Source of the DNA: Aquila chrysaetos chrysaetos | Taxonomy: Eukaryota > Chordata > Aves > Accipitriformes > Accipitridae | DNA length: 64,000 bases | Reading direction: 5' to 3' | Assembly (NCBI RefSeq): GCF_900496995.4 | Contig: NW_024470326.1 | Location: forward strand, 682,001-746,000 | Position numbers and translations under genes: made by a program | In this document: positions 1-64,000 of the stretch, one piece after another | Layout of the letters: each line of letters opens with the position of its first letter | How positions within the stretch are numbered: position 1 is the stretch's first letter | Notes under the pieces: model-generated | What the model was told of the DNA's origin: nothing | The model's database searches: none | Seen by the model: the letters and a program-made list of their open reading frames with translations, nothing else

Positions 1-1560
1 TTTCGTCAGTCATAGCATCTCTGTGCTTCTCCATGGGTCTTTCTGATAACAGAAAGCTGCTGTGAGACAGGTTTGCATCCTGCAGGGCAGCTCACAGCTT
101 GGAAGGACGCTCTGAGGGTGACAGGCCGAGTGACCTAATGTGCTGGCATCTCTGTAAGGGAGAATCAGCTCTTCCCCAGCCCCACAGACAGCATTGAGCA
201 TATCCCCTCAGATGATAGGAAAGCTGGGAACACTTGTTCCCATGGACACAGCTGCATGGGAGGACCCACAAGATCAGTGTGTGACTCTGCAGCTGAAACT
301 CCCACCCCAGACAGCCTGACAGCAGAAACAAGGTAACAGTAACACAGACAAGTGGTAGAACCAAGGAAAAAAGAGTGATGGTCTGGCTCAGAGAGGCAAG
401 GGGAGAGGCAGCAGGGAAATCAGGAAAGAGTTACCCTTCCCAGCTGTGCATGCCACCTCCCAGGCACCAGCACAGCCAGGCAGTTGTTCTCAGTCCCTGT
501 GCTCTACTTCAGGAGGCTTCCTGTCAGACTGACTGATCCCTCAGAGTTACAGCTCCCGAGTCTCAGTTGAGCTGTTCAAGCATGACAGCTCCTTTTCCAT
601 TTCTCCTGAAAATTCGCCAAGACTAGGAAAGAGAAACCCAGGCTCTGGAAAGCTCCTTAAGTTTATAGAAATCCCCTGCTTTGAGCTTCCCCTTGAAAAG
701 TTGCCTTGAAATGTCCTGGGGATGATCTGGAGCTGTGAGCTGCCCTGACCCACACAGCACCCTCTTGTCAGCAGAAGGACCCTGCCCTGCTGGGGGTTGA
801 TTCTTCCACCCACAGCTTCTCCCCTGTCTGCTGTTACAGTTCCCAGGCAGGCTGAGTACTTACCCTGACCAGCGGCAGAGCCCCTGCCCCAGCACACAGC
901 CCCCTGGGGTGCAGGGGACCCTGCTCAGCAGGACAGCCCTGGGCACCCCTGGCTGCACACCCAGCTTCACACTCCGCAGCCATCCCCGGGTGAAGGCAGC
1001 TGACATGCCCTGTCCCTCTGAGGGTGCAGCAGGGAACCTCTGCTCCAAAGCGCGTCCTTTTTCTCTACACTGCACAAACTGTGAGAGTCCTCCTGGCAGA
1101 TCCCATAGGCTGTGGGATGTGCCAGCTCTAGGAGGTCATTCCAGGAACCACAGCTGCATTGCCCTGCAGCCAGAGACTTACCCTGTGAAGGGCTGTCAAG
1201 ATTTTCTCCAGGTCAGCTCTTCTCTATTCTCCCACCCCAGACTGCCTTTAACCTCTCTCTCTGCCTCACTCCTCTCCCCTCAGTGCCTGCAGGCAGTGCC
1301 CTCAGCCCTGCTGCGCTTTGCAGAGGAGCTGCTCCTGGGCAGAGCTGTCTCTCTGAAATGCTGCCTGCTTGCCAGGAGCTCCCTCCATGCCAGGAGCCCA
1401 GCCCAGCTCAGCAGCAGAGGACCAGCCCAAGGCAGCACTTTCTCTGCCCCTTGGGCTGCCTCCAGGAGTCCCTGGGGCTCCAGGGGAACCTGCTGGGAAA
1501 CAGGCTGAAGCAAACACTGATGTTCCCCTCCCTCAGCTGGGGAGAGACCCTTCTTTCAGC
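1..1560 (-). repeat. Segmental duplicon, 5'-flank module of an OR block, copy 0
   Basis: This stretch is highly similar to 45250-46860 on the same strand and to 32040-33650 on the opposite strand. In the other two copies the module lies just upstream of an olfactory-receptor pseudogene and points towards it. By that logic a further receptor copy should lie off the left edge on the minus strand. Several open frames run through it on both strands, but they are a by-product of GC-rich sequence and differ in length between copies, so I do not call a protein. Similarity fades near 1560. Confidence 0.75.
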
Positions 1561-2129
1561 AGTGACATTTCTCCTATCTAAAAGAGTGAGGTGCAAGAAT
1601 CACCTTTTCATTGTCTGGTCCTTAGAGAGGAAGCACATCACACTGGGGTGGCCATACCTGTTCGTACACTTTCAAACTTCTGGTTTTTCCTCTCCACCTC
1701 CCTTTACCTACTGCTTTGACAAGGTAGTCAAGAAAATTACCAAGAGTTTTCACAGTGGGCCTGTCAGTAGCCCCTTGTCATTCCTAGAGATTAACTTCAC
1801 CTCCACCAAAGGCCCTCAGGGGCAGCAGAGCCACCACTGAAAAAAACCCCATTCCCTGGCAGGGCTGCCCTTCCCTACCCTTCTTCTTTCTGTCCTTTGG
1901 GACAGCAGAGTTGCTCACTGTCTTGGCATCCAGTTTCAGCTTTATGTTTCCATCCACCAACCACTCCAGCAATGGCTCTGAAGCCAAGCCTTTGCAGACA
2001 CGGGGTCTTAGACGGTTGGACCAGCTTCCCAAAGACAAGTCAGAGACTGGCCTGGTGTTACAAGCTGAGGTGCTACAGCCCAAATGTGCACTGATGCCCT
2101 CAGCCAGGGGCATAACAAGGACGAGCTGG
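1561..2129. other. Intergenic stretch, no recognised gene
   Basis: The duplicon similarity has ended and clear CR1 similarity has not begun. I see no splice-framed or conserved coding frame, RNA gene or mobile-element end here. The open frames present are short and overlap on both strands. Confidence 0.5.
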
Positions 2130-3095
2130 AAGCCTGTGCTTTTTGACATCCTTAAAGGAACTGCCAAGGCATGGTGGGACAAGTGACACAGCTTGGTGGT
2201 GCTGCAATGGATGGGTACCGGTTCTCAGGAGAGACAGGCTGGAAGGATCAGGAGTGGGGGTTCCCTCAAAGTGAAGAAGTGCCTTGGATGTATGGAGCTC
2301 CTTACTGGGGCCAGGGAGAAGTTGGGGTCAGCCCTTGTGAGTGAGGGTCAGAGGAGGGGCAGTAAAGGTTGACATTGTGGTTGGAGTTGAGGAACCCACA
2401 GTCAGGGTGAGCAGTGGTCTTGGTCTTTTCTAAGCACCCCAAGGAAGTCTCTGGATGTAGAAGCCTGGGCCTCACTGGGGAGTTGAACGACCCTGGTATT
2501 TTCTGGAAGGGGAACACAGCAGCATGCAAACAGTCCGGCAGTTTCTGGAGTGTCTTGGGGGAACATCTTCACACAGCTGCCAGATGGGCCAACAAGGGTA
2601 ATGCAAACCCGGATCTGATACTTGCCAGCAAGGCAGAGCTGGCCAGGGAACTGAAGGTCAGTGTAAGCCTTTTCTGTCATGAAATGAAATAGTGAGGTCC
2701 CAGGTCCCGAGGGGAGTGAGGAAGAAAAATAGGTGACTGCAGATGCCAGACATTAAAGGACTAGACTTTGGCCTGTTCTGGGGAGTTTGGTGGGGTCTCA
2801 TGACCATCAGCGTTGAAAGGCAGCAGAGCTTCATACAGTGCTCTTCAAGGACAGCATCCTCCAAGCATGGAAATGACCTCTATCAAACTGAAACTTGAAA
2901 GTAAATTCAAGGCCACCATAACGAGCTGTATTTCCTTCAGGGACAGTTAAAGAAAAAACAAAGACAATAGTGATCACTGCTAAGGAGTAGTATAGGTAGA
3001 TCTGACATAGTTTGTGTGCTCTTTGTCTCAGTTATTACCAGCAAGGTCTCCAGGGCCTTGGTGCCTCAGGGCAGGACTCTAGAGGAAACCCAAGC
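2130..3095 (+). mobile_element. Old CR1 LINE fragment (endonuclease to start of RT domain)
   Basis: Around 2190 the sequence reads like the CR1 endonuclease region with its conserved Ala-Ala-Met-Asp-Gly-Tyr segment, but with stops and frame changes. The part at 2400-2690 matches 29400-29850 in inverse orientation, and 2840-3090 matches 30720-30960 in inverse orientation. Both of those lie in CR1-like sequence too. The element is a dead fragment. It continues after the inserted LTR (3329 to about 3395). Confidence 0.65.
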
Positions 3096-3328
3096 TGTAG
3101 CGTTGCTACACTATCAACGTGCCGCGAGTAGATCACTGGTCGGCCTGGACCAGGGAAGAGACAGATAACACACGTGGTTGTGAGCGTCAACTTCGTCTTT
3201 TATTGCGCAGTTAATTCCTTTTATACTAACAATGGTAGGTGGGGATTACTGATACGTCACAAGGAGGCGACGACTAGCCTTCTACCTTTCCGTGACATCG
3301 CGAGATCTTCTGAACGCCGTACCCTACA
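3096..3328 (-). mobile_element. Solo LTR of the ERV-C family
   Basis: On the minus strand it begins TGTAG and ends CTACA. It carries a TATAAAAG box followed about 18 bases later by AATAAA, a layout that implies a very short R region as in alpharetrovirus-like LTRs. It is flanked by the perfect 6-bp duplication CCAAGC. It is clearly related to the LTR pair at 12879-13108 and 18346-18575 but visibly more diverged. The surrounding CR1-like sequence continues across the insertion, which confirms a clean solo LTR left by recombination between the two LTRs of a former provirus. Confidence 0.9.
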
Positions 3329-3439
3329 CCAAGCAACGGTGGATAGGAATCAAATCAGGGGCTACTTGGGCAAACTCAAATGCTACCAGTCAAAGGGACC
3401 AAAAGTATAAATGTGTATTTGCATAGAGGGAGAGAAAAT

Positions 3440-5384
3440 TTTCATCAGCTTGCTAATCCATGTCCATGTCCATAGAGATTTGGATGAAAGAAAATAATCA
3501 AGGAATCTTGTTGCAATATGTGGATGATTTATTAATTGCAGCTGAGACAGAAGAACAATGCACAAAGGTAACTATTAGCCGTTTGAACTTTTTGGGAATC
3601 AGTGGATATCGAGTGTCAAAAGAAAAAGCCCAAATAAACCCAGAGAGAAGTAACTTATTTGGATTTTGAAATCCTGAAAGGGACAATTAGGAACTGAGAG
3701 AAAAGAGGCTATTTGTCGTCTCCCTTAACATAAGACTCTAAGTGAATTGCCAGCATTTCTGGGAATGGTTGGGTGGTGTCGCCTGTGGATTGCAAATTAT
3801 AGCTTGCTGGTCCGACCTTTATACGAGCAGCTCAAAAACTCAAACAATGGATTTATAGATTGGACTGATGCCAGGAAAGTTGCTTTCAAACAACTAAAAC
3901 AGGCTTTAATGGAAGCACCAGCCCTAGGCCTGCCAGATCTCACAAAGACATTTGAACTCTTTACTCATGAAAGAAAAGGTATAGCTCTGGGTGTCCTGGT
4001 CCAATATCTGGGACCAAGTCGGCGAGCTGTGGCCTACTTCTTGAAGCAATTAGACAATGTTTGCCTGGGATGGCCTGGTTGTTTGAGAGCCGTCGCTGCA
4101 ACTGTGCTATTGATCCAAGAAGCTCGCAAGTTTCAACCCTAGGACAGAGAATTACAGTGTATGTTCCCCACATGGTGATCACTGTGCTTGAACAGAAAGG
4201 GGGGCATTGGTTATCCTTAGTAGAATGCTGAAATACTAAGTGGTGTTGCTGGAGCAAGATGATGTTTACTTAAAAAATACTACTATCGTTAACCCTGCTG
4301 TGTTTTAACAACTGATCAAGTTGAAGGAGAACTGGAACGTGATTGGCTCCAGACAATTGAAGAAGTCTACTCCAGCCGACCAGATCTCCAAGATGCGCCA
4401 CTGGAAGAGACGGATTGGGAACTATATACCGAAGGAAGCAGTTTCATCCGTGATGGAAAACGCTTAACAGGATATGCGGCAACCACTACTGAGAAGGTAA
4501 TTGAATCATGAGCTTTGCCTTCAAATGTATCTGACCAAAAGGCTGAACTGATAGCTCTTACTTGAGCACTGGAACTAAGTCAAAGAAAGCGAGTCAACAT
4601 TTGGACAGACTCAAAGTATGCTTTTGGAGTAGGACATGCACATGGAGCAATAGGGAAAGAAAGAGGACTGTTATCTGCACAAGGAACCACCTTTCAGCAT
4701 GCAGAACAAATACTGAAATTGTTTAGAAGCCATTCAAAAGCCAGCAGCAGTCATGATAATGCACTGTAAAGCACGTCAGTCAGGTAGGACTGTCCCTGAA
4801 ACAGGTAACTGATTGGCTGATAGAGCTGCTAAAGATGCTGCAGAAAAGGCATCCTAGCACTAGTTCCAGAGAAAAGTGTAAATTTACCTAAAGATGCTCC
4901 AACTTATAATGAAAAAGATGAAGAATTAATTATTAAATTGCAGGCTAATAAAAATGAACCAGGATGGGCTGTAACACCAACAGGTCAAATAATAGTCCCA
5001 CCCGCAATAATGAGAGAATTGCCCGGGCTGAACATAACAAAGTACATTGCGGAACAGAAAACCTTGTTAAGCATTTACAAAAGTGTATTTTGAGTAGAGA
5101 TATGACAAAGATTATTTGAACAATTACAATGGGATGTGAATTTGTATACGCAATAATCCCCAAACCAGTAATAAGATTACCTTTGGAATTATGAAACAAG
5201 GAAATTCTCCAGGAGAATGCTGGCAAACTGATTTACAGAATTGCCCCGAAAAGAAGGATATCGATATATCCTAGTTCTCTTTGATACTTTCACTGGGTGG
5301 CCTGAGGCTTTCCCTTGCCGCACCAACAAAGCAAGAGAAGTAGTTAAAGTCTTGCTCAAAGAGATCATACCAAGATTTGGGGTC
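3440..5384 (+). pseudogene. ERV-A pol, part 1: RT palm/thumb, RNase H, start of integrase (gamma-like ERV)
   Basis: This is the surviving upstream part of a gammaretrovirus-like pol. Near 3520 the RT active-site motif YVDDLL is visible, and near 3750-3830 the RT thumb (FLGMVGWCR). RNase H lies at about 4420-4800 with a TDSKYAFG block, and the integrase core begins around 5241-5384 (LVLFDTFTGWPEAF). At least six stops or frame changes break it. The RT fingers, protease and gag are absent upstream, where the sequence abuts CR1 at about 3400-3440. The copy is interrupted at 5384 by the ERVL provirus and integrase coding resumes at 12563. It cannot encode a working enzyme. Confidence 0.85.
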
Positions 5385-5963
5385 TGTCCTAGTTTCAGCT
5401 GGGATAGAGTTAACTGTCTTCCTAGTAGCTGGTACGGTGCTATGTTTTGAGTTCAGTATGTGAAGAATGTTGATTACACTGATGTTTTCAGTTGCTGCTA
5501 GTAGTGTTTAGACTAATGTCAAGGATTTTTCAGCTTCTCATGCCCAGCCAGCGAGAAAGCTGGAGGGGCACAAGAAGTTGGCACAGGACACAGCCAGGGC
5601 ACCTGACCCAAACTGGCCAACAGGGTATTCCATACCATGGGACATCCCATCTAGTATAGGAACTGGGAAGTGGGGGCAGGGAATCGCCGCTGGGGGACTT
5701 GCTGGGTGCCGGTCGGCGGGTGGTGAGCAATTACACTATGCATCATTTGTACATTCCAATCCTTTCATTATTGCTGTTGTCATTTTATTAGTGTTATCAT
5801 TATCATTATTCGTTTCTTCTTTTCTGTTCTATTAAACTGTTCTTATCTCAACCCGTGGGTTTTGCTTCTTTTTCCCGATTTTCTCCCCCATCCCACTGGG
5901 TGGGGGGGGAGTGAGTGAGCGGCTGCATGGTGCTTAGTTGCTGGCTGGGGTTAAACCACGACA
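5385..5963 (+). repeat. ERV-B 5' LTR
   Basis: It starts TGTCCTAG and ends CCACGACA. An ATTAAA poly(A) signal is at 5831-5836. The opening sequence is the common avian ERVL LTR type. It is preceded by GGGTC, the left copy of the target duplication. Confidence 0.92.
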
Positions 5964-5971
5964 GTCCATTT

Positions 5972-5989
5972 TGGCGCCCAACGTGGGGC
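5972..5989 (+). promoter_or_regulatory. ERV-B primer-binding site, tRNA-Lys(1,2) type
   Basis: Eight bases after the LTR the sequence is TGGCGCCCAACGTGGGGC, a full 18-base complement to the 3' end of tRNA-Lys1,2. This is where minus-strand DNA synthesis would have started. Confidence 0.88.
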
Positions 5990-6084
5990 ACGAAGGGTTG
6001 AGATAACGACAAACCTGACCAGAGTTCGTTAAAACAAATTTGTTATAAGCATTCATTATATTGGTCTAATAGTCGCTGGTCATT

Positions 6085-6890
6085 ATGTTGATTTATGTGT
6101 TCTTAGAGTTGTTGCTCTGGTTTTTAAAGTTCTGTTATGTATCACCTCGCTTGCTGTATGTAGTCCCTCTTCTGCTGCTTATCATCCGTGGGAGGTGGAT
6201 TAAGGTTTTCGCTTTGATGTGTTGTATAACACTGGTTTACGGTATGATAAAATCATCAGTAGTGGAATTAATCCGGTATTTGCACTCAGCATTGTCACCT
6301 TTATACTGCGGGAGCCATCTGTGGGAAACTATTAATAATTATACCATTTACCTTTCCTCCTTGGAAAACCAGTCTATGAGTGGGATACCTTTCTTCCCCT
6401 CTCCTTTCTCCTTCAGTCCAGTTACAATGGTGTTTGGGAATTTTGAAAAATTTGAATCCTCTTGGGATGTTGATACCAGCACGGTCCTAGCCCTATTGCT
6501 GGGAATTAGCATGCTCCTGAATGTGGTTCAGCTTTTGTTTAAGGTTAAACAACTATTTAAGAAGATCACCCAGAGGTCTGCCCCGACGCCGGATAATTAT
6601 GAGTGGCAGGGTGTGTGGGGTAGTATGGGCAAGTACCTAGAAAAGTGGGCACCTCCAATGTTTTGGAAATTCACCCCTGAACAAGTGCAGAATCCAGAAG
6701 AACTAGTAAAATATTTGGAAAAGCTATGCTGTCACCCCGGCAGCTCCAGAGAGATACAAATCACTGCAACGTGCTGGGGCCTGGCCCATGCCTATCGAGC
6801 CCTGTTCGACACAACTCAGCACCCTCAAGGGGAAGAGAAGGTCTCTGGAGCTAACAACAAAGCGATGAGCACTGTGGTCACCCAAACCCC
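6085..6890 (+). pseudogene. ERV-B gag N-terminal part with predicted membrane segments
   Basis: The frame opens with an ATG about 95 bases after the primer site. Residues about 4-16, 24-34 and 40-55 are strongly hydrophobic, and a further segment at about 131-152 looks like another membrane span. A polar region with Trp and Pro follows (WAPPMFWKFTPEQVQ). The frame runs on to 7149, but from about 6890 the neighbouring frame carries the sequence that leads into gag, so a 1-base change probably broke the join. No ordinary retroviral matrix domain or myristoylation signal is visible. My reading is that this is the amino end of Gag in this avian ERVL lineage. It could instead be a separate small membrane protein. 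Confidence 0.6.
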
Positions 6891-7130
6891 CGGCAATGGG
6901 CGCTGCGGCCCCTCCAGCCCCGGCGACGAGCATTGCGGCCACCCAGACCTTGGTGACAGGCACCGTGACCCCTCCAGCCCTGGCAACGAGAACTGTGGCT
7001 ACCCAAACCTCAGCAACAGGCACTGCAGCCCCTCCAGCTGCGGCAACGAGCACTGCTGCTACCCAAACCTTGGCGACAGACGCTGCTACCCAAACCTTGG
7101 CGACAGACGCTGCGGTTATCCAAAACCCGG
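6885..7130 (+). repeat. Coding tandem repeat inside ERV-B gag
   Basis: About three 60-bp units are followed by two 27-bp units. In the frame that leads into gag they encode Ala-Thr-Gln-Thr rich repeats (for example TAATQTLATDA). The adjacent frame is also open and encodes Cys, Gly and Pro rich repeats. Both unit lengths are multiples of three, so copy-number change would not shift the frame. Confidence 0.8.
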
Positions 7131-8248
7131 CGAGCGATACTGCAACTGAACCAGCGGATCAACCTGCACCAGTATCAGTTGCCCCCGTACAGAAAAAGAA
7201 ATATAAAAAAATCAGCGCGCTTAGCAAAGGATGAAGGTGAACCAGGGTCATCACGGGAACAGGAGGAAGAGGCAGAACCAGAGGTAATAACCCGGTCCCT
7301 ATCCTTGAGTGAGCTGTGGGATATGCGAAAAGATTTTGGCCGCCGTATAGGTGAGCATATTATCACCTGGCTTCTCCGAGGCTGGGACAATGGGGCTAAT
7401 AGCTTGGAATTAGAAGGTAGGGAAGCCAAGCAGCTGGGATCGTTTGCCAGGGAAGGTGGCATTGACAAGGCAATTGGAAGAGGGACACAAGCCATCAGCC
7501 TCTGGAGGCGACTCTTGTCAAGTGTGAGGGAAAGGTACCCCTTTAAGGAAGATGTTATATGTCAATCAAGCAAGTGGACCACCATGGAAAAAGGTATCCA
7601 ATATCTGAGGGAACTAGCTGTGCTAGAGACGATTCATCATGACCCGGACACCCACAATTACCCAAGGATCCAGACGAAGTCCAATGCACACGACCCATGT
7701 GGCGGAAATTTGTACGGAACGCACCATCGTCCTATGCCAACTCACTGGCAACAATGACCTGGAAAGACGAAGAGGCACCGACAGTGGATGAAGTGGCTCG
7801 CCAACTCCGTCAATACGAAGAAAATCTCTCCTCCTCCCTACAAGCCTGCATTTCGGCTGTGCAGAAGCTGTCCGAGGATTTCCAGCAATTCAAAGAGGAT
7901 ATGTCTTATTGTCCACCTGTAAGGACCAATGTCTCAGCTATTAGGAGTGAGCGCTCCTCTGCCCGAGAGAGAGAATATAGAAGGTACACACCGCGAGGTG
8001 CCCTATGGTTTTACCTATGTGATCATGGAGAGGACATGAGGAAATGGGATGGAAAACCTACCTCGGTCCTAAATGCACGGGTACGTGAGCTGCGAGGAAA
8101 AAACACCACAAAAGGGGATTCTACTAGGAAAAATGCTGCTCCAGTTTCCAAACAGAGTAGAAGGGCTGATCTTATTTCTGATCCTCCTGAAGGGACTTCT
8201 GAGCCAATTTTACAAGAAGTGAATACCGGATACTCTGGCCAGAATTAG
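6896..8248 (+). pseudogene. ERV-B gag, capsid-like and C-terminal part
   Basis: Three overlapping frames together carry the gag body: the repeat section (6896-7234), a capsid-like section (7179-7690, with LSLSELWDMRKDFGRR and SVRERYPF) and a C-terminal section (7697-8248, with a charged, probably coiled-coil stretch). Frame changes lie near 7190-7235 and 7640-7695. I see no Cys-His zinc knuckle. The last section ends at a TAG (8246-8248), and the next codons continue in the same frame as pol. The copy is dead. Confidence 0.75.
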
Positions 8249-11200
8249 AGGGGCCCTGCCTCCAGCCAGGGGGACGAAAGGGATAACCGGGTCTATTGGA
8301 CTGTGTGGATTCGATGGCCTGGCACATTAGACCCACAGGAGTATAAGGCTCTAGTAGACACAGGCGCACAGTGCACTCTAATGCCATCAAGTTATAAAGG
8401 GGCAGAACCCATCTGTATTTCCGGTGTGACAGGGGGATCCCAAGAGTTAACTGTATTGGAAGCTGAAGTAAGCCTAACTGGGAATGAATGGCAGAAACAC
8501 CCCATTGTGACTGGTCCGGAGGCTCCGTGTATCCTTGGCATAGACTATCTCAGGAGAGGGTATTTTCAGGACCCGAAGGGGTATCGATGGGCTTTTGGTA
8601 CAGCTGCCTTGGAGACGGAGGGCACTGAACAGCTGTCTACCGTGCCTGGTCTCTCTCAAGACCCTTCGATTGTGCGGTTGCTGAGGGTTGAAGAACAACA
8701 AGTGCCAATTGCTACCACGACGGTGCACGGGCGGCAATATCGCACCAACCGAGACTCTCTGATTCCCATCCACAAGTTGATTCGCCAACTGGAGAGCCAA
8801 GGAGTGATCAGCAAAACTCGCTCACCCTTTCATAGTCCCATATGGCCAGTGCGAAAGTCTAACGGGGAGTGGAGACTAACAGTTGACTATCGTGGCCTGA
8901 ATGAAGTTACGCCACCGCTGAGTGCTGCCGTTCCAGATATGCTAGAACTTCAATACGAACTAGAGTCAAAGGCAGCCAAGTGGTATGCCACAATAGACAC
9001 TGCTAATGCATTTTTCTCCATTCCTTTGGCAGCGGAGTGTCATCCACAGTTTGCCTTTACTTGGAGGGGTGTCCAATACACTTGGAATTGATTGCCCCAG
9101 GGGTGGAAACAGCCCCACCATTTGCCATGGACTAATCCAGACTGCACTGGAAAAAGGTGAAGCTCCGGAACACCTGCAATACATTGATGACATCATTGTA
9201 TGGGGCAACACGGCAGAAGAAGTCTTTGAGAAAGGGAAGAAAATAGTCCAAATCCTTCTGAAAGCCCGTTTTGCCATAAAAGAAAGTAAGGTCAAGGGAC
9301 CCGCACAGGAGATCCAGTTTTTAGGAATAAAATGGCAAGATGGACGTCGTCAGATACCAATGGATGTGATCAACAAAATAGCAGCTATGTCTCCACCGAC
9401 TAATAAAAAGGAAACACAGGCTTTCTTGGGTGTTGTGGGTTTTTGGAGAATGCATATTCCAAATTACAGTCTGATTGTAAGCCCTCTCTATCAAGTGACC
9501 CAGAAGAAGAATGATTTTAAATGGGGCCCTGAGCAACAGCAAGCCTTCGAACAAATTAAACTGGAGATTGTTCATGCAGCAGCCCTTGGACCAGTCCGGG
9601 CAGGACAAGATGTTAAAAATGTGCTCTATACTGCAGCCGGGGAGAATGGCCCTACCTGGAGCCTCTGGCAGAAAGCACCTGGGGAGACCCGAGGTCGACC
9701 CCTGGGGTTTTGGAGTCGAGGATATCGAGGATCCGAGGCTCGCTATACTCCAACTGAAAAAGAGATATTGGCAGCATATGAAGGAGTTCGAGCTGCCTCA
9801 GAAGTGGTTGGTACTGAAACACAGCTCCTCTTAGCACCCCAACTGCCAGTGCTGGGCTGGATGTTCAAAGGGAGGGTCTCCTCTACACATCACGCGACTG
9901 ATGCCACGTGGAGTAAGTGGATTGCACTGATCACACAACGGGCTCGCGTAGGAAACCCCAGTCGCCCAGGAATTTTAGAAGTGATCACGGACTGGCCAGA
10001 AGGCAAAGATTTTGGAATGTCACCAGAGGAGGAGGTGACGCGTGCTGAAGAAGCCCCACTGTATAATAAACTGCCAGAAAATGAGAGGCAATATGCCCTG
10101 TCCACTGATGGGTCCTGTCGCATTGTGGGAAAGCATCGGAGGTGGAAGGCTGCTGTATGGAGTCCTACACGACAAGTGGCAGAAACTGCTGAAGGAGAAG
10201 GTGAATCGAGTCAGTTTGCAGAGGTGAAAGCCATCCAGCTAGCGTTAGACATTGCTGAAAGAGAAAAGTGGCCAGTGCTCTATTGCTATCCTGACTCATG
10301 GATGGTGGCAAATGCCCTGTGGGGTTGGTTACAGCAATGGAAGCAGAGCAACTGGCAGCGCAGAGGTAAACCCATTTGGGCTGCTGCGCTGTGGCAAGAT
10401 ATTGCGTCCCGGCTAGAGAATCTGGTTGTAAAAGTACGTCATGTAGATGCTCACGTACCCAAGAGTCGGCCACTGAAGAACATCAAAATAACCAACAGGT
10501 GGATCAGGCTGCCAAGATTGAAGTGTCTCAGGTGGACCTGGACTGGCAACATAAGGGTGAGCTATTTATGGCTCGATGGGCCCATGATGCTTCAGGCCAT
10601 CAGGGAAGAGATGCAACTTATAGATGGGCTCGTGACCAAGGGGTGGACTTGACCATGGACACTATTGCACAGGTTATCCATGAATGTGAAACATGTGCTG
10701 CAATTAAGCAAGCCAAACGGTTAAAGCCCCTGTGGTATGGAGGACGATGGCTGAAATATAAATTTGGGGAAGCCTGGCAGGTTGACTATATCACACTCCC
10801 ACAAACTCGCCAAGGCAAGCGCTATGTGCTCACAATGGTGGAAACAACCACCGGATGGCTGGAAACATATTCTGTACCCCATGCCACCGCCCGGAACACT
10901 GTCCTGGGCCTTGAAAAGCAGGTCTTGTGGCGACATGGCACCCCAGAGAGAATTGAGTCAGACAACGGGACTCATTTCCGAAACAACCTCATAGACACCT
11001 GGGCCAAAGAGCATGGCATTGAGTGGGTGTATCACATCCCCTATCATGCACCAGCCTCTGGGAAAATTGAGCGGTACAATGGACTGTTAAAGACTACATT
11101 GAGAGCAATGGGGGGTGGAACTTTCAAACATTGGGATACACATTTGGCAAAAGCCACCTGGTTAGTCAACACCAGAGGATCTGTCAATCGGGGTGGCCCT

Positions 11201-11434
11201 GCCCAGTCAGAATTTTTACGTACTGTAGAAGGGGATAAAGTCCCTGTAGTGCACACAAAAAATATGTTAGGGAAGACAGTCTGGGTTACTCCTGCCTCAG
11301 GCAAAGGTAAACCCATTCGTGGGATTGCTTTTGCTCAAGGGCCTGGGTGCACTTGGTGGGTGATGCGAAAAGATGGGGAAGTTCGATGTGTGCCTCAAGG
11401 GGATTTAATTTTAGGTGAGAATAGCCAGAATTAA
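8249..11434 (+). pseudogene. ERV-B pol: protease, RT, RNase H, integrase
   Basis: The aspartic protease motif ALVDTGAQCTL is near 8350. RT runs from about 8700 with YRGLNEVTPP, then the active site YIDDIIVWG near 9180. RNase H is near 10090-10330 (STDGSCRIV, FAEVKAIQLAL, YPDSW). Integrase is at 10520-11434, with a His/Cys zinc region (HDASGHQ, CETC) and core residues in QVDYITL, SDNGTHF and GKIERYNG. Disruptions are a TGA at 9089-9091, a likely 1-bp deletion a few bases later, and a frame change near 10466-10472. The frame then ends at 11434 with no dUTPase after it. Confidence 0.88.
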
Positions 11435-11983
11435 CCTGTATGATATTAGTTGCTATATAACCCTGCTACTGTATGTTATCATTACTATAATTGTTATATG
11501 CTATATCCATAGTACTATAGTAAGAATCACTTAGATCAAGCAAGAAAAAACTGTGATAAATCTGAGCGAAGCGCAGTAGTGATGGAACCAGAACTGACTC
11601 CAGCATGCAACAATCCAACGGTGCACGCCATCCTCCTGCTGCGTCCAATGTCAACTGCTCGTCACACTGCACTGAAGCCCAACTCTGCTCTACCGACTGA
11701 GAGGACTTTGCACCATCCCTCCTGCCCAGAAAGACTGGTATGACAGATGGAGCCCAGAGTCAGGAACTAAATGAACTCAACAAACATTTAATGAACATAA
11801 CCCATAAACTAAAGGAATGATATCTCTGTGTATGTATACATATACATATATATATATATATATATATATCTCACTGTTCATACGTCTGAAAGGGATGGAA
11901 AAGCTGATCATGATTGACCAGGATGTAACTAAAGGTATGGGAACTGAGCATGACGTCAATGGTATAGAATAAGGGGTGGATAC
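11435..11983 (+). other. ERV-B 3' untranslated region with AT microsatellite and polypurine tract
   Basis: This is non-coding sequence between the pol stop and the 3' LTR. It contains a TA/CATA simple repeat at about 11836-11870. The purine run AAGGGGTGGA at about 11971-11980, close to the LTR, is the likely plus-strand primer. No env is present. Confidence 0.75.
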
Positions 11984-12562
11984 TGTCCTAGTTTCAGCTG
12001 GGATAGAGTTAACTGTCTTCCTAGTAGCTGGTACGGTGCTATGTTTTGAGTTCAGTATGTGAAGAATGTTGATAACACTGATGTTTTCAGTTGCTGCTAG
12101 TAGTGTTTAGACTAATGTCAAGGATTTTTCAGCTTCTCATGCCCAGCCAGCGAGAAAGCTGGAGGGGCACAAGAAGTTGGCACAGGACACAGCCAGGGCA
12201 CCTGACCCAAACTGGCCAACAGGGTATTCCATACCATGTGACGTCCCATCTAGTATAGGAACTGGGAAGTGGGGGCAGGGAATCGCCGCTGGGGGACTTG
12301 CTGGGTGCCGGTTGGCGGGTGGTGAGCAATTACACTGTGCATCATTTGTACATTCCAATCCTTTCACTATTGCTGTTGTCATTTTATTAGTGTTATCATT
12401 ATCATTATTCGTTTCTTCTTTTCTGTTCTATTAAACTGTTCTTATCTCAACCCGTGGGTTTTGCTTCTTTTTCCCGATTTTCTCCCCCATCCCACTGGGT
12501 GGGGGGGGAGTGAGTGAGCGGCTGCGTGGTGCTTAGTTGCTGGCTGGGGTTAAACCACAACA
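11984..12562 (+). repeat. ERV-B 3' LTR
   Basis: It has the same length and ends as the 5' LTR, with ATTAAA at 12430-12435. It is followed by GGGTC, the right copy of the target duplication. ERV-A integrase coding resumes directly after it. Confidence 0.92.
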
Positions 12563-12878
12563 GGGTCCCTGTAGGAATGTCATCTGACAATGGCCCTCAT
12601 TTTATAGCAAAGATTGTAAGACAGTTGAGCAAGGTATTGTCTATAGATTGGGACTATCACACCCCATATAGACTGCAAGCAAGTGGGAAAGTAGAAAGAA
12701 TGAACTACACTCTCAAGCAACAGCTGAGTAAAATTTGTCAGGAAACCTCGCTTACATGGGTTAAAGCATTACCCATGGCTCTATTAAGAATCAGAGTACA
12801 GCCAAAAGGGAAAGGAAATTTAAGTCCTTATCAAATGTTATATGGGAGACCATATCAAGGGTCCTATGTTCCAAATAC
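12563..12878 (+). pseudogene. ERV-A pol, part 2: integrase core
   Basis: This segment continues the ERV-A integrase after the ERVL insertion in the matching frame. The second catalytic Asp is in SSDNGPHF and the Glu in SGKVERMN. It also holds the conserved SPYQMLYGRP block near 12830. It is interrupted at 12878 by ERV-C, and the C-terminal part of integrase follows at 18576. Confidence 0.88.
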
Positions 12879-13108
12879 TGTAGCAGTGCTACATATCAAG
12901 GTGCCGCGATTAGATCACTGGTCGGCCTGGACCAGGGAAGAGACAGATAACACACATGGTGTGAGTGCCAACTCCGTCCTTTATTGCGCAGTTAATTCCT
13001 TTTATACTAACAACGGTAGGTGGGATTACTGATATGTCATAGGGAGGCGACGACTAGCCTTCTACCTTTCCGTGACATCGCGAGATCTTCCGAACGGTGT
13101 TCCCTACA
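12879..13108 (-). repeat. ERV-C 3' LTR
   Basis: On the minus strand it runs TGTAG to CTACA with TATAAAAG and AATAAA. AATAC of ERV-A integrase plus one more A immediately to its left form the target duplication AAATAC. Confidence 0.92.
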
Positions 13109-13124
13109 TCTCCCCCTCCTCATG
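13109..13124 (-). promoter_or_regulatory. ERV-C polypurine tract
   Basis: Read on the minus strand, a purine-rich run with GAGGAGGGGGAGA directly abuts the TGTAG of the LTR. This is the expected plus-strand primer. Confidence 0.8.
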
Positions 13125-14153
13125 TCCAGCTAGCTCCCATTGGTTACACACACTATTCATGCACTGTCCACGCGTCCAGTTGCACTCAATGATTGGCTGC
13201 ATCAACACTGCACATGCGCATAAACATAAAATATAATTGGTCATACTAACTAAACATACGAGACTTATCTCAGTCTAATTGGTCAAGATAAACTGCCGAA
13301 TTGAGGTTGTTTGTGCCAAGTTCTCTTTATCATGGAATATGCACCTGTGTTTTTCTAATTGGTATCTTTCTTATTTTTGTCGTCCTGTTTATTCTGTTCA
13401 AGGCGTTCTAAAGGCGTCTGGAATGCTCTTGTGACCGTTAGCTAAATATGTTCCCACAACAATTCCCCCTCCCTTTTTCTATTAGAAGAGCATTAGCAGA
13501 TCTCGTCACCACCATCCGCGAACTCAGCCCAGCAATCGGTAGGTGCCAGCTTTACGTGGGCGTCCCCACAGAGGCAACGATGGCCTTGCCGTACACCAGC
13601 CCGATGCTCTTCGGAAAATCCCGGTATTTATACATTTGCAGAGGAACAGATTTCAGCACATGTGGCCAGCGGGTGCTAAAATTCCCCTCAGTTGAAACAT
13701 GGGGAGCCTATGGCACATGCGGTTGCTGGCCAGACGTGCCGCACGAGTCATAGCCATCCTGTCTATTGGTTCACGGGCTTTGTGATGTGGTTGCAGTGCA
13801 CAGAGAATCTTGACCTGTTATGTCGGCTAAGGTGACCTACAAGATATATGAACACAATTAATTAAACACAGTAAAAGCAACATTATACCTAATAAAATAC
13901 ACAAGAATAAAAGAAACCCCGATTTTTAACAAAGATACAAACCAACTCCGAAGTCCCCATTCCGCAGCTAAATGCTCCAAGCCAAAATGACAGTTTTCTT
14001 AATTGCTATAAAGGTCTTGCAGCTCTTTATTGTCTCCGAAGCTCTGTTGTCTTATTCATTAAGTGGTGTAGTGTCAGAAATTCGCAGCAGATACCCAAGG
14101 CATCACAAGCCAGGAAAGGATAACAGCAATCTGTAAAGAAAAACACTCAAACA
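13125..14153 (-). other. ERV-C 3' internal region, no clear gene
   Basis: This lies between the integrase remnant and the 3' LTR, where env would be expected. All minus-strand frames are broken by stops and I recognise no env domain. A second purine run sits at 13461-13478 followed by TGTGGGAAC on the minus strand. It resembles another polypurine/LTR boundary but lacks a matching LTR end. Confidence 0.5.
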
Positions 14154-14811
14154 CTACAAGGTTAGGGCAGGACCAACCATACGACTAGGGACCCATTTCA
14201 GTAGCCCTTCAGGTATCTGTACACAGGCGTACCCCCGCCTGAGGCAACGCAGCTCAAACGGTCCGTCCCATTGGTGTGTCTGGGGATCACGCACACGGAC
14301 CAGTGGGTAGGGGCCTTTCTCTTCCGTAGTCGTAAAATGTCGTTGCACCGTCGTCTGGTCCAGGTCCCCCCGAATTGTCTGATTTAATGAAGTTAACGCA
14401 GTTAACAGGAGACGCTGTGTACGGAGAACAGGTGAATTATCCCGTAAGCAGGAGGGCTCCGCCTGGTCCCCCTCCCTAAGACGATCTAGCAGGGTCTTTA
14501 AGGTTCGATGTGCTCATTCTACAATGGCCTGGCCGGTGCTGTTATAAGGAATGCCATGTACAAGGGCTATACCCCAGATTGCACAAATCGTTTCACCTTT
14601 TCCGCAGTATAAGCTGTACCATTATCCGTCTTGATCTGTCGTGGAATCCCCAGTTGGGCTATGCAAGCACGCCAGTGTTGTACAACCGCCAAGCTATTCT
14701 GCTTCCTGTGCGCTGTAGTGAGAATATATTTACTATAGGTGTCTACGGTAACATGCAAATACTGTAGTGGCTTAAAGGGAGCGTACTCCGGTCCACTCAT
14801 GTTGACTGCGG
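14154..14811 (-). pseudogene. ERV-C integrase remnant
   Basis: At 14800-14567 the minus strand encodes an integrase core (LHVTVDTYSKYILTT with the first Asp, KTDNGTAYTAEKV with the second). At 14348-14154 it encodes the C-terminal DNA-binding domain (GPFELRCLRRGYACV, KWVPSRMVGPA). The two lie in different frames and the section with the catalytic Glu is degraded. The zinc domain, RNase H, RT and protease are missing upstream, where the captured poly(A) segment begins. The domain style is alpha/betaretroviral. Confidence 0.82.
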
Positions 14812-14889
14812 GCTACTTATGCTAACTCTAAATAATCAGGCTCAAAGAAATGTTCCCCCATTTTCTATGAAATCTCCCACAATTTGCCC

Positions 14890-14910
14890 TTTTTTTTTTT
14901 TTTTTTTTTT
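14890..14910 (-). repeat. Internal poly(A) tract (21 T on the plus strand)
   Basis: Read on the minus strand, 21 A follow 15 bases after an AATAAA (14931-14926). That is where a cleaved and polyadenylated transcript of the adjoining U3-R would end. Confidence 0.85.
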
Positions 14911-15248
14911 CCGTGCAAGATTCCCTTTATTTCACAAAAGAATCCAACTTATATATGTTTCAACAAAGATCCAGAAAGTACTAACGACTCACAGCCAATA
15001 CTACTAGCACAGGAGGGCATATCTGACCCAGCTGGGATGTTTGCCAGTCCTCAGAACAGTTAAAGATAAAAACATTCCATAGACATACTCGTGACTGTCT
15101 TCAGCCACATCTTCCCAGGCCTACACAAGGCCATCCTCCAACCTGACCTTGTAAAACTAGTTCTTCAAGGCTTGGCAAACATGCAGCACAACAAATTCTA
15201 ACGGTCACTCTTGAAAACAAATGCCAGGTGTTCCGAGCTGCTCCCACA
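14911..15248 (-). repeat. U3-R of a second LTR family ending at poly(A)
   Basis: On the minus strand it begins TGTGGGAGCAG right after a polypurine tract. It has a TATATAAG box near 14955 and AATAAA at 14931-14926, and stops 15 bases later at the poly(A). No U5 or CA terminus follows. It is not the same sequence as the ERV-C LTR. This is the structure of the 3' end of a retroviral mRNA rather than of an integrated LTR. Confidence 0.72.
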
Positions 15249-15262
15249 TCTCCCCCTTTTTT
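15249..15262 (-). promoter_or_regulatory. Polypurine tract of the captured element
   Basis: AAAAAAGGGGGAGA on the minus strand directly precedes the TGTGGG of the U3. Confidence 0.75.
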
Positions 15263-15707
15263 GTTTAGGAACATCAGATTCACGAGGAAGGCAGTGAGGA
15301 CTCTAGCTTCGAACTGACGCAATCCTCGTACTGCTCCTCAGGTGATTCTGATTGCTGCAAACACACAAATGATTAATAATTCTCCAATAGCAATATAAAT
15401 TCAGATACACAAATTTAAACCTCCAAATCATATTTTTGGATTTAAGCATTCAACAGTATTAGACAATTCTTTGAAAAACACCTTATTCTGCTAATTTCGT
15501 ATATTTCCCATTTGATCTTGTAATATCTGTGCAAGGTCTTAGGTCTCTCCTGCAATATTAGGAGCAAATGCACCTTGCAAATGTGCCTTCACCTAATTCC
15601 AATCACATACACTTTCATTCCCTTGTAAAGGAGTTACACAGAGCCCTTGTTTTTGAAATTCCCAATTGCAATGTAATTTCATTCTATTTTATAATGCATT
15701 TTGTCTA
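15263..15707 (-). other. Degraded retroviral sequence upstream of the captured U3
   Basis: Minus-strand frames at about 15680-15480 carry short stretches resembling a retroviral polyprotein or envelope (for example VKAHLQGAFAPNIAG), but with stops. I cannot assign the domain with confidence. Confidence 0.4.
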
Positions 15708-16216
15708 TGTGATGGGTTGATCCTGGCTGGACACCAGTTACCTACCATAGCTATCCTATCACTCTCTCCTCCACAGCTGGACAGGGGAACGGGAAATGAG
15801 GTTTTGCGGTTAGTTCATCACACATTATCTCTGTCACTTCATCCTCCTCAGTGGCAGCACTCATCGCACTCTTCCCCTGTTCCAGCGTGGGATCTCTCCC
15901 ACGGGAGACAGTCCTCCACGAAGATCTTCAGCATGGGTCCCCTCCCCAGCGTGCAGTCCTTCAGGAGCACACTGCTCCAGCGTGGACCTCCATAGACCGC
16001 AGGGGAACGACCCGTCTCACCATGGTCTTCACCACGGGCTGCAGGGGAATCTCTGCTCCGGCGCCTGGAGCATCTCCTCCCCCTCCTTCTGCACTGACCT
16101 TGGTGTCTGCAGGGTTATTTCTCTTAGATGTTCTCACTCTTCAGCTGCCATGTCTGTGTGTTCCGCAACCGCATCTCTCTTCCCCCTCTCCAGCTGTTTG
16201 TTTTCATTAATTTAAT
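15708..16216 (-). mobile_element. Truncated LTR related to the solo LTR at 19115-20257
   Basis: The plus strand starts TGTGATGGGTTGATCCTGG and follows the same order of blocks as 19115-20257, including the CAGCGTGGG and GGGCTGCAGGGGAATCTCTGCTCC segments. It then loses similarity near 16216 next to a TC/T-rich simple repeat (16230-16265). Only the part corresponding to the LTR 3' half is present. No target duplication is visible because one end is missing. Confidence 0.7.
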
Positions 16217-16324
16217 TTTTTTTCCCTGTCTCTTCCTCTCTCTCTCTCTCTCTTTTTTTTTTTTTAAATTATTTTTATGCAAGCCAAGTTACATGAAATG
16301 CTTTTGCAATTATACGTTCAACTA

Positions 16325-16890
16325 TTTTATGATACGTGGTACAATCATTACAACTGCTGATATTACAATTAAAATAACTAAGTTATGTATAAGCAAATCT
16401 TTCAACCATCCCATAATTCTCAAACTTGTTAGCCATCCACTTAAAGCTGTGTCAGTTATCGTGAGCCTTTTATTGTGAATCATATTAATATCAGGTGTTA
16501 GTAACGCAAGTCGTCCGAGGCTACATGGCCTCCCGTTAAGTTTCAATGGAATTCCTCTCCCACGCTCTATTTCCACAAATTAAAAATATCCCCGCAGGTA
16601 AAGCAGCTGGAATAGAAAAAAGAGTGTGATATTCTGGAATAGATATAGTTACACCAAGCTGTAGCATTTCTATATACAGGCAAAATAGCATTTACATTCT
16701 GACCCTTTCGAGTGGTGTTATGGGTGTAATTAAACATCACACAGGGATTCATGATGACTGATCCTAAGAACTCTAACTCTTGAGGTTCTTGCATTTCTTG
16801 AGGCAGGTGTGCATACGACAGGAAAAGTAAACATGGTATCTCCTTGCTGTAGAGCTTTTTCTCGACAGCGTTGCATCAAACTATGTGTAT
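16325..16890 (-). pseudogene. Env remnant inside ERV-C
   Basis: Minus-strand frames contain pieces of a class II-style envelope. An SU-like stretch at about 16790-16640 has Asn-X-Thr sites (NYTHNTTRKG). A block at about 16610-16540 reads LPAGIFLICGNRAW, and a C-terminal membrane anchor at about 16430-16330 reads LLIHNLVILIVISAVVMIV followed by a stop. The TM ectodomain that should lie between the second and third is absent, so there is an internal deletion as well as frame changes. It cannot make a functional envelope. Confidence 0.6.
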
Positions 16891-17234
16891 TTTTTTCCCA
16901 AATTATTAAGTGAAACGTCACGGATTAGACAGAGGCACAGAGTTAGAGGGATTAGCAGGAGAAGGAGATACAGGCAGTGCAGCAAAGCCAGGTTCCGTTG
17001 TAAGTTCTGCAGACTCTGGAGAGGGAGTACCAGGCGATTGGGGTGGGGGGGGTGGGGGACGGCGGCGGCACGGCAGCGGTCCCGGCCGAGCAGAGGCCGT
17101 GGGAGGCAGCGGCGGAGGTAATGAGGGATATAAATCCGGCTCTTTTTCAGAGTCCACCCTGCTTGATACAAAAGAATTATTATCAGAATCAGAATCCTGC
17201 TCATTAGCGGCCTGCTTACAGAGTGCCTCCTCAA
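16891..17234 (-). pseudogene. Second gag piece: matrix end and Pro-rich domain
   Basis: On the minus strand this frame runs through an acidic stretch (SDSDNNSF) and then DLYPSLPPPLPP, which contains a LYPxL-type late-domain motif, followed by a Pro-rich tail and a stop at about 16918. Such a region normally sits between matrix and capsid. Here it comes after a capsid and directly before env, in a different frame from that capsid, so it belongs to a second element or a rearrangement. Confidence 0.55.
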
Positions 17235-17720
17235 AAGCAGTATCAGGTTGTAGCCGCCTGCAAAACTTGTTGCAAGGCCACCACTATCGGACGCGCTTCC
17301 CGTTGTTGCTCTCTCTCCAGTACATGGCGTATCATGTTACCTAGGGACGAACCCGCTGGCAAATGAGAGACAAGCGCTGCGCTCTGTGGGTTAGCTTGAG
17401 CCCTAGCACATTCAAGCACAATCGCCTCTTTAGCCGCCTCCGGGAGGTTTGCCGCCTACACAGCAAGCTGAAGCCGATCTAAAAAGGCAGTAAACCTCTC
17501 GGCAATCCCCTGCCGAACTTTCACCCAAGGGGGGGTCCGCTCTATCCATGACCGCGATACGCCTAAGAGCGGCCAAGGCAGTTGTTGCAACTGCCGTAAA
17601 GTCACGCCCGCGTATGCCCTGTGCCTGTGCCTGAGGCCTTGCAAATCGTCCCTCCCCCATGAGCTGCCGAAGCACCCGCCGCAACTCCTCTCACGGATAC
17701 TGGGGGGGGGGGGGGGGCGC
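17235..17720 (-). pseudogene. ERV-C gag capsid remnant with major homology region
   Basis: The major homology region is visible on the minus strand near 17550-17470 (RQGIAERFTAFLDRL). It is followed by a TAG and then further capsid (AANLPEAAKEAIVLECARAQ). The upstream capsid part (MGEGRFARPQAQAQG) lies in another frame, and a run of 16 G at 17701-17716 is a likely slippage site. The style is alpha/beta-retroviral. Confidence 0.72.
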
Positions 17721-17794
17721 ATCAGGTCCTGCTGGTGCCGCCTCTGCAGGAAAAACCTCCGTCTCCGCCGCACCCTCCGTGCCCATGTCCGCGA

Positions 17795-18307
17795 TCAAAG
17801 ACGGACCACTCTGCGAGCCCCACTCCATGGCCGCCAGCTCTGTCTGAGTCCGACCTGCTGTCCCCGAGGGCGCTGTCCCCGCTGTCCCCGAGGGCACTGT
17901 CCCCGCTGCTCCCGAGGGCGCTGTCCCCGCTGTCCCCGAGGGCGCTGTCCCCGAGGGCACTGTCCCCGCTGTCCCCGAGGGCACTGTCCCCGCTGCTCCC
18001 GAGGCGGCGCTGCACCCGCAGACGCAGCAGCTCGCGCCGCCAGCCAGCACGCCTCAGCCTCCCGTCCCGCCGCGACCACCTGCTCCACCTTCCCCCAACT
18101 CTGCGATCGTTCAGCAGCTCCGCGCTCGGATCGGAGCAAGGACTCCTGAATCTCTCCCCAATTTGGGGGGCTCAAAACTTATCTAGGAAACTCACTGTCC
18201 CCCCGGCGCAGCATCCATTGGATGCATTCGCCCGTGAGGCCCCTCCTAATCGAACCGCGGGCACCCACCTCATAAGCTAACACCTTAATCGCTTGCGCAA
18301 GCCTCAT
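17795..18307 (-). pseudogene. ERV-C gag matrix region
   Basis: The first ATG after the primer site is at 18307-18305 and opens a frame of 42 codons (MRLAQAIKVLAYEVGARG) that ends at a TAA at 18181-18179. The same frame continues beyond the stop (SPPNWGEIQESLL) to 17795, which suggests a single nonsense change in an originally longer gag. The start choice rests only on position. Confidence 0.6.
17850..18005 (-). repeat. GC-rich coding tandem repeat in ERV-C gag
   Basis: About seven copies of a roughly 15-24-bp unit built on CCCGAGGGCGCTGTCCCCG. On the minus strand one frame reads Gly-Thr-(Val/Ala)-Pro-Ser-Gly repeats. Change in copy number of units not divisible by three may explain the frame change across it. 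Confidence 0.75.
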
Positions 18308-18324
18308 CGTCGCCTGTGCGGCCG

Positions 18325-18342
18325 ATCACGTCGGGGTCACCA
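18325..18342 (-). promoter_or_regulatory. ERV-C primer-binding site, tRNA-Trp type
   Basis: Three bases inside the 5' LTR the minus strand reads TGGTGACCCCGACGTGAT, the tRNA-Trp primer site used by avian leukosis-type viruses. Confidence 0.9.
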
Positions 18343-18345
18343 CTA

Positions 18346-18575
18346 TGTAGCGGTGCTACATATCAAGGTGCCGCGATTAGATCACTGGTCGGCCTGGACC
18401 AGGGAAGAGACAGATAACACACATGGTGTGAGTGCCAACTCCGTCCTTTATTGCGCAGTTAATTCCTTTTATACTAACAACGGTAGGTGGGATTACTGAT
18501 ATGTCATAGGGAGGCGACAACTAGCCTTCTACCTTTCCGTGACATCGCGAGATCTTCCGAACGGTGTTCCCTACA
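18346..18575 (-). repeat. ERV-C 5' LTR
   Basis: This is a 230-bp LTR nearly identical to 12879-13108 (about two mismatches). AAATAC follows on the right as the second copy of the target duplication. Confidence 0.92.
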
Positions 18576-18918
18576 AAATACCTTGAGCGCTTTCGGAGAT
18601 ATGTCTTTAAAGGGTGTTATGATTTCTTTAGGAAACTCTTTACAAGAACTTCGTCAGTATGTCTCCACAGCTGGACCCTTAGAATTGGACACAGCAGTGC
18701 ATCCCTTCCAACCAGGAGACTGGGTATACGTAAAGTCGTGGACTGCAGAACCACTAGCTGAGAAGTGGAAAGGACCGTATCAAGTACTTTTAACAACATA
18801 TACAGCAGCAAAGGTTTGGGGAAAAGGACCTTGGCTTCACTATTCAAGAGTAAAGAAAGCACCAACAGGGAATTGGAAGTCTAAAGAAAACCGGTCCTTT
18901 GAAATTGAAAACCTATAA
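18576..18918 (+). pseudogene. ERV-A pol, part 3: integrase C-terminus
   Basis: The ERV-A integrase frame resumes here and runs to a stop at 18916-18918. The C-terminal domain is recognisable by FQPGDWVYVKSW, EKWKGPYQVLL and WLHYSRVKKAP, typical of gammaretroviral integrases. Within this stretch the frame is open. The whole gene is split into three pieces by two insertions. Confidence 0.88.
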
Positions 18919-18927
18919 ATAAGTTTC

Positions 18928-19114
18928 GTGCTATGCACTTGGGAGAACAATTGTGTAAAGCTTATAATATTGGGGTTGTTACTAGGGATATTGTCAGGGG
19001 CAGTAATCCTTTTGTGTGTTACAGGTTTTACATATTTTCTTTTAAGTTGTCCTAAACATGAGATAAATAATAGTAGATGTAAAATTACAAAGGCAGAATC
19101 ACGAACTGACATCA
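18928..19114 (+). pseudogene. ERV-A env start region (leader)
   Basis: A short frame just after pol encodes a hydrophobic segment (IILGLLLGILSGAVILLCV), a plausible env leader or signal segment. It is cut at 19114 by the solo LTR. Confidence 0.45.
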
Positions 19115-20257
19115 TGTGATGGGTTGACCCTGGCTGGTTGCCAGGTGCCCACCAAAGCCGTTCTATCACTCCCCCTCCTCAACTGGACAGGGGAGAGAAG
19201 ATATAATAAAGAGCTTGTGGGTCGAGATAAGGACAGGAGAGAGATCACTCACCAATTACCGTCACGGGCAAAACAGACTCAACTTTCGGAAAATTAACTC
19301 ACTTTATTACAAACCAACCAGAGCAGAGTAATGAGAAATAAAACCAAATCTCAGAACACCTTCCCTCCACCCCTCCCTTCTTCCTGGGCACAACTTCACT
19401 CCCAGCTTCTCTACCAACCCCCTCAGAGGCACAGGGGGACAGGGATGGGGTTTACGGTCAGTTCATCACACGTTATTTTCTGCCACTTCATCCTCCTCAG
19501 GGGGAGGACTCATCACACTCTTCCCCTGCTCCAGCGTGGGGTCCCACCCACGGGAGACAGTCCTCCACGAACTTCTCCAACGTGGGTCCTTCCCATGGGC
19601 TGCAGTTCTTCACGAACTGCTCCAGCATGGGTCCTTTCCACGGTGTGCAGTCCTTCAGGAGCACACTGCTCCAGCGTGGGTCCCCCACGGGGTCACAAGT
19701 CCTGCCAGAAAACCTGCTCCGTGGGCTCCTCTCTCCACAGATCCGCAGGTCCTGCCAGGAGCCCGCTCCAGCGCGGGGTTCCCACTGGGTCACAGCCTCC
19801 TTCGGGAACCCACCTGCTCCAGCGTGGGGTCCTCCATGGGCTGCAGGTGCATATCTGCTCCACCGTGGACCTCCATGGACTGCAGGGGGACAGCCTGCCT
19901 CACCATGGTCTTCACTACGGGCTGTAGGGGAATCTCTGCTCCGGCGCCTGTAGCATCTCCTCCCCCTCCTTCTTCACTGACCTTGGTGTCCGCAGGGTTG
20001 TTTCTCTTACATGTTCTCACTCCTCTCTCCGGCTGCCGTTTTCTGTCTGTCCCAACTTTTTTTCCTTCTAAAAATGTTATCACAGAGGCGTTGCCACTAT
20101 CACTGATTGGCTCGGCCTTGGCCGGCGGCGGGTCCGTCTTAGAGCCGGCTGGTATTGGCTCTCTCGAACACAGCGAAGCTTCCAGCAGCTTCTTAAGGAA
20201 GCCACCCCTGTAACCCCCGCCCCCGCTACCAAAACCTTGCCACACAAAGCCAATACA
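19115..20257 (-). mobile_element. Large solo LTR, avian ERVL-like family, 1.14 kb
   Basis: The plus strand starts TGTGATGG and ends CCAATACA, so the element reads TGTATTGG...CATCACA on the minus strand. AATAAA lies at 19309-19304. The 5-bp duplication CATCA is perfect on both sides. Internal tandem-like blocks with CTCCAGCGTGGG recur. Open frames across it are incidental. A truncated relative is at 15708-16216. It separates the ERV-A env leader from the rest of env. Confidence 0.9.
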
Positions 20258-20304
20258 CATCATAAAAGAATCCGTAGTATAAGATAAACAAAATGAAGTG
20301 ATTA

Positions 20305-21126
20305 TTGTCTGAATTACTAATCCTGATATTAGTCGTTCCTGTGATTTTGATAAAAGACAATCTAGTTATACAATTGATTCAAGGTTTTGCGAAGGTACAA
20401 AATTTAACCTCAATAACAGCCTGCCTTCCGATTCCAAAGTCAGCTGAAAATCCAATTCCATGGGGAATATTGACATTGAATCTAACCAAAACTTGGGAAA
20501 AGATGTGGGACAATGAGAATCAGTTTAGCAGATTAAATTGGATGGATTTGGATGGCAATTATTCTTTAAACTTTGAAAGGAGGAATTATAGCATTTTGAA
20601 TTGTAACATTACCAAACCATCCACCTCATGAGCAAAAGAATTAATTTATCATCCTTCAGAAGAAACTTGTACAAACACCCCTTGGAGCTGCCAATTGCCA
20701 AAATCATGGAGACAAGTGCAGAGAGGAACTTGGGATCATATTCAAAATAGAGAATGGTGTTTGGAATTTACTGGAGTTACAGGGCCCTTATTAGATCCAC
20801 CCAGAACCAGAACTATCTATGGGAATTTAGATTGGACTAGACAAACAGAGAAAATCACACATCCTAAATGGAACTGTACGAAAGTCTATACTTGTAATTC
20901 TTCTGACCCAAAAGTTCAAAGACTTTATCCAGTAGCTAAAGCTCTAAGATGAGGATGTGCTTGTAGAAATTATAGTAATTTTTTAAATGATACTTGGTCC
21001 CCTCTTAATAATGGAAGGAGAATTTGGCCTGGAATTGACTGTATTAAAGGACAGGTGGAAAGTTTAGGACTAACAGTTTGGGTGAGTAGTGATGGTATGT
21101 GGTCCTCTCACCTTCCCATGAAGGAC
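20305..21126 (+). pseudogene. ERV-A env SU fragment
   Basis: The frame begins with a hydrophobic signal-like stretch (SELLILILVVPVILI). It continues with Asn-X-Ser/Thr rich sequence (NYSLNFERRNYSILNCNIT) and, after a TGA near 20628, with more SU-like sequence (20695-20952, WDHIQNREWCLEF). Another TGA follows near 20950. It resembles a retroviral surface subunit by its many Cys and glycosylation sites, but I cannot place it in a named family. It is cut at 21126 by ERV-D, and no TM subunit is found beyond. Confidence 0.65.
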
Positions 21127-21643
21127 TGTGGCAGTACATTCCCCACCCCCCCATCCCGCCAGCAGGAAACAAAACTTCTCCAGGCAGGGAGAAGGGGAAG
21201 GAAACCCTGGAGGCTGCAGGTTGAGATTTGAACTGGCCACCTGAAGGGCGCCAGGTACACTGAGGTGACCCTCCTAGCCAATAGGATTAAATGACCACAG
21301 GTCAGATTCGACAGGGATATAAACGGGGTCCTGCCGGAGGACACGTTGGCAGTCCTCCTCGGAGCAGCTGGTCTGCAGTCTGGGACTCCCCCTCGGGTCG
21401 GGGCACCGCCCGAGGTAACTCCTCGAGAGAGAGAGCCGTCAGCTTTAAGGTGAGTGATATGCGCATTTTGAGCCATCACTTCAAATCTTGGGGATTTTTA
21501 AGTCGGCCGTGTAGTATTAATTCTCTTTACATCATTGAGCCTGTGGTTTTATAAAATGTTACCGGACTTGTAACCAACTTTTTCTGAAGAATAAATCTGA
21601 GTTTTAACACCTGTTGGATTTGGTTAGTCGTGCATCCGTAACA
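21127..21643 (+). repeat. ERV-D 5' LTR
   Basis: TGTGGCAG to CCGTAACA. It contains a GATATAAACGG TATA-like box near 21315 and AATAAA near 21590. Confidence 0.88.
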
Positions 21644-21651
21644 TTTTAAAT

Positions 21652-21669
21652 TGGCGTAGTCGGCAGGAT
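21652..21669 (+). promoter_or_regulatory. ERV-D primer-binding site, tRNA-Ser type
   Basis: TGGCGTAGTCGGCAGGAT matches the complement of the 3' end of tRNA-Ser (AGA/UGA type) over 18 bases. Confidence 0.8.
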
Positions 21670-22087
21670 GGTGTTAATAGAGGAATTATTATGGAGGCAC
21701 GGCTGCAGCCCTTCTCCCCCAGGTCTGGACTGGGCGAAGGAGAAGTGGTCTGACCCAGCAGTGGTCGTGGAGAGAGTAGAACTGTGCCACAGACCTTGTG
21801 GAGACAATGGCGGGGGGAAATGGATAAATTGAAAAGGGATAATGCTCAAAAGCAAGGAGAAATAGATTGTTTGAGGGTGGAATTGAGAAAAGAGAAGGAG
21901 TGGACACGTTTTTTTGGAAAAAAAGATTGAAAATATGCTGGCACAAGCAAAAAGACCCCCCAGCATCACTGAAATCCAAAAGTTAATCACAGATATGGAC
22001 CCTGAGGATGGGGATGGGAACATCTGGGGAGACTGTGATGGAAATAGCTCTGAAGAGGTAGAGGAATTTCAAGAAAGGGAAGTGTGA
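21668..22087 (+). pseudogene. ERV-D gag remnant
   Basis: An ATG overlaps the primer site end and opens MVLIEELLWRHGCSPSPPG. The frame then breaks repeatedly, but an acidic segment (ITDMDPEDGDGNIWGD) near 21985 is typical of gag in this ERV group. Capsid is missing. Confidence 0.5.
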
Positions 22088-22234
22088 CCCCTTATTAAAA
22101 CAGAAAGGCACACGGGGTCCACACGGTGGGAACCCCTGAACCACTATTCGAACAACCCCTTGGTCAGGACCCGAACTCAGCGAGTTACAAGCTAAGTTTT
22201 CACGCAAGCTGGGCGAAACTGAAACTGAGTATTT

Positions 22235-22546
22235 GTGGAGAGTTTCTTTAACGGGGGCAGCGAGGCAGAGGCTATTCATGTGAGAACATTGCGGGTTGCT
22301 CCTGCACTACCACAATCTAAGGTAACCCGTGTCCCTCAATACCCACTTCCAGCTGTGGCCAAACGGGGCATTTCAGAAGTAATTAATGATCTGGAGAAAA
22401 GAGAGATCATCAGTCGCACACATTCTCCTTACAATTCCCCTGTTTGGCCAGTCCATAAATCAGATGGAAGGTGGCGACTAACAATTGATTATAGAAGATT
22501 GAACAGGAATACCCCACGATTAAATTCTGCCATCCCAAGTAGATAG
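22235..22546 (+). pseudogene. ERV-D RT fingers fragment
   Basis: The N-terminal RT region is clear: SPYNSPVWPVHKSDGRWRL and TIDYRRLNRNTP. It ends at a stop at 22544-22546, and palm, RNase H and integrase are gone. It is similar in style to the same region of ERV-B. Confidence 0.8.
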
Positions 22547-23314
22547 AGGGGTCTCAGTGATAACAGCAATATAGGCTGCAGCCCACCCATGGACGGCTGC
22601 TTTAGATGTCAAGGATATGTTATATCTTTTTTATGGTTCCCCTAAGGGAAGAGGACAAACCCCGATAGAGCACCCTAGAACTGAGTTTACAGCTATCAAC
22701 CTTAGCCAACGCTACATCTAACAATTTGGGGACTCTCAAACGATCGGTTATAACTTATCAGTAAAATGGCTATCAAAAATTGGGCTGTATTGGATTAGAT
22801 GCCAAAGAAAGAGAAGGGTATATGTAAAGTTTTGGACATGTCAATGGACAACTGCTGTGTTCACTCCAAATGTGTCAGTGTGGCTTCAAGACCAAATCAA
22901 CGAGACAGTACGGTAAGAGAGTCAGAGGCAATTGCTTCTTGCACCAGGGACCAACTGATTGGGAAAAGTTTTGATATGTTCAGATTTTCTTTCATGGAGT
23001 GGGCGACCAGCCTTCTCTAATCCTTAATAATGCTTGTAGTTATGATTACTGTAATCTATATTGCAATAAGTTCTATCAAATGCTTGGTAGTGAAGCCTGT
23101 ACTAACGATTAAGTATACTCCCTTAAAACTGTCCATACACTGGATATTCCTGTGTTTGATATTCCACTTTAATTCTAGACCAGAAGGGAATGATGGCCCA
23201 CAAAGAGCGTCAAATTCACCAAATTGCACCCCCTTTTAACTCTGCAGGCGAGAGGTGACTGTACCACCACTCCAAGGGAACCAGTCGAATCACGACTGTG
23301 GTCACAGGGTGGAT
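22547..23314 (+). other. ERV-D 3' internal region, unassigned
   Basis: Short, stop-broken plus-strand frames rich in Cys and Tyr (for example ACSYDYCNLYCNKFYQ near 23030) may be envelope remnants. A purine run AGGGTGGA sits just before the 3' LTR. Nothing else is recognised. Confidence 0.45.
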
Positions 23315-23831
23315 TGTCGCAGTACATCCCACCACCCCATCCTGCCAGCAGGAAACGAAAATTCTTCAGGAAGGGAGAAGGGGAAGGAAACCCTGGAGGC
23401 TGCAGGTTGAGATTTGAACTGGCCATTCGAGATGCACCAGGTACACTGAGGTGACCCTCCTAGCCAATAGGATTAAATGACCACAGGTCAGATTCGACAG
23501 GGGTATAAACGGGGTCCCGCCGGAGGACACGTTGGCAGTCCTCCTCGGAGCAGCGGGTCTGCAGTCGGGGACTCCCCCTTGGGCCGGGGCACCACCCAAG
23601 GTAACTCCTCGAGGGAGAGAGCCGTCAGCTTTGAGGTGAGTGATACGCGCATTTTGAGCCATCACTTATAAATCTTGGGGATTCTTACGTTGGCCGTGTA
23701 GTACTAAATCTCTTTACATCATTGAGCCTGTGGTTTTATAAAATGTTACCGGACTTGTAACTAACTTCTGCTGAAGAATAAACCTAAATTTTAAACACCT
23801 GTTGGATTTGGTTAGTCGTGCATCCGTAACA
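23315..23831 (+). repeat. ERV-D 3' LTR
   Basis: TGTCGCAG to CCGTAACA, the same length as the 5' LTR and similar throughout. Confidence 0.88.
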
Positions 23832-24131
23832 CCCACCCAGGCCAACTCCCCCCAGTTTATATGCTAGACATGATGTCACATGGTATGGAATAACCCTTTG
23901 GCCAGTTTGGGTCAGCTGCCCTGGCTGTGTGCCCTCCCAACTTCTTGTGCCACTCCAGCCTTCTTCCTGGCTGGGCATCAGAAGCTGAAAAATCCTTGAC
24001 TTTAGCCTAAACACTACTTAGCAACAGCTGAAAACATCAGTCTTACCAACATTCTTCTCATACTGAACCCAAAACATAACACTGTACCCGCTGCTAGGAA
24101 GAAGAAATCTATCCCAGCCAAACCAGGACAC
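23832..24131 (-). mobile_element. Truncated ERVL LTR fragment
   Basis: The sequence matches the LTR of ERV-B in inverse orientation, from about its middle to its TGTCCTGG start (at 24131). The LTR 3' half is missing at the ERV-D boundary. It is older than the other ERVL LTR copies, as judged by mismatches. Confidence 0.78.
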
Positions 24132-24159
24132 CATCACACTGAGGAGAGCAGACACTGCA

Positions 24160-24960
24160 CTGGAGGGCAGAGCTGCCTTCCCAAAGGACATAGGCATGCT
24201 GGAGGGATGGGCCAAAAGAGAACTGCATGCTATCCAGTAAGGACAAATCCAAAGTCCTGCCCCTAAAGCAGACCAAGCCCCTGCAATGAGGGAGGCAAGG
24301 GGCTGCATGGCTGGGTAGCAGCTCTGCGGGAAAGGCTCTGGTGATCCTTGGGTGCCAGGAGGCAAAAGATGAACCAGCAGCAAAGACGACCAACAGAATC
24401 AAGGGCTGCATGAGCAGGAGCACAGCCAATGGAATTGATTATCACTGTCTCCTCAGAACATTTTACATCATATGCAGACTAATTCCCAAGGTTTTGAGCC
24501 CCCTGTAGTGCCAAAGAGACATTGGCAAACTGGAGCCAGGTCAGATGAGGGCCACCAAGGTGATCAGGGCTGAAGCACTTGTCGTGTGAGAAGAAGCTAA
24601 AAGAGCTGGGCTTGTTCAGCTGGGAGAAAGGAAGGTCGTGGGGGAACATGCAGCAGCATGACACTGGTCCTAGTAAGGCTGAGTCAGGCTTATGTCCGTG
24701 GCACAAGACACAAAGACAAGAGGCAATGGGCTGGAAAAAGAGAGGGTCAGGGCACATACAGGGAGAAACTTTTCCAACACGAGGATAGTGAAGCGCTGGA
24801 AGCTGTTTCCCAGAGAATATGTGAAGGCTTGATCCTTGAACCTGATGAAGAGATGTTTAAATAAAGACCTGAATAACCTTGTCTGACGCAGCTTTGTGCA
24901 GGAGGTTGGTCAAGACACCTTCCAAGGTCCCTTCCAGAGTGAATGAATGATGCTGTCCTT
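24160..24960 (+). mobile_element. CR1 fragment (end of ORF2 and 3' region)
   Basis: Characteristic CR1 blocks are present in order: GGGCCAAAAGAGAAC, CAAAGTCCTGCCCCT, AGCAGCTCTGCGG, and then AGAGCTGGGCTTGTTCAGC at about 24598. It is strongly diverged with no usable frame. Related fragments lie at 37300-37830 and 50700-51230. Confidence 0.7.
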
Positions 24961-27367
24961 CCTTCCCCTTCATGTCTTCCAATGAGGGAAAGCTCTCAGG
25001 TTGTCCCTGGCCACAGAAGTCATTCACATCAGGTGCTGGGCTGCTTTGCAGGTGACCCCAAACAGCCCTGACCACATTCTTTGCTTCCATTTTACTTCCC
25101 TGAAACTACAAGTGCTCCTGTTTTACTATCATAACACCATCCAAAAAGAACAGACTACCCTGTTAATCTTTTCCCCTTTGGCCATGCATTACTTGCTTTG
25201 TACCCTCTTCTGGTGTTTTTGAGAGGGTTCCTGTGGCATTTTCCACCTTGGTAGGCAACTCCATGAAGCGCATCATTCTCTTTCATTACCTGCAGTGTCC
25301 TGTAATTCTCCATATTCATCCACTGCCTGAGGCAGTGGCCCACAGACCTTAAATGTGGAGGTGGTATATTTTCAGCCCAGAGGGACCTTGAGACACTTGT
25401 GGACTTGGCCAAAGAAACCTCCAGAAGTTTTACAAGGCAAAGGGGACAAGGTTTGCACTGGGTCAGAATAACCTCATGCATTGGGACAGGCTGTGACATG
25501 ACTGGCTGAGGAGTTGCCTGGGGGGAAGGTCATGGGGGTTATGATGGATGCCATGTGGGCCATGTGGTCCTTCAATAATCCTTCATGTGTTTGTGTGATT
25601 TCCCTAGGAGTCTCAGTATCTACCCCAAAAAGCATTAACCTGCCTAAATGTAAATATCTGCAACGTAGCAGTCTACATCTGTGTCAGCGTCTCTGGGTAA
25701 TGGCAGCGGAATCAGTGTCTGCCATATAAGGCATGATAGCCCATCCTCAAGGACACATCCAAAGCACTTCAGATGAAGGGTGGTCTTGCAAAAGGTTGCC
25801 CTTTATGTTCCCCAGGTGGCCTGGACACTGCTGGTTTTCCTCTCCAGAGAGTGGCAGAGGCTGGATCTGATTCTCAGGACAGATGCCTTTCCAGGAAGCC
25901 ACAGGCATGGGGGTGGCTCACCTGGTCCTTACTGACACTTCACTCAGCACCCATTTCAAAAGATTTGGTACTTTTGTGTGACTACTCTTTCTGCACAGAC
26001 GATCATAAAAAGACAACCATTTCATAACAGGTGGTCATCAAGGCCCTGTTATGGCCAAGAAAGCTCGTCATGAGCTCTGGAGGGAGCGAGGAAGCTTATA
26101 AAAAGCACCAGGAAGATCCAAAATGCTCAAGACCTCTTCCGAAGAGTGAGTGGTGCTGAGCATCAGCGATTGGCCATGTGTAGGTCTGCGAGAGAGGGTT
26201 GAGGAATGTTAATGAGAAACAAGGGTATTGCTAATGGCTTTAGCAAATCCTTACAACCATGTCTGAAACCAGGAATGGAAGGCAGTTGATGTCTGTGTGT
26301 GGAGGTTGAGGAAGAGGATTGTCCTGGGAAGATGGCAGGAACACAGGCCCCTCCTGGGAAAATGAGGGCTGATATCGACATTTCCATGTAGTGTGCACGG
26401 AGAGCGCCATGTAGGTGTATCAGTGAGTGAGTTAAAGGCAGGGAAAAGACTTGAAATATCGGGGCGGGCGTCATGCTGAAGTGAAACAGGTTGAGTTTGT
26501 AATTTGAGGCAACAGCAGAAGAAGGAGGATGTGCAGTTCAGTGCTGGGTTGTGGGGCTCAATAGAGGATTCTAGCAAGTCTGGGCCTTGGAAATCTTGGG
26601 TGTAAATGAGCATTAGTAAGGCTTTAAAAGAAAAGGGATGACTTGTGGGGAGCTCACAGGCATTGGCAAATCCTCAGAAAACCACAGCTTGGTGTTGGAA
26701 GCAAGGAAGCAGGCACAGGCACAGGCCAGCGTAGCTGTGGTGGAGATGGCCAAGGGCCTTGGTGGGCCTTTGACACCCCAGCAGAGCAGAGACCCTTGTT
26801 CTCATGGCTATGGCTTCTGTCTCTTCAACTGAGCCCCACTAGAGGACATGAGGTCCTTACAGCTCCAGTGCTGTGTTGCCTCTTCACCCACCCTCCACAG
26901 AACCTGCAAGGTGTTGTACTGGTGACCTGTGCCTGTCAGCATCACACACTCCCATTTCACATTGCCCCCAGGAAGAGCCCTGAGCATCCCAAGAGGAAAT
27001 GGTGCCCCCTCCCCAGGGGATGGGGGTCAGGGCTTGGCCATCCAGCTTGCTGAAGCACATCAAGGGCTTTCACAGTGACCTCCACATTTAAATTTCCTCC
27101 TGTACCCAGTGCCTCCAACTTCCGGCTGCACCAGCCCCCAGGGACAGGAACTTTGTCTGCTCATTCCCTGCATGGTCTCTTCAGTGACGGACTTCAGCAG
27201 GGCCTGCTAAAACCCTCACAAACCTGGAGGTTTGCTTCTGACTTGGACTTCTCTAGAGGCTTGGTCAGTCTCTAAGGAGCTGCAGTTCAGGAGCTCGGCA
27301 CCAGAGGGCTCATTAGCATGCAAAACACCCCGAGGAGCCATGTCTGGGCATAATTTGCCTTTAGTCT
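24961..27367 (+). repeat. Diverged third copy of the OR-flank duplicon
   Basis: From about 26160 the sequence is similar to 38100-39100 and 51480-52500 (for example the segment around 26640 with GGGGAGCTCACAGGC). The part 25730-26170 also has an inverted relative at 41320-41790. I see no gene here. Small frames such as 26251-26613 are not shared between copies. Confidence 0.55.
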
Positions 27368-27944
27368 TGTGGTAGGCTGACCCTGGCTGGGTGCCAGCTG
27401 CCCACCAAAGCCACTCTATCCCTCCCCCTCCTCAGCTGGACAGGGGAGAGAAAACATAACAAAAGGCTCGTGGGTCAAGATAAGGACAGTTTAATAAAGT
27501 GACAGCGAAGGTCACGTGCAAAAGCAAAGAAAATCAAATGATATTATTCTCTACTTCCCATCAGCAGGCAATGTCTGGCCACTTCCTGGGAAGCAGGGCT
27601 TCAGTACGTGTAGTGGTTGCTCCAGAAGACGAAAATGCTCCCCTTCCATCTCCCTTTACTCAGCTTTTATAGCTGAGCTAACGTCATATGGTATGGAATA
27701 TCTGTTTGGTTAGTTTAGGTCAGCTGTCCTGGCTATGTCCCCTCCCAAGATCTTGCCCAGCCCCAGCCTGCCGTGGAGGGGGGCAAAAATGTTGGGGAGA
27801 CAGCCTTGATGCTGTGCCAGCGCTGCTCAGCAGTAGCCAAAACACTGGTGTGTTATCAACACCTTTCTAGCTACCAGTGCAGAGCACAGCACTACGAGGG
27901 CTGCTATGGGGAGAATTAACTCCATCTCAGCCAGACCCAATACA
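27368..27944 (-). mobile_element. Solo LTR, ERVL-like
   Basis: TGTGGTAGG to CCAATACA on the plus strand. The minus strand has CTATAAAAGC and ATTAAA. Flanking AGTCT (left) and AGGCT (right) are a 5-bp duplication with one mismatch. The paralogous blocks at about 39090 and 52475 have the uninterrupted target (AAGTCTTCAATT), so the insertion came after the blocks separated or is specific to this copy. Confidence 0.85.
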
Positions 27945-28429
27945 AGGCTTCAATTTTTCTGTGGTGAATTAGAGACATTTCAGGAGTGTGGTCAAAGTGA
28001 GAAGATGTCAAAGCAAAGAGACTAAGTGAATGAAATGCTTTGATTTTGAATAGCCAATTCTGCATTCATCCCAATGTATTTGGGTTACAGGAATGTCTTC
28101 AAGTAGAGTCTGCACCACCTACACCCATGTGGCTGGCCTGGCAGAGCCACCCGCAGCAGGGGGAAGCCCCATCTCCCAGGCTGAGGCACGCAGTCAAGAT
28201 GCAAACGTCTGCAGTGCCCACTTCTTACAGGCCTCCAGGCAGAGCAGGACCAATATTTCATGACCCTCTGAGGCTGAACCATCAATCTCAGTTCCGCCCA
28301 TCTCTTCCTCCATCCATCCATCGATCCCTCCTTCCTCCCTCCATCCTTCCAGATGTCCTGTATGCAATAATATAATAAAAGACACCCCCTGATCATCCAC
28401 CCTCATCCAGAAATCCAGTCCTTTCATCC
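27945..28429. other. Duplicon tail and CATC/CCTT simple repeat
   Basis: The first 170 bases are similar to the region around 39100-39900. A simple repeat of CATC and CCTT units is at about 28303-28350. No gene is seen. Confidence 0.55.
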
Positions 28430-30000
28430 TGGAAAGCCATGAGGCTGGTCTCTCATGGTCCACCCTGGATAAATCCATGCTGGCCATGCCCAGTCACCCT
28501 ACATCTTCCCAGAAATATCATCCAGGAGGACATGCTGAGGGACACACTGCTCTACAATATGAGGTCAAACAGCCTTTTGTTCCCCTGGTCATCCTCTGGC
28601 CTGTGTTGGAAGAGAGCTGTCAACTTTTTTGGCAAGCCATCAAGCACTTGTCCTGATCTCCATGATCCTGTCAAAAGTGATGCAGAGTGAGCCTCGCTAC
28701 AAAATTGGCTTGCTCCCTCTCCAGCCTTGGATGATTCCCCTCTGCTCCCAGGGGCTGTTCAAGGCTGACATTGCTCAAGTAACCTCTGACTTGATCCCCA
28801 CTTACTGCTGGTTGCTTTCCTCCAGGGTCCTGTCGCCAGTCACAAAGGCCTGGCAGAAGTCACAGCCAAAGAAGTCATTAAGTTCCTCAGCCTTACCTGC
28901 TCCTACACTTAGGGAGCTCAGCAGCAGGCCCACATGATCCCTGTCTATTCTTTTACTGTTAATGAACCAGTATCAGCTCATCTTGCTGCCTCTATCCTGC
29001 CCCTGCATCTCTCAAGACAATGGGACCTTTGGCTTTGGCATCATCCCTACATCCTGGGACAAGGTTTCGACATTCTGTCTGCAGCTTTCCTTGCTTCCAC
29101 CTCCTGCCTGCGGCCTTTTTGCCCTGGAGCTCAGTCAGTTCACACAAGCAGCCTCCTGAGATGGTTGCTTCTCTTCAAGGGTATTTGGGGAGATCATTCC
29201 TTGTGCTTGGAAGAGGCTGTCCTGTAAGGCCTATCAGATTTCCCATGCTCCTTCACCCTTCACAGCTGCTTCCCATGGCACCACTTTGTCTCAGTCCTCC
29301 TGAGTTTGTCCAAGTCTTCTCCTCTGGAGTCCCAGGTCTGTGCTCTCCTGCTGGCCTTACTCACTGCCCTTTAGTGAGTGATAACCCCTAATTCATGGCC
29401 ATGACAGCCAAGACTGACATTGAATATCATCACATCCCTAACCAGCTGTTCCTTGTTGGCCAGGATCAGGTCCAGGTGAGAATCACCCTTGGTGGCCCAC
29501 CTGGCAGCTGGCTTGAAGAAGTTGTCCCAATAGCCACTTCAGGCTGTTGGCACCCTGTTGCTTTGCCTTGCCAGGGAATGCCAGGGCACTTAAAGTTGTT
29601 CACCACAGGAACCTGCTCATGAACCTGGAGACTTCCTGAGGTTGCTGACAAAAGACCTTTTCTGTTTCCTCTCCCTGAGCAAGCAGTTTGTAACTGCAAA
29701 CACCAGGTCACTCCTGCTGACTCCTGCTCTCATCCTAAATGACAAAAGCTAGTCCAACCTGTTGTCTGTCACATAGAGGACCCCCACAAATCCAAGCTTC
29801 CCCTTCATACAGGGGACATAGTCCTCGTCCTCCCTGCTGCTCCCTGGGCAGAGCCTGTAGCCCTCCATTGCAGCACCACAGCTCAGCAAGCTGTCCCACC
29901 ACGTCTCATTTCATCCAAAACCATCACAGTTCTGTGACAAGCCACGCGTCTCCAGCTCCTCCTGGCAGTGCACATTAGGGCCACGGCATCATCAGCTGTG
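28430..30000 (-). mobile_element. Old CR1 LINE, minus strand (RT to endonuclease)
   Basis: The order of blocks matches the better preserved CR1 at 52601-56640: the RT block near 28440-28480 corresponds to 53800-53840, the block at 28865-28905 to 54255-54290, the endonuclease block at 29400-29640 to 54860-55060, and the block at 29840-29950 to 55270-55330. Frames are broken throughout. It is inactive and much older than the other copy. Confidence 0.72.
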
Positions 30001-31149
30001 GCAGCAGTAGTGGAGCACAGACTTCTCACAGGGAAACCTGAACACTGGTCCTGACCAGAAAAAATGTTGAACATCGAGTTCTTAGGGCTGCGCTGCACCC
30101 TGCTGCAGCGTCCAGCACGGCCATCAAACCTGTGTATAGCTGCACAGATCCCTGGGCCACAGGACAACCTCAGCAGCATATTATCACACACGAGCCTGCA
30201 GGCAGGTCCCACTCTGTACTGGACATCATGCCTCCTGCGTGGCCTTGCCTGTATCTAACAGTGCAGCAAAACATTCTCATAAAAACATCATTTCTGTTTG
30301 ACTGTTGAGACGATGAGTAGAGTTGTTCCTTGTAAGAAAATCCTATAGTAGCTTGGATGACCAAAAGAGGAGACTGTTTTCTATGGATGGGGTCTGCATG
30401 GTTTGCTGCATTCAGGTAGAAGGCCCGTTCAATGCTACACCACCTGGGGTTCTCACCATCTAAAGGGGCCTAAGATGATCTGCATGATTCTCTCCTTATA
30501 GTGTTAACGATGATGAACATAATTTTAAAATGCAGCTCACTGTGTCCGAGTTCCTTTCTTACTGGGGTCATACCAGACCAGCACCTCCTCGAGAAAAAAA
30601 TCACTCTCTCAGCACCCTTGGATGCAGCCCCTATGGTTCCCATGGACTGGTAAGGGTGTAGTTTGCTTGAGTAACCCCGCGCTTGATCCCCATCCACTGC
30701 TGGTTGTTCTCCTCCAGAGTCCTGCCTCACAGCTCAAAGGCCTGGGAGACCTTGCTGGTATTAACCGAGGCTGTGACGTAGAGTACCTCAGATCTATCTA
30801 GAGCTACTCTTCCTCATTTCAGCAGTGGTCCTACCTTATCTCTTTTTCTCCTGTAACAGTTCCTGAAGTACCAAAAGTTCATCTTGGTGCCCTTGAAACC
30901 CTTTTTGAGCTTCCACCGAGTTTTGACATGGACCATTGCTGTGCTTGGAGGATGATGTCCTTGAAGACAAGATGTATCCAGGCACACTCTGAAAATTCTT
31001 GGTCTTTTCATTGACTGGATCATCAAGGGAGTGAGTAAAAACCCCTGTGTGACATGCTTCCTGTTCATGCAATGCCTGCAGCTCTTGGGTGGAGAAGGAG
31101 CAGACCTTGCCTCATGATGGCATCTGACGACTGATGCCTCTGACTGATG
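30001..31149 (-). mobile_element. CR1-derived sequence, inverse copy of 2840-3395
   Basis: Positions 30520-30980 match 2840-3395 in inverse orientation, without the LTR that interrupts the other copy. The sequence is CR1-like but has no open frame of note. The stretch 30001-30500 holds nothing I recognise. Confidence 0.55.
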
Positions 31150-32039
31150 CCTTTAGTGTATGGCAAACAGGCACCAAATCGCACTCTCTGTGATGCCGTC
31201 TGGGACATCTATGACGCACCCACCCTGAATGGGAATTGCTTTCCTGCAGCTCCTGTGAGGTCCCTGCCAGCCTTGGCATCTCGTGTAGCTCTGTGGCCCT
31301 GGATTTGGACATGAAACAGAGTACCTGCCCTGAATTCTGTTAGGCAGTGTGGGGACGAACCTGGGACACATGCCATTACAGTCAGTGGTAGGTATAGTAA
31401 ATTCAGCTGATGGAAAAGAGAGAGACCCAGCTCTCGCTATGGTACATGACTGCAAGCGTTCATATGAATACCTGTGTCAAGTGCCATGAAGATAAGGAGT
31501 AGGAAAAGGTTCTTTTGGCCTTTAGTTGGGCATAAGCTGCCATGTCACTTGGCCAAAGGAATTTCCCACCAGGCTCATACATGATTCCCAAGATGTTGCC
31601 CTGTCTCTATGAACTTCTCTGTTACAGTTTGCTGTTACCTACATGTATCTTGGACCACCTCTGGCCAGTTCAAATGTCACCAGGGATTTGCATCTGAACA
31701 CACCTGACTCCTGCCTTTGCTCTCCCTTAATTCAGATGGGAGCTGAGACAAGGAGCTCACATGCAGGTGTCTATTTTGCTCACACCTGAACTGAGGCAAG
31801 AGGAATCCCACCTCCTGTGGCTTTGTGGTGTGCATGGGAGGGAGCTGAGCCTCCTTCAAATACCATGAATAGAAACGCAGAATGAAATGCCACCATTGAC
31901 CCATGGATCCCTTCTCTCTGTAGCTGTAAAGGAGACCCCTGCCTTTCACTCTCTGAGTATCCTGTCTAAAAAATAACATGAAAAAAGTGATACATTAAAA
32001 GTAACTCTGAGAGAAGGATTACATTTCTGCAAAGAAAAA

Positions 32040-33650
32040 AAGGTCACATGTAGATGTAACTTTGTCTCCGAGAGGAGAATTTTCTTTCAGGAAAGAAGTG
32101 TCTCTCCCTAGCTGAGGGAGGCAACATCAGTGATTGCTTCAGCCTGTTTCCCAGCAGGTTCCCCTGAGCCCCAGGGACACCAGGAGGGAGCCCAGAGGGG
32201 GCAGAGAAAGTGCTGCCTTGGGCTGGTCCTCTGCTGCTGAGCTGGGCTGGGCTCCTGGGGATGGAGGGAGCTCCTGGCAAGCAGGCAGCATTTCAGAGAG
32301 ACAGCTCTGCCCAGGAGCAGCTCCTCTGCAAAGCGCAGCAGGGCTGAGGGCACTGCCTGCAGGCACCGAGGGGAGAGGAGTGAGGCAGAGAGAGAGGTTA
32401 AAGGCAGTCTGGGGTGGGAGAGAGAGGAAGAGCTGACCTGGAGAAAAATCTTCACAGCCCTTCACAGGGTAAGTCTCTGGCTGCAGGGCAATGCAGCTGT
32501 GGTTCCTGGAATGACCTCCTAAAGCTGGCACAACCCACAGCCTATGGGATCTGTCAGGAGGACTCTCACAGTTTGTGCAGTGTAGAGAAAAAGGACGCGC
32601 TTTGGAGCAGAGGTTCCCTGCTGCACCCTCAGAGGGACAGGGCATGTCAGCTGCCTTCACCCGGGGATGGCTGCGGAGTGTGAAGCTGGGTGTGCAGCCA
32701 GGGGTGCCCAGGGCTGTCCTGCTGAGCAGGGTCCCTGCACCCCAGGGGGCTGTGTGCTGGGGCAGGGGCTCTGCCGCTGGTCAGGGTAAGTACTCAGCCT
32801 GCCTGGGGAGCTCCAACAGCAGAGTGGGGAGAAGCTGTGGGTGGAAAAAGCAACTTGCAGCAGGGCAGGGTCCTTCTGCTGACAAGAGGGTGCTGTGTGG
32901 ATCAGGGGCTGCTCACAGCTCCAGATCAGCCCCGGGGCATTTCCTGAGGGCCACTTTTCAAGGGGAAGCTCAAAGCAGGGATTGCTATAAACATAAGGAC
33001 CTTTCCTGAGTTTGTGTTTTCAGTTTTCTACTCTTGGGGAGTTTTCGGCAGAAATGGAAAAGGAGCTGTCATGGTTGAACAGCTCACTGAGACTCGGGAG
33101 CTGTAACTCTGAGGGATCAGTCAGTCTGATAGGAGCCTCCTGAAGTAGAGCACAGGGACTGAGAACAACTGCCTGGCTGTGCTGGTGCCTGGGAGGTGGC
33201 ATGCACAGCTGGGGAAGGGTAACTCTTTCCTGATTTCCCTGCTGCCTCTCCCTTTGCCTCTCTGAGACAGACCATCACTGCTTTTTTCCTTGGTTCTCCA
33301 CTTGTCTGTGTTACTGTTACCTTGTTTCTGCTGTCAGGCTCTCTGGGGATGGGAGTTTCAGCTGCAGAGACACACACTGGTCTTGTGGGTCCTCCCATGC
33401 AGCTGTGTCCATGGGAAGAAGTGTCCCAGCTTTCCTCTCATCTGAGGGGTTATGCTCAATGCTGTCTGTGGGGCTGGGGAAAGAGCTGATTCTCCCTTAC
33501 AGAGATGCCAGCACAGTAGGTCACTTGGCTGTCACCTCAGAGCGTCCTTCCAAGCTGTGAGCTGCCCTGCAGGATGCAAACCTGTCTCACAGCAGCTTTC
33601 TGTTATCGGAAAGCCCCATGGAGAAGCACAGAGATGCTATGACTGAGGAA
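32040..33650 (+). repeat. OR 5'-flank module, copy 1, with possible non-coding exons
   Basis: This lies 0.8 kb upstream of OR-1. Two sites look like splice donors (CAGGGTAAGTCTCTGG at about 32465 and CAGGGTAAGTACTCAG at about 32783). OR genes commonly have 5' non-coding exons, and a plausible acceptor precedes OR-1 (ACTTTGACAG, ending 34388). I infer that the module may hold such exons. It may also be plain non-coding sequence. Confidence 0.5.
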
Positions 33651-34412
33651 ATGCTCTTGGGTTGGTGAAATGAGCCCAGTGTGTCCTTGCCTAGAAGCAG
33701 GTGCTGAGACTTTGAGAAAGGGTGAGACATTTGGTGGTCTGCAGTGGATGTCTCTGCTCTCAGCAGTGTCTGGTGGCTTTTCAGGGTAAAATATGGGAGC
33801 GTGATCACCCTCCACCTCAGACAGGTGCAAGCACAGTGGAAGTGGGAACTAGACAGAAGGACAGAGCAGCTCCCCCTCTCTCTGCACTAAGCCACAGGCA
33901 ATCCTCCTGACTTGCCTGGCTCATGCTGTTCTCCCAGACTGCAGCAGAAATGCTGAAGGCTTCCGAGATCTAAGAAAGCTCCCCAGGGGCGATATAGGCA
34001 GCCGTAAAAAACCCTAGAACTCTAAAACTATTTTTACCTTCCTGGGTCCTTATCATTGGGAGTGCAGGTGCTGACAACCCCTTCTGCGTTAGGAGTGGAT
34101 TCAGCTGACAAAGTCAAACACCAGACTGGCCCCTGCCTGCACCCATCCCATGAACCCACTGCTGCAGAGCAGGGCTGACTTCTCAAGAGCCCATGGGCAG
34201 AGGCCCTGCTCTTCATTGCACGCTCGGCCAGCACCAAGCAGGGCTCCAGCCACAGGCCTGAAGGAAGTTCTCCTAAGAAAAGGAAAGGGTCTGTGTGTGT
34301 GAGAGTGGGAGGGTCTATGGGAAATGGCTTTGATATTGCTCAGAGAATAATGCCCTGACTCTTCCCTGTCTTTTTTCTACTTTGACAGCAGCCCCATTCC
34401 CAGAGGAAGAAA
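33651..34412 (+). other. OR-1 upstream region with splice acceptor
   Basis: This is duplicon sequence between the flank module and OR-1. A pyrimidine-rich tract followed by CAG at 34388 is a good 3' splice site 24 bases before the start codon. It is present in OR-3 as well (TTCTTTGACAG, about 47780) but reads GAAAG in OR-2. Confidence 0.5.
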
Positions 34413-35372
34413 ATGTCCAACGGCAGCTCCATCGCTGAGTTCCTCCTCCTGGCGTTTGCAGACACGCGGGAGCTGCAGCTCTTGCACTTCTGGCTCTTCC
34501 TGGGCATCTACCTGGCTGCCCTCCTGGCCAACGGCCTCATCATCACCGCCGTAGCCTGTGACCACCGCCTCCACACCCCCATGTACTTCTTCCTCCTCAA
34601 CCTCTCCCTGCTTGACCTGGGCTCCATCTCCACCACTGTCCCCAAAGCCATGGCCAACTCCCTCTGGGACACCAGGGCCATCTCCTACCCAGGATGTGCT
34701 GCCCAGGTCTTTCTGTTGTTCTTTTTGATCTCAGCAGAGTATTTTCTTCTCACTGTCATGGCCTATGACCGCTACGTTGCCATCTGCAAACCCCTGCACT
34801 ATGGGACCCTCCTGGGCAGCAGAGCTTGTGTCCACATGGCAGCAGCTGCCTGGGGCAGTGGGTTCCTCTATGCTGTGCTGCACACCTGCCAGTACATTTT
34901 CAGTACCCCTCTGCCAAGGCAATGCTGTGGACCAGTTCTTCTGCTGAAATCCCCCAGATCCTCAAGCTGTCCTGCTCAGATGCCTACCTCAGGGAAGTTG
35001 GGGTACTTGTAGTTTCTTTCTGTTTAGCTGTTGGGTGTTTTGTTTTCATTGTGCTGTCCTATGGGCAGATCTTCAGGGCTGTGCTGAGGGTCCCCTCTGA
35101 GCAGGGACAGGCACAAAGCCTTTTCCACCTGCCTCCCTCACCTGGCCGTGGTCTCCTTGTTTGTTAGCACTGCCATGATTGCCTACCTGAAGCCCCCCTC
35201 CATGTCCTCCCCATCCCTGGACCTGCTGGTGGCAGTTCTGTACTCAGTGGTGCCTCCAGCCGTGAACCCCCTCATCTATAGCATGAGAAACCATGAGATC
35301 AAGGATGTCCTGAGAAAACTAATCACTGGATGCTTTTTAGAAAGAAGCAGCTGTCTCTTGTCTTCTGCATAG
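34413..35372 (+). pseudogene. OR-1: OR14-like olfactory receptor pseudogene
   Basis: A class A GPCR of the odorant-receptor type, single coding exon. The start MSNGSS supplies an N-glycosylation site. TM2 has LHTPMYFFLLNLSLLDL, the TM3 end has MAYDRYVAICKPLHY, and the later part has KAFSTCLPHL and [14 protein letters not shown]. Compared with the two paralogues there are three extra single bases, near 34885, 34944 and 35109. Together they restore the frame at the C-terminus, but 225 bases are read out of frame. The length without them would be 957 nt (318 codons), normal for the family. The family call is from motif style and the avian expansion. Indels could be assembly errors. Confidence 0.88.
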
Positions 35373-36790
35373 TACTTATATCTCTTTGCAGACCAAACCT
35401 GTCTTTGCTGGTCTTTTTATGGTGAATTTTGGGTGTGGTTTTTATTTCTTCTATTTCACTTTCTTTTACTTATCTGAAAGATTTCCACAAAGAAATGTCT
35501 GTCTTCCTCTGGTTTCTAATTCACAGTCGATCCAGATTTTGTGTCCTGGAGGCTGTGCAAATGAGCTATGCCCTCTGTGTGTTTAAACAAAATAAAGGGC
35601 CCTGCAGTGACTTGTTCTTCTGAGATCCTTCCTCCAAGACCTTCTCTGCAGCTGCAGGGAGCAGTGCCTGTGTGCAGAGGGGAAGAAGAAAAGAGTCCCG
35701 GCACAGCAGCAGTGCCAGGGAGCACCAGCGCTTGGTCTTTCCCCAGCTGCTCTCTTCCCACTTGCCATGCTTTCCTTCTGAACCCTTTGGTTGGTGGAAG
35801 CCTGAGTGCTCTTCAAGCTGTTGTGGCAGGCCTGTGGCCGCAGGCAAGGACGGGCAAGTGGGCACTTGTGTGACAGAGCTGGCCTCCATTGCAGCATTTC
35901 CATCATACAAGGGGATCTCCCCATGCCTTGTGCCACAGATGCCCCCCAGCCCTGGGGCTCAGCCCTCTCCACCCCCGAGGAGCTGCTGTGCCCTTCAGAG
36001 GGTCTGGGGCTGTGGGGTGAGTGCCCAGAGCTCTGCAGCACCCTGTGGTGGGCACTGGTGTGGGGCCATGCCAGACTGGGCTGTGCTGGGGAGAGGGCAG
36101 GGGAGGTGCAGAGAGGTAAGGGAAGTGGGAGGAGTTTAGGGGGAGCTGGTCTGGGCTGGAAAGCACCCAGGAGAGAACAGTATCAGTGTAGAGCTTGCAG
36201 TGTGTGACCATGCAAAGCAAGGGCTCACACCAGGGGTTTGTGGTGCAGAGGCAGGGCTTGCGGCAAGCATGGAAGACACGCAGGTGCAGAGCACAGAAGA
36301 GGCCGGTCAGTGCCCTTGTGGTGTGGTCAGAGAGGGAAGGTGGCTCAGGGGTCTTCATCACTCCCAACATCTCTTTTTGGCCATGTCCAGCACTTGCCAG
36401 TTATTCCAGGTTTACAGGTAAGTTTGGCTGTGAGGCCACCTCCACCTTCCTGCTGGGCCAAGGGTTGGTGTGGGGGAACGGACAGCCCTGCCCAGCCTCT
36501 CTCCTTCCCCAGACCCTGGCAGACCCTGGCACAGAGCTGTCTGCAAAGCCCCACCTGGGACAAGGCTGGGGCAGGGCAGGGGTCAGGTGCTGGGGCAGCT
36601 GCAAGAGTAGGAGTGTCATGGCAGAACTGTGATCTGAAGGCTGCCACTGGGATCACAAATGGGGAGAACTTTCCCACCCCTGATTCTCCCCTCCCCCATG
36701 CTGTGCCTGCACAGTGGGGCTGTAGGGACCCGTGCATGGGCAGTGGGGCTGGGCCAGCACAGGGACAGAAGCAGCTGCCAGGAGCTTTCA
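35373..36790 (+). other. OR-1 3' region
   Basis: This is non-coding duplicon downstream of OR-1 with AATAAA at 35591-35596, conserved in all three copies. Many overlapping open frames on both strands appear because the region is GC-rich. They are not consistent between copies and I do not call them genes. Confidence 0.6.
35591..35596 (+). terminator. Poly(A) signal of OR-1
   Basis: AATAAA about 220 bases after the stop, conserved at 43309-43304 (minus) and 48994-48999. Confidence 0.55.
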
Positions 36791-39200
36791 GCAAGGACAG
36801 GTACAAAGCGGGAATTTCTACATATTGCCTTTGTTGTGGAGGTATGTGTGTAGGAAAAGAAAAGCTCACCTGGAGATGCTGGTTGCAAGGGAATTCAGAA
36901 GCAAACAGAAGAGCTTTGGTCACTTCTGAGAGACCAAGGCTGAACAAGGAAAATGCAGGGCTGCTGCTGAATGGGCAAGGTGATTTAATAACAGCAGACA
37001 CAGCTGGGGCTGAAGGAATGAATGCCTGCTGTGCCTGAGTCTTTACTGAAATGGTCTCCAGGTCCTGTGCTCAGGGAAAGGCTTCAAGGAAGAGGAGAGC
37101 ATGCACTGGCAGGAAAGTCAGGAAATCCCGCAAGGACTGATGCCAGTTTCTGTCCCTGCAGGGGACTAACCCTGGCAACGACACAGGCGGGGGGCTGCCT
37201 GGCTGGGAGGAGGCGTTTTGGAAAGGTCTTGGTGGAAAGCAAGATGGACAGGACACAGCCGTGTGCCCTGGCACAAGGAAGGACAGGATCACCCTGCGCT
37301 ATATGACCAGGAGCACGGCCAGGCGATTGAGGGAAGGGATTATGCAGAACACTGTGTACAGATTTCAGATCCCAATATAGGAAAGGTGTTGTCAAGCTGG
37401 AGCCAGTTTAGCAAAGGGCCCCCATAATGGTCCGAGGCAGGAACACTTTACCTGTGAGGAGAGGCTGAGGGAGCTGGGCTTGTCCAGCCTGGAGAAAGGA
37501 AGATCTTGGGCAAAACATGTAGCAGCATTGCAGTGTTCCCAGGAAGACTGAGTCAGGCTCGTGTCCATGGTACAAGACACAAGGACAAGAGGCAGTGGGC
37601 TGAAACAAGGGGGTTAGTGTACATATAGAGAAAAACGTTTCCAGCATGAGGATAGCCAAATGCTGGAAGCTGTTTCCCAGGGAGTTTGTGCAGGCTCTAT
37701 CCCAGAAAGTGACCTAAGGCGTCTTTGGATAAAGCCCTGAGTAATCTGGTCTGGCCCTGCTTTGAGCAGCAGGTTTTTTCCAGAAACCTCCTGAGGTCCC
37801 TTCCAGCCTGAAAGATGCTGTCCTTCCTTCCCCTTCATGCTTTCAAATTCGGCAAGAGCTCTCAGGGTCTCCCTGACCACAGAAAAAATTCACATCAGGT
37901 GCAGGGATGATTTATATGTGCCCCGATACATACAGCCCCGACCATATCAAGAATCCATCAATATGAGTTTTTGAGATTTCCCCAGGTGTATCAGTATCTA
38001 TTAAAAAAAAAAAAGCATTGACCTTCCCAAACATAAATATATGCAACACAGCAGTCCACATCTATGGTAGCAGACTTGAAGTAGTGGAAGGGGTAGCAGG
38101 GCATCCTGCTGAAGTGAAATAAATTAAATTTCGATTTTGAGGTGGCAGAAGGAGGACATGTATTTCAGGGCTGGCATACAGAGAGAAATAGAAGATTCAA
38201 GCAAGTGTGGGGCTGTAATAGCTTGGGTGCGAGAGGAGCATGATGAGGGTATTGGAAGAAGGCAAGCAGGTTGTGGGGAACTCACAGGCCTTGACCAATC
38301 CTTGCTTAACCACAGCTCTGTGTTTGAAGCAACAGCCAGTAAGGACAAGAGGGCATCAGTATGGCTTGGCAGATCCCAGGGTCCGAGTGTGGTGGGGTAA
38401 AAGGGGACGTAGCTAAAGTCTGCCGGGAAACCAGCACAGGCATAGGACAGGTGTAGGACAGCCTGCAATGGGGATGACTGAGAGCATTGCAGCAGGTGAG
38501 ACCACCACCAGCCAACACAACTGAGATCCTTATCCTCTCCACCCTGGCTGCTGTCTCTTCCACTGAGTCCCATGAGCAGACACCAGGTTCTTATAGTCCC
38601 AGGGCGTTGCTGCCTCCTCACCCACCCTCTGTCGATCCTGTCCTGCACTTGGCATTGCATACCCCCACATCCCACTGCTCCCCAGAAGAGTTGCGAGCAT
38701 CCCGTGAGGGTAACGGGTCTCCTCTCCCAGAGGATGGGGGTCAGGGCTTGGCTGTCCTGCTTGGTGAAACACATCAAGGGTTTTCACAACCACACTCTAC
38801 ATTTGATTTTTCCACCTCTAAGCAGTGCCTCTGACTTCCTGCTTCACCAGCCCCCAGCGACGGTCCCTTTTCTGGTCATTCCCTCCATGGCCTTTTCAGG
38901 GATGGCCCTCACTGGAGCCCACTAACACCCTCGGAAACTTGGAGGCTTGCTGCTGACTTTGAAGCCTCTAGGGGCTTCTTCAGTCTTTCAGGATCTGCAG
39001 TTCAGGAAGTCAGCACCAGAGGGCTCATTAACATGCAAAACACCCTAACAAGTCCAGTCAGCTGTGCATCATTTTCCTTTAAGTCTTCAATTCTGATGTG
39101 GTTAATTAGAGCAGTTTCAGGAGTGTAATCAACGTGAAGTGATATGAACACTAAACACCAAAAGAAAGGGTTTATTTTTCTCAAAGTTATTTTTCTGCTT
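36791..39200 (+). repeat. Downstream part of the directly repeated OR block, copy 1
   Basis: Similar to 50190-52600 in the same orientation and more weakly to 24580-27360. The left end begins where the inverted-arm similarity stops. No gene is recognised. Frames such as 38124-38777 are not conserved in length between copies. Confidence 0.75.
37300..37830 (+). mobile_element. CR1 3' fragment in the duplicon
   Basis: Contains GAGAGGCTGAGGGAGCTGGG and the following CR1 3' blocks (CCAGCCTGGAGAAAGG, AGGTCCCTTCCAGCC). The same piece is in the other block at 50700-51230, so it predates the duplication. Confidence 0.7.
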
Positions 39201-40764
39201 ATACCTGAATTGATATTATCAGTCTCTAATTGATATTGATCCTGTGCATCTCCTAATGCAGTCTGGATAGATGTGAAAATCCAGAGCCTTCATGTTCCAC
39301 AACCCATGGTCAGTTTTCATCCCTATCCCCCAACCTACCATGTCTCTCATCAGCCACCTGGGACTTGGAGCAGCCCTGTTCCAATCTGAGCTTTCACCAC
39401 TGAAGGCTGTAGCTGCATGTTTCAGCCTGTTGGCACCAATTCCCAGCTGTTTTACTTAGGAGACTGAGAGGCACACAGACACAGAAGGGTGCTTCTTAAT
39501 TGCCAACAAGCAAAAACAAAGGCAGGCATAGTTCAGTAAAAAATAGAAGACATTCCTCAGCTAGGTATTAAGTCCACATTACATCCACTGAAACCTGCTT
39601 CCTACAGTGGATAACCTTAGGCCAAGAGAAAACACATTTTTGGTTTAGTCACAGATGCCAGGACCTCCCCAAAAGTTCCCTGTCCTTGACTTTGTTTGTT
39701 TGTCCATACTCGCTCTTTTGCAGACAGCGTGTCACACACTGAAGTCACGAGCTCCCTCAACTCACAGAGGGGAGCAAAGAGACAAAGGGAAGGAAATGCT
39801 CCCTTCTGAACAGCCAAATCTGCACCAACCAACCCCAACATATCTGGGTTACAGGAACGTCTTCAAGCAGACGCTACATCATCTAGACACACTTGGTTTT
39901 CATTCGCTGCTTGGAAAATTACAGGTGACTCCCTTGTAGGTGAAGGCAGGGATGAGAGCGAATCACCTCTCACACTAGACACCTTGGGTGCAATTGCCCA
40001 GGCTTCCCTTGCTAGTCAAGGGAGAGAAATCACTTGTCTCAGCCAAGAGGCTTTGATGCACCCTGCCTGTCCACCAGCTCACGCTCCAGATATTCTGCCA
40101 TCGGTCCTGCCTCACATTTCTCTGTTCCGCGTGAGGTCTTCAGCTACCTACAGGGTATCTTAGAGGCAGTGGCCACCCCCGTGTGGGCAACTGCATCAAC
40201 CCGTGAGTGGAGATGATAGGTATATGTTGAAACATATGCAGAAAAGAGCTGAGGGTAATAATTGTGTAAGAAGTCTTCATTTTCAGAGTTTTGAGGGTTT
40301 TCTATGGTTGTTTTCTCTATTGGCCATTGACATGGAACAGCAAGCTGCTTACCCTTTCTCTCCCTCTACGTAAATCTAGATTTATACAGTCATTTCTAAA
40401 ATGCATTTCCTATGAACATGTTGAAAGGCGAAACTTTTCTCAGGACAAGTTTATATTAAAACATTTGACATCTGCATTTCATATCTAAACAGCTGAGAGC
40501 AATGGAGGTTGGATAGGTTGGATAGAGCCCACTATTATTTCTTTGCTATCAAGCAATGTCCAAAACTGGCAGCACTTCCCACCTATCATCCCTTTTTTGA
40601 GGTGGCCAAATCTTTATGGGCTATACAATGGCATAACTTCGTGGCCCTCCAAGTGCCAGACCCCAGCCGATACACCACAGAGGCCCAGAGCACAGCTCAT
40701 GAAAGGAAACGCCATTCCTATCTGATAACGTGATAAACTTCTCCAATGAAATGGCTGCCTTGGT
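39201..40764. other. Spacer of the inverted duplication, left part
   Basis: Mostly unique sequence. A short piece at 39830-39900 is similar to 28070-28140. I see no coding frame, RNA gene or element end that I can support. Confidence 0.5.
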
Positions 40765-40985
40765 AGATGAGTAAGGCTTTTGACACTGTCTCCCATAAAA
40801 TCCTCATAGAGAAGCTGCTGAAGCACAGGCTGGATGAACAGACAGTGAGGTGGATTGAAAACTGGCTGAGTGGCCGGGCGCACAGAATGGTGATCAGTGG
40901 CACGAGGTCTCCCTGGAGGCAGGTCACCAGTGGTGCACTGCAGGGGTCAATACTGTGTCCAGTCCTGTCCCTTCAAACCTCAACT
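40765..40985 (+). mobile_element. Isolated CR1 RT fragment
   Basis: One frame encodes an RT block (KAFDTVSHKILIEKLLKH, then SPWRQVTSGALQGSILCPVL), close in style to the CR1 RT at 53500-53750. Both ends are abrupt and the catalytic Ala-Asp-Asp is not included. Confidence 0.85.
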
Positions 40986-42139
40986 CTACTGTAGTTTTGT
41001 GGTCCTGTGATACCCTTTCAGGAAAATCAGTGCTGCCGGGCACCTCTCTGAGGTGTCAGTGCCCGTGAATCAGAAGGCATTCTCCATCTCCTAGGCATGC
41101 ACACAACATGGAAAAAAAAAATCTCTTTCATCCCTGACTTGCAGAAGAGGGGTCTTGCTTCCTGACATCTTCCCAGGACACACCTCCTCCTCTTCCCCAT
41201 CCACAGACATCCACTGCTTTCCATTTCTGGCCTCAGAGAGGGTTTCAGGATTTGCTAAAGCCATCGGCCACCTCCTTGTTTCTCACTGACATCCCTCGAC
41301 CCTCTCTCTGAGCCCTACACACGGCCAATCAATGAGTGCTGCTCAGAGCTGCTCGCTCTTCAGAAGAGGCCTTGAGATTCCTGCATATTCCTGGTGCTTA
41401 TTAACGATCTTCCTGACTCCCTCCAGAGCTCATGGCAAACATAGTTGTCTACAACAGGGCCTTTATGACCATCTTTTATGAAATCATTGTCTTTTTAAGA
41501 TCTCTGCAGAAAGAGTAGCTACAGAAAAACACCTAATACAGAAAAACAGAGGCTGAATGAAGTGCCTGGAAGAACCAAGTGAGCAACACCCAAGGCTGCG
41601 GCTTCCTGGCAAGGAGTCTTTCCTGTTTGTCACCTTTTCTCGTGAAAGAAACAGGAAAACTGTCCATCCCATGGAGCTCTGCAGAAGGAAGTTGGAGCTG
41701 TACGTTGTGTGAGTGGATACAAGCAGGATCAGCAGGTAGAAAGGACTTTGGTAGGGAAGGCTTTACGAGGGAGCACCCTGACTTCACCCAGATAAAAAAG
41801 AGACCAAGTCAGTGTGCTGACATGATGGTTAGAAGTGTTCCAGGATAAAAGAGTGTGGATGAGAGCAGGTGGGAGAGATTTGGTTTGCAGAGGTTTGAGG
41901 TAGCACTTTCGGTGTCTGAGCAGCCTGAGGTTTGGAGCCAGGGGAAAATACAGAAGCTCTCAAGGACCTTTTGGAATTAGTGGAACTATCACTACTAGCA
42001 CTAACAGGACAGTGCTGAAAGGGAACTCCTTAGTATTCTCGATGATGAACTAGAGCTTTTTAATTTTCTTGCTACTTGAGAAAATAGCTATGAGTTCTCA
42101 GTGATGAGCCTCTGGTATGCAATTCTGAGAACAAGTGTC
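40986..42139 (-). other. Spacer of the inverted duplication, right part
   Basis: Positions 41320-41790 match 25730-26170 in inverse orientation (for example CCCTCCAGAGCTCATG at 41420). Otherwise nothing is recognised. Confidence 0.5.
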
Positions 42140-43303
42140 CATGATGGCACCTCCTGGCAGCTGCTTCATGGCCCCTGTCAGCGCCCTGTCCCTGTGCTGG
42201 CCCAGCCCCACTGACCATACACGGTCCCACAGCCCCACTCTGCAGGCACAGCACGGGAAAGGGGAGAGTCGGGGTGGGGAAACTTCCCCCATTTGTGATT
42301 TATGACCCTCCTACATTTGCAGCTGCCCCAGCACCCGACCCCCGCCCTGCCCCAGCCTTGTCCCATGTGGAGCTTTGCAGACAGCTCTGCGCCAGGGTCT
42401 GGGGAAGAAGCAAGGCTGGGCAGGGCTGTCCGTTCCCCCACACCAGCCCTTGGCCCAGCAGGAAGGTGGAGGTGGCCTCACAGCCAAACTTACCTGTAAA
42501 CCTGGAATAACTGGCAAGTGCTGGACATGGCCAACAAGAGAAGTTGGGAGTGATGAAGACCCCGAGCCACCTTCCCTGTCTGACCACACCGCAAGGGCAC
42601 CGACCGGCCTCTTCTGTGCTCTGCACCTGCGTGTCTTCCATGCTTGCCACAAGCCCTGCCTCTGCACCACAAACCCCCGGTGTGAGTCCTTGCTCTGCAT
42701 GGTCACACACTGCAAGCTACACACTGATATTTTTCTCTCCTGGGCGCTTTCCAGCCCAGACCAGCTCCCCCTAAACTCTTCCCACTTCCCCTGACCTCTC
42801 TCCACGTTCCCTGCCCTCTCCCCAGCACAGCCCAGTCTGGCATGGCCCCACACCAGTGCCCACCACAGGGTGCGGCAGAGCTCTGGGCACTCACCCCACA
42901 GCCCCAGACCCTCTGAAGGGCACACCAGCTCCTCGGGGGCGGAGAGTGGTGAGCCCCAGGGCTGGGGGGCATCTGTGGCACAAGGCATGGGGAGATCCAC
43001 TTGTATGATGGAAATGCTGCAATGGAAGCCAGCTCTGTCACACAAGTGCCCACTGCCCGTCCTTGCCTGCGGCCACAGGCCTGCCACACAGCAGGACTGT
43101 GTTCCACCAACCAAAGGGTTCAGAAGGAAAGCATGCAAGTGGGAAGAGAGCAGCTGGGGAAAGACCAAGCGCTGGTGCTCCCTGGCACTGCCGCTGTGCC
43201 GGGACTCTTTTCTTCTTCCCCTCTGCACACAGGCACTGCTCCCTGCAGCTGCAGAGAAGGTCTTGGAGGAAGGATCTCAGAAGAACAAGTCACTGCAGGG
43301 CCC

Positions 43304-43309
43304 TTTATT
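43304..43309 (-). terminator. Poly(A) signal of OR-2
   Basis: AATAAA on the minus strand, in the same context as in the other two copies. Confidence 0.55.
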
Positions 43310-43528
43310 TTGTTTAAACACACAGAGGGCATAGCTCATTTGCACAGCCTCCAGGACACAAAATCTGGATCGACTGTGAATTAGAAACCAGAGGAAGACA
43401 GACATTTCTTTGTGGAAATCTTTCAGATAAGTAAAAGAAAGTGAAATAGAAGAAATAAAAACCACACCCAAAATTCACCATAAAAAGACCAGCAGAAGAC
43501 AGGTTTGGTCTGCAAAGAGATATAAGTA

Positions 43529-44486
43529 CTATGCAGAAGACAAGAGGCAGTTTATTCCTACTGAAAAGCATCCAGTGATTAGTTTTTTCAGGGCATCCTT
43601 GATCTCATGGTTTCTCATGCTGTAGATGAGGGGGTTCAAGGCTGGAGGCACCACCGAGTACAGAACTGCCACCAGCAGGTCCAGGGATGGGGAGGACGAT
43701 GGAGGGGGGCTTCAGGTAGGCAAAAGTGCCAGTGCTTATAAACAAGGAGACCACAGCCAGGTGAGGGAGGCAGGTGGAAAAGGCTTTGTGCCGTCCCTGC
43801 TCAGAGGGGACCCTCAGCACAGCCCTGAAGATCTGCCCATAGGACAGCACAATGAAAACAAAACACCCAACAGCTAAAAAGAAAGAAACTACAAGTACCC
43901 CAACTTCCCTGAGGTAGGCATCTGAGCAGGAGAGCTTGAGGATCTGGGGGATTTCACAGAAGAACTGGTCCACAGCATTGCCTTGGCAGAGGGGTACTGA
44001 AAATGTACTGGCAGTGTGCAGCACAGCATAGAGGAACCCACTGCCCCAGGCAGCTGCTGCCATGTGGACACAAGCTCTGCTGCCCAGGAGGGTCCCATAG
44101 TGCAGGGGTTTGCAGATGGCAACGTAGCGGTCATAGGCCATGACAGTGAGAAGAAAATACTCTGCTGAGATCAAAAAGAATAACAGAAAGACCTGGGCAG
44201 CACATCCTGGGTAGGTGATGGCCCTGGTGTCCCAGAGGGAGTTGGCCATGGCTTTGGGGACAGTGGTGGAGATGGAGCCCAGGTCAAGCAGGGAGAGGTT
44301 GAGGAGGAAGAAGTACATGGGGGTGTGGAGGCGGTGGTCACAGGCTACGGCGGTGATGATGAGGCCGTTGGCCAGGAGGGCAGCCAGGTAGATGCCCAGG
44401 AAGAGCCAGAAGTGCAAGAGCTGCAGCTCCCGCGTGTCTGCAAACGCCAGGAGGAGGAACTCAGCGATGGAGCTGCCGTTGGACAT
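43529..44486 (-). pseudogene. OR-2: OR14-like olfactory receptor pseudogene
   Basis: The best preserved of the three. The frame is intact from MSNGSSIAEF through TM6, including MAYDRYVAICKPLHY and KAFSTCLPHL. One extra base near 43697 then shifts the frame before TM7, so translation would end early at about 43605 and lose NPLIY and the cytoplasmic tail. I chose the start at 44486 because it aligns with the other copies, although an in-frame ATG exists 30 bases upstream. A single-base change separates it from a full 318-codon receptor, so an assembly error should be excluded before calling it dead. Confidence 0.88.
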
Positions 44487-46860
44487 TTTCTTCCTCTGGG
44501 CATGGGGTGCTTTCAAAGTAGAAAAAAGACAGGGAAGAGTCAGGGCATTATTCTCTGAGCAATATCAAAGCCATTTCCCGTAGACGCTCCCATTCTTACA
44601 CACACAGACCCTTTTCCTTTTCTTAGGAGAACTTCCTTCAGGCCTGTGGCTGGAGCCCTGCTTGGTGCTGGCCGAGCGTGCAATGAAGAGCAGGGCCTCT
44701 ACCCATGGGCTCTTGAGAAGTCAGCCCTGCTCTGCAGCAGTGGGTTCATGGGATGGGTGCAGGCAGGGGCCAGTCTGGTGTTTGACTTTGTCAGCTGAAT
44801 CCACTCCTAACGCAGAAGGGGTTGTCAGCACCTGCACTCCCAATGATAAGGACCCAGGAAGGTAAAAATAGTTTTAGAGTTCTAGGGTTTTTTACAGCTG
44901 CCTATATCGCCCCTGGGGAGTTTTCTTAGATCTCGGAAGCCTTCAGCATTTCTGCTGCAGTCTGGGAGAACAGCATGAGCCAGGCAAGTCAGGAGGATTG
45001 CCTGTGGCTTAGTGCAGAGAGAGGGGAGCTGCTCTGTCCTTCTGTCTAGTTCCCACTTCCACTGTGCTTGCACCTGTCTGAGGTGGAGGGTGATCACGCT
45101 CCCATATTTTACTCTGAAAAGCCACCAGACACTGCTGAGAGCAGAGACATCCACTGCAGACCACCAAATGTCTCACCCTTTCTCAAAGTCACAGCACCCT
45201 GCTTCTAGCCAAGGACACACTGGGCTCATTTCACCAAGCCCAAGAGCATTTCCTCAGTCATAGCATCTCTGTGCTTCTCCATGGGGCTTTCCGATAACAG
45301 AAAGCTGCTGTGAGACAGGTTTGCATCCTGCAGGGCAGCTCACAGCTTGAAGGACGCTCTGAGGTGACAGCCAAGTGACCTACTGTGCTGGCATCTCTGT
45401 AAGGGAGAATCAGCTCTTTCCCCAGCCCCACAGACAGCATTGAGCATAACCCCTCAGATGAGAGGAAAGCTGGGACACTTCTTCCCATGGACACAGCTGC
45501 ATGGGAGGACCCACAAGACCAGTGTGTGTCTCTGCAGCTGAAACTCCCACCCCCACAGAGCCTGACAGCAACAACAAGATAAAAGTAACACAGACAAGTG
45601 GAGAACCAAGGAAAAAAGAAGTGATTGACTGGCTCAGAGAGGCAAAGGGAGAGGCAGCTGAGCACTCAGGAAAGAGTTACCCTTCCCCAGCTGTGCATGC
45701 CACCTCCCAGGCACCAGCACAGCCAGGCAGTTGTTCTCAGTCCCTGTGCTCTACTTCAGGAGGCTCCTGTCAGACTGACTGATCCCTCAGAGTTACAGCT
45801 CCCGAGTCTCAGTGAGCTGTTCAAGCATGACAGCTCCTTTTCCATTTCTCCTGAAAATTCGCCAAGACTAGGAAAGAGAAAACCCAGGCTCTGGAAAGCT
45901 CCTTAACTTTATAGCAATCCCTGCTTTGAGCTTCCCCTTGAAAAGTGCCCTTGGGAATGCCCCGGGGCTGATCTGGAGCTGTGAGCAGCCCTGATCCACA
46001 CAGCACCCTCTTGTCAGCAGAAGGACCCTGCCCTGCTGCAAGTTGCTTCTTCCACCCACAGCTTCTCCCCACTCTGCTGTTGGAGCTCCCCAGGCAGGCT
46101 GAGTACTTACCCTGACCAGCGGTAGAGCCCCTGCCCCAGCACACAGCCCCCTGGGGTGCAGGGACCCTGCTCAGCAGGACAGCCCTGGGCACCCCTGGCT
46201 GCACACCCAGCTTCACACTCCGCAGCCATCCCCGGGTGAAGGCAGCTGACATGCCCTGTCCCTCTGAGGGTGCAGCAGGGAACCTCTGCTCCAAAGCGCG
46301 TCCTTTTTCTCTACACTGCACAAACTGTGAGAGTCCTCCTGACAGATCCCATAGGCTGTGGGATGTGCCAGCTTTAGGAGGTCATTCCAGGAACCATAGC
46401 TGCATTGCCCTGCAGCAAGACACTTACCCTGTTAAGGCCTGTCCAGAGTTTTCTTCAGGTCAGCTCTGTGCTCTCCTCTCTCCTCCCACCCCAGGCTGCC
46501 TTTAACCTCCCTCTCCCTTCCCTCCTCTCCCCTCGGTGCCTGCAGGCAGTGCCCTCAGCCCTGCTGTGCTTTGCAGAGGAGCTGCTCCTGGGCAGAGCTG
46601 TCTCTCTGAAATGCTGCCTGCTTGCCAGGAGCTCCCTCCACCCCAGGAGCCCAGCCCAGCTCAGCAGCAGAGGACCAGCCCAAGGCAGCACTTTCTCTGC
46701 CCCCTTGGGCTCCATCCAGGTGTTCCTGGGGCTCCAGGGGAACCTGCTGGGAAACAGCCTGAAGGAATCACTGATGTTTATTCCCTCAGCTAGGGAGAGC
46801 CACTTCTTTATGAATTAAAATTTTCCACTCTGAGACAAAGTTACATCTACATGCGACCTC
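44487..46860 (-). repeat. OR-2 upstream region and flank module copy 2
   Basis: The mirror of 32040-34412. Module copy 2 spans 45250-46860 and is also nearly the same as 1-1560. The donor-like sites are conserved. The acceptor before OR-2 reads TTTGAAAG instead of TTTGACAG. Confidence 0.75.
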
Positions 46861-47804
46861 TTTTTCTTTCCAGAAATGTAATCCTTCTCTCAGAGTTACT
46901 TTTAATGTACCACTTTTTCGTGATATTTTTTAGACAGGATACTCAGAGAGTGAAAGGCAGGGATCTCCTTTACACCTGCTGAGGGAAGGGATCCATGGGT
47001 CAGTGGTGGCGTTTCATCCTGCATTTCTACTCATGGCATTTGAAGGAGACTCAGCTCCCTCCCATGCACACCACAAAGCCACAGGAGGTGGGATTCCTCT
47101 TGACTCTCTTCAGGTGTGCACAAAATAGACACCTGCATGTGAGCTCCATCTCTCAGCTCCCATCTGAATTAAGGGAGAGCAAAGGCAGGAGTCAGGTGTT
47201 CAGACGCAAATACCTGGTGACATTTGAGTTGTCAGAGGTGGTCCAAGATACATGTAGGTAACTGCAAGATCCAACTGAGAAGTTCATAGAGCCTAGGGAT
47301 CATCTCAGACATAATTTATAAACTGGGTGAGAAATTCCTTTGGCCAAGTGAAATGACAGCTGATACCTTGCTAAAGACCAAAAGAACCTTGTCCTACTCA
47401 TTGTCTTCATGGCAGTTTATACAGGTACTCATATGAATGATCACAGTCATGCACCATAGGGACAGCTAGGTCTCTCTTTTTTCCATTGGCTGAATTTACT
47501 ATACCTCCACTGAATACAATGGCATTTGTCCCATATTTGTCCCCACATTGCCTAACTGAATTCAGGGTAGGTGTTCTATTTAATGTTCCAATCCAGGCCT
47601 AGAGAAATACATGAGAAGCCAAGGCTGGCATGGACCTCACAGGAGCTGCAGGAAAGCAATTCCCATTCAGGGTGGGTGAGTCACAGGTGCCCCAGATGGC
47701 ATCACAGAGTGCATGATTTAGATCCTGTGCGCCTTTGAAAAGTATCTCAGATCTTCCCACTGGCTTCTCCTTCTTTGACAGTCCCACTGGCCCAGATGCA
47801 TGAA
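46861..47804. other. Junction between right arm and OR-3 block
   Basis: The arm continues to about 47720 (matching 31150-32040 inverted). The following 80 bases lead into OR-3 with a splice-acceptor-like TTCTTTGACAG near 47780. No gene is seen. Confidence 0.6.
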
Positions 47805-48762
47805 ATGTCCAACAGCAGCTCCATCACCCAGTTCATTCTCCTGACGTTTGCAGAAACATGGGAGCTGCAGCTCTTGCATCTCTGGCTCTTCCTGGGCATC
47901 TACCTGGCTGCCCTCCTGGGAAATGGCCTCATCATCATCGCCATAGCCTCTGAACCACCACCTCCACACACCCATGTACTTCTTCCTCCTCAGCCTCTCC
48001 CTCCTCGACCTGGGCTCCATCTCCACCACTGTCCCCAAAGCCATGGCCAACTCCCTCTGGGACACCAGGGCCATCTCCTACCCAGGATGTGCTGCCCAGG
48101 CATTTCTGTTAGTCTTTTTGATCTCAGCAGAGTATTTCTTCTCACTGTCATGGCCTATGACCGCTACGTTGCCATCTGCAAACCCCTGCACTATGGGACC
48201 CTCCTGGGCAGCAGAGCTTGTGTCCACATGGCAGCAGCTGCCTGGGGCTCTCGGTTTCTCCATGCAGTGCTACACACAGCCAATACATTTTCAGCTACCC
48301 CACTGCCAAGGCAATGCTGTGGACCAGTTCTTCTGTGAAATCCCCCAGATCCTCAAGCTGTCCTGCTCAGATGCCTACCTCAGGGAAGTGGGGGTACTTG
48401 TGGTTAGTGCCTGTTTAGTCTTTGGTTGTTTTGTTTCCATTGTGCTGTCCTATGGGCAGATCTTCAGGGCTGTGCTGAGGGTCCCCTCTGAGCAGGGACG
48501 GCACAAAGCCTTTTCCACCTGCCTCCCTCACCTGGCTGTGGTCTCCTTGTTTGTAAGCACTGCCATGTTTGCCTACCTGAAGCTGCCCTCCATGTCCTCC
48601 CCATCCCTGGACCTGCTGGTGGCATTGCTGTACTCGGTGGTGCCTCCAACCGTGAACCCCCTCATCTACAGCATAAGAAACCATGAGATCAAGGATGCCC
48701 TGAGAAAACTAATCACTGGATGCTTTTCAGAAGGAATAATTTGCCTCTTGTCTTTTGCATAG
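47805..48762 (+). pseudogene. OR-3: OR14-like olfactory receptor pseudogene
   Basis: Starts MSNSSSITQF and ends TGCFSEG...LLSFA with the same motifs as OR-1 and OR-2, including MYFFLLSLSLLDL, AYDRYVAICKPLHY and NPLIYSIRNHEIKD. There is an extra base near 47954, a missing base near 48135 and an extra base near 48295, so TM2-TM3 and the last half lie in another frame. Net length 958 instead of 957. It is more diverged in substitutions from OR-1 and OR-2 than they are from each other. Confidence 0.88.
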
Positions 48763-50699
48763 GACTTATATCTTAGTATAGCTTGTCTTCTTATGTTTTT
48801 CCTAACGTGATTTTGGGGTTTGAGTGTGGTTTTTGTTTGGTTTGTCTTTGTTGCTTTGTTTTTTTGCTCATCTGAATGCTTTCCACAAAGAAATATCTTT
48901 ATTTCTCTGGTTTCTAATTCACACTCTATCCAGCTTTTGTGTGCCCTGGACACCGTGCAAATGAGGAGCCGTACCCTCTGTGTGTTTAAACAAAATAAAG
49001 GGCCCTGCAGTGACTTGTTCTTCTGAGATCCTTCCTCCAAGACCTTCTCTGCAGCTGCAGGGAGCAGTGCCTGTGTGCAGAGGGGAAGAAGAAAAGAGTC
49101 CCGGCACAGCAGGCAGTGCCAGGGAGCACCAGCACTTGGTCTTTCCCCAGCTGCTCTCTTCCCACTTGCATGCTTTCCTTCTGAACCCTTTGGTTGGTGT
49201 AAAGCCTGAGTGCTCTTCAAGCATGGTTAGAGTCCTGCTGTGTGGCACGCCTGTGAAAATGGGGAAATGGGGACATAACAAAATTCTGCAGGGAATCTAG
49301 CACAGGCATAGGACAGTGTAGGACAGACTGCAATGGGGATGACTGAGAGCATTGCAGCAGCTGGTACCATCACCAGCCAACACAGTTGAGATGCTTATCT
49401 TCTCCACTCTGGCTGCTGTCTCTTCCAATGAGGCCCATGAGAAGACACCAGGTCCTTACAGCCCCAGGGCATTGTTGCCTCCTCACCCACCATCTGTCGA
49501 GCCTTTCCTGCACCCGGCATTGCACACCCCCACATCCCACTGCTCCTTGGAGGAGCCGCAAGCATGCTGTGAGGTAACGGGCCCCCTTTCCCAGAGGATG
49601 GGGGTCAGGGCTTGGCTGTCCTGCTTGGTGGGGTGAGTGCCCAGAGCTCTGCGGCACCGTGTAGTGGGCACTGCTGTGGGGCCATGCCAGACTGGGCTGC
49701 GCTGGGGAGAGGGCAGGGGAAGTGGAGGGAGGTCAGGGGAGGTGGGAAGAGTTTAGGGGGAGCTGTACTGGGCTGGAAAGTGCCCAGGAGAGAAAAATAT
49801 CAGTGTGTAGTTTGTAGTGTGTGACCATGCAGGGCAAAGACTCACACCAGGGGTTTGTGGTGCAGAGGCAGGGCTTGTGGCAAGCATGGAAGACATGCAG
49901 GTGCAGGAGAGAGGAGGCTGGTCTGTGCCCTTGGTGGTGTGGACAGACAGGGAAGGTGGCTCAGGGTCTTCATCACTCCCAGTGTCTCTCATTGGCCATT
50001 TCTACCACTTGCTGGTCACACCATATTTAAGGGTGAGTTTTGCTGTGAGGCCTTCTCCATCTTCCTGGTGGTCCAAGGGCTGGTGTGAGGGAACAGCCAG
50101 CCCTGCCCAGCCTCTCTCCTTCAGCAGACCCTGGAGCAGAGCTATCTGCAAAGCCCCATGTGGGACAAGGCTGCAGCAGGCCAGGAGTCGGGACAGGTAC
50201 AAAGCACGAATTTCTGTTGCCTCTGTTGTGGAGGTATGTGCGTAGGAAAAGAAAAGCTCACCTGGAGATGCTGGTTGCAAGGGAATTCAGAAGCAAACAG
50301 AAGAGCTTTGGTCACTTCTGAGAGACCAAGGCTGAACAAGGAAAATGCAGGGCTGCTGCTGAATGGGCAAGGTGATTTAATATCAGCATACACAGCTGGG
50401 GCTGAAGGAATGAATGCCTGCTGTGCCTGAGTCTTTACTGAAATGGTCTCCAGGCCCTGTGCTCAGGGAAAGGCTTCAAGGAAGAGGAGAGCATGCACTG
50501 GCAGGGAAGTCAGGAAATCCCGCAAGGACTGATGCCAGTTTCTGTCCCTGCGGGGGACTAATCGTGGCAATGGCACAGGCGGGGGGGCTGCCTGGCTGGA
50601 AGGAGGCGTTTTGGAAAGGTCTTGGTGGAAAGCGAGATGGACAGGACGCAGCCGTGTGCCTTGGAAGCAAGGGAGGACAGGAGCACCCTGGGCTATACG
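48763..50699 (+). repeat. OR-3 downstream region of the directly repeated block
   Basis: Follows 35373-36790 but carries an extra segment at 49262-49632 that is a copy of 51810-52170. AATAAA at 48994-48999 is the conserved poly(A) signal. No gene is seen. Confidence 0.65.
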
Positions 50700-51230
50700 A
50701 ACGGAGCACGGCCAGCTGATTGAGGGAAGAGATTATGCAGAACACTGTGTCCAGATTTCAGATCCCAATATAGGAAAGGTGTCGGCAAGCTGGAGCCAGT
50801 TTAGCAAAGGCCCCCCATAATGGTCCGAGGCAGGAACAGTTTACCTGTGAGGAGAGGCTGAGGGAGCTGGGCTTGTCCAGCCTGGAGAAAGGAAGATCTT
50901 GGGCAAAACATGTAGCAGCATTGCAGAGTTCCCAGGAAGACTGAGTCAGGCTCGTGTCCATGGTACAAGACACAAGCACAAGAGGCAATGGGCTGAAACA
51001 AGAGGGTTAGTGCACATATAGATATATACATTTCCAACATGAGGATAGCCAGATGCTGGAAGCTGTTTCCCAGGGAGTATGTGCCAGCTCTATCCCAGAA
51101 AGTGACTAAGGCATGTTTGGATAAAGCCCTGAGTAATCTGGTGTGGCCCTGCTTTGAGCAGCAGGTTTTTTCCAGAAACCTCCTGAGGTCCCTTCCAGCC
51201 TGAAAGATGCTTTCCTTCCTTCCCCTTCAT
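50700..51230 (+). mobile_element. CR1 3' fragment in the duplicon, second copy
   Basis: Counterpart of 37300-37830 with the same CR1 blocks. Confidence 0.7.
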
Positions 51231-52600
51231 GCTTTCAAATTAGCAAGAGCTCTCAGGGTCTCCCTGACCACAGAAATAATTCACATCAGGTGCAGGGATG
51301 ATTTATATGTGCCCCCATATATACAGCCCTGACCGTATCAAGAATCCATCAATATGTGTTTTTGAGATTTCCCCAGGTGTATCAGTATCTATTAAAAGAA
51401 AAAAAAAAAACACCACTGACATTCCGAAACATAAATATATGCAACACAGCAGTCCACATCTTTGGTAGCAGACTTGAAGTAGTGGAAGGTGTAGTGGGGC
51501 ATCCTGCTGAAGTGAAATAAGCTGAGTTTTGATTTTGAGGTGGCAGAAGGAGGACATGTATTTCAGGGCTGGCATACAGAGAGAAATAGAAGATTCAAGC
51601 AAGTGTGGGGCTGTAATAGCTTGGGTGCGAGAGGAGCATGATGAGGGTATTGGAAGAAGGCAGGCGGGTTGTGGGGAACTCACAGGCCTTGACCAATCCT
51701 TGCTTAACCACAGCTTTGTGTTTGAAGCAACAGCCAGTAAGGACAGGAGGGCATCATTATGGCTTGGGAGATCCCAGGGTCCAAGTGTGGTGGGGAAAAG
51801 GGGATGTAACTAAAGTCTGCTGGGAAACCAGCACAGGCACAGGACAGTGTAGGACAGCCTGCAATGGGGATGACTGAGAGCATTGCAGCAGCTGGGACCA
51901 CCACCAGCCAACACAACTGAGATCCTTATCCTCTCCACCTTGGCTGCTGTCTCTTCCACTGAGTCCCATGAGCAGACACCAGGTTCTTATAGTCCCAGGG
52001 CATTGTTGCCTCCTCACCCACCCTCTGTCGAGCCTGTCCTGCACTCAGCATTGCACACCCCCACATCTCACTGCTCCTTAGAAGAGCCCCAAGCATCCCG
52101 TGAGGTAATGGGACCCCTCTCCCAGAGGATGGGGGTCAGGGCTTGGCTGTCCTGCTTGGTGAAACACATCAAGGGTTTTCACAGCCACACTCTACATTTG
52201 ATTTTTCCAACTCTAAGTAGTGCCTCTGACTTCCTGCTTCACCAGCCCCCAGCGACGGTCCCTTTTCTGGTCATGCCCTCCATGGCCTATTCAGGGATGG
52301 CCCTCACTGGAGCCCACTAACACGCTTGCAAACTTGAGGCTTGCTGCTGACTTTTAAGTCTCTAGGGGCTTCTTCATTCTTTCAGGATTTGCAGTTCAGG
52401 AAGTCAGCACCAGAGGGCTCATTAACATGCAAGACACCCTAACAAGTCCAGTCGCTGTGCATCATTTTCCTTTAAGTCTTCAATTCTGATGTGGTTAATT
52501 AGAGCAGGTTCAGGAGTGTAATCAAAGTGAAATGATATGAACACTAAACAACACCAAATAGAAAAGGTTTCTTTTTCTCCATGTTATTTTTCTTCTTATA
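51231..52600 (+). repeat. End of the directly repeated OR block, copy 2
   Basis: Matches 37831-39200. The similarity stops at CTTATA (52600), immediately before the CR1 3' end. An A-rich run is at 51395-51410. Confidence 0.75.
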
Positions 52601-53033
52601 CATAGAATCATACAAACATTTAGTTTGGAAAAGACCTTCAAGATCATCGAGTCCAACCATCAGCCATGCCCACTAAACCATGTTATGGAGTACCCTGTCT
52701 ACACGCTCTTTGAATACCTCCAGGGATGGTAACTCAACCGCTTCCCTGGGCAGCCTATTCCAATGTCTGACAACCTTCTCAGCAAAAAAAATTTTCCTAA
52801 TATCTAACCTAAATCTCCCTTGCTGCAACTTGAGGCCATTTCCTCTCGTCCTATCTCCAGCCACCTGACAGAGAGACCAGCACCCACCTCACTACACCCC
52901 CCTTCAGGTAGTTGTAGAGAACTATAAGGTCTCCCCTCAGCCTCCTCTTCTCCGCACTAAACAGCCCCAGCTCCCTGAGCCGCTCCTCATAAGACTTATG
53001 CTCCAGGCCCCTCACCAACTTGGTTGCCCTTCT

Positions 53034-54650
53034 CTAGACATGTTCCAGCAACTCAATGTCTTTCCTGTAGTGAGGGGCCCAAAACTGAACACAGGACTCG
53101 AGGTGCGGCCTCACCAGTGCCGAATCCAGGGGAACAATCATCTCCCTGCTCCTGCTGGCCACAGTATTTCTGATACAGGCCAGGATGCCATTGGCCTTCT
53201 TGGCCACCTGGGCACGCTGCTGACTCAGATTCAGCCAGCTGTCAACCAGCACGCCCAGGTCTTTCTCTGCCGGGCAGCTTTCCAGCCGCTCTTCCCCAAG
53301 CCTGTAGCCCTGCATGAGGTTGCTGTGACCGAAGTGCGGGACCCGGCACTTGGCCTTGGTGAACTTCATACGATTAGCCTCAGCCCATGGATCCAGCCTG
53401 TCCAGATTGCTCTGTAGAGCCTCCCCACCCTCAAGCAGATCGACCCTGCCTCCCAACTTGGTGTCATCTGCAAACTTGCTGAGGGTGCACTCAATCCCCT
53501 CATCCAAATCACTGATAAAGATATTAAACAGAACGGGGCCCAACACCGAGCCCTGGGGAACGCCACTTGTGACCTGCCGCCAGCTGGATTTCACCCCATT
53601 CACCACAACCCTCTGGGCTCCTCCATCCAGCCAGTTTTTCACCCAGCGAAGCGTACACTTGTCCAAACCATGAGACACCAGCTTCTCAAGGAGTATGCCA
53701 TGAGAGACAGTGTCAAAGACCTTGCTGAAGTCAAGGTAGATAACATCCACAGCCTTTCCCTCATCCACTAGGTGGGTCATAGAAGGAGATCAGGTTGGTC
53801 AAGCAGGACCTGCCTTTCGTAAACCCATGCTGACTGGGCCTGATCCCCTGCTTGTCCCGGACTTGCCATGTGAGTGCTCTCAAGACAAACCGTTCCATAA
53901 TCTTCCCTGGTACCGAGGTCAGGCTGACAGGCCTGTAGCTCCCCGGATCCTCCCTCTGACCCTTCTTGTAAATGGCAGTCACATTGGCAAGCCTCCAGTC
54001 CTCTGGGACCTCCCCTGTTGACCAGGATCGCTGATAGATGATGGAGATTGGCTTGGCAAGGACCTCCACCAGTTCCCTCAGTACTCTTGGATGGATCCCA
54101 TCAGGTCCCATAGATTTGTGAGTGTCCAGATGGCGTAGTAGGTCACTAACTATTTCCTCCTGGATTAAGGGGGGTATGTTCTGCTCTTCATCCTCACCTT
54201 CCAGCTCAGGGGGCGGAGTACCCTGAGGATAACTGGTCTCCTTATTAAAGACTGAGGCAAAGAAGGCATTAAGTACCTCGGCCTTTTCCTCACCTCTGGT
54301 GGCTACGTTCCCTTCTGTATCCATTAAAGGATAGATCTTCTCCTTGGGATTCTTGTTACTGTTAACATATTTGTAAAAACACTTTTAGTTGTCCCTTACA
54401 ATAGTGGCCAGATTTAGTTCTAGATGAGCTTTTGCCTTTCTAATTTCCTCTCTGTATGATCTAACAAGATCCCTGTACTTCTCCCAAGCTGCCCGCCCTG
54501 TCTTCCAGAGATGATATACTCTCCTTTTTTCCTTGACGCCTTGCAAAAGCTCCCCATTCAGCCAGTCCAGTCGTTTTCCTCGGCGGTTCGACTTGCGGCA
54601 CATGGGAATAGCCTGGTCCTGAGCCATTAGGATTCCCTTCTTAAAGACTG
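53034..54650 (-). pseudogene. CR1 ORF2, reverse transcriptase domain
   Basis: Minus-strand frames in order: 54627-54385 (pre-RT linker, RLDWLNGELLQGVKEKRR), a TAA at about 54385, 54324-53761 (RT with GPDGIHPRVLREL and DPGSYRPVSLTSVPGK), a frame change near 53770, and 53780-53034 with the palm ([42 protein letters not shown]). The catalytic Ala-Asp-Asp is present. A stop at about 53034 precedes the last ORF2 residues ([17 protein letters not shown]), which lie further 3'. Confidence 0.88.
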
Positions 54651-54651
54651 T

Positions 54652-55560
54652 TCATTCCTCCTGGACCCCTTTGCCCTTCAGGACCGTCTCCCAAGGGACT
54701 CTTTCAACCAGTGCCTCGAAGAGGCCAAAGTTTGCCCTCCGGAAGTCCATAGTGGTGGTTTTGCTGACCACCCTCCTTGCCTCACCAAGAATTGAGAATT
54801 CTATCATTTCATGGTCGCTAAGCCCAAGACGGCCTCCGACCATCACACCTCCCACCACTCCTTCCCTGTTCGTAAACAACAGATCTAGCAAGGCTCCTCC
54901 CCTGGTTGGCTCACCTACCAGCTGTGTCACAATGTTGTCTTCCACACACTCCAGGAACCTCCTAGATTGTTTACTCACTGCTGTGTTGTATTTCCAGCAG
55001 ATATCTGGAAAGTTAAAATCCCCCACAAGGACAAGGGCACACGATTCTGAGACTACTGCCAGCCACTTGTAGAATGATTCATCCGTCTCTTCAACCTGGT
55101 CAGGTGGTCTGTAACAGTCTTCCAGCACAATATCTGCCTTATTGGCTTTCCCTCTCATCCTCACCCATAAGCACTCCACCTTGTCATCAGAATTGTGTAG
55201 CTCTGTCCAGTCCAAACATTCCCTAACATAGCGAGCCACCCCACCACCTCTTCTACCTTGCCTATCCCTTCTGAAGAGCTTGTATCCATCCATTGCAGCA
55301 CGCCAGTCATGGGAGTCGTCCCACCATGTTTCCTTGATGGTGACTAAGTCTTATCTATCCTGCTGCACGATGTCTTCCAGCTCCTCCTGTTTATTGCCCA
55401 TGCTGCGTGCATTGGCATAGATGCATTTGAGCTGGCCTATCGAATCCACCCCTAACATCAGCATGCTGCCCCCAGGCTCATCTCTGGTGCACCTAGTTTT
55501 ATCCCTTATCCCCTTCAAACCTCGTTTAAAGCCCTCTCTATGAGCCCCGCCATCTCATGA
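54652..55560 (-). pseudogene. CR1 ORF2, endonuclease domain
   Basis: The apurinic-type endonuclease is recognised by VGDFNFPDICW and LGLSDHEMIEFSI. The N-terminal part upstream of 55293 is broken by a stop near 55350 before KETWWDDSHDW. It ends at a TGA near 54652. It nicks DNA to prime reverse transcription in active CR1. Confidence 0.85.
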
Positions 55561-56624
55561 GCGAGGATTCTGTTTACCCCTTTGAGTTAGCTGAAAAGCA
55601 TCTGTCACTAGCAAGCCCGGTGCCGTGTAAACCTCCCCATGATCAAAAAACCCCAAATTCCACTGATGGCACCAGCCTCTGAGCCACGTATTAACCAGGT
55701 GTGTTTTTCTGTTCCTTTCAGTGTATTTCCCTGCCCCTGAAGGGATTGAGGAAAACACTACCTGTGCTCCTGGTCCTTCCACTAACCGCCCCAGTGCCCT
55801 GAAGTCCGTTTTGATTGCCTTTGGATTTCTCTCTGCAATCTCATCACTGCCAACCTGCACAACCAGCAATGGGTAATAATCAGAGGTCCGAACCAGACCA
55901 GGGAGTTTCCTGGTAATGTCTTTTACCCAGGCCCCAGGGAGGCAGCAGACTTCCCTGTGGGATGGGTCAGGTCTGCATATTGGGCCCTCTGTCCCCCTCA
56001 GAAGGGAGTTGCCTATGACAATTACCCTCCTTTTTCTTTTTTCATTTTCTTTTGCCTGACTGAGCCTAGGCACCTCCCTAGATAGGGCTTCATCTACACC
56101 CTGATCTTCACTGACCTGGTCCTCAAGTGCCAGAGCCCCATACCTGTTGTGTAGGGGCAACTGCGAAGGTGAGGGAGTCCAGGAGGGGATTCGCCTGCCT
56201 CCCCGAGCAGGGACCTCTATCCATTCCCCTCCATCTCTTAGGTCCCCTCCTGCCTGGTGGCAAGATGGCAGGGGAACCTCCACTTCTTGCGGAGCCTCCA
56301 TCTGCTGCCTCTGCCTCAGGGATGGTAGGGTGTGGGCCCACCAATCTATCTCCCTCTCACACTCCCTGATACTCCTCAACCTTTCCACTTCTCCTTCAGC
56401 TCTACTGCCAGGCTGAGCAGTTCATTCACCTGGTCACACCTCACACGAGAGGTGCCCCCGCTGCCCTCCGTCATCAGTGATAGACTCAGGCACTCCCTGC
56501 AGCCAGAGACCTGGACAGCTGCACGTTTCCATGGGAGCTCTGTCTGCGTCGCCACATTTTTCCTAGCAATGGCTTGCATCTGAGTGGCAACCATCCCTGG
56601 GTCTCCCTCTGGGCCGATGCCCAC
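55555..56624 (-). pseudogene. CR1 ORF1, esterase-type protein
   Basis: The N-terminal part (56624-56376) has a Cys-containing segment (SGCRECLSL, VRCDQVNELL), and after a 1-base change near 56385 the frame continues to 55555. The SGNH-hydrolase-like domain has block I VIVIGNSLLRG near 56020 and VVQVGSDE near 55850. The C-terminal block reads TDAFQLTQRGK where CR1 esterases usually have Asp-Gly-x-His, so the catalytic His appears to be Gln. The frame then stops at 55555. The role of this domain in CR1 is RNA or lipid interaction by inference from the family. Confidence 0.8.
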
Positions 56625-56640
56625 CGCTTGAGTAGCCTTC

Positions 56641-56907
56641 TTGAGCTGGGAAGAGGGGGGGCTGCGCCCTACCTGCGCGCCCTACCTGCGCGCCCTGCCT
56701 GCGCGAACAGATGCACAAACTGCCGTGCCACGCCCTTTGTAATGCGCCACACCCTGTTTGCCCGCCTGTGGAGGACCTTGGCTGGACCGAGGGGCCTGGG
56801 GAGGATATTGACCATGACAAGACTGCAGTGCTCCCGTGAGAGAATAAGAAAGGATGAGAAGAATGCCTGGGAAACTAAGTTTAAGGAATGTGTTGACCGT
56901 TTGCAGT
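56641..56907. other. Boundary of CR1 with short GC repeats
   Basis: Three copies of a CCTACCTGCGCGC-like unit at 56672-56706, then sequence of unknown origin with an apparent purine-rich segment at 56830-56900. No gene is seen. Confidence 0.45.
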
Positions 56908-57111
56908 TGTGATAAGGAACCTGAAAAAAGCCACCCAATGAGGGGTGAGAAAAACAACTTCTGACAACTTTCTGACCAATAAGGGACAGACATATGTACA
57001 AGGTAACAAGTATAATAGGTATAAATTTGCTGGCTTTTGGTATTAAAAATACCCTTCTTTGCTTGTACTATAAGAATGCTTACTTGTCGTTTGTCCGTCT
57101 CGACCACGACA
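56908..57111 (+). repeat. Possible short LTR or LTR fragment
   Basis: Begins TGTGATAAGG and ends CACGACA. It has TATAAATTTGC near 57028 and ATTAAA near 57044, the same tight TATA-poly(A) spacing as the other LTRs here. No target duplication or partner LTR is visible, so this is tentative. Confidence 0.4.
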
Positions 57112-59275
57112 CCCGGTACCTGGGGGTAGTACCGATACCCCTACTGGTACTCCGGGGTACAACTGCTGTCCCTGCTGGCGCCCGGCGGTAGACCTGCCCT
57201 CCCTACCTGACCCTCTGGGGTACGCATTCTATCCCTACCTGATGCTCCGGGGTAGAACCTGGCCACCATTCCCACAATGTCGGGGTAGACCTGGCCTCCC
57301 TACCGGCAAGCGCGTTGTTGACCTGGCCTCCCTACCCATGCGGGTGGGGTAGACCTGGTGTCCCCTATGTGATCCTCCGGCATACCACTGGTACCCTTAC
57401 TGGTACTCCAGGGTAGTACCGATACCCCCACTAGTACTCTGTGGAAGCACCAGTACCCCTCCCCCCCGGGTACTTGGGGGTAGTACCGATACCCCTACTG
57501 GTACTCCGGGGTACAACTGCTGTCCCTGCTGTCGCCTGGCGGTAGACCTGCCCTCCCTACCTGACCCTCTGTGGTAGGCCTCGTATCCCTACCTGATGGT
57601 CCGGGGTAGACATGGCCACCCTACCGGCGCTGGCGAGGTAGACTTGGCCTCTCTACCGGCACAGGCATGGTAGACTGGGCCTCCCTGCTGGCGCCGCTGG
57701 GGTAGACCTGGCCTCCCTGTCCGCAAGCTTGGGGTAGACCTGGCCTCCCTACAAACAAGCACGGGGTTGACCTGGGCTTCCCAACCATGGGGGTGGGGTA
57801 GACCTGGCGTCCCGATCTCATCCTCCTGGGTAGTGCCAGTACCCCTACTGGTACTCCAGGGTAGTAGCGGTACCCCTGCTGGTACCCCAGGGTACACCTG
57901 CTGTCCCTACTGGCGCACTGGGTTAGACCTCACACCCGTACCGGCAAGCGCAGGGTTGACGTGGCCTCGCTAACCATGGGGGTGGGGTAGACCTGCCGTC
58001 CCAACCTCATCCTCCCAGGTAGCACCGTTACCCCCACTGGAACTCCAGGGTAGGTACCAGTACCCCTACTGGTAACCCGGGGTACACGTGCTGTCCCTAC
58101 TGGCGCTGTGGTCTAGACCTGGCCACCCTACCTGAAGCTCCGGAGTAGTACCAGTACCCCTACTGGTATTCAGGGGTACACCTGGCGTCACAATGGGAGC
58201 GCGGGGGTAGACCCACCCTCCCTACCTGACCCTCTGGCTTCGGCCTGCTACCCCTACCTGATGCTCCAGGTAGGCCTGGTGTCCCTACCCGCATGGACAG
58301 GGTAGACCAGGCCTCCCTACCTGACCATCAGAGGTAGGCCTGGCGTCCCTTCCAGACGCTCTGGGGTAGTACCAGTGCCCTTACTGGTGCTTCAGGGTAC
58401 TAGCGGTACCCCTACTGGTACCCCAGGGTACACCTGCTGTCCCTACTGGTGCTCCGGGCTAGACCTGGCCTCCCTACCCATGCGGGTGGGGTAGACCTGG
58501 CGTCCCCTACGTGATCCTCCGGCATACCACCGGTACCCTTACTGGTACTCCAAGGTAGTCCCGATACCCCCACTAGTACTCCGGCGTAGCACTGGTACCC
58601 CCCCTGGATACTCCAGGGTAGTACCGATACCCCTACTGAAATTCCAGGGTACAACTGCTGTCCCTGCTGTCGCCCGGCGGAAGACCCGCCCTCCCTACCT
58701 CACCCTCTGGCGTCAGCCTGGTACCCCTACCTGATGCTCCAAGTCGGTCTGGCGTCCCTACCCGCACAGACAGGGTAGAACATGCCTCCCAGCCTGACCA
58801 TCGGGGGTAGGCCTGGCGTCCCTTTCTTACGCTCCGGAGTAGTACCGGTACCCTTACTGGTACTCCAGGGTAGTAGCGGTACCCCTGCTCGTACCCCGGG
58901 GTACACATGCTGTCCCTACTGGCGCACTGGGTTAGACATGGGCCCCCTACCAGCAAGCGCAGGGTTGACCTGGCCTCCCTACCCATGCGGGTGGGGTAGA
59001 CCTGGCGTCCCGACCTCATCCTCCTGGGTAGCACCGGTACCCCTACTGGTACTCCAGGGTAGTAGCGGTACCCTTACTGGTAACCCGGGGTACACCTGCT
59101 GTCTCTACTGGCGCTCGGGGCTAGACCTGGCCTCCCTACCAGCATGGGTGTGGTAGACCTGGCATCCCTGCTGGCTCCGGTGGGGTAGACCTGGCCTCCC
59201 TGCCAGCAATGTCAGGGTAGACCTGGCCCTCCCTACCAGCGTGGGCGTGGTAGACCTGGCATCCCTTCCCTGTGC
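57112..59275. repeat. Minisatellite, about 31-bp units, 2.2 kb
   Basis: Units of about 30-31 bp in two main forms: one built on GGTAGACCTGGCCTCCCTACC, the other on GTACCGGTACCCCTACTGGTA. They are mixed in irregular order, and a longer block beginning GGTACCTGGGGGTAG recurs (57111, about 57469, about 58615), suggesting higher-order duplication. It abuts the ERV-E env TM on the right. Open frames through it are by-products. Confidence 0.92.
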
Positions 59276-61556
59276 TAGGGCTCTCATGGCCTTTTCTATC
59301 CTAGCCAAATCCTCGTTGACTGCTACCCTTAAGGATTGAAATTTTTGATTTTGTTGTACGAGGGAGGTTATTCCTCTACCAGCTCCAGCAGCTCCGACTG
59401 CCGTGAGGGTTGCCACCGTGAGGGCTGTAAAGGGCTCACGTTTTTGTATGTGATGGGCTTGAGTAGTTTGATAGTCATAAACAAAATCTTCGGGATGGTA
59501 AATAAGCCTAGGTATCACAGCTACTTGTATACGATATTCAGTTGTCTAATTAAAGACCTTTAGGTATATACAAGGTGTAACGCCAGTTTGGGAACAAATC
59601 CACTTAGTATTATCTGCAGGAATCAACCACTCAGCTCTTATTTCTCCTGATTTGCGAGTTGTGTTACACAGGTGTCGTTTGCCTTTCGGGACATTTCCTA
59701 TTGTCGTGGTTTAACCCCAGCCAGCAGCTAAGCACCACGCAGCCGCTCACTCACTCCCCCCCACCCAGTGGGATGGGGGAGAAAATCGGGAAAAAGAAGC
59801 AAAACCCACGGGTTGAGATAAGAACAGTTTAATAGAACAGAAAAGAAGAAACGAATAATGATAATGATGACACTAATAAAATGACAACAGCAAAAATGAA
59901 AGGATTGGAATGTACAAATGAAGCGCAGTGCAATTGCTCACCACCCTGCCGACCGGCACCCAGCTAGTCCCCGAGCGGCGATTCCCCGCCCCCCACTTCC
60001 CAGTTCCTATACTAGATGGGATGTCACATGGTATGGAATACCCTGTTGGCCAGTTTGGGTCAGGTGCCCTGGCTGTGTCCTGTGCCAACTTCTTGTGCCC
60101 CTCCAGCTTTCTCGCTGGCTGGGCATGAGAAGCTGAAAAATCCTTGACATTAGTCTAAACACTACTAGCAGCAACTGAAAACATTGGTGTTATCAACATT
60201 CTTCTCATACTGAACTCAAAACATAGCACCGTACCAGCTACTAGGAAGACAGTTAACTCTATTCCAGCTGAAACTAGGACACCTATACACTTTCCTTTTC
60301 CCGATACTTGGGACATTGTTATCCCTTGCTTACATCCAGATTCCTTATTCCACAAGCACTGAGCTGGATTTGTTCCGTTGGCCTTTTTAAATCTACTGTC
60401 CACCCCAATAGCTTCATAAAAGGGTGGCCGAATGTTGTAACATAACCAACAATGCTCAGTTATATTAGGGTAGGTGGCATTCAGTACTTGATAGCTGGCT
60501 TGAAGCATATCCCACAATGGGCTGACTTCGTGTGCAAGAGTCGAGGGTTTGATTTTTGTTGATACGCCCTGGGGTGTTATTTTCAGTGACGTTTATGTTA
60601 GGAAAGATTGTAACAGTATGTACAATACTGTTACTATCATCTTCCTCTGCTATGACTGGATTTGGTCCCACACCGGAGGGTTCATTGGGCACTGGCTCCT
60701 TCCGTATTAAAATTATTCCCCCTGTATCAGTGCCTGGTTCCCAAAACCTGATTCCCCATGTTCTCCCTATAGTCCATCCTAGATCCTCAGGTTTCGAAAT
60801 GTTAAGATAAATATGCCAACAGGTGCCTCCTCGAACCGTACCTTGAGGCCCATAGGTGGGTTTTTGACATCCTGGCGGTCCCCATCCTACAGTTAAAAAT
60901 TGGTCTTTTCCTGCCCCTGGTGCCCGTTCTGATGCTATTGATTCACAGCCCCAATATGCACAGTAATATTCAGCTGGGTGATTGCAGTATTCTTTTCCTG
61001 GATTATTAGCTGGACACATATAAAAGGCTTTATGCTGAACTGTATACTTGCGAGTATTCTCATCAATGGGGGCCCATCCATGGTATGACCTTACTAGGGA
61101 ACTTAAGTGGGCCGTGAAAGAGGGAGCGCCCAGGGTAATTCTATTTTGTATGACAACTGAGTGTTCTAATTGTATTAGTGACCATTTGAAGGGTTGATGG
61201 CTGACCTTGCCAGATACCGTATGCCCAACAAGCAAATACCACAGTAACATCATCCAAACACGGATTGCTGGTGGGGTTCCCCAAGGAACACCAATAGGTG
61301 TCGATGTCAATTCCCGATTATCTCTTTGCCAGGGCATACCTGGTCGGGCTCTCAGAGTCCATTTTTCCTCTCGAAGTGTCTGTTTCTCGCTATTACCCGC
61401 CGATGATCTCACGGTGTACTCACACGTCCTTTTCCGTACGCCTCTGCCTACTTCGCCTACTCCGGTGCCTGGAGCAGCGAGGTTTCTCATCTTCTCGGCA
61501 GCAGTCGTACTTCTTAAGGGCGTGTTTTCCACTTGCAAAGCCCTTACGGGATTCAT
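59276..61556 (-). pseudogene. ERV-E env (gamma-like), split by a solo LTR
   Basis: On the minus strand the SU frame opens at ATG 61556 with a leader of about 99 residues, a hydrophobic signal segment (VWMMLLWYLLVGHTVSG, residues 100-116) and SU sequence with several N-glycosylation sites. A frame change near 60500 leads to a CWLC motif (60451-60440), the disulphide-exchange motif of gamma-type SU. The solo LTR 59702-60282 interrupts it. Beyond it are a stop near 59550, then the SU/TM cleavage region (IQKREPFTALTV, fusion-peptide-like) and a heptad-rich stretch. The minisatellite then replaces the TM anchor. The env is non-functional as it stands. Confidence 0.85.
59702..60282 (-). mobile_element. 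Solo ERVL LTR of the ERV-B family inside ERV-E env
   Basis: Same LTR as ERV-B in inverse orientation (TGTCCTAGTTTCAGC at the right end, CCACGACA at the left end). The 5-bp duplication CCTAT is perfect. It contains a few more mismatches than the ERV-B LTR pair. Confidence 0.93.
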
Positions 61557-61713
61557 CTCCTCTCCAGGAACTGTGCAGAATATTTTATGTTACCTGGGAA
61601 ATGACAAGACACTCGCAGGATTCAGGGTTATAGGAGCTTCAGGTTGGTTAGGGATTTCCCGCAGCTACCCCCCCCCCGTAAGGCAAACGTGTTTAGTCCC
61701 CTTCTCCTTTGGG

Positions 61714-61780
61714 TACACTGTGTACAGCCGTCCCTAAATGGGTGGTTGTTCCTACAGTGTGTCCACCAGCATTCCTTACA
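61714..61780 (-). other. Second Cys-rich stretch upstream of ERV-E env
   Basis: In the same minus-strand frame as the open frame at 62220-61832, but after three stops, the sequence reads LCKECWWTHCRNNHPF and then a further Cys-x2-Cys. The spacing looks like a metal-binding or disulphide module. It may be the decayed end of the same gene. Confidence 0.4.
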
Positions 61781-61831
61781 CAAATTTTATTTAAGAGCAG
61801 AATCCATTTTAGTGATACGTCTAGCTCACTT

Positions 61832-62333
61832 TCACGCGAATCTGATAGCACACCGCCTTATAGTTTCAGGCCAATCGTTCTCATATACTTCCCAGGCTTC
61901 AGGTACTAATAATTCCCACCCACAAATTAGTCTATTAATTCCCACTCTATTCAATTGGTCTCCACGGGGGAATTGGTACTCTCGACACTTCATACAATAA
62001 TAATGTCTCCTTCTAGAACTACAATACCATTTCTGACCGTACTTTACACAGTTACAAAACACCCAACTCCAATGGTTGTGGTTACGATGCTTTAAATACG
62101 GAATCTCGCTAAAATATTCCGGTGGTCTAGGGACTTCAGTCTCCACTTCACAACAAAAAGGTAAGTACTTAGGAGTTCCTGTTAATTTATATATATATAC
62201 CAGCTCCGCTGGTTTGATGAGCTATCCGTTCTGTACGCCGAGGAGTAAAGTTCACCACCTGTAAATTATTTCCAGGTGATACCTGGAGCCACTGGTATAA
62301 AGTAGGTTTTACCGTTCTTCCAAAAGGATTCAT
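61832..62333 (-). pseudogene. Unrecognised Cys-rich ORF between ERV-E pol and env
   Basis: An ATG at 62333-62331 overlaps the pol stop (ATGA) and opens 48 codons that end in a TA repeat at about 62200. A second frame is open across that repeat from about 62220 to a TGA at 61834-61832 and has no ATG near its start. An indel in the TA repeat would place the two in one gene of about 165 codons, which is inference. The second part holds CCEVETEVPRPPEYF, FCNCVKYGQKWYC and YYCMKCREYQF, a Cys-x-Cys and Cys-x2-Cys pattern, and many Trp and Tyr. No membrane segment is visible. I do not recognise it, and simple gammaretroviruses have no gene here. It could also be part of a very long env leader. Confidence 0.5.
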
Positions 62334-63637
62334 TCATACATGCAGTTCCTTTTTTTTTTTTTTTTATCACTAGTTTTACGTCTTCTGAAGTCTTTGCTAC
62401 TTCCCACTGGTCTCTTGGCTAAAGGTCCTTTAATTCGCGAGGCGTGCGTCCATCCTCGTTCTGCAGTCCGGACAGCAGTTTCTGTGGTAAGTAAAACAAG
62501 AAAGGGCCCCTCCCACCTAGGAGTGAGAGAGGATTCTTTCCAGGCTCTGATTAATACCATATCGCCTGGCTTCACTGAATGTATGGATATATCTAAGGGT
62601 GGCCTCTGTACCACCATTCCCTTCTTTCGCAATTGCTCTCTCCTTTTCATCAGCAGAACAATATAAGGGTTAATACTATCTTCATCTAAAGTAGGGTAAT
62701 TGGCTGGGCATTCCATATCATAGGGCATGCCATATAACATTTCAAATGGGGAAATTCCAGTATCTGCTCGGGGCTGAGTCCGAATATTTAGTAAAGCAAT
62801 TGACAAACATCTTACCCATGACGTTTTGGTTTCTATCATTAACTTAGTTAATTGTTTCTTTATTTCTCCATTCATTCGTTCTACTTTCCCGGAGCTTTGG
62901 GGATGCCAAGGGGTATGGAACTCCCATTTAGTTCCAAAGGGGGCTAGAGCTTCTTTTACTACTTTGGAAACGAAATGTGGGCCTCTATCTGAATCAATAG
63001 TTTCAATATTTCCATATCGCGGTATGATATGCTCTAAAAGTACTTTTACCACTGTATTAGCAGTTGCCCTAGCAGTAGGGAACGCCTCGACATAATGAGT
63101 GAGGTGGTCTACCAATACAAGTAAGTGTTTATATCGCCCTATTTTAGGGAGATCAGTAAAATCAATCTGTATTTTGGCAAATGGTCGGTGTGCCAATTCC
63201 CGTCCCCCTTGTACTTTTTCTCTAAGATGCTGCTTATTGATCCTCTGGCATGTTAGGCACCCTTGTACGATTCCCTTGGCTACATTATAAATCCCAATAC
63301 ACATGTACTTTATTGCGAATTGATCAACCAGCGCTTGGACACCCCAATGAGTCTTTGAGTGCATACCTCTCATTATTTTCCATGTTAGTGCTTTTGGTAA
63401 CACCTGTCTCCCATCGGGTAGTTCCCAATTACCCTCTTTTTCCACTACTCCCATTTCCTTCAATTTATCCATTTCTGGTTTCCTAAACTGTGGGCTTAGG
63501 ATTCTTGCCGGCGTTTCACCTGCCGGCGGGGTGGTGGTCACAGCAAGTAGTGCTGCCGCCTTGGCTTCTTGGTCAGCAAGATTATTCTCTCGAATTTCAG
63601 GGGTCGTTCCTCTTTGGTGTCCCTTAACATGTACCAC
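62330..63637 (-). CDS. ERV-E pol: end of RNase H linker and complete integrase
   Basis: An unbroken frame of 435 codons. It begins within the RNase H end (VHVKGHQRGTT). The integrase zinc domain has MHSKTHWGVQ and GCLTCQ. The catalytic core has IQIDFTDLP, TIDSDRGPHF and SGKVERMNG as the Asp, Asp, Glu triad. The C-terminal domain has VKPGDMVLIRAW and RWEGPFLVLL, followed by a basic tail. Its gammaretroviral style matches ERV-A integrase. The frame has no natural start here because it was made as part of Pol. The shift to the preceding RNase H frame lies near 63665. Confidence 0.88.
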   Translation of the reverse strand: MVHVKGHQRGTTPEIRENNLADQEAKAAALLAVTTTPPAGETPARILSPQFRKPEMDKLKEMGVVEKEGNWELPDGRQVLPKALTWKIMRGMHSKTHWGVQALVDQFAIKYMCIGIYNVAKGIVQGCLTCQRINKQHLREKVQGGRELAHRPFAKIQIDFTDLPKIGRYKHLLVLVDHLTHYVEAFPTARATANTVVKVLLEHIIPRYGNIETIDSDRGPHFVSKVVKEALAPFGTKWEFHTPWHPQSSGKVERMNGEIKKQLTKLMIETKTSWVRCLSIALLNIRTQPRADTGISPFEMLYGMPYDMECPANYPTLDEDSINPYIVLLMKRREQLRKKGMVVQRPPLDISIHSVKPGDMVLIRAWKESSLTPRWEGPFLVLLTTETAVRTAERGWTHASRIKGPLAKRPVGSSKDFRRRKTSDKKKKKRNCMYE

Positions 63638-63657
63638 AGCTATTCGCTTGGGCCCTC

Positions 63658-63993
63658 TTATTGCTTGTAGAATTTGACAATCAGTTCCTCATGAACCAAA
63701 CCTTTTCCTTGAGAATTAATAAGTCCCCGTTCCTCCCAAATTTTTCCAAAAGTGTGTATCACTCCATACACATATGTTGAATCAGTGTACACGGTTCCTT
63801 CTTTGTCCTTTAGAAGTTCCAATGCCCTAAGTACTGCGTATAACTCACATGCCTGCGCCGACCAACTAGGACTGAGGGGTCCGGATTCCTTTACTTCTAG
63901 GCTTCCCCCGTCCACAACTGCATATCCTGACTTCCTTTTCCCTGCTATTACTCGAGATGACCCATCAGCGAATAACTTTTCTCCCTCTCCCAA
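63658..63993 (-). pseudogene. ERV-E RNase H domain (runs off the right edge)
   Basis: The RNase H catalytic residues are visible in LFADGSSRV, ACELYAVLRALELL and VYTDSTYVYGVI. The frame ends at a TAA at 63658-63660 because of a 1-base change just before the continuation into the integrase frame. The upstream RT lies outside the window. Confidence 0.87.
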
Positions 63994-64000
63994 TTCTACC

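Follow-up and report, generated by a model that had tools for sequence, protein, structure and literature searches.

The window analysed here is a stretch of 64,000 nt from Aquila chrysaetos chrysaetos (NW_024470326.1, positions 682,001-746,000; window position 1 is its first letter), and it contains on the minus strand a provirus bounded by two LTRs of a type that we term LTR_C, with a target duplication on either side and a primer binding site that we take to be of the tRNA-Trp type (Table 1). The frames of this copy are broken, and an integrase fragment is the only part of pol recognised in it. Its upstream env-like region (env1) gave no envelope family from Pfam, and for a second env-like region, the 3' end of that of the donor (see below), Pfam returned no hit for the pieces tried. 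Within this provirus lies a segment that most probably derives from the RNA of a different retrovirus (ERV_A), with the end of an LTR (LTR_A) and a run of A, and this is joined to the tail of the env of yet another family (env_B of ERV_B). Elsewhere in the window, an integrase-like frame on the plus strand (12514-13032), scoring below curated cut-offs, belongs to another retroelement adjoining the provirus. Long inverted repeats (31162-36520/42334-47733 and 36825-39045/50217-52439; 82-100% complementary) are accompanied by direct copies, most of them at 92-98% and one lower, and look like an amplified palindrome, and a tandem array of several interleaved repeat units occupies 57112-59251.

Table 1. 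Features of the provirus and of the captured segment, in window coordinates
Feature	Position	Strand	Basis or remark
Target duplication GTATTT, 3' side	12873..12878	-	
3' LTR_C, 230 bp	12879..13108	-	window provirus spans 18575-12879
Truncated LTR_B U3, remnant of the ERV_B parent	13139..13461	-	3' end of the LTR_C family
Integrase fragment	14157..14812	-	rve and IN_DBD_C above cut-off; best PDB match RSV integrase
Native env (env_B) tail remnant	14783..14889	-	comparison with fuller copies
A-run, 21 A	14910-14890	-	poly(A) tail of the captured RNA; 3' side fused with A-rich stretch of native env tail
U3-R of LTR_A, 338 of ~369 bp, without U5	14911..15248	-	compared with complete LTR_A, 368-369 bp
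AATAAA poly(A) signal	14926..14931	-	sequence reading
TATA box TATATAA of the LTR_A U3	14949..14955	-	by eye
Polypurine tract AACAAAAAAGGGGGAGA of donor family ERV_A	15249..15265	-	near-identical tract precedes 4/4 ERV_A 3' LTRs read
Donor env-like region, 3' end	15266..15705	-	frames broken in donor proviruses too
Fragment of a third LTR (LTR_E), pre-existing in ERV_A	15706..16198	-	in 3/3 ERV_A proviruses read there
Left junction of captured segment	16190..16205	-	AACGGCTGG in donor L139, AACAGCTGG in window
env1, broken	16325..16875	-	env-like by eye only; lies 5' of the captured segment
Primer binding site TGGTGACCCCGACGTGAT	18325..18342	-	after 5' LTR_C
5' LTR_C, 230 bp	18346..18575	-	2 differences to 3' LTR_C
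Target duplication GTATTT, 5' side	18576..18581	-	

The first-pass annotation of this DNA had described positions 15262 to 14890, read on the minus strand, as a polypurine tract, a U3 (beginning TGTGGGAG at 15248), a TATA box, AATAAA, a spacer of 15 bases (14925-14911) and 21 A with no U5, and the sequence bears out both this description and its coordinates. The U3-R unit stops at its poly(A) site, U5 is absent and the A-run comes next, where complete copies of LTR_A continue from the captured part into AGAGTTTGAGCGCTTAATTGAGTCTCCGCA or its variants. Some of the 3' portion of the A-run may stem from the native env, whose coding tail is A-rich.

A search pattern for the end of LTR_A matched at 188 genomic places and at none in the control. 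Among the 100 matches listed of these 188, 57 go on with letters of the U5 type, 42 with an A-run and one with something else, counts that do not represent a copy-number ratio because the pattern prefers a non-A base after R and penalises the A-run copies. An LTR_A-like end at G000:C27:4095190-4095224 goes neither into U5 nor into an A-run. Nine LTR_A regions were read: the ninth, L123, is an A-run copy, and the other eight hold complete LTRs of 368-369 bp which end in CA and extend ~30 bases beyond the position at which the captured copies go over into their A-run, as the first-pass annotation had expected of complete copies elsewhere. Hence, the captured piece ends where cleavage and tailing of an RNA would be expected, and its identification as the end of a polyadenylated retroviral transcript is supported. 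A tRNA-Trp-type primer site follows all three of the LTR_A 5' LTRs read, and each of the four 3' LTRs read is preceded by the env end and polypurine tract seen in the window. The donor form, ERV_A, is thus found as a family separate from the mosaic. One solo LTR_A is flanked by the 6-bp duplication GTCCTC; among the LTR_A pairs the flanks of L125/L126 share CCTGT, and those of L118/L119 and of L120/L121 do not match. One of the complete LTRs (L124) carries the R variant CACGG, the same as the captured copies.

The genome contains 506 candidate copies of the 373-base piece, and the best 40 of these, which were scored, match at 99-100% from base 1 to base 367-373 of 373. Since, in addition, an exact pattern spanning AATAAA, R and six A (AATAAAGGGAATCTTGCAYGGAAAAAA) occurs at 94 genomic places (43 + 51) versus 0 for the reversed control, chance is excluded. 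At the junction, 38 of the 40 scored copies continue like the window, L003 runs into another LTR and L009 into a different sequence, and the pure A-run ranges in length from 11 to 32. In the window-type copies the A-run is joined to env sequence of the form ..AAAAGGG(C)AAATTG, and in fuller copies it is followed by GTGGGGAAACAG. Both ends were fetched for 10 further window-type copies, nine of which gave both LTRs (the 5' LTR of L008 lay outside reach); a perfect 6-bp duplication encloses eight of these nine, or nine of ten with the window, and L004 has none. The ten LTR_C pairs differ at 22 of 2300 positions (~1%), which suggests that the spread of the LTR_C family was recent. The mosaic thus occurs at many sites with the same LTR at both ends, different flanks and target duplications; the 94 exact tail copies, together with the duplications, establish that the hybrid spread by retroviral integration, and the window copy therefore inherited its capture. 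The captured end does lie inside a provirus, as had been proposed, but it is not private to the window provirus: the arrangement characterises a multicopy family of proviruses. Of the 94 exact tail copies, 59 are located on contigs C27-C31, C33 and C36, which comprise ~31 Mb or 2.5% of the genome and are perhaps a sex-limited chromosome gathering ERVs.

The sequence beyond the A-run identifies the acceptor. In L009 and L052 it reads GTGGGGAAACAGTG, and a long frame, env_B, starts 62 bases on; this frame matches GP41 and TLV_coat below curated cut-offs, and is followed by a 3' UTR, a polypurine tract and the U3 of LTR_B. The window bases after the A-run, GGGCAAATTGTGGGAGATTTC, are the tail of env_B. 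Of the earlier view that the piece is embedded between env-like sequence and integrase, the integrase part stands, with the correction that ~100 bases of another env's tail come first. Copies reading A14GAAAAAGAAAAGGG suggest that the A-run became joined to the A-rich stretch of env_B by deletion. The integrase fragment lies in the LTR_C family between the env tail and the 3' UTR and is absent from L049 and L052; on this comparison of copies it is a further acquired piece.

The A-run joined to GTGGGGAAACAG, that is, on the GTGGGG side, was found at 48 places at <=2 mismatches. The env_B leader, used as a query, found 63 candidates; 40 were scored and 20 of those 40 read upstream: 15 carry the U3 of LTR_A and the A-run, four carry env1 and the A-run, and one carries neither. 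The uncaptured form of ERV_B rests on one copy, L109 (C30:679840-688579), a provirus with a gag match, pol and env between two LTR_B of 441 bp with 4 differences, enclosed by the 6-bp duplication GTGACA. Here GATTAGTGATT precedes GTGGGG without an A-run, and the env_B leader has the end of pol upstream of it (RNase H, integrase zinc and integrase DBD domains above cut-off, integrase core below). This pol end finds no match in the window or in the eight captured-copy loci compared, some of which are short pieces. The native pol end being absent, the captured segment replaced acceptor sequence and did not interrupt it. The env of L109 has 6-15 differences in ~720 from the captured envs, no more than these show among themselves; as sequences, these distances give no order and do not show L109 to be ancestral, and it could be a later recombinant rather than the uncaptured parent. 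The env_B frame is open across the first 220 codons in 8/12 copies, and its 28 replacement and 7 silent changes (neutral expectation 2.63) give no sign of purifying selection.

On its 5' side the captured segment is longer than had been annotated: positions 15262-14890 belong to it, and the whole extends from ~16198 to 14890, taking in the donor env end and the LTR_E fragment, which is longer inside the ERV_A proviruses L138-L140 than in the window. The left junction rests on L139, the sole donor copy reaching it, whose match starts at window position 16198 and which differs upstream. At this point L139 reads ..GCCGTTAACGGCTGG, and among eight captured copies compared that have the junction intact four read ..ACAAACGGCTGG and four, like the window, ..ACAAACAGCTGG. 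An A-rich tract after env1 lies upstream of the junction. By these alignments, ~1.3 kb of the 3' end of an ERV_A RNA is captured, with the left boundary in the A-rich tract after env1. Read-through from a provirus upstream of ERV_A, with LTR_E as its 3' LTR, was considered and rejected, as all three ERV_A proviruses read there carry the LTR_E fragment.

Over the LTR_A U3 we compared 31 captured copies: 14 window-type (including L003), L009 and 16 ERV_B-type, 15 of the last being compared over only about the last 150 bases. A T is common to 31/31, versus C in all eight complete LTR_A, and two further bases of the captured copies are in the minority in LTR_A (1/8 and 2/8); these shared bases are fitting for one capture event. 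The form CTTGCACGG followed by the A-run is present in the window family and at no fewer than two of the 48 ERV_B-type places (C28:3295349 and C30:586178). Among the 15 ERV_B-type copies bearing the LTR_A U3, 13 have CTTGC directly before the A-run and single ones have CTTG or CTTGG, and we infer that the shorter junctions arose by deletion from the CTTGCACGG form. In 4/20 of the copies read from the env_B leader it is env1 (CTTGGCTTGC) that abuts the A-run; two of these, read further up, carry the same env1 and are most simply explained as deletions between two CTTGC(A) words. L003, in one search the sole whole-query match among 40 scored places, was entertained as an independent capture beside LTR_B and rejected in favour of a further deletion between TTGTGG repeats. 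L003 and L052 are consecutive capture-bearing proviral stretches with seemingly one LTR_B in common, and there an A-run lies almost directly before the shared LTR_B via the TTGTGG deletion. Capture by a third LTR family at L009 was likewise discarded, as the A-run in that copy is followed by the env_B leader and not by an LTR.

The junction variants bear on an alternative in which the A-run is not a poly(A) tail but an older A-tract from the part of env1 coding for the cytoplasmic tail, to which LTR_A was joined at the shared CTTGCA. The env1-bearing copies and the prevalent CTTGC junction among the ERV_B-type copies would agree with such an origin, and homopolymers do grow in these elements without a poly(A) tail, the env1 of L117 having ~19 T in a run where the window has five. 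However, CTTGCAYGG is kept before the A-run in 94 copies, and at least two of the 48 ERV_B-type junctions, those on C28 and C30, also retain letters beyond the shared CTTGCA. Moreover, the distance between AATAAA and the first A of the run suits a poly(A) tail, and the env1 side of the copies with the LTR_A U3 shown reads CTTGCATAAAAATAATT and not CTTGC followed by an A-run. We regard this origin as quite unlikely.

In a second alternative, a polyadenylated ERV_A RNA would have entered an ERV_B provirus by retroposition, LINE-type or other, with pol lost later. Like retrocopies, the segment is 5' truncated and ends in an A-run, and A-rich sequence is present on both sides of it. Flanking duplications, which had been suggested as a check, were not found: the sequence upstream of the segment in L052 has no exact 7-14 bp repeat of the bases after the A-run, the 6-bp matches being scattered, and a comparison for exact matches at offsets 0-6 in L050 and L052 shows no LINE-type duplication, an 8-bp match in L050 being far from the left junction. 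Among the 40 best-scored copies none stands alone at an unrelated site, and 0/40 run into unrelated sequence. The absent native pol end would call for an extra deletion. As the first-pass annotation pointed out, CR1 of birds is not known to use poly(A). All this makes retroposition very improbable. That the LTR of some family holds the A-run as its own part in all copies, which the U3-R and A-run in 94 copies might suggest, has a negligible chance of being true, because complete LTR_A copies run into U5 and CA instead and because the captured copies examined at both ends sit inside proviruses bounded by other LTRs.

We consider it highly probable that the polyadenylated RNA end of ERV_A was captured into ERV_B by template switching and that the hybrid then spread. 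The first-pass annotation had found copy-choice the more attractive explanation, and we likewise favour it over LINE-type retroposition, because no flanking duplication was found at the two loci compared and the native pol end is absent; the capture is to be placed in an ERV_B ancestor and not in the window provirus. We infer co-packaging, two jumps in a given order and the use of helper proteins, in the following course: 1) A polyadenylated ERV_A RNA would have been packaged together with an ERV_B RNA. 2) Minus-strand synthesis would have copied ERV_B from its 3' end through env to a point 62 bases upstream of the env start. 3) Reverse transcriptase would then have jumped onto the poly(A) tail of ERV_A, and 4) copied ~1.3 kb, comprising the tail, R, U3, polypurine tract, env end and LTR_E fragment. 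5) A second jump, at short homology, would have led onto a template bearing env1. 6) The hybrid, which is without pol in the copies read, would have been carried by helper proteins and have spread. 7) A second family with LTR_C would have taken over most of the block, and in its copies most of the native env would have disappeared when the sequence between the A-run and the A-rich env stretch was deleted; the window would hold one such copy.

In the ERV_B-type copies the LTR_A U3 with its TATA box adjoins the start of env_B from upstream. Conceivably, though we hold this to be doubtful, this U3 is a putative internal promoter for env_B, and the A-run a hot spot for joins (with the env_B tail and with env1) that make new proviral families. 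If so, env would be transcribed unspliced from the R of LTR_A through the A-run. The captured poly(A) signal would be weak, as it probably lacks its downstream element along with the missing U5.

Copy-choice, with capture of a polyadenylated RNA, is accepted as the retroviral route to foreign genes and is known mostly from tumour viruses. In the erbB-transducing avian viruses (Raines et al. 1988) a cellular mRNA was reportedly transduced with its poly(A) retained; as in the present case, the captured RNA is joined on its 3' side within the poly(A) tail, and template switching in co-packaged RNAs is invoked. Unlike in those viruses, the RNA captured here is the 3' end of another ERV, and the event took place in the germ line and was amplified to many copies. 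Among titles and the beginnings of abstracts, with few subscription journals covered, we found no case of an ERV that keeps the poly(A) tail of a second ERV. ERV mosaics and the capture of mRNA have both been described before; a poly(A) tail taken over from another retrovirus and kept in two proviral families adds a new variation to them. A single genome contains the donor family, an acceptor without the capture, both junctions and the descendants, which allows the steps to be ordered and dated. The findings suggest that new joins go on forming at a poly(A) tail once it has been captured, and that a retrocopy need not be assumed wherever a provirus contains a poly(A) run.

Retroviral cross- and co-packaging is treated, in the portion available to us, in PMC5086612. 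In the parts of PMC4299795 drawn on here, the crocodilian CrocERV29 is described as having captured a KIT-ligand mRNA between pol and env, and its Background section describes the chimeric RNA route of capture. As in the eagle, an mRNA was captured in an ERV and several copies inherit it; in CrocERV29, however, the captured RNA is a host coding sequence and no ERV domain was lost (PMC4299795), whereas here no host gene is involved and the copies read lack pol. A word search of the main text of that paper gave no word beginning with 'poly'. For Harlequin and other mosaic HERVs, co-packaging and polymerase jumps are given as the explanation in the available part of PMC4724089. These resemble the present mosaics in combining pieces of several ERVs, in containing internal foreign LTRs and in having reintegrated as mosaics, as far as that text goes. 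Unlike Harlequin as portrayed there, the internal LTR described here stops at its poly(A) site with an A-run behind it, an arrangement that shows the orientation of the jump.
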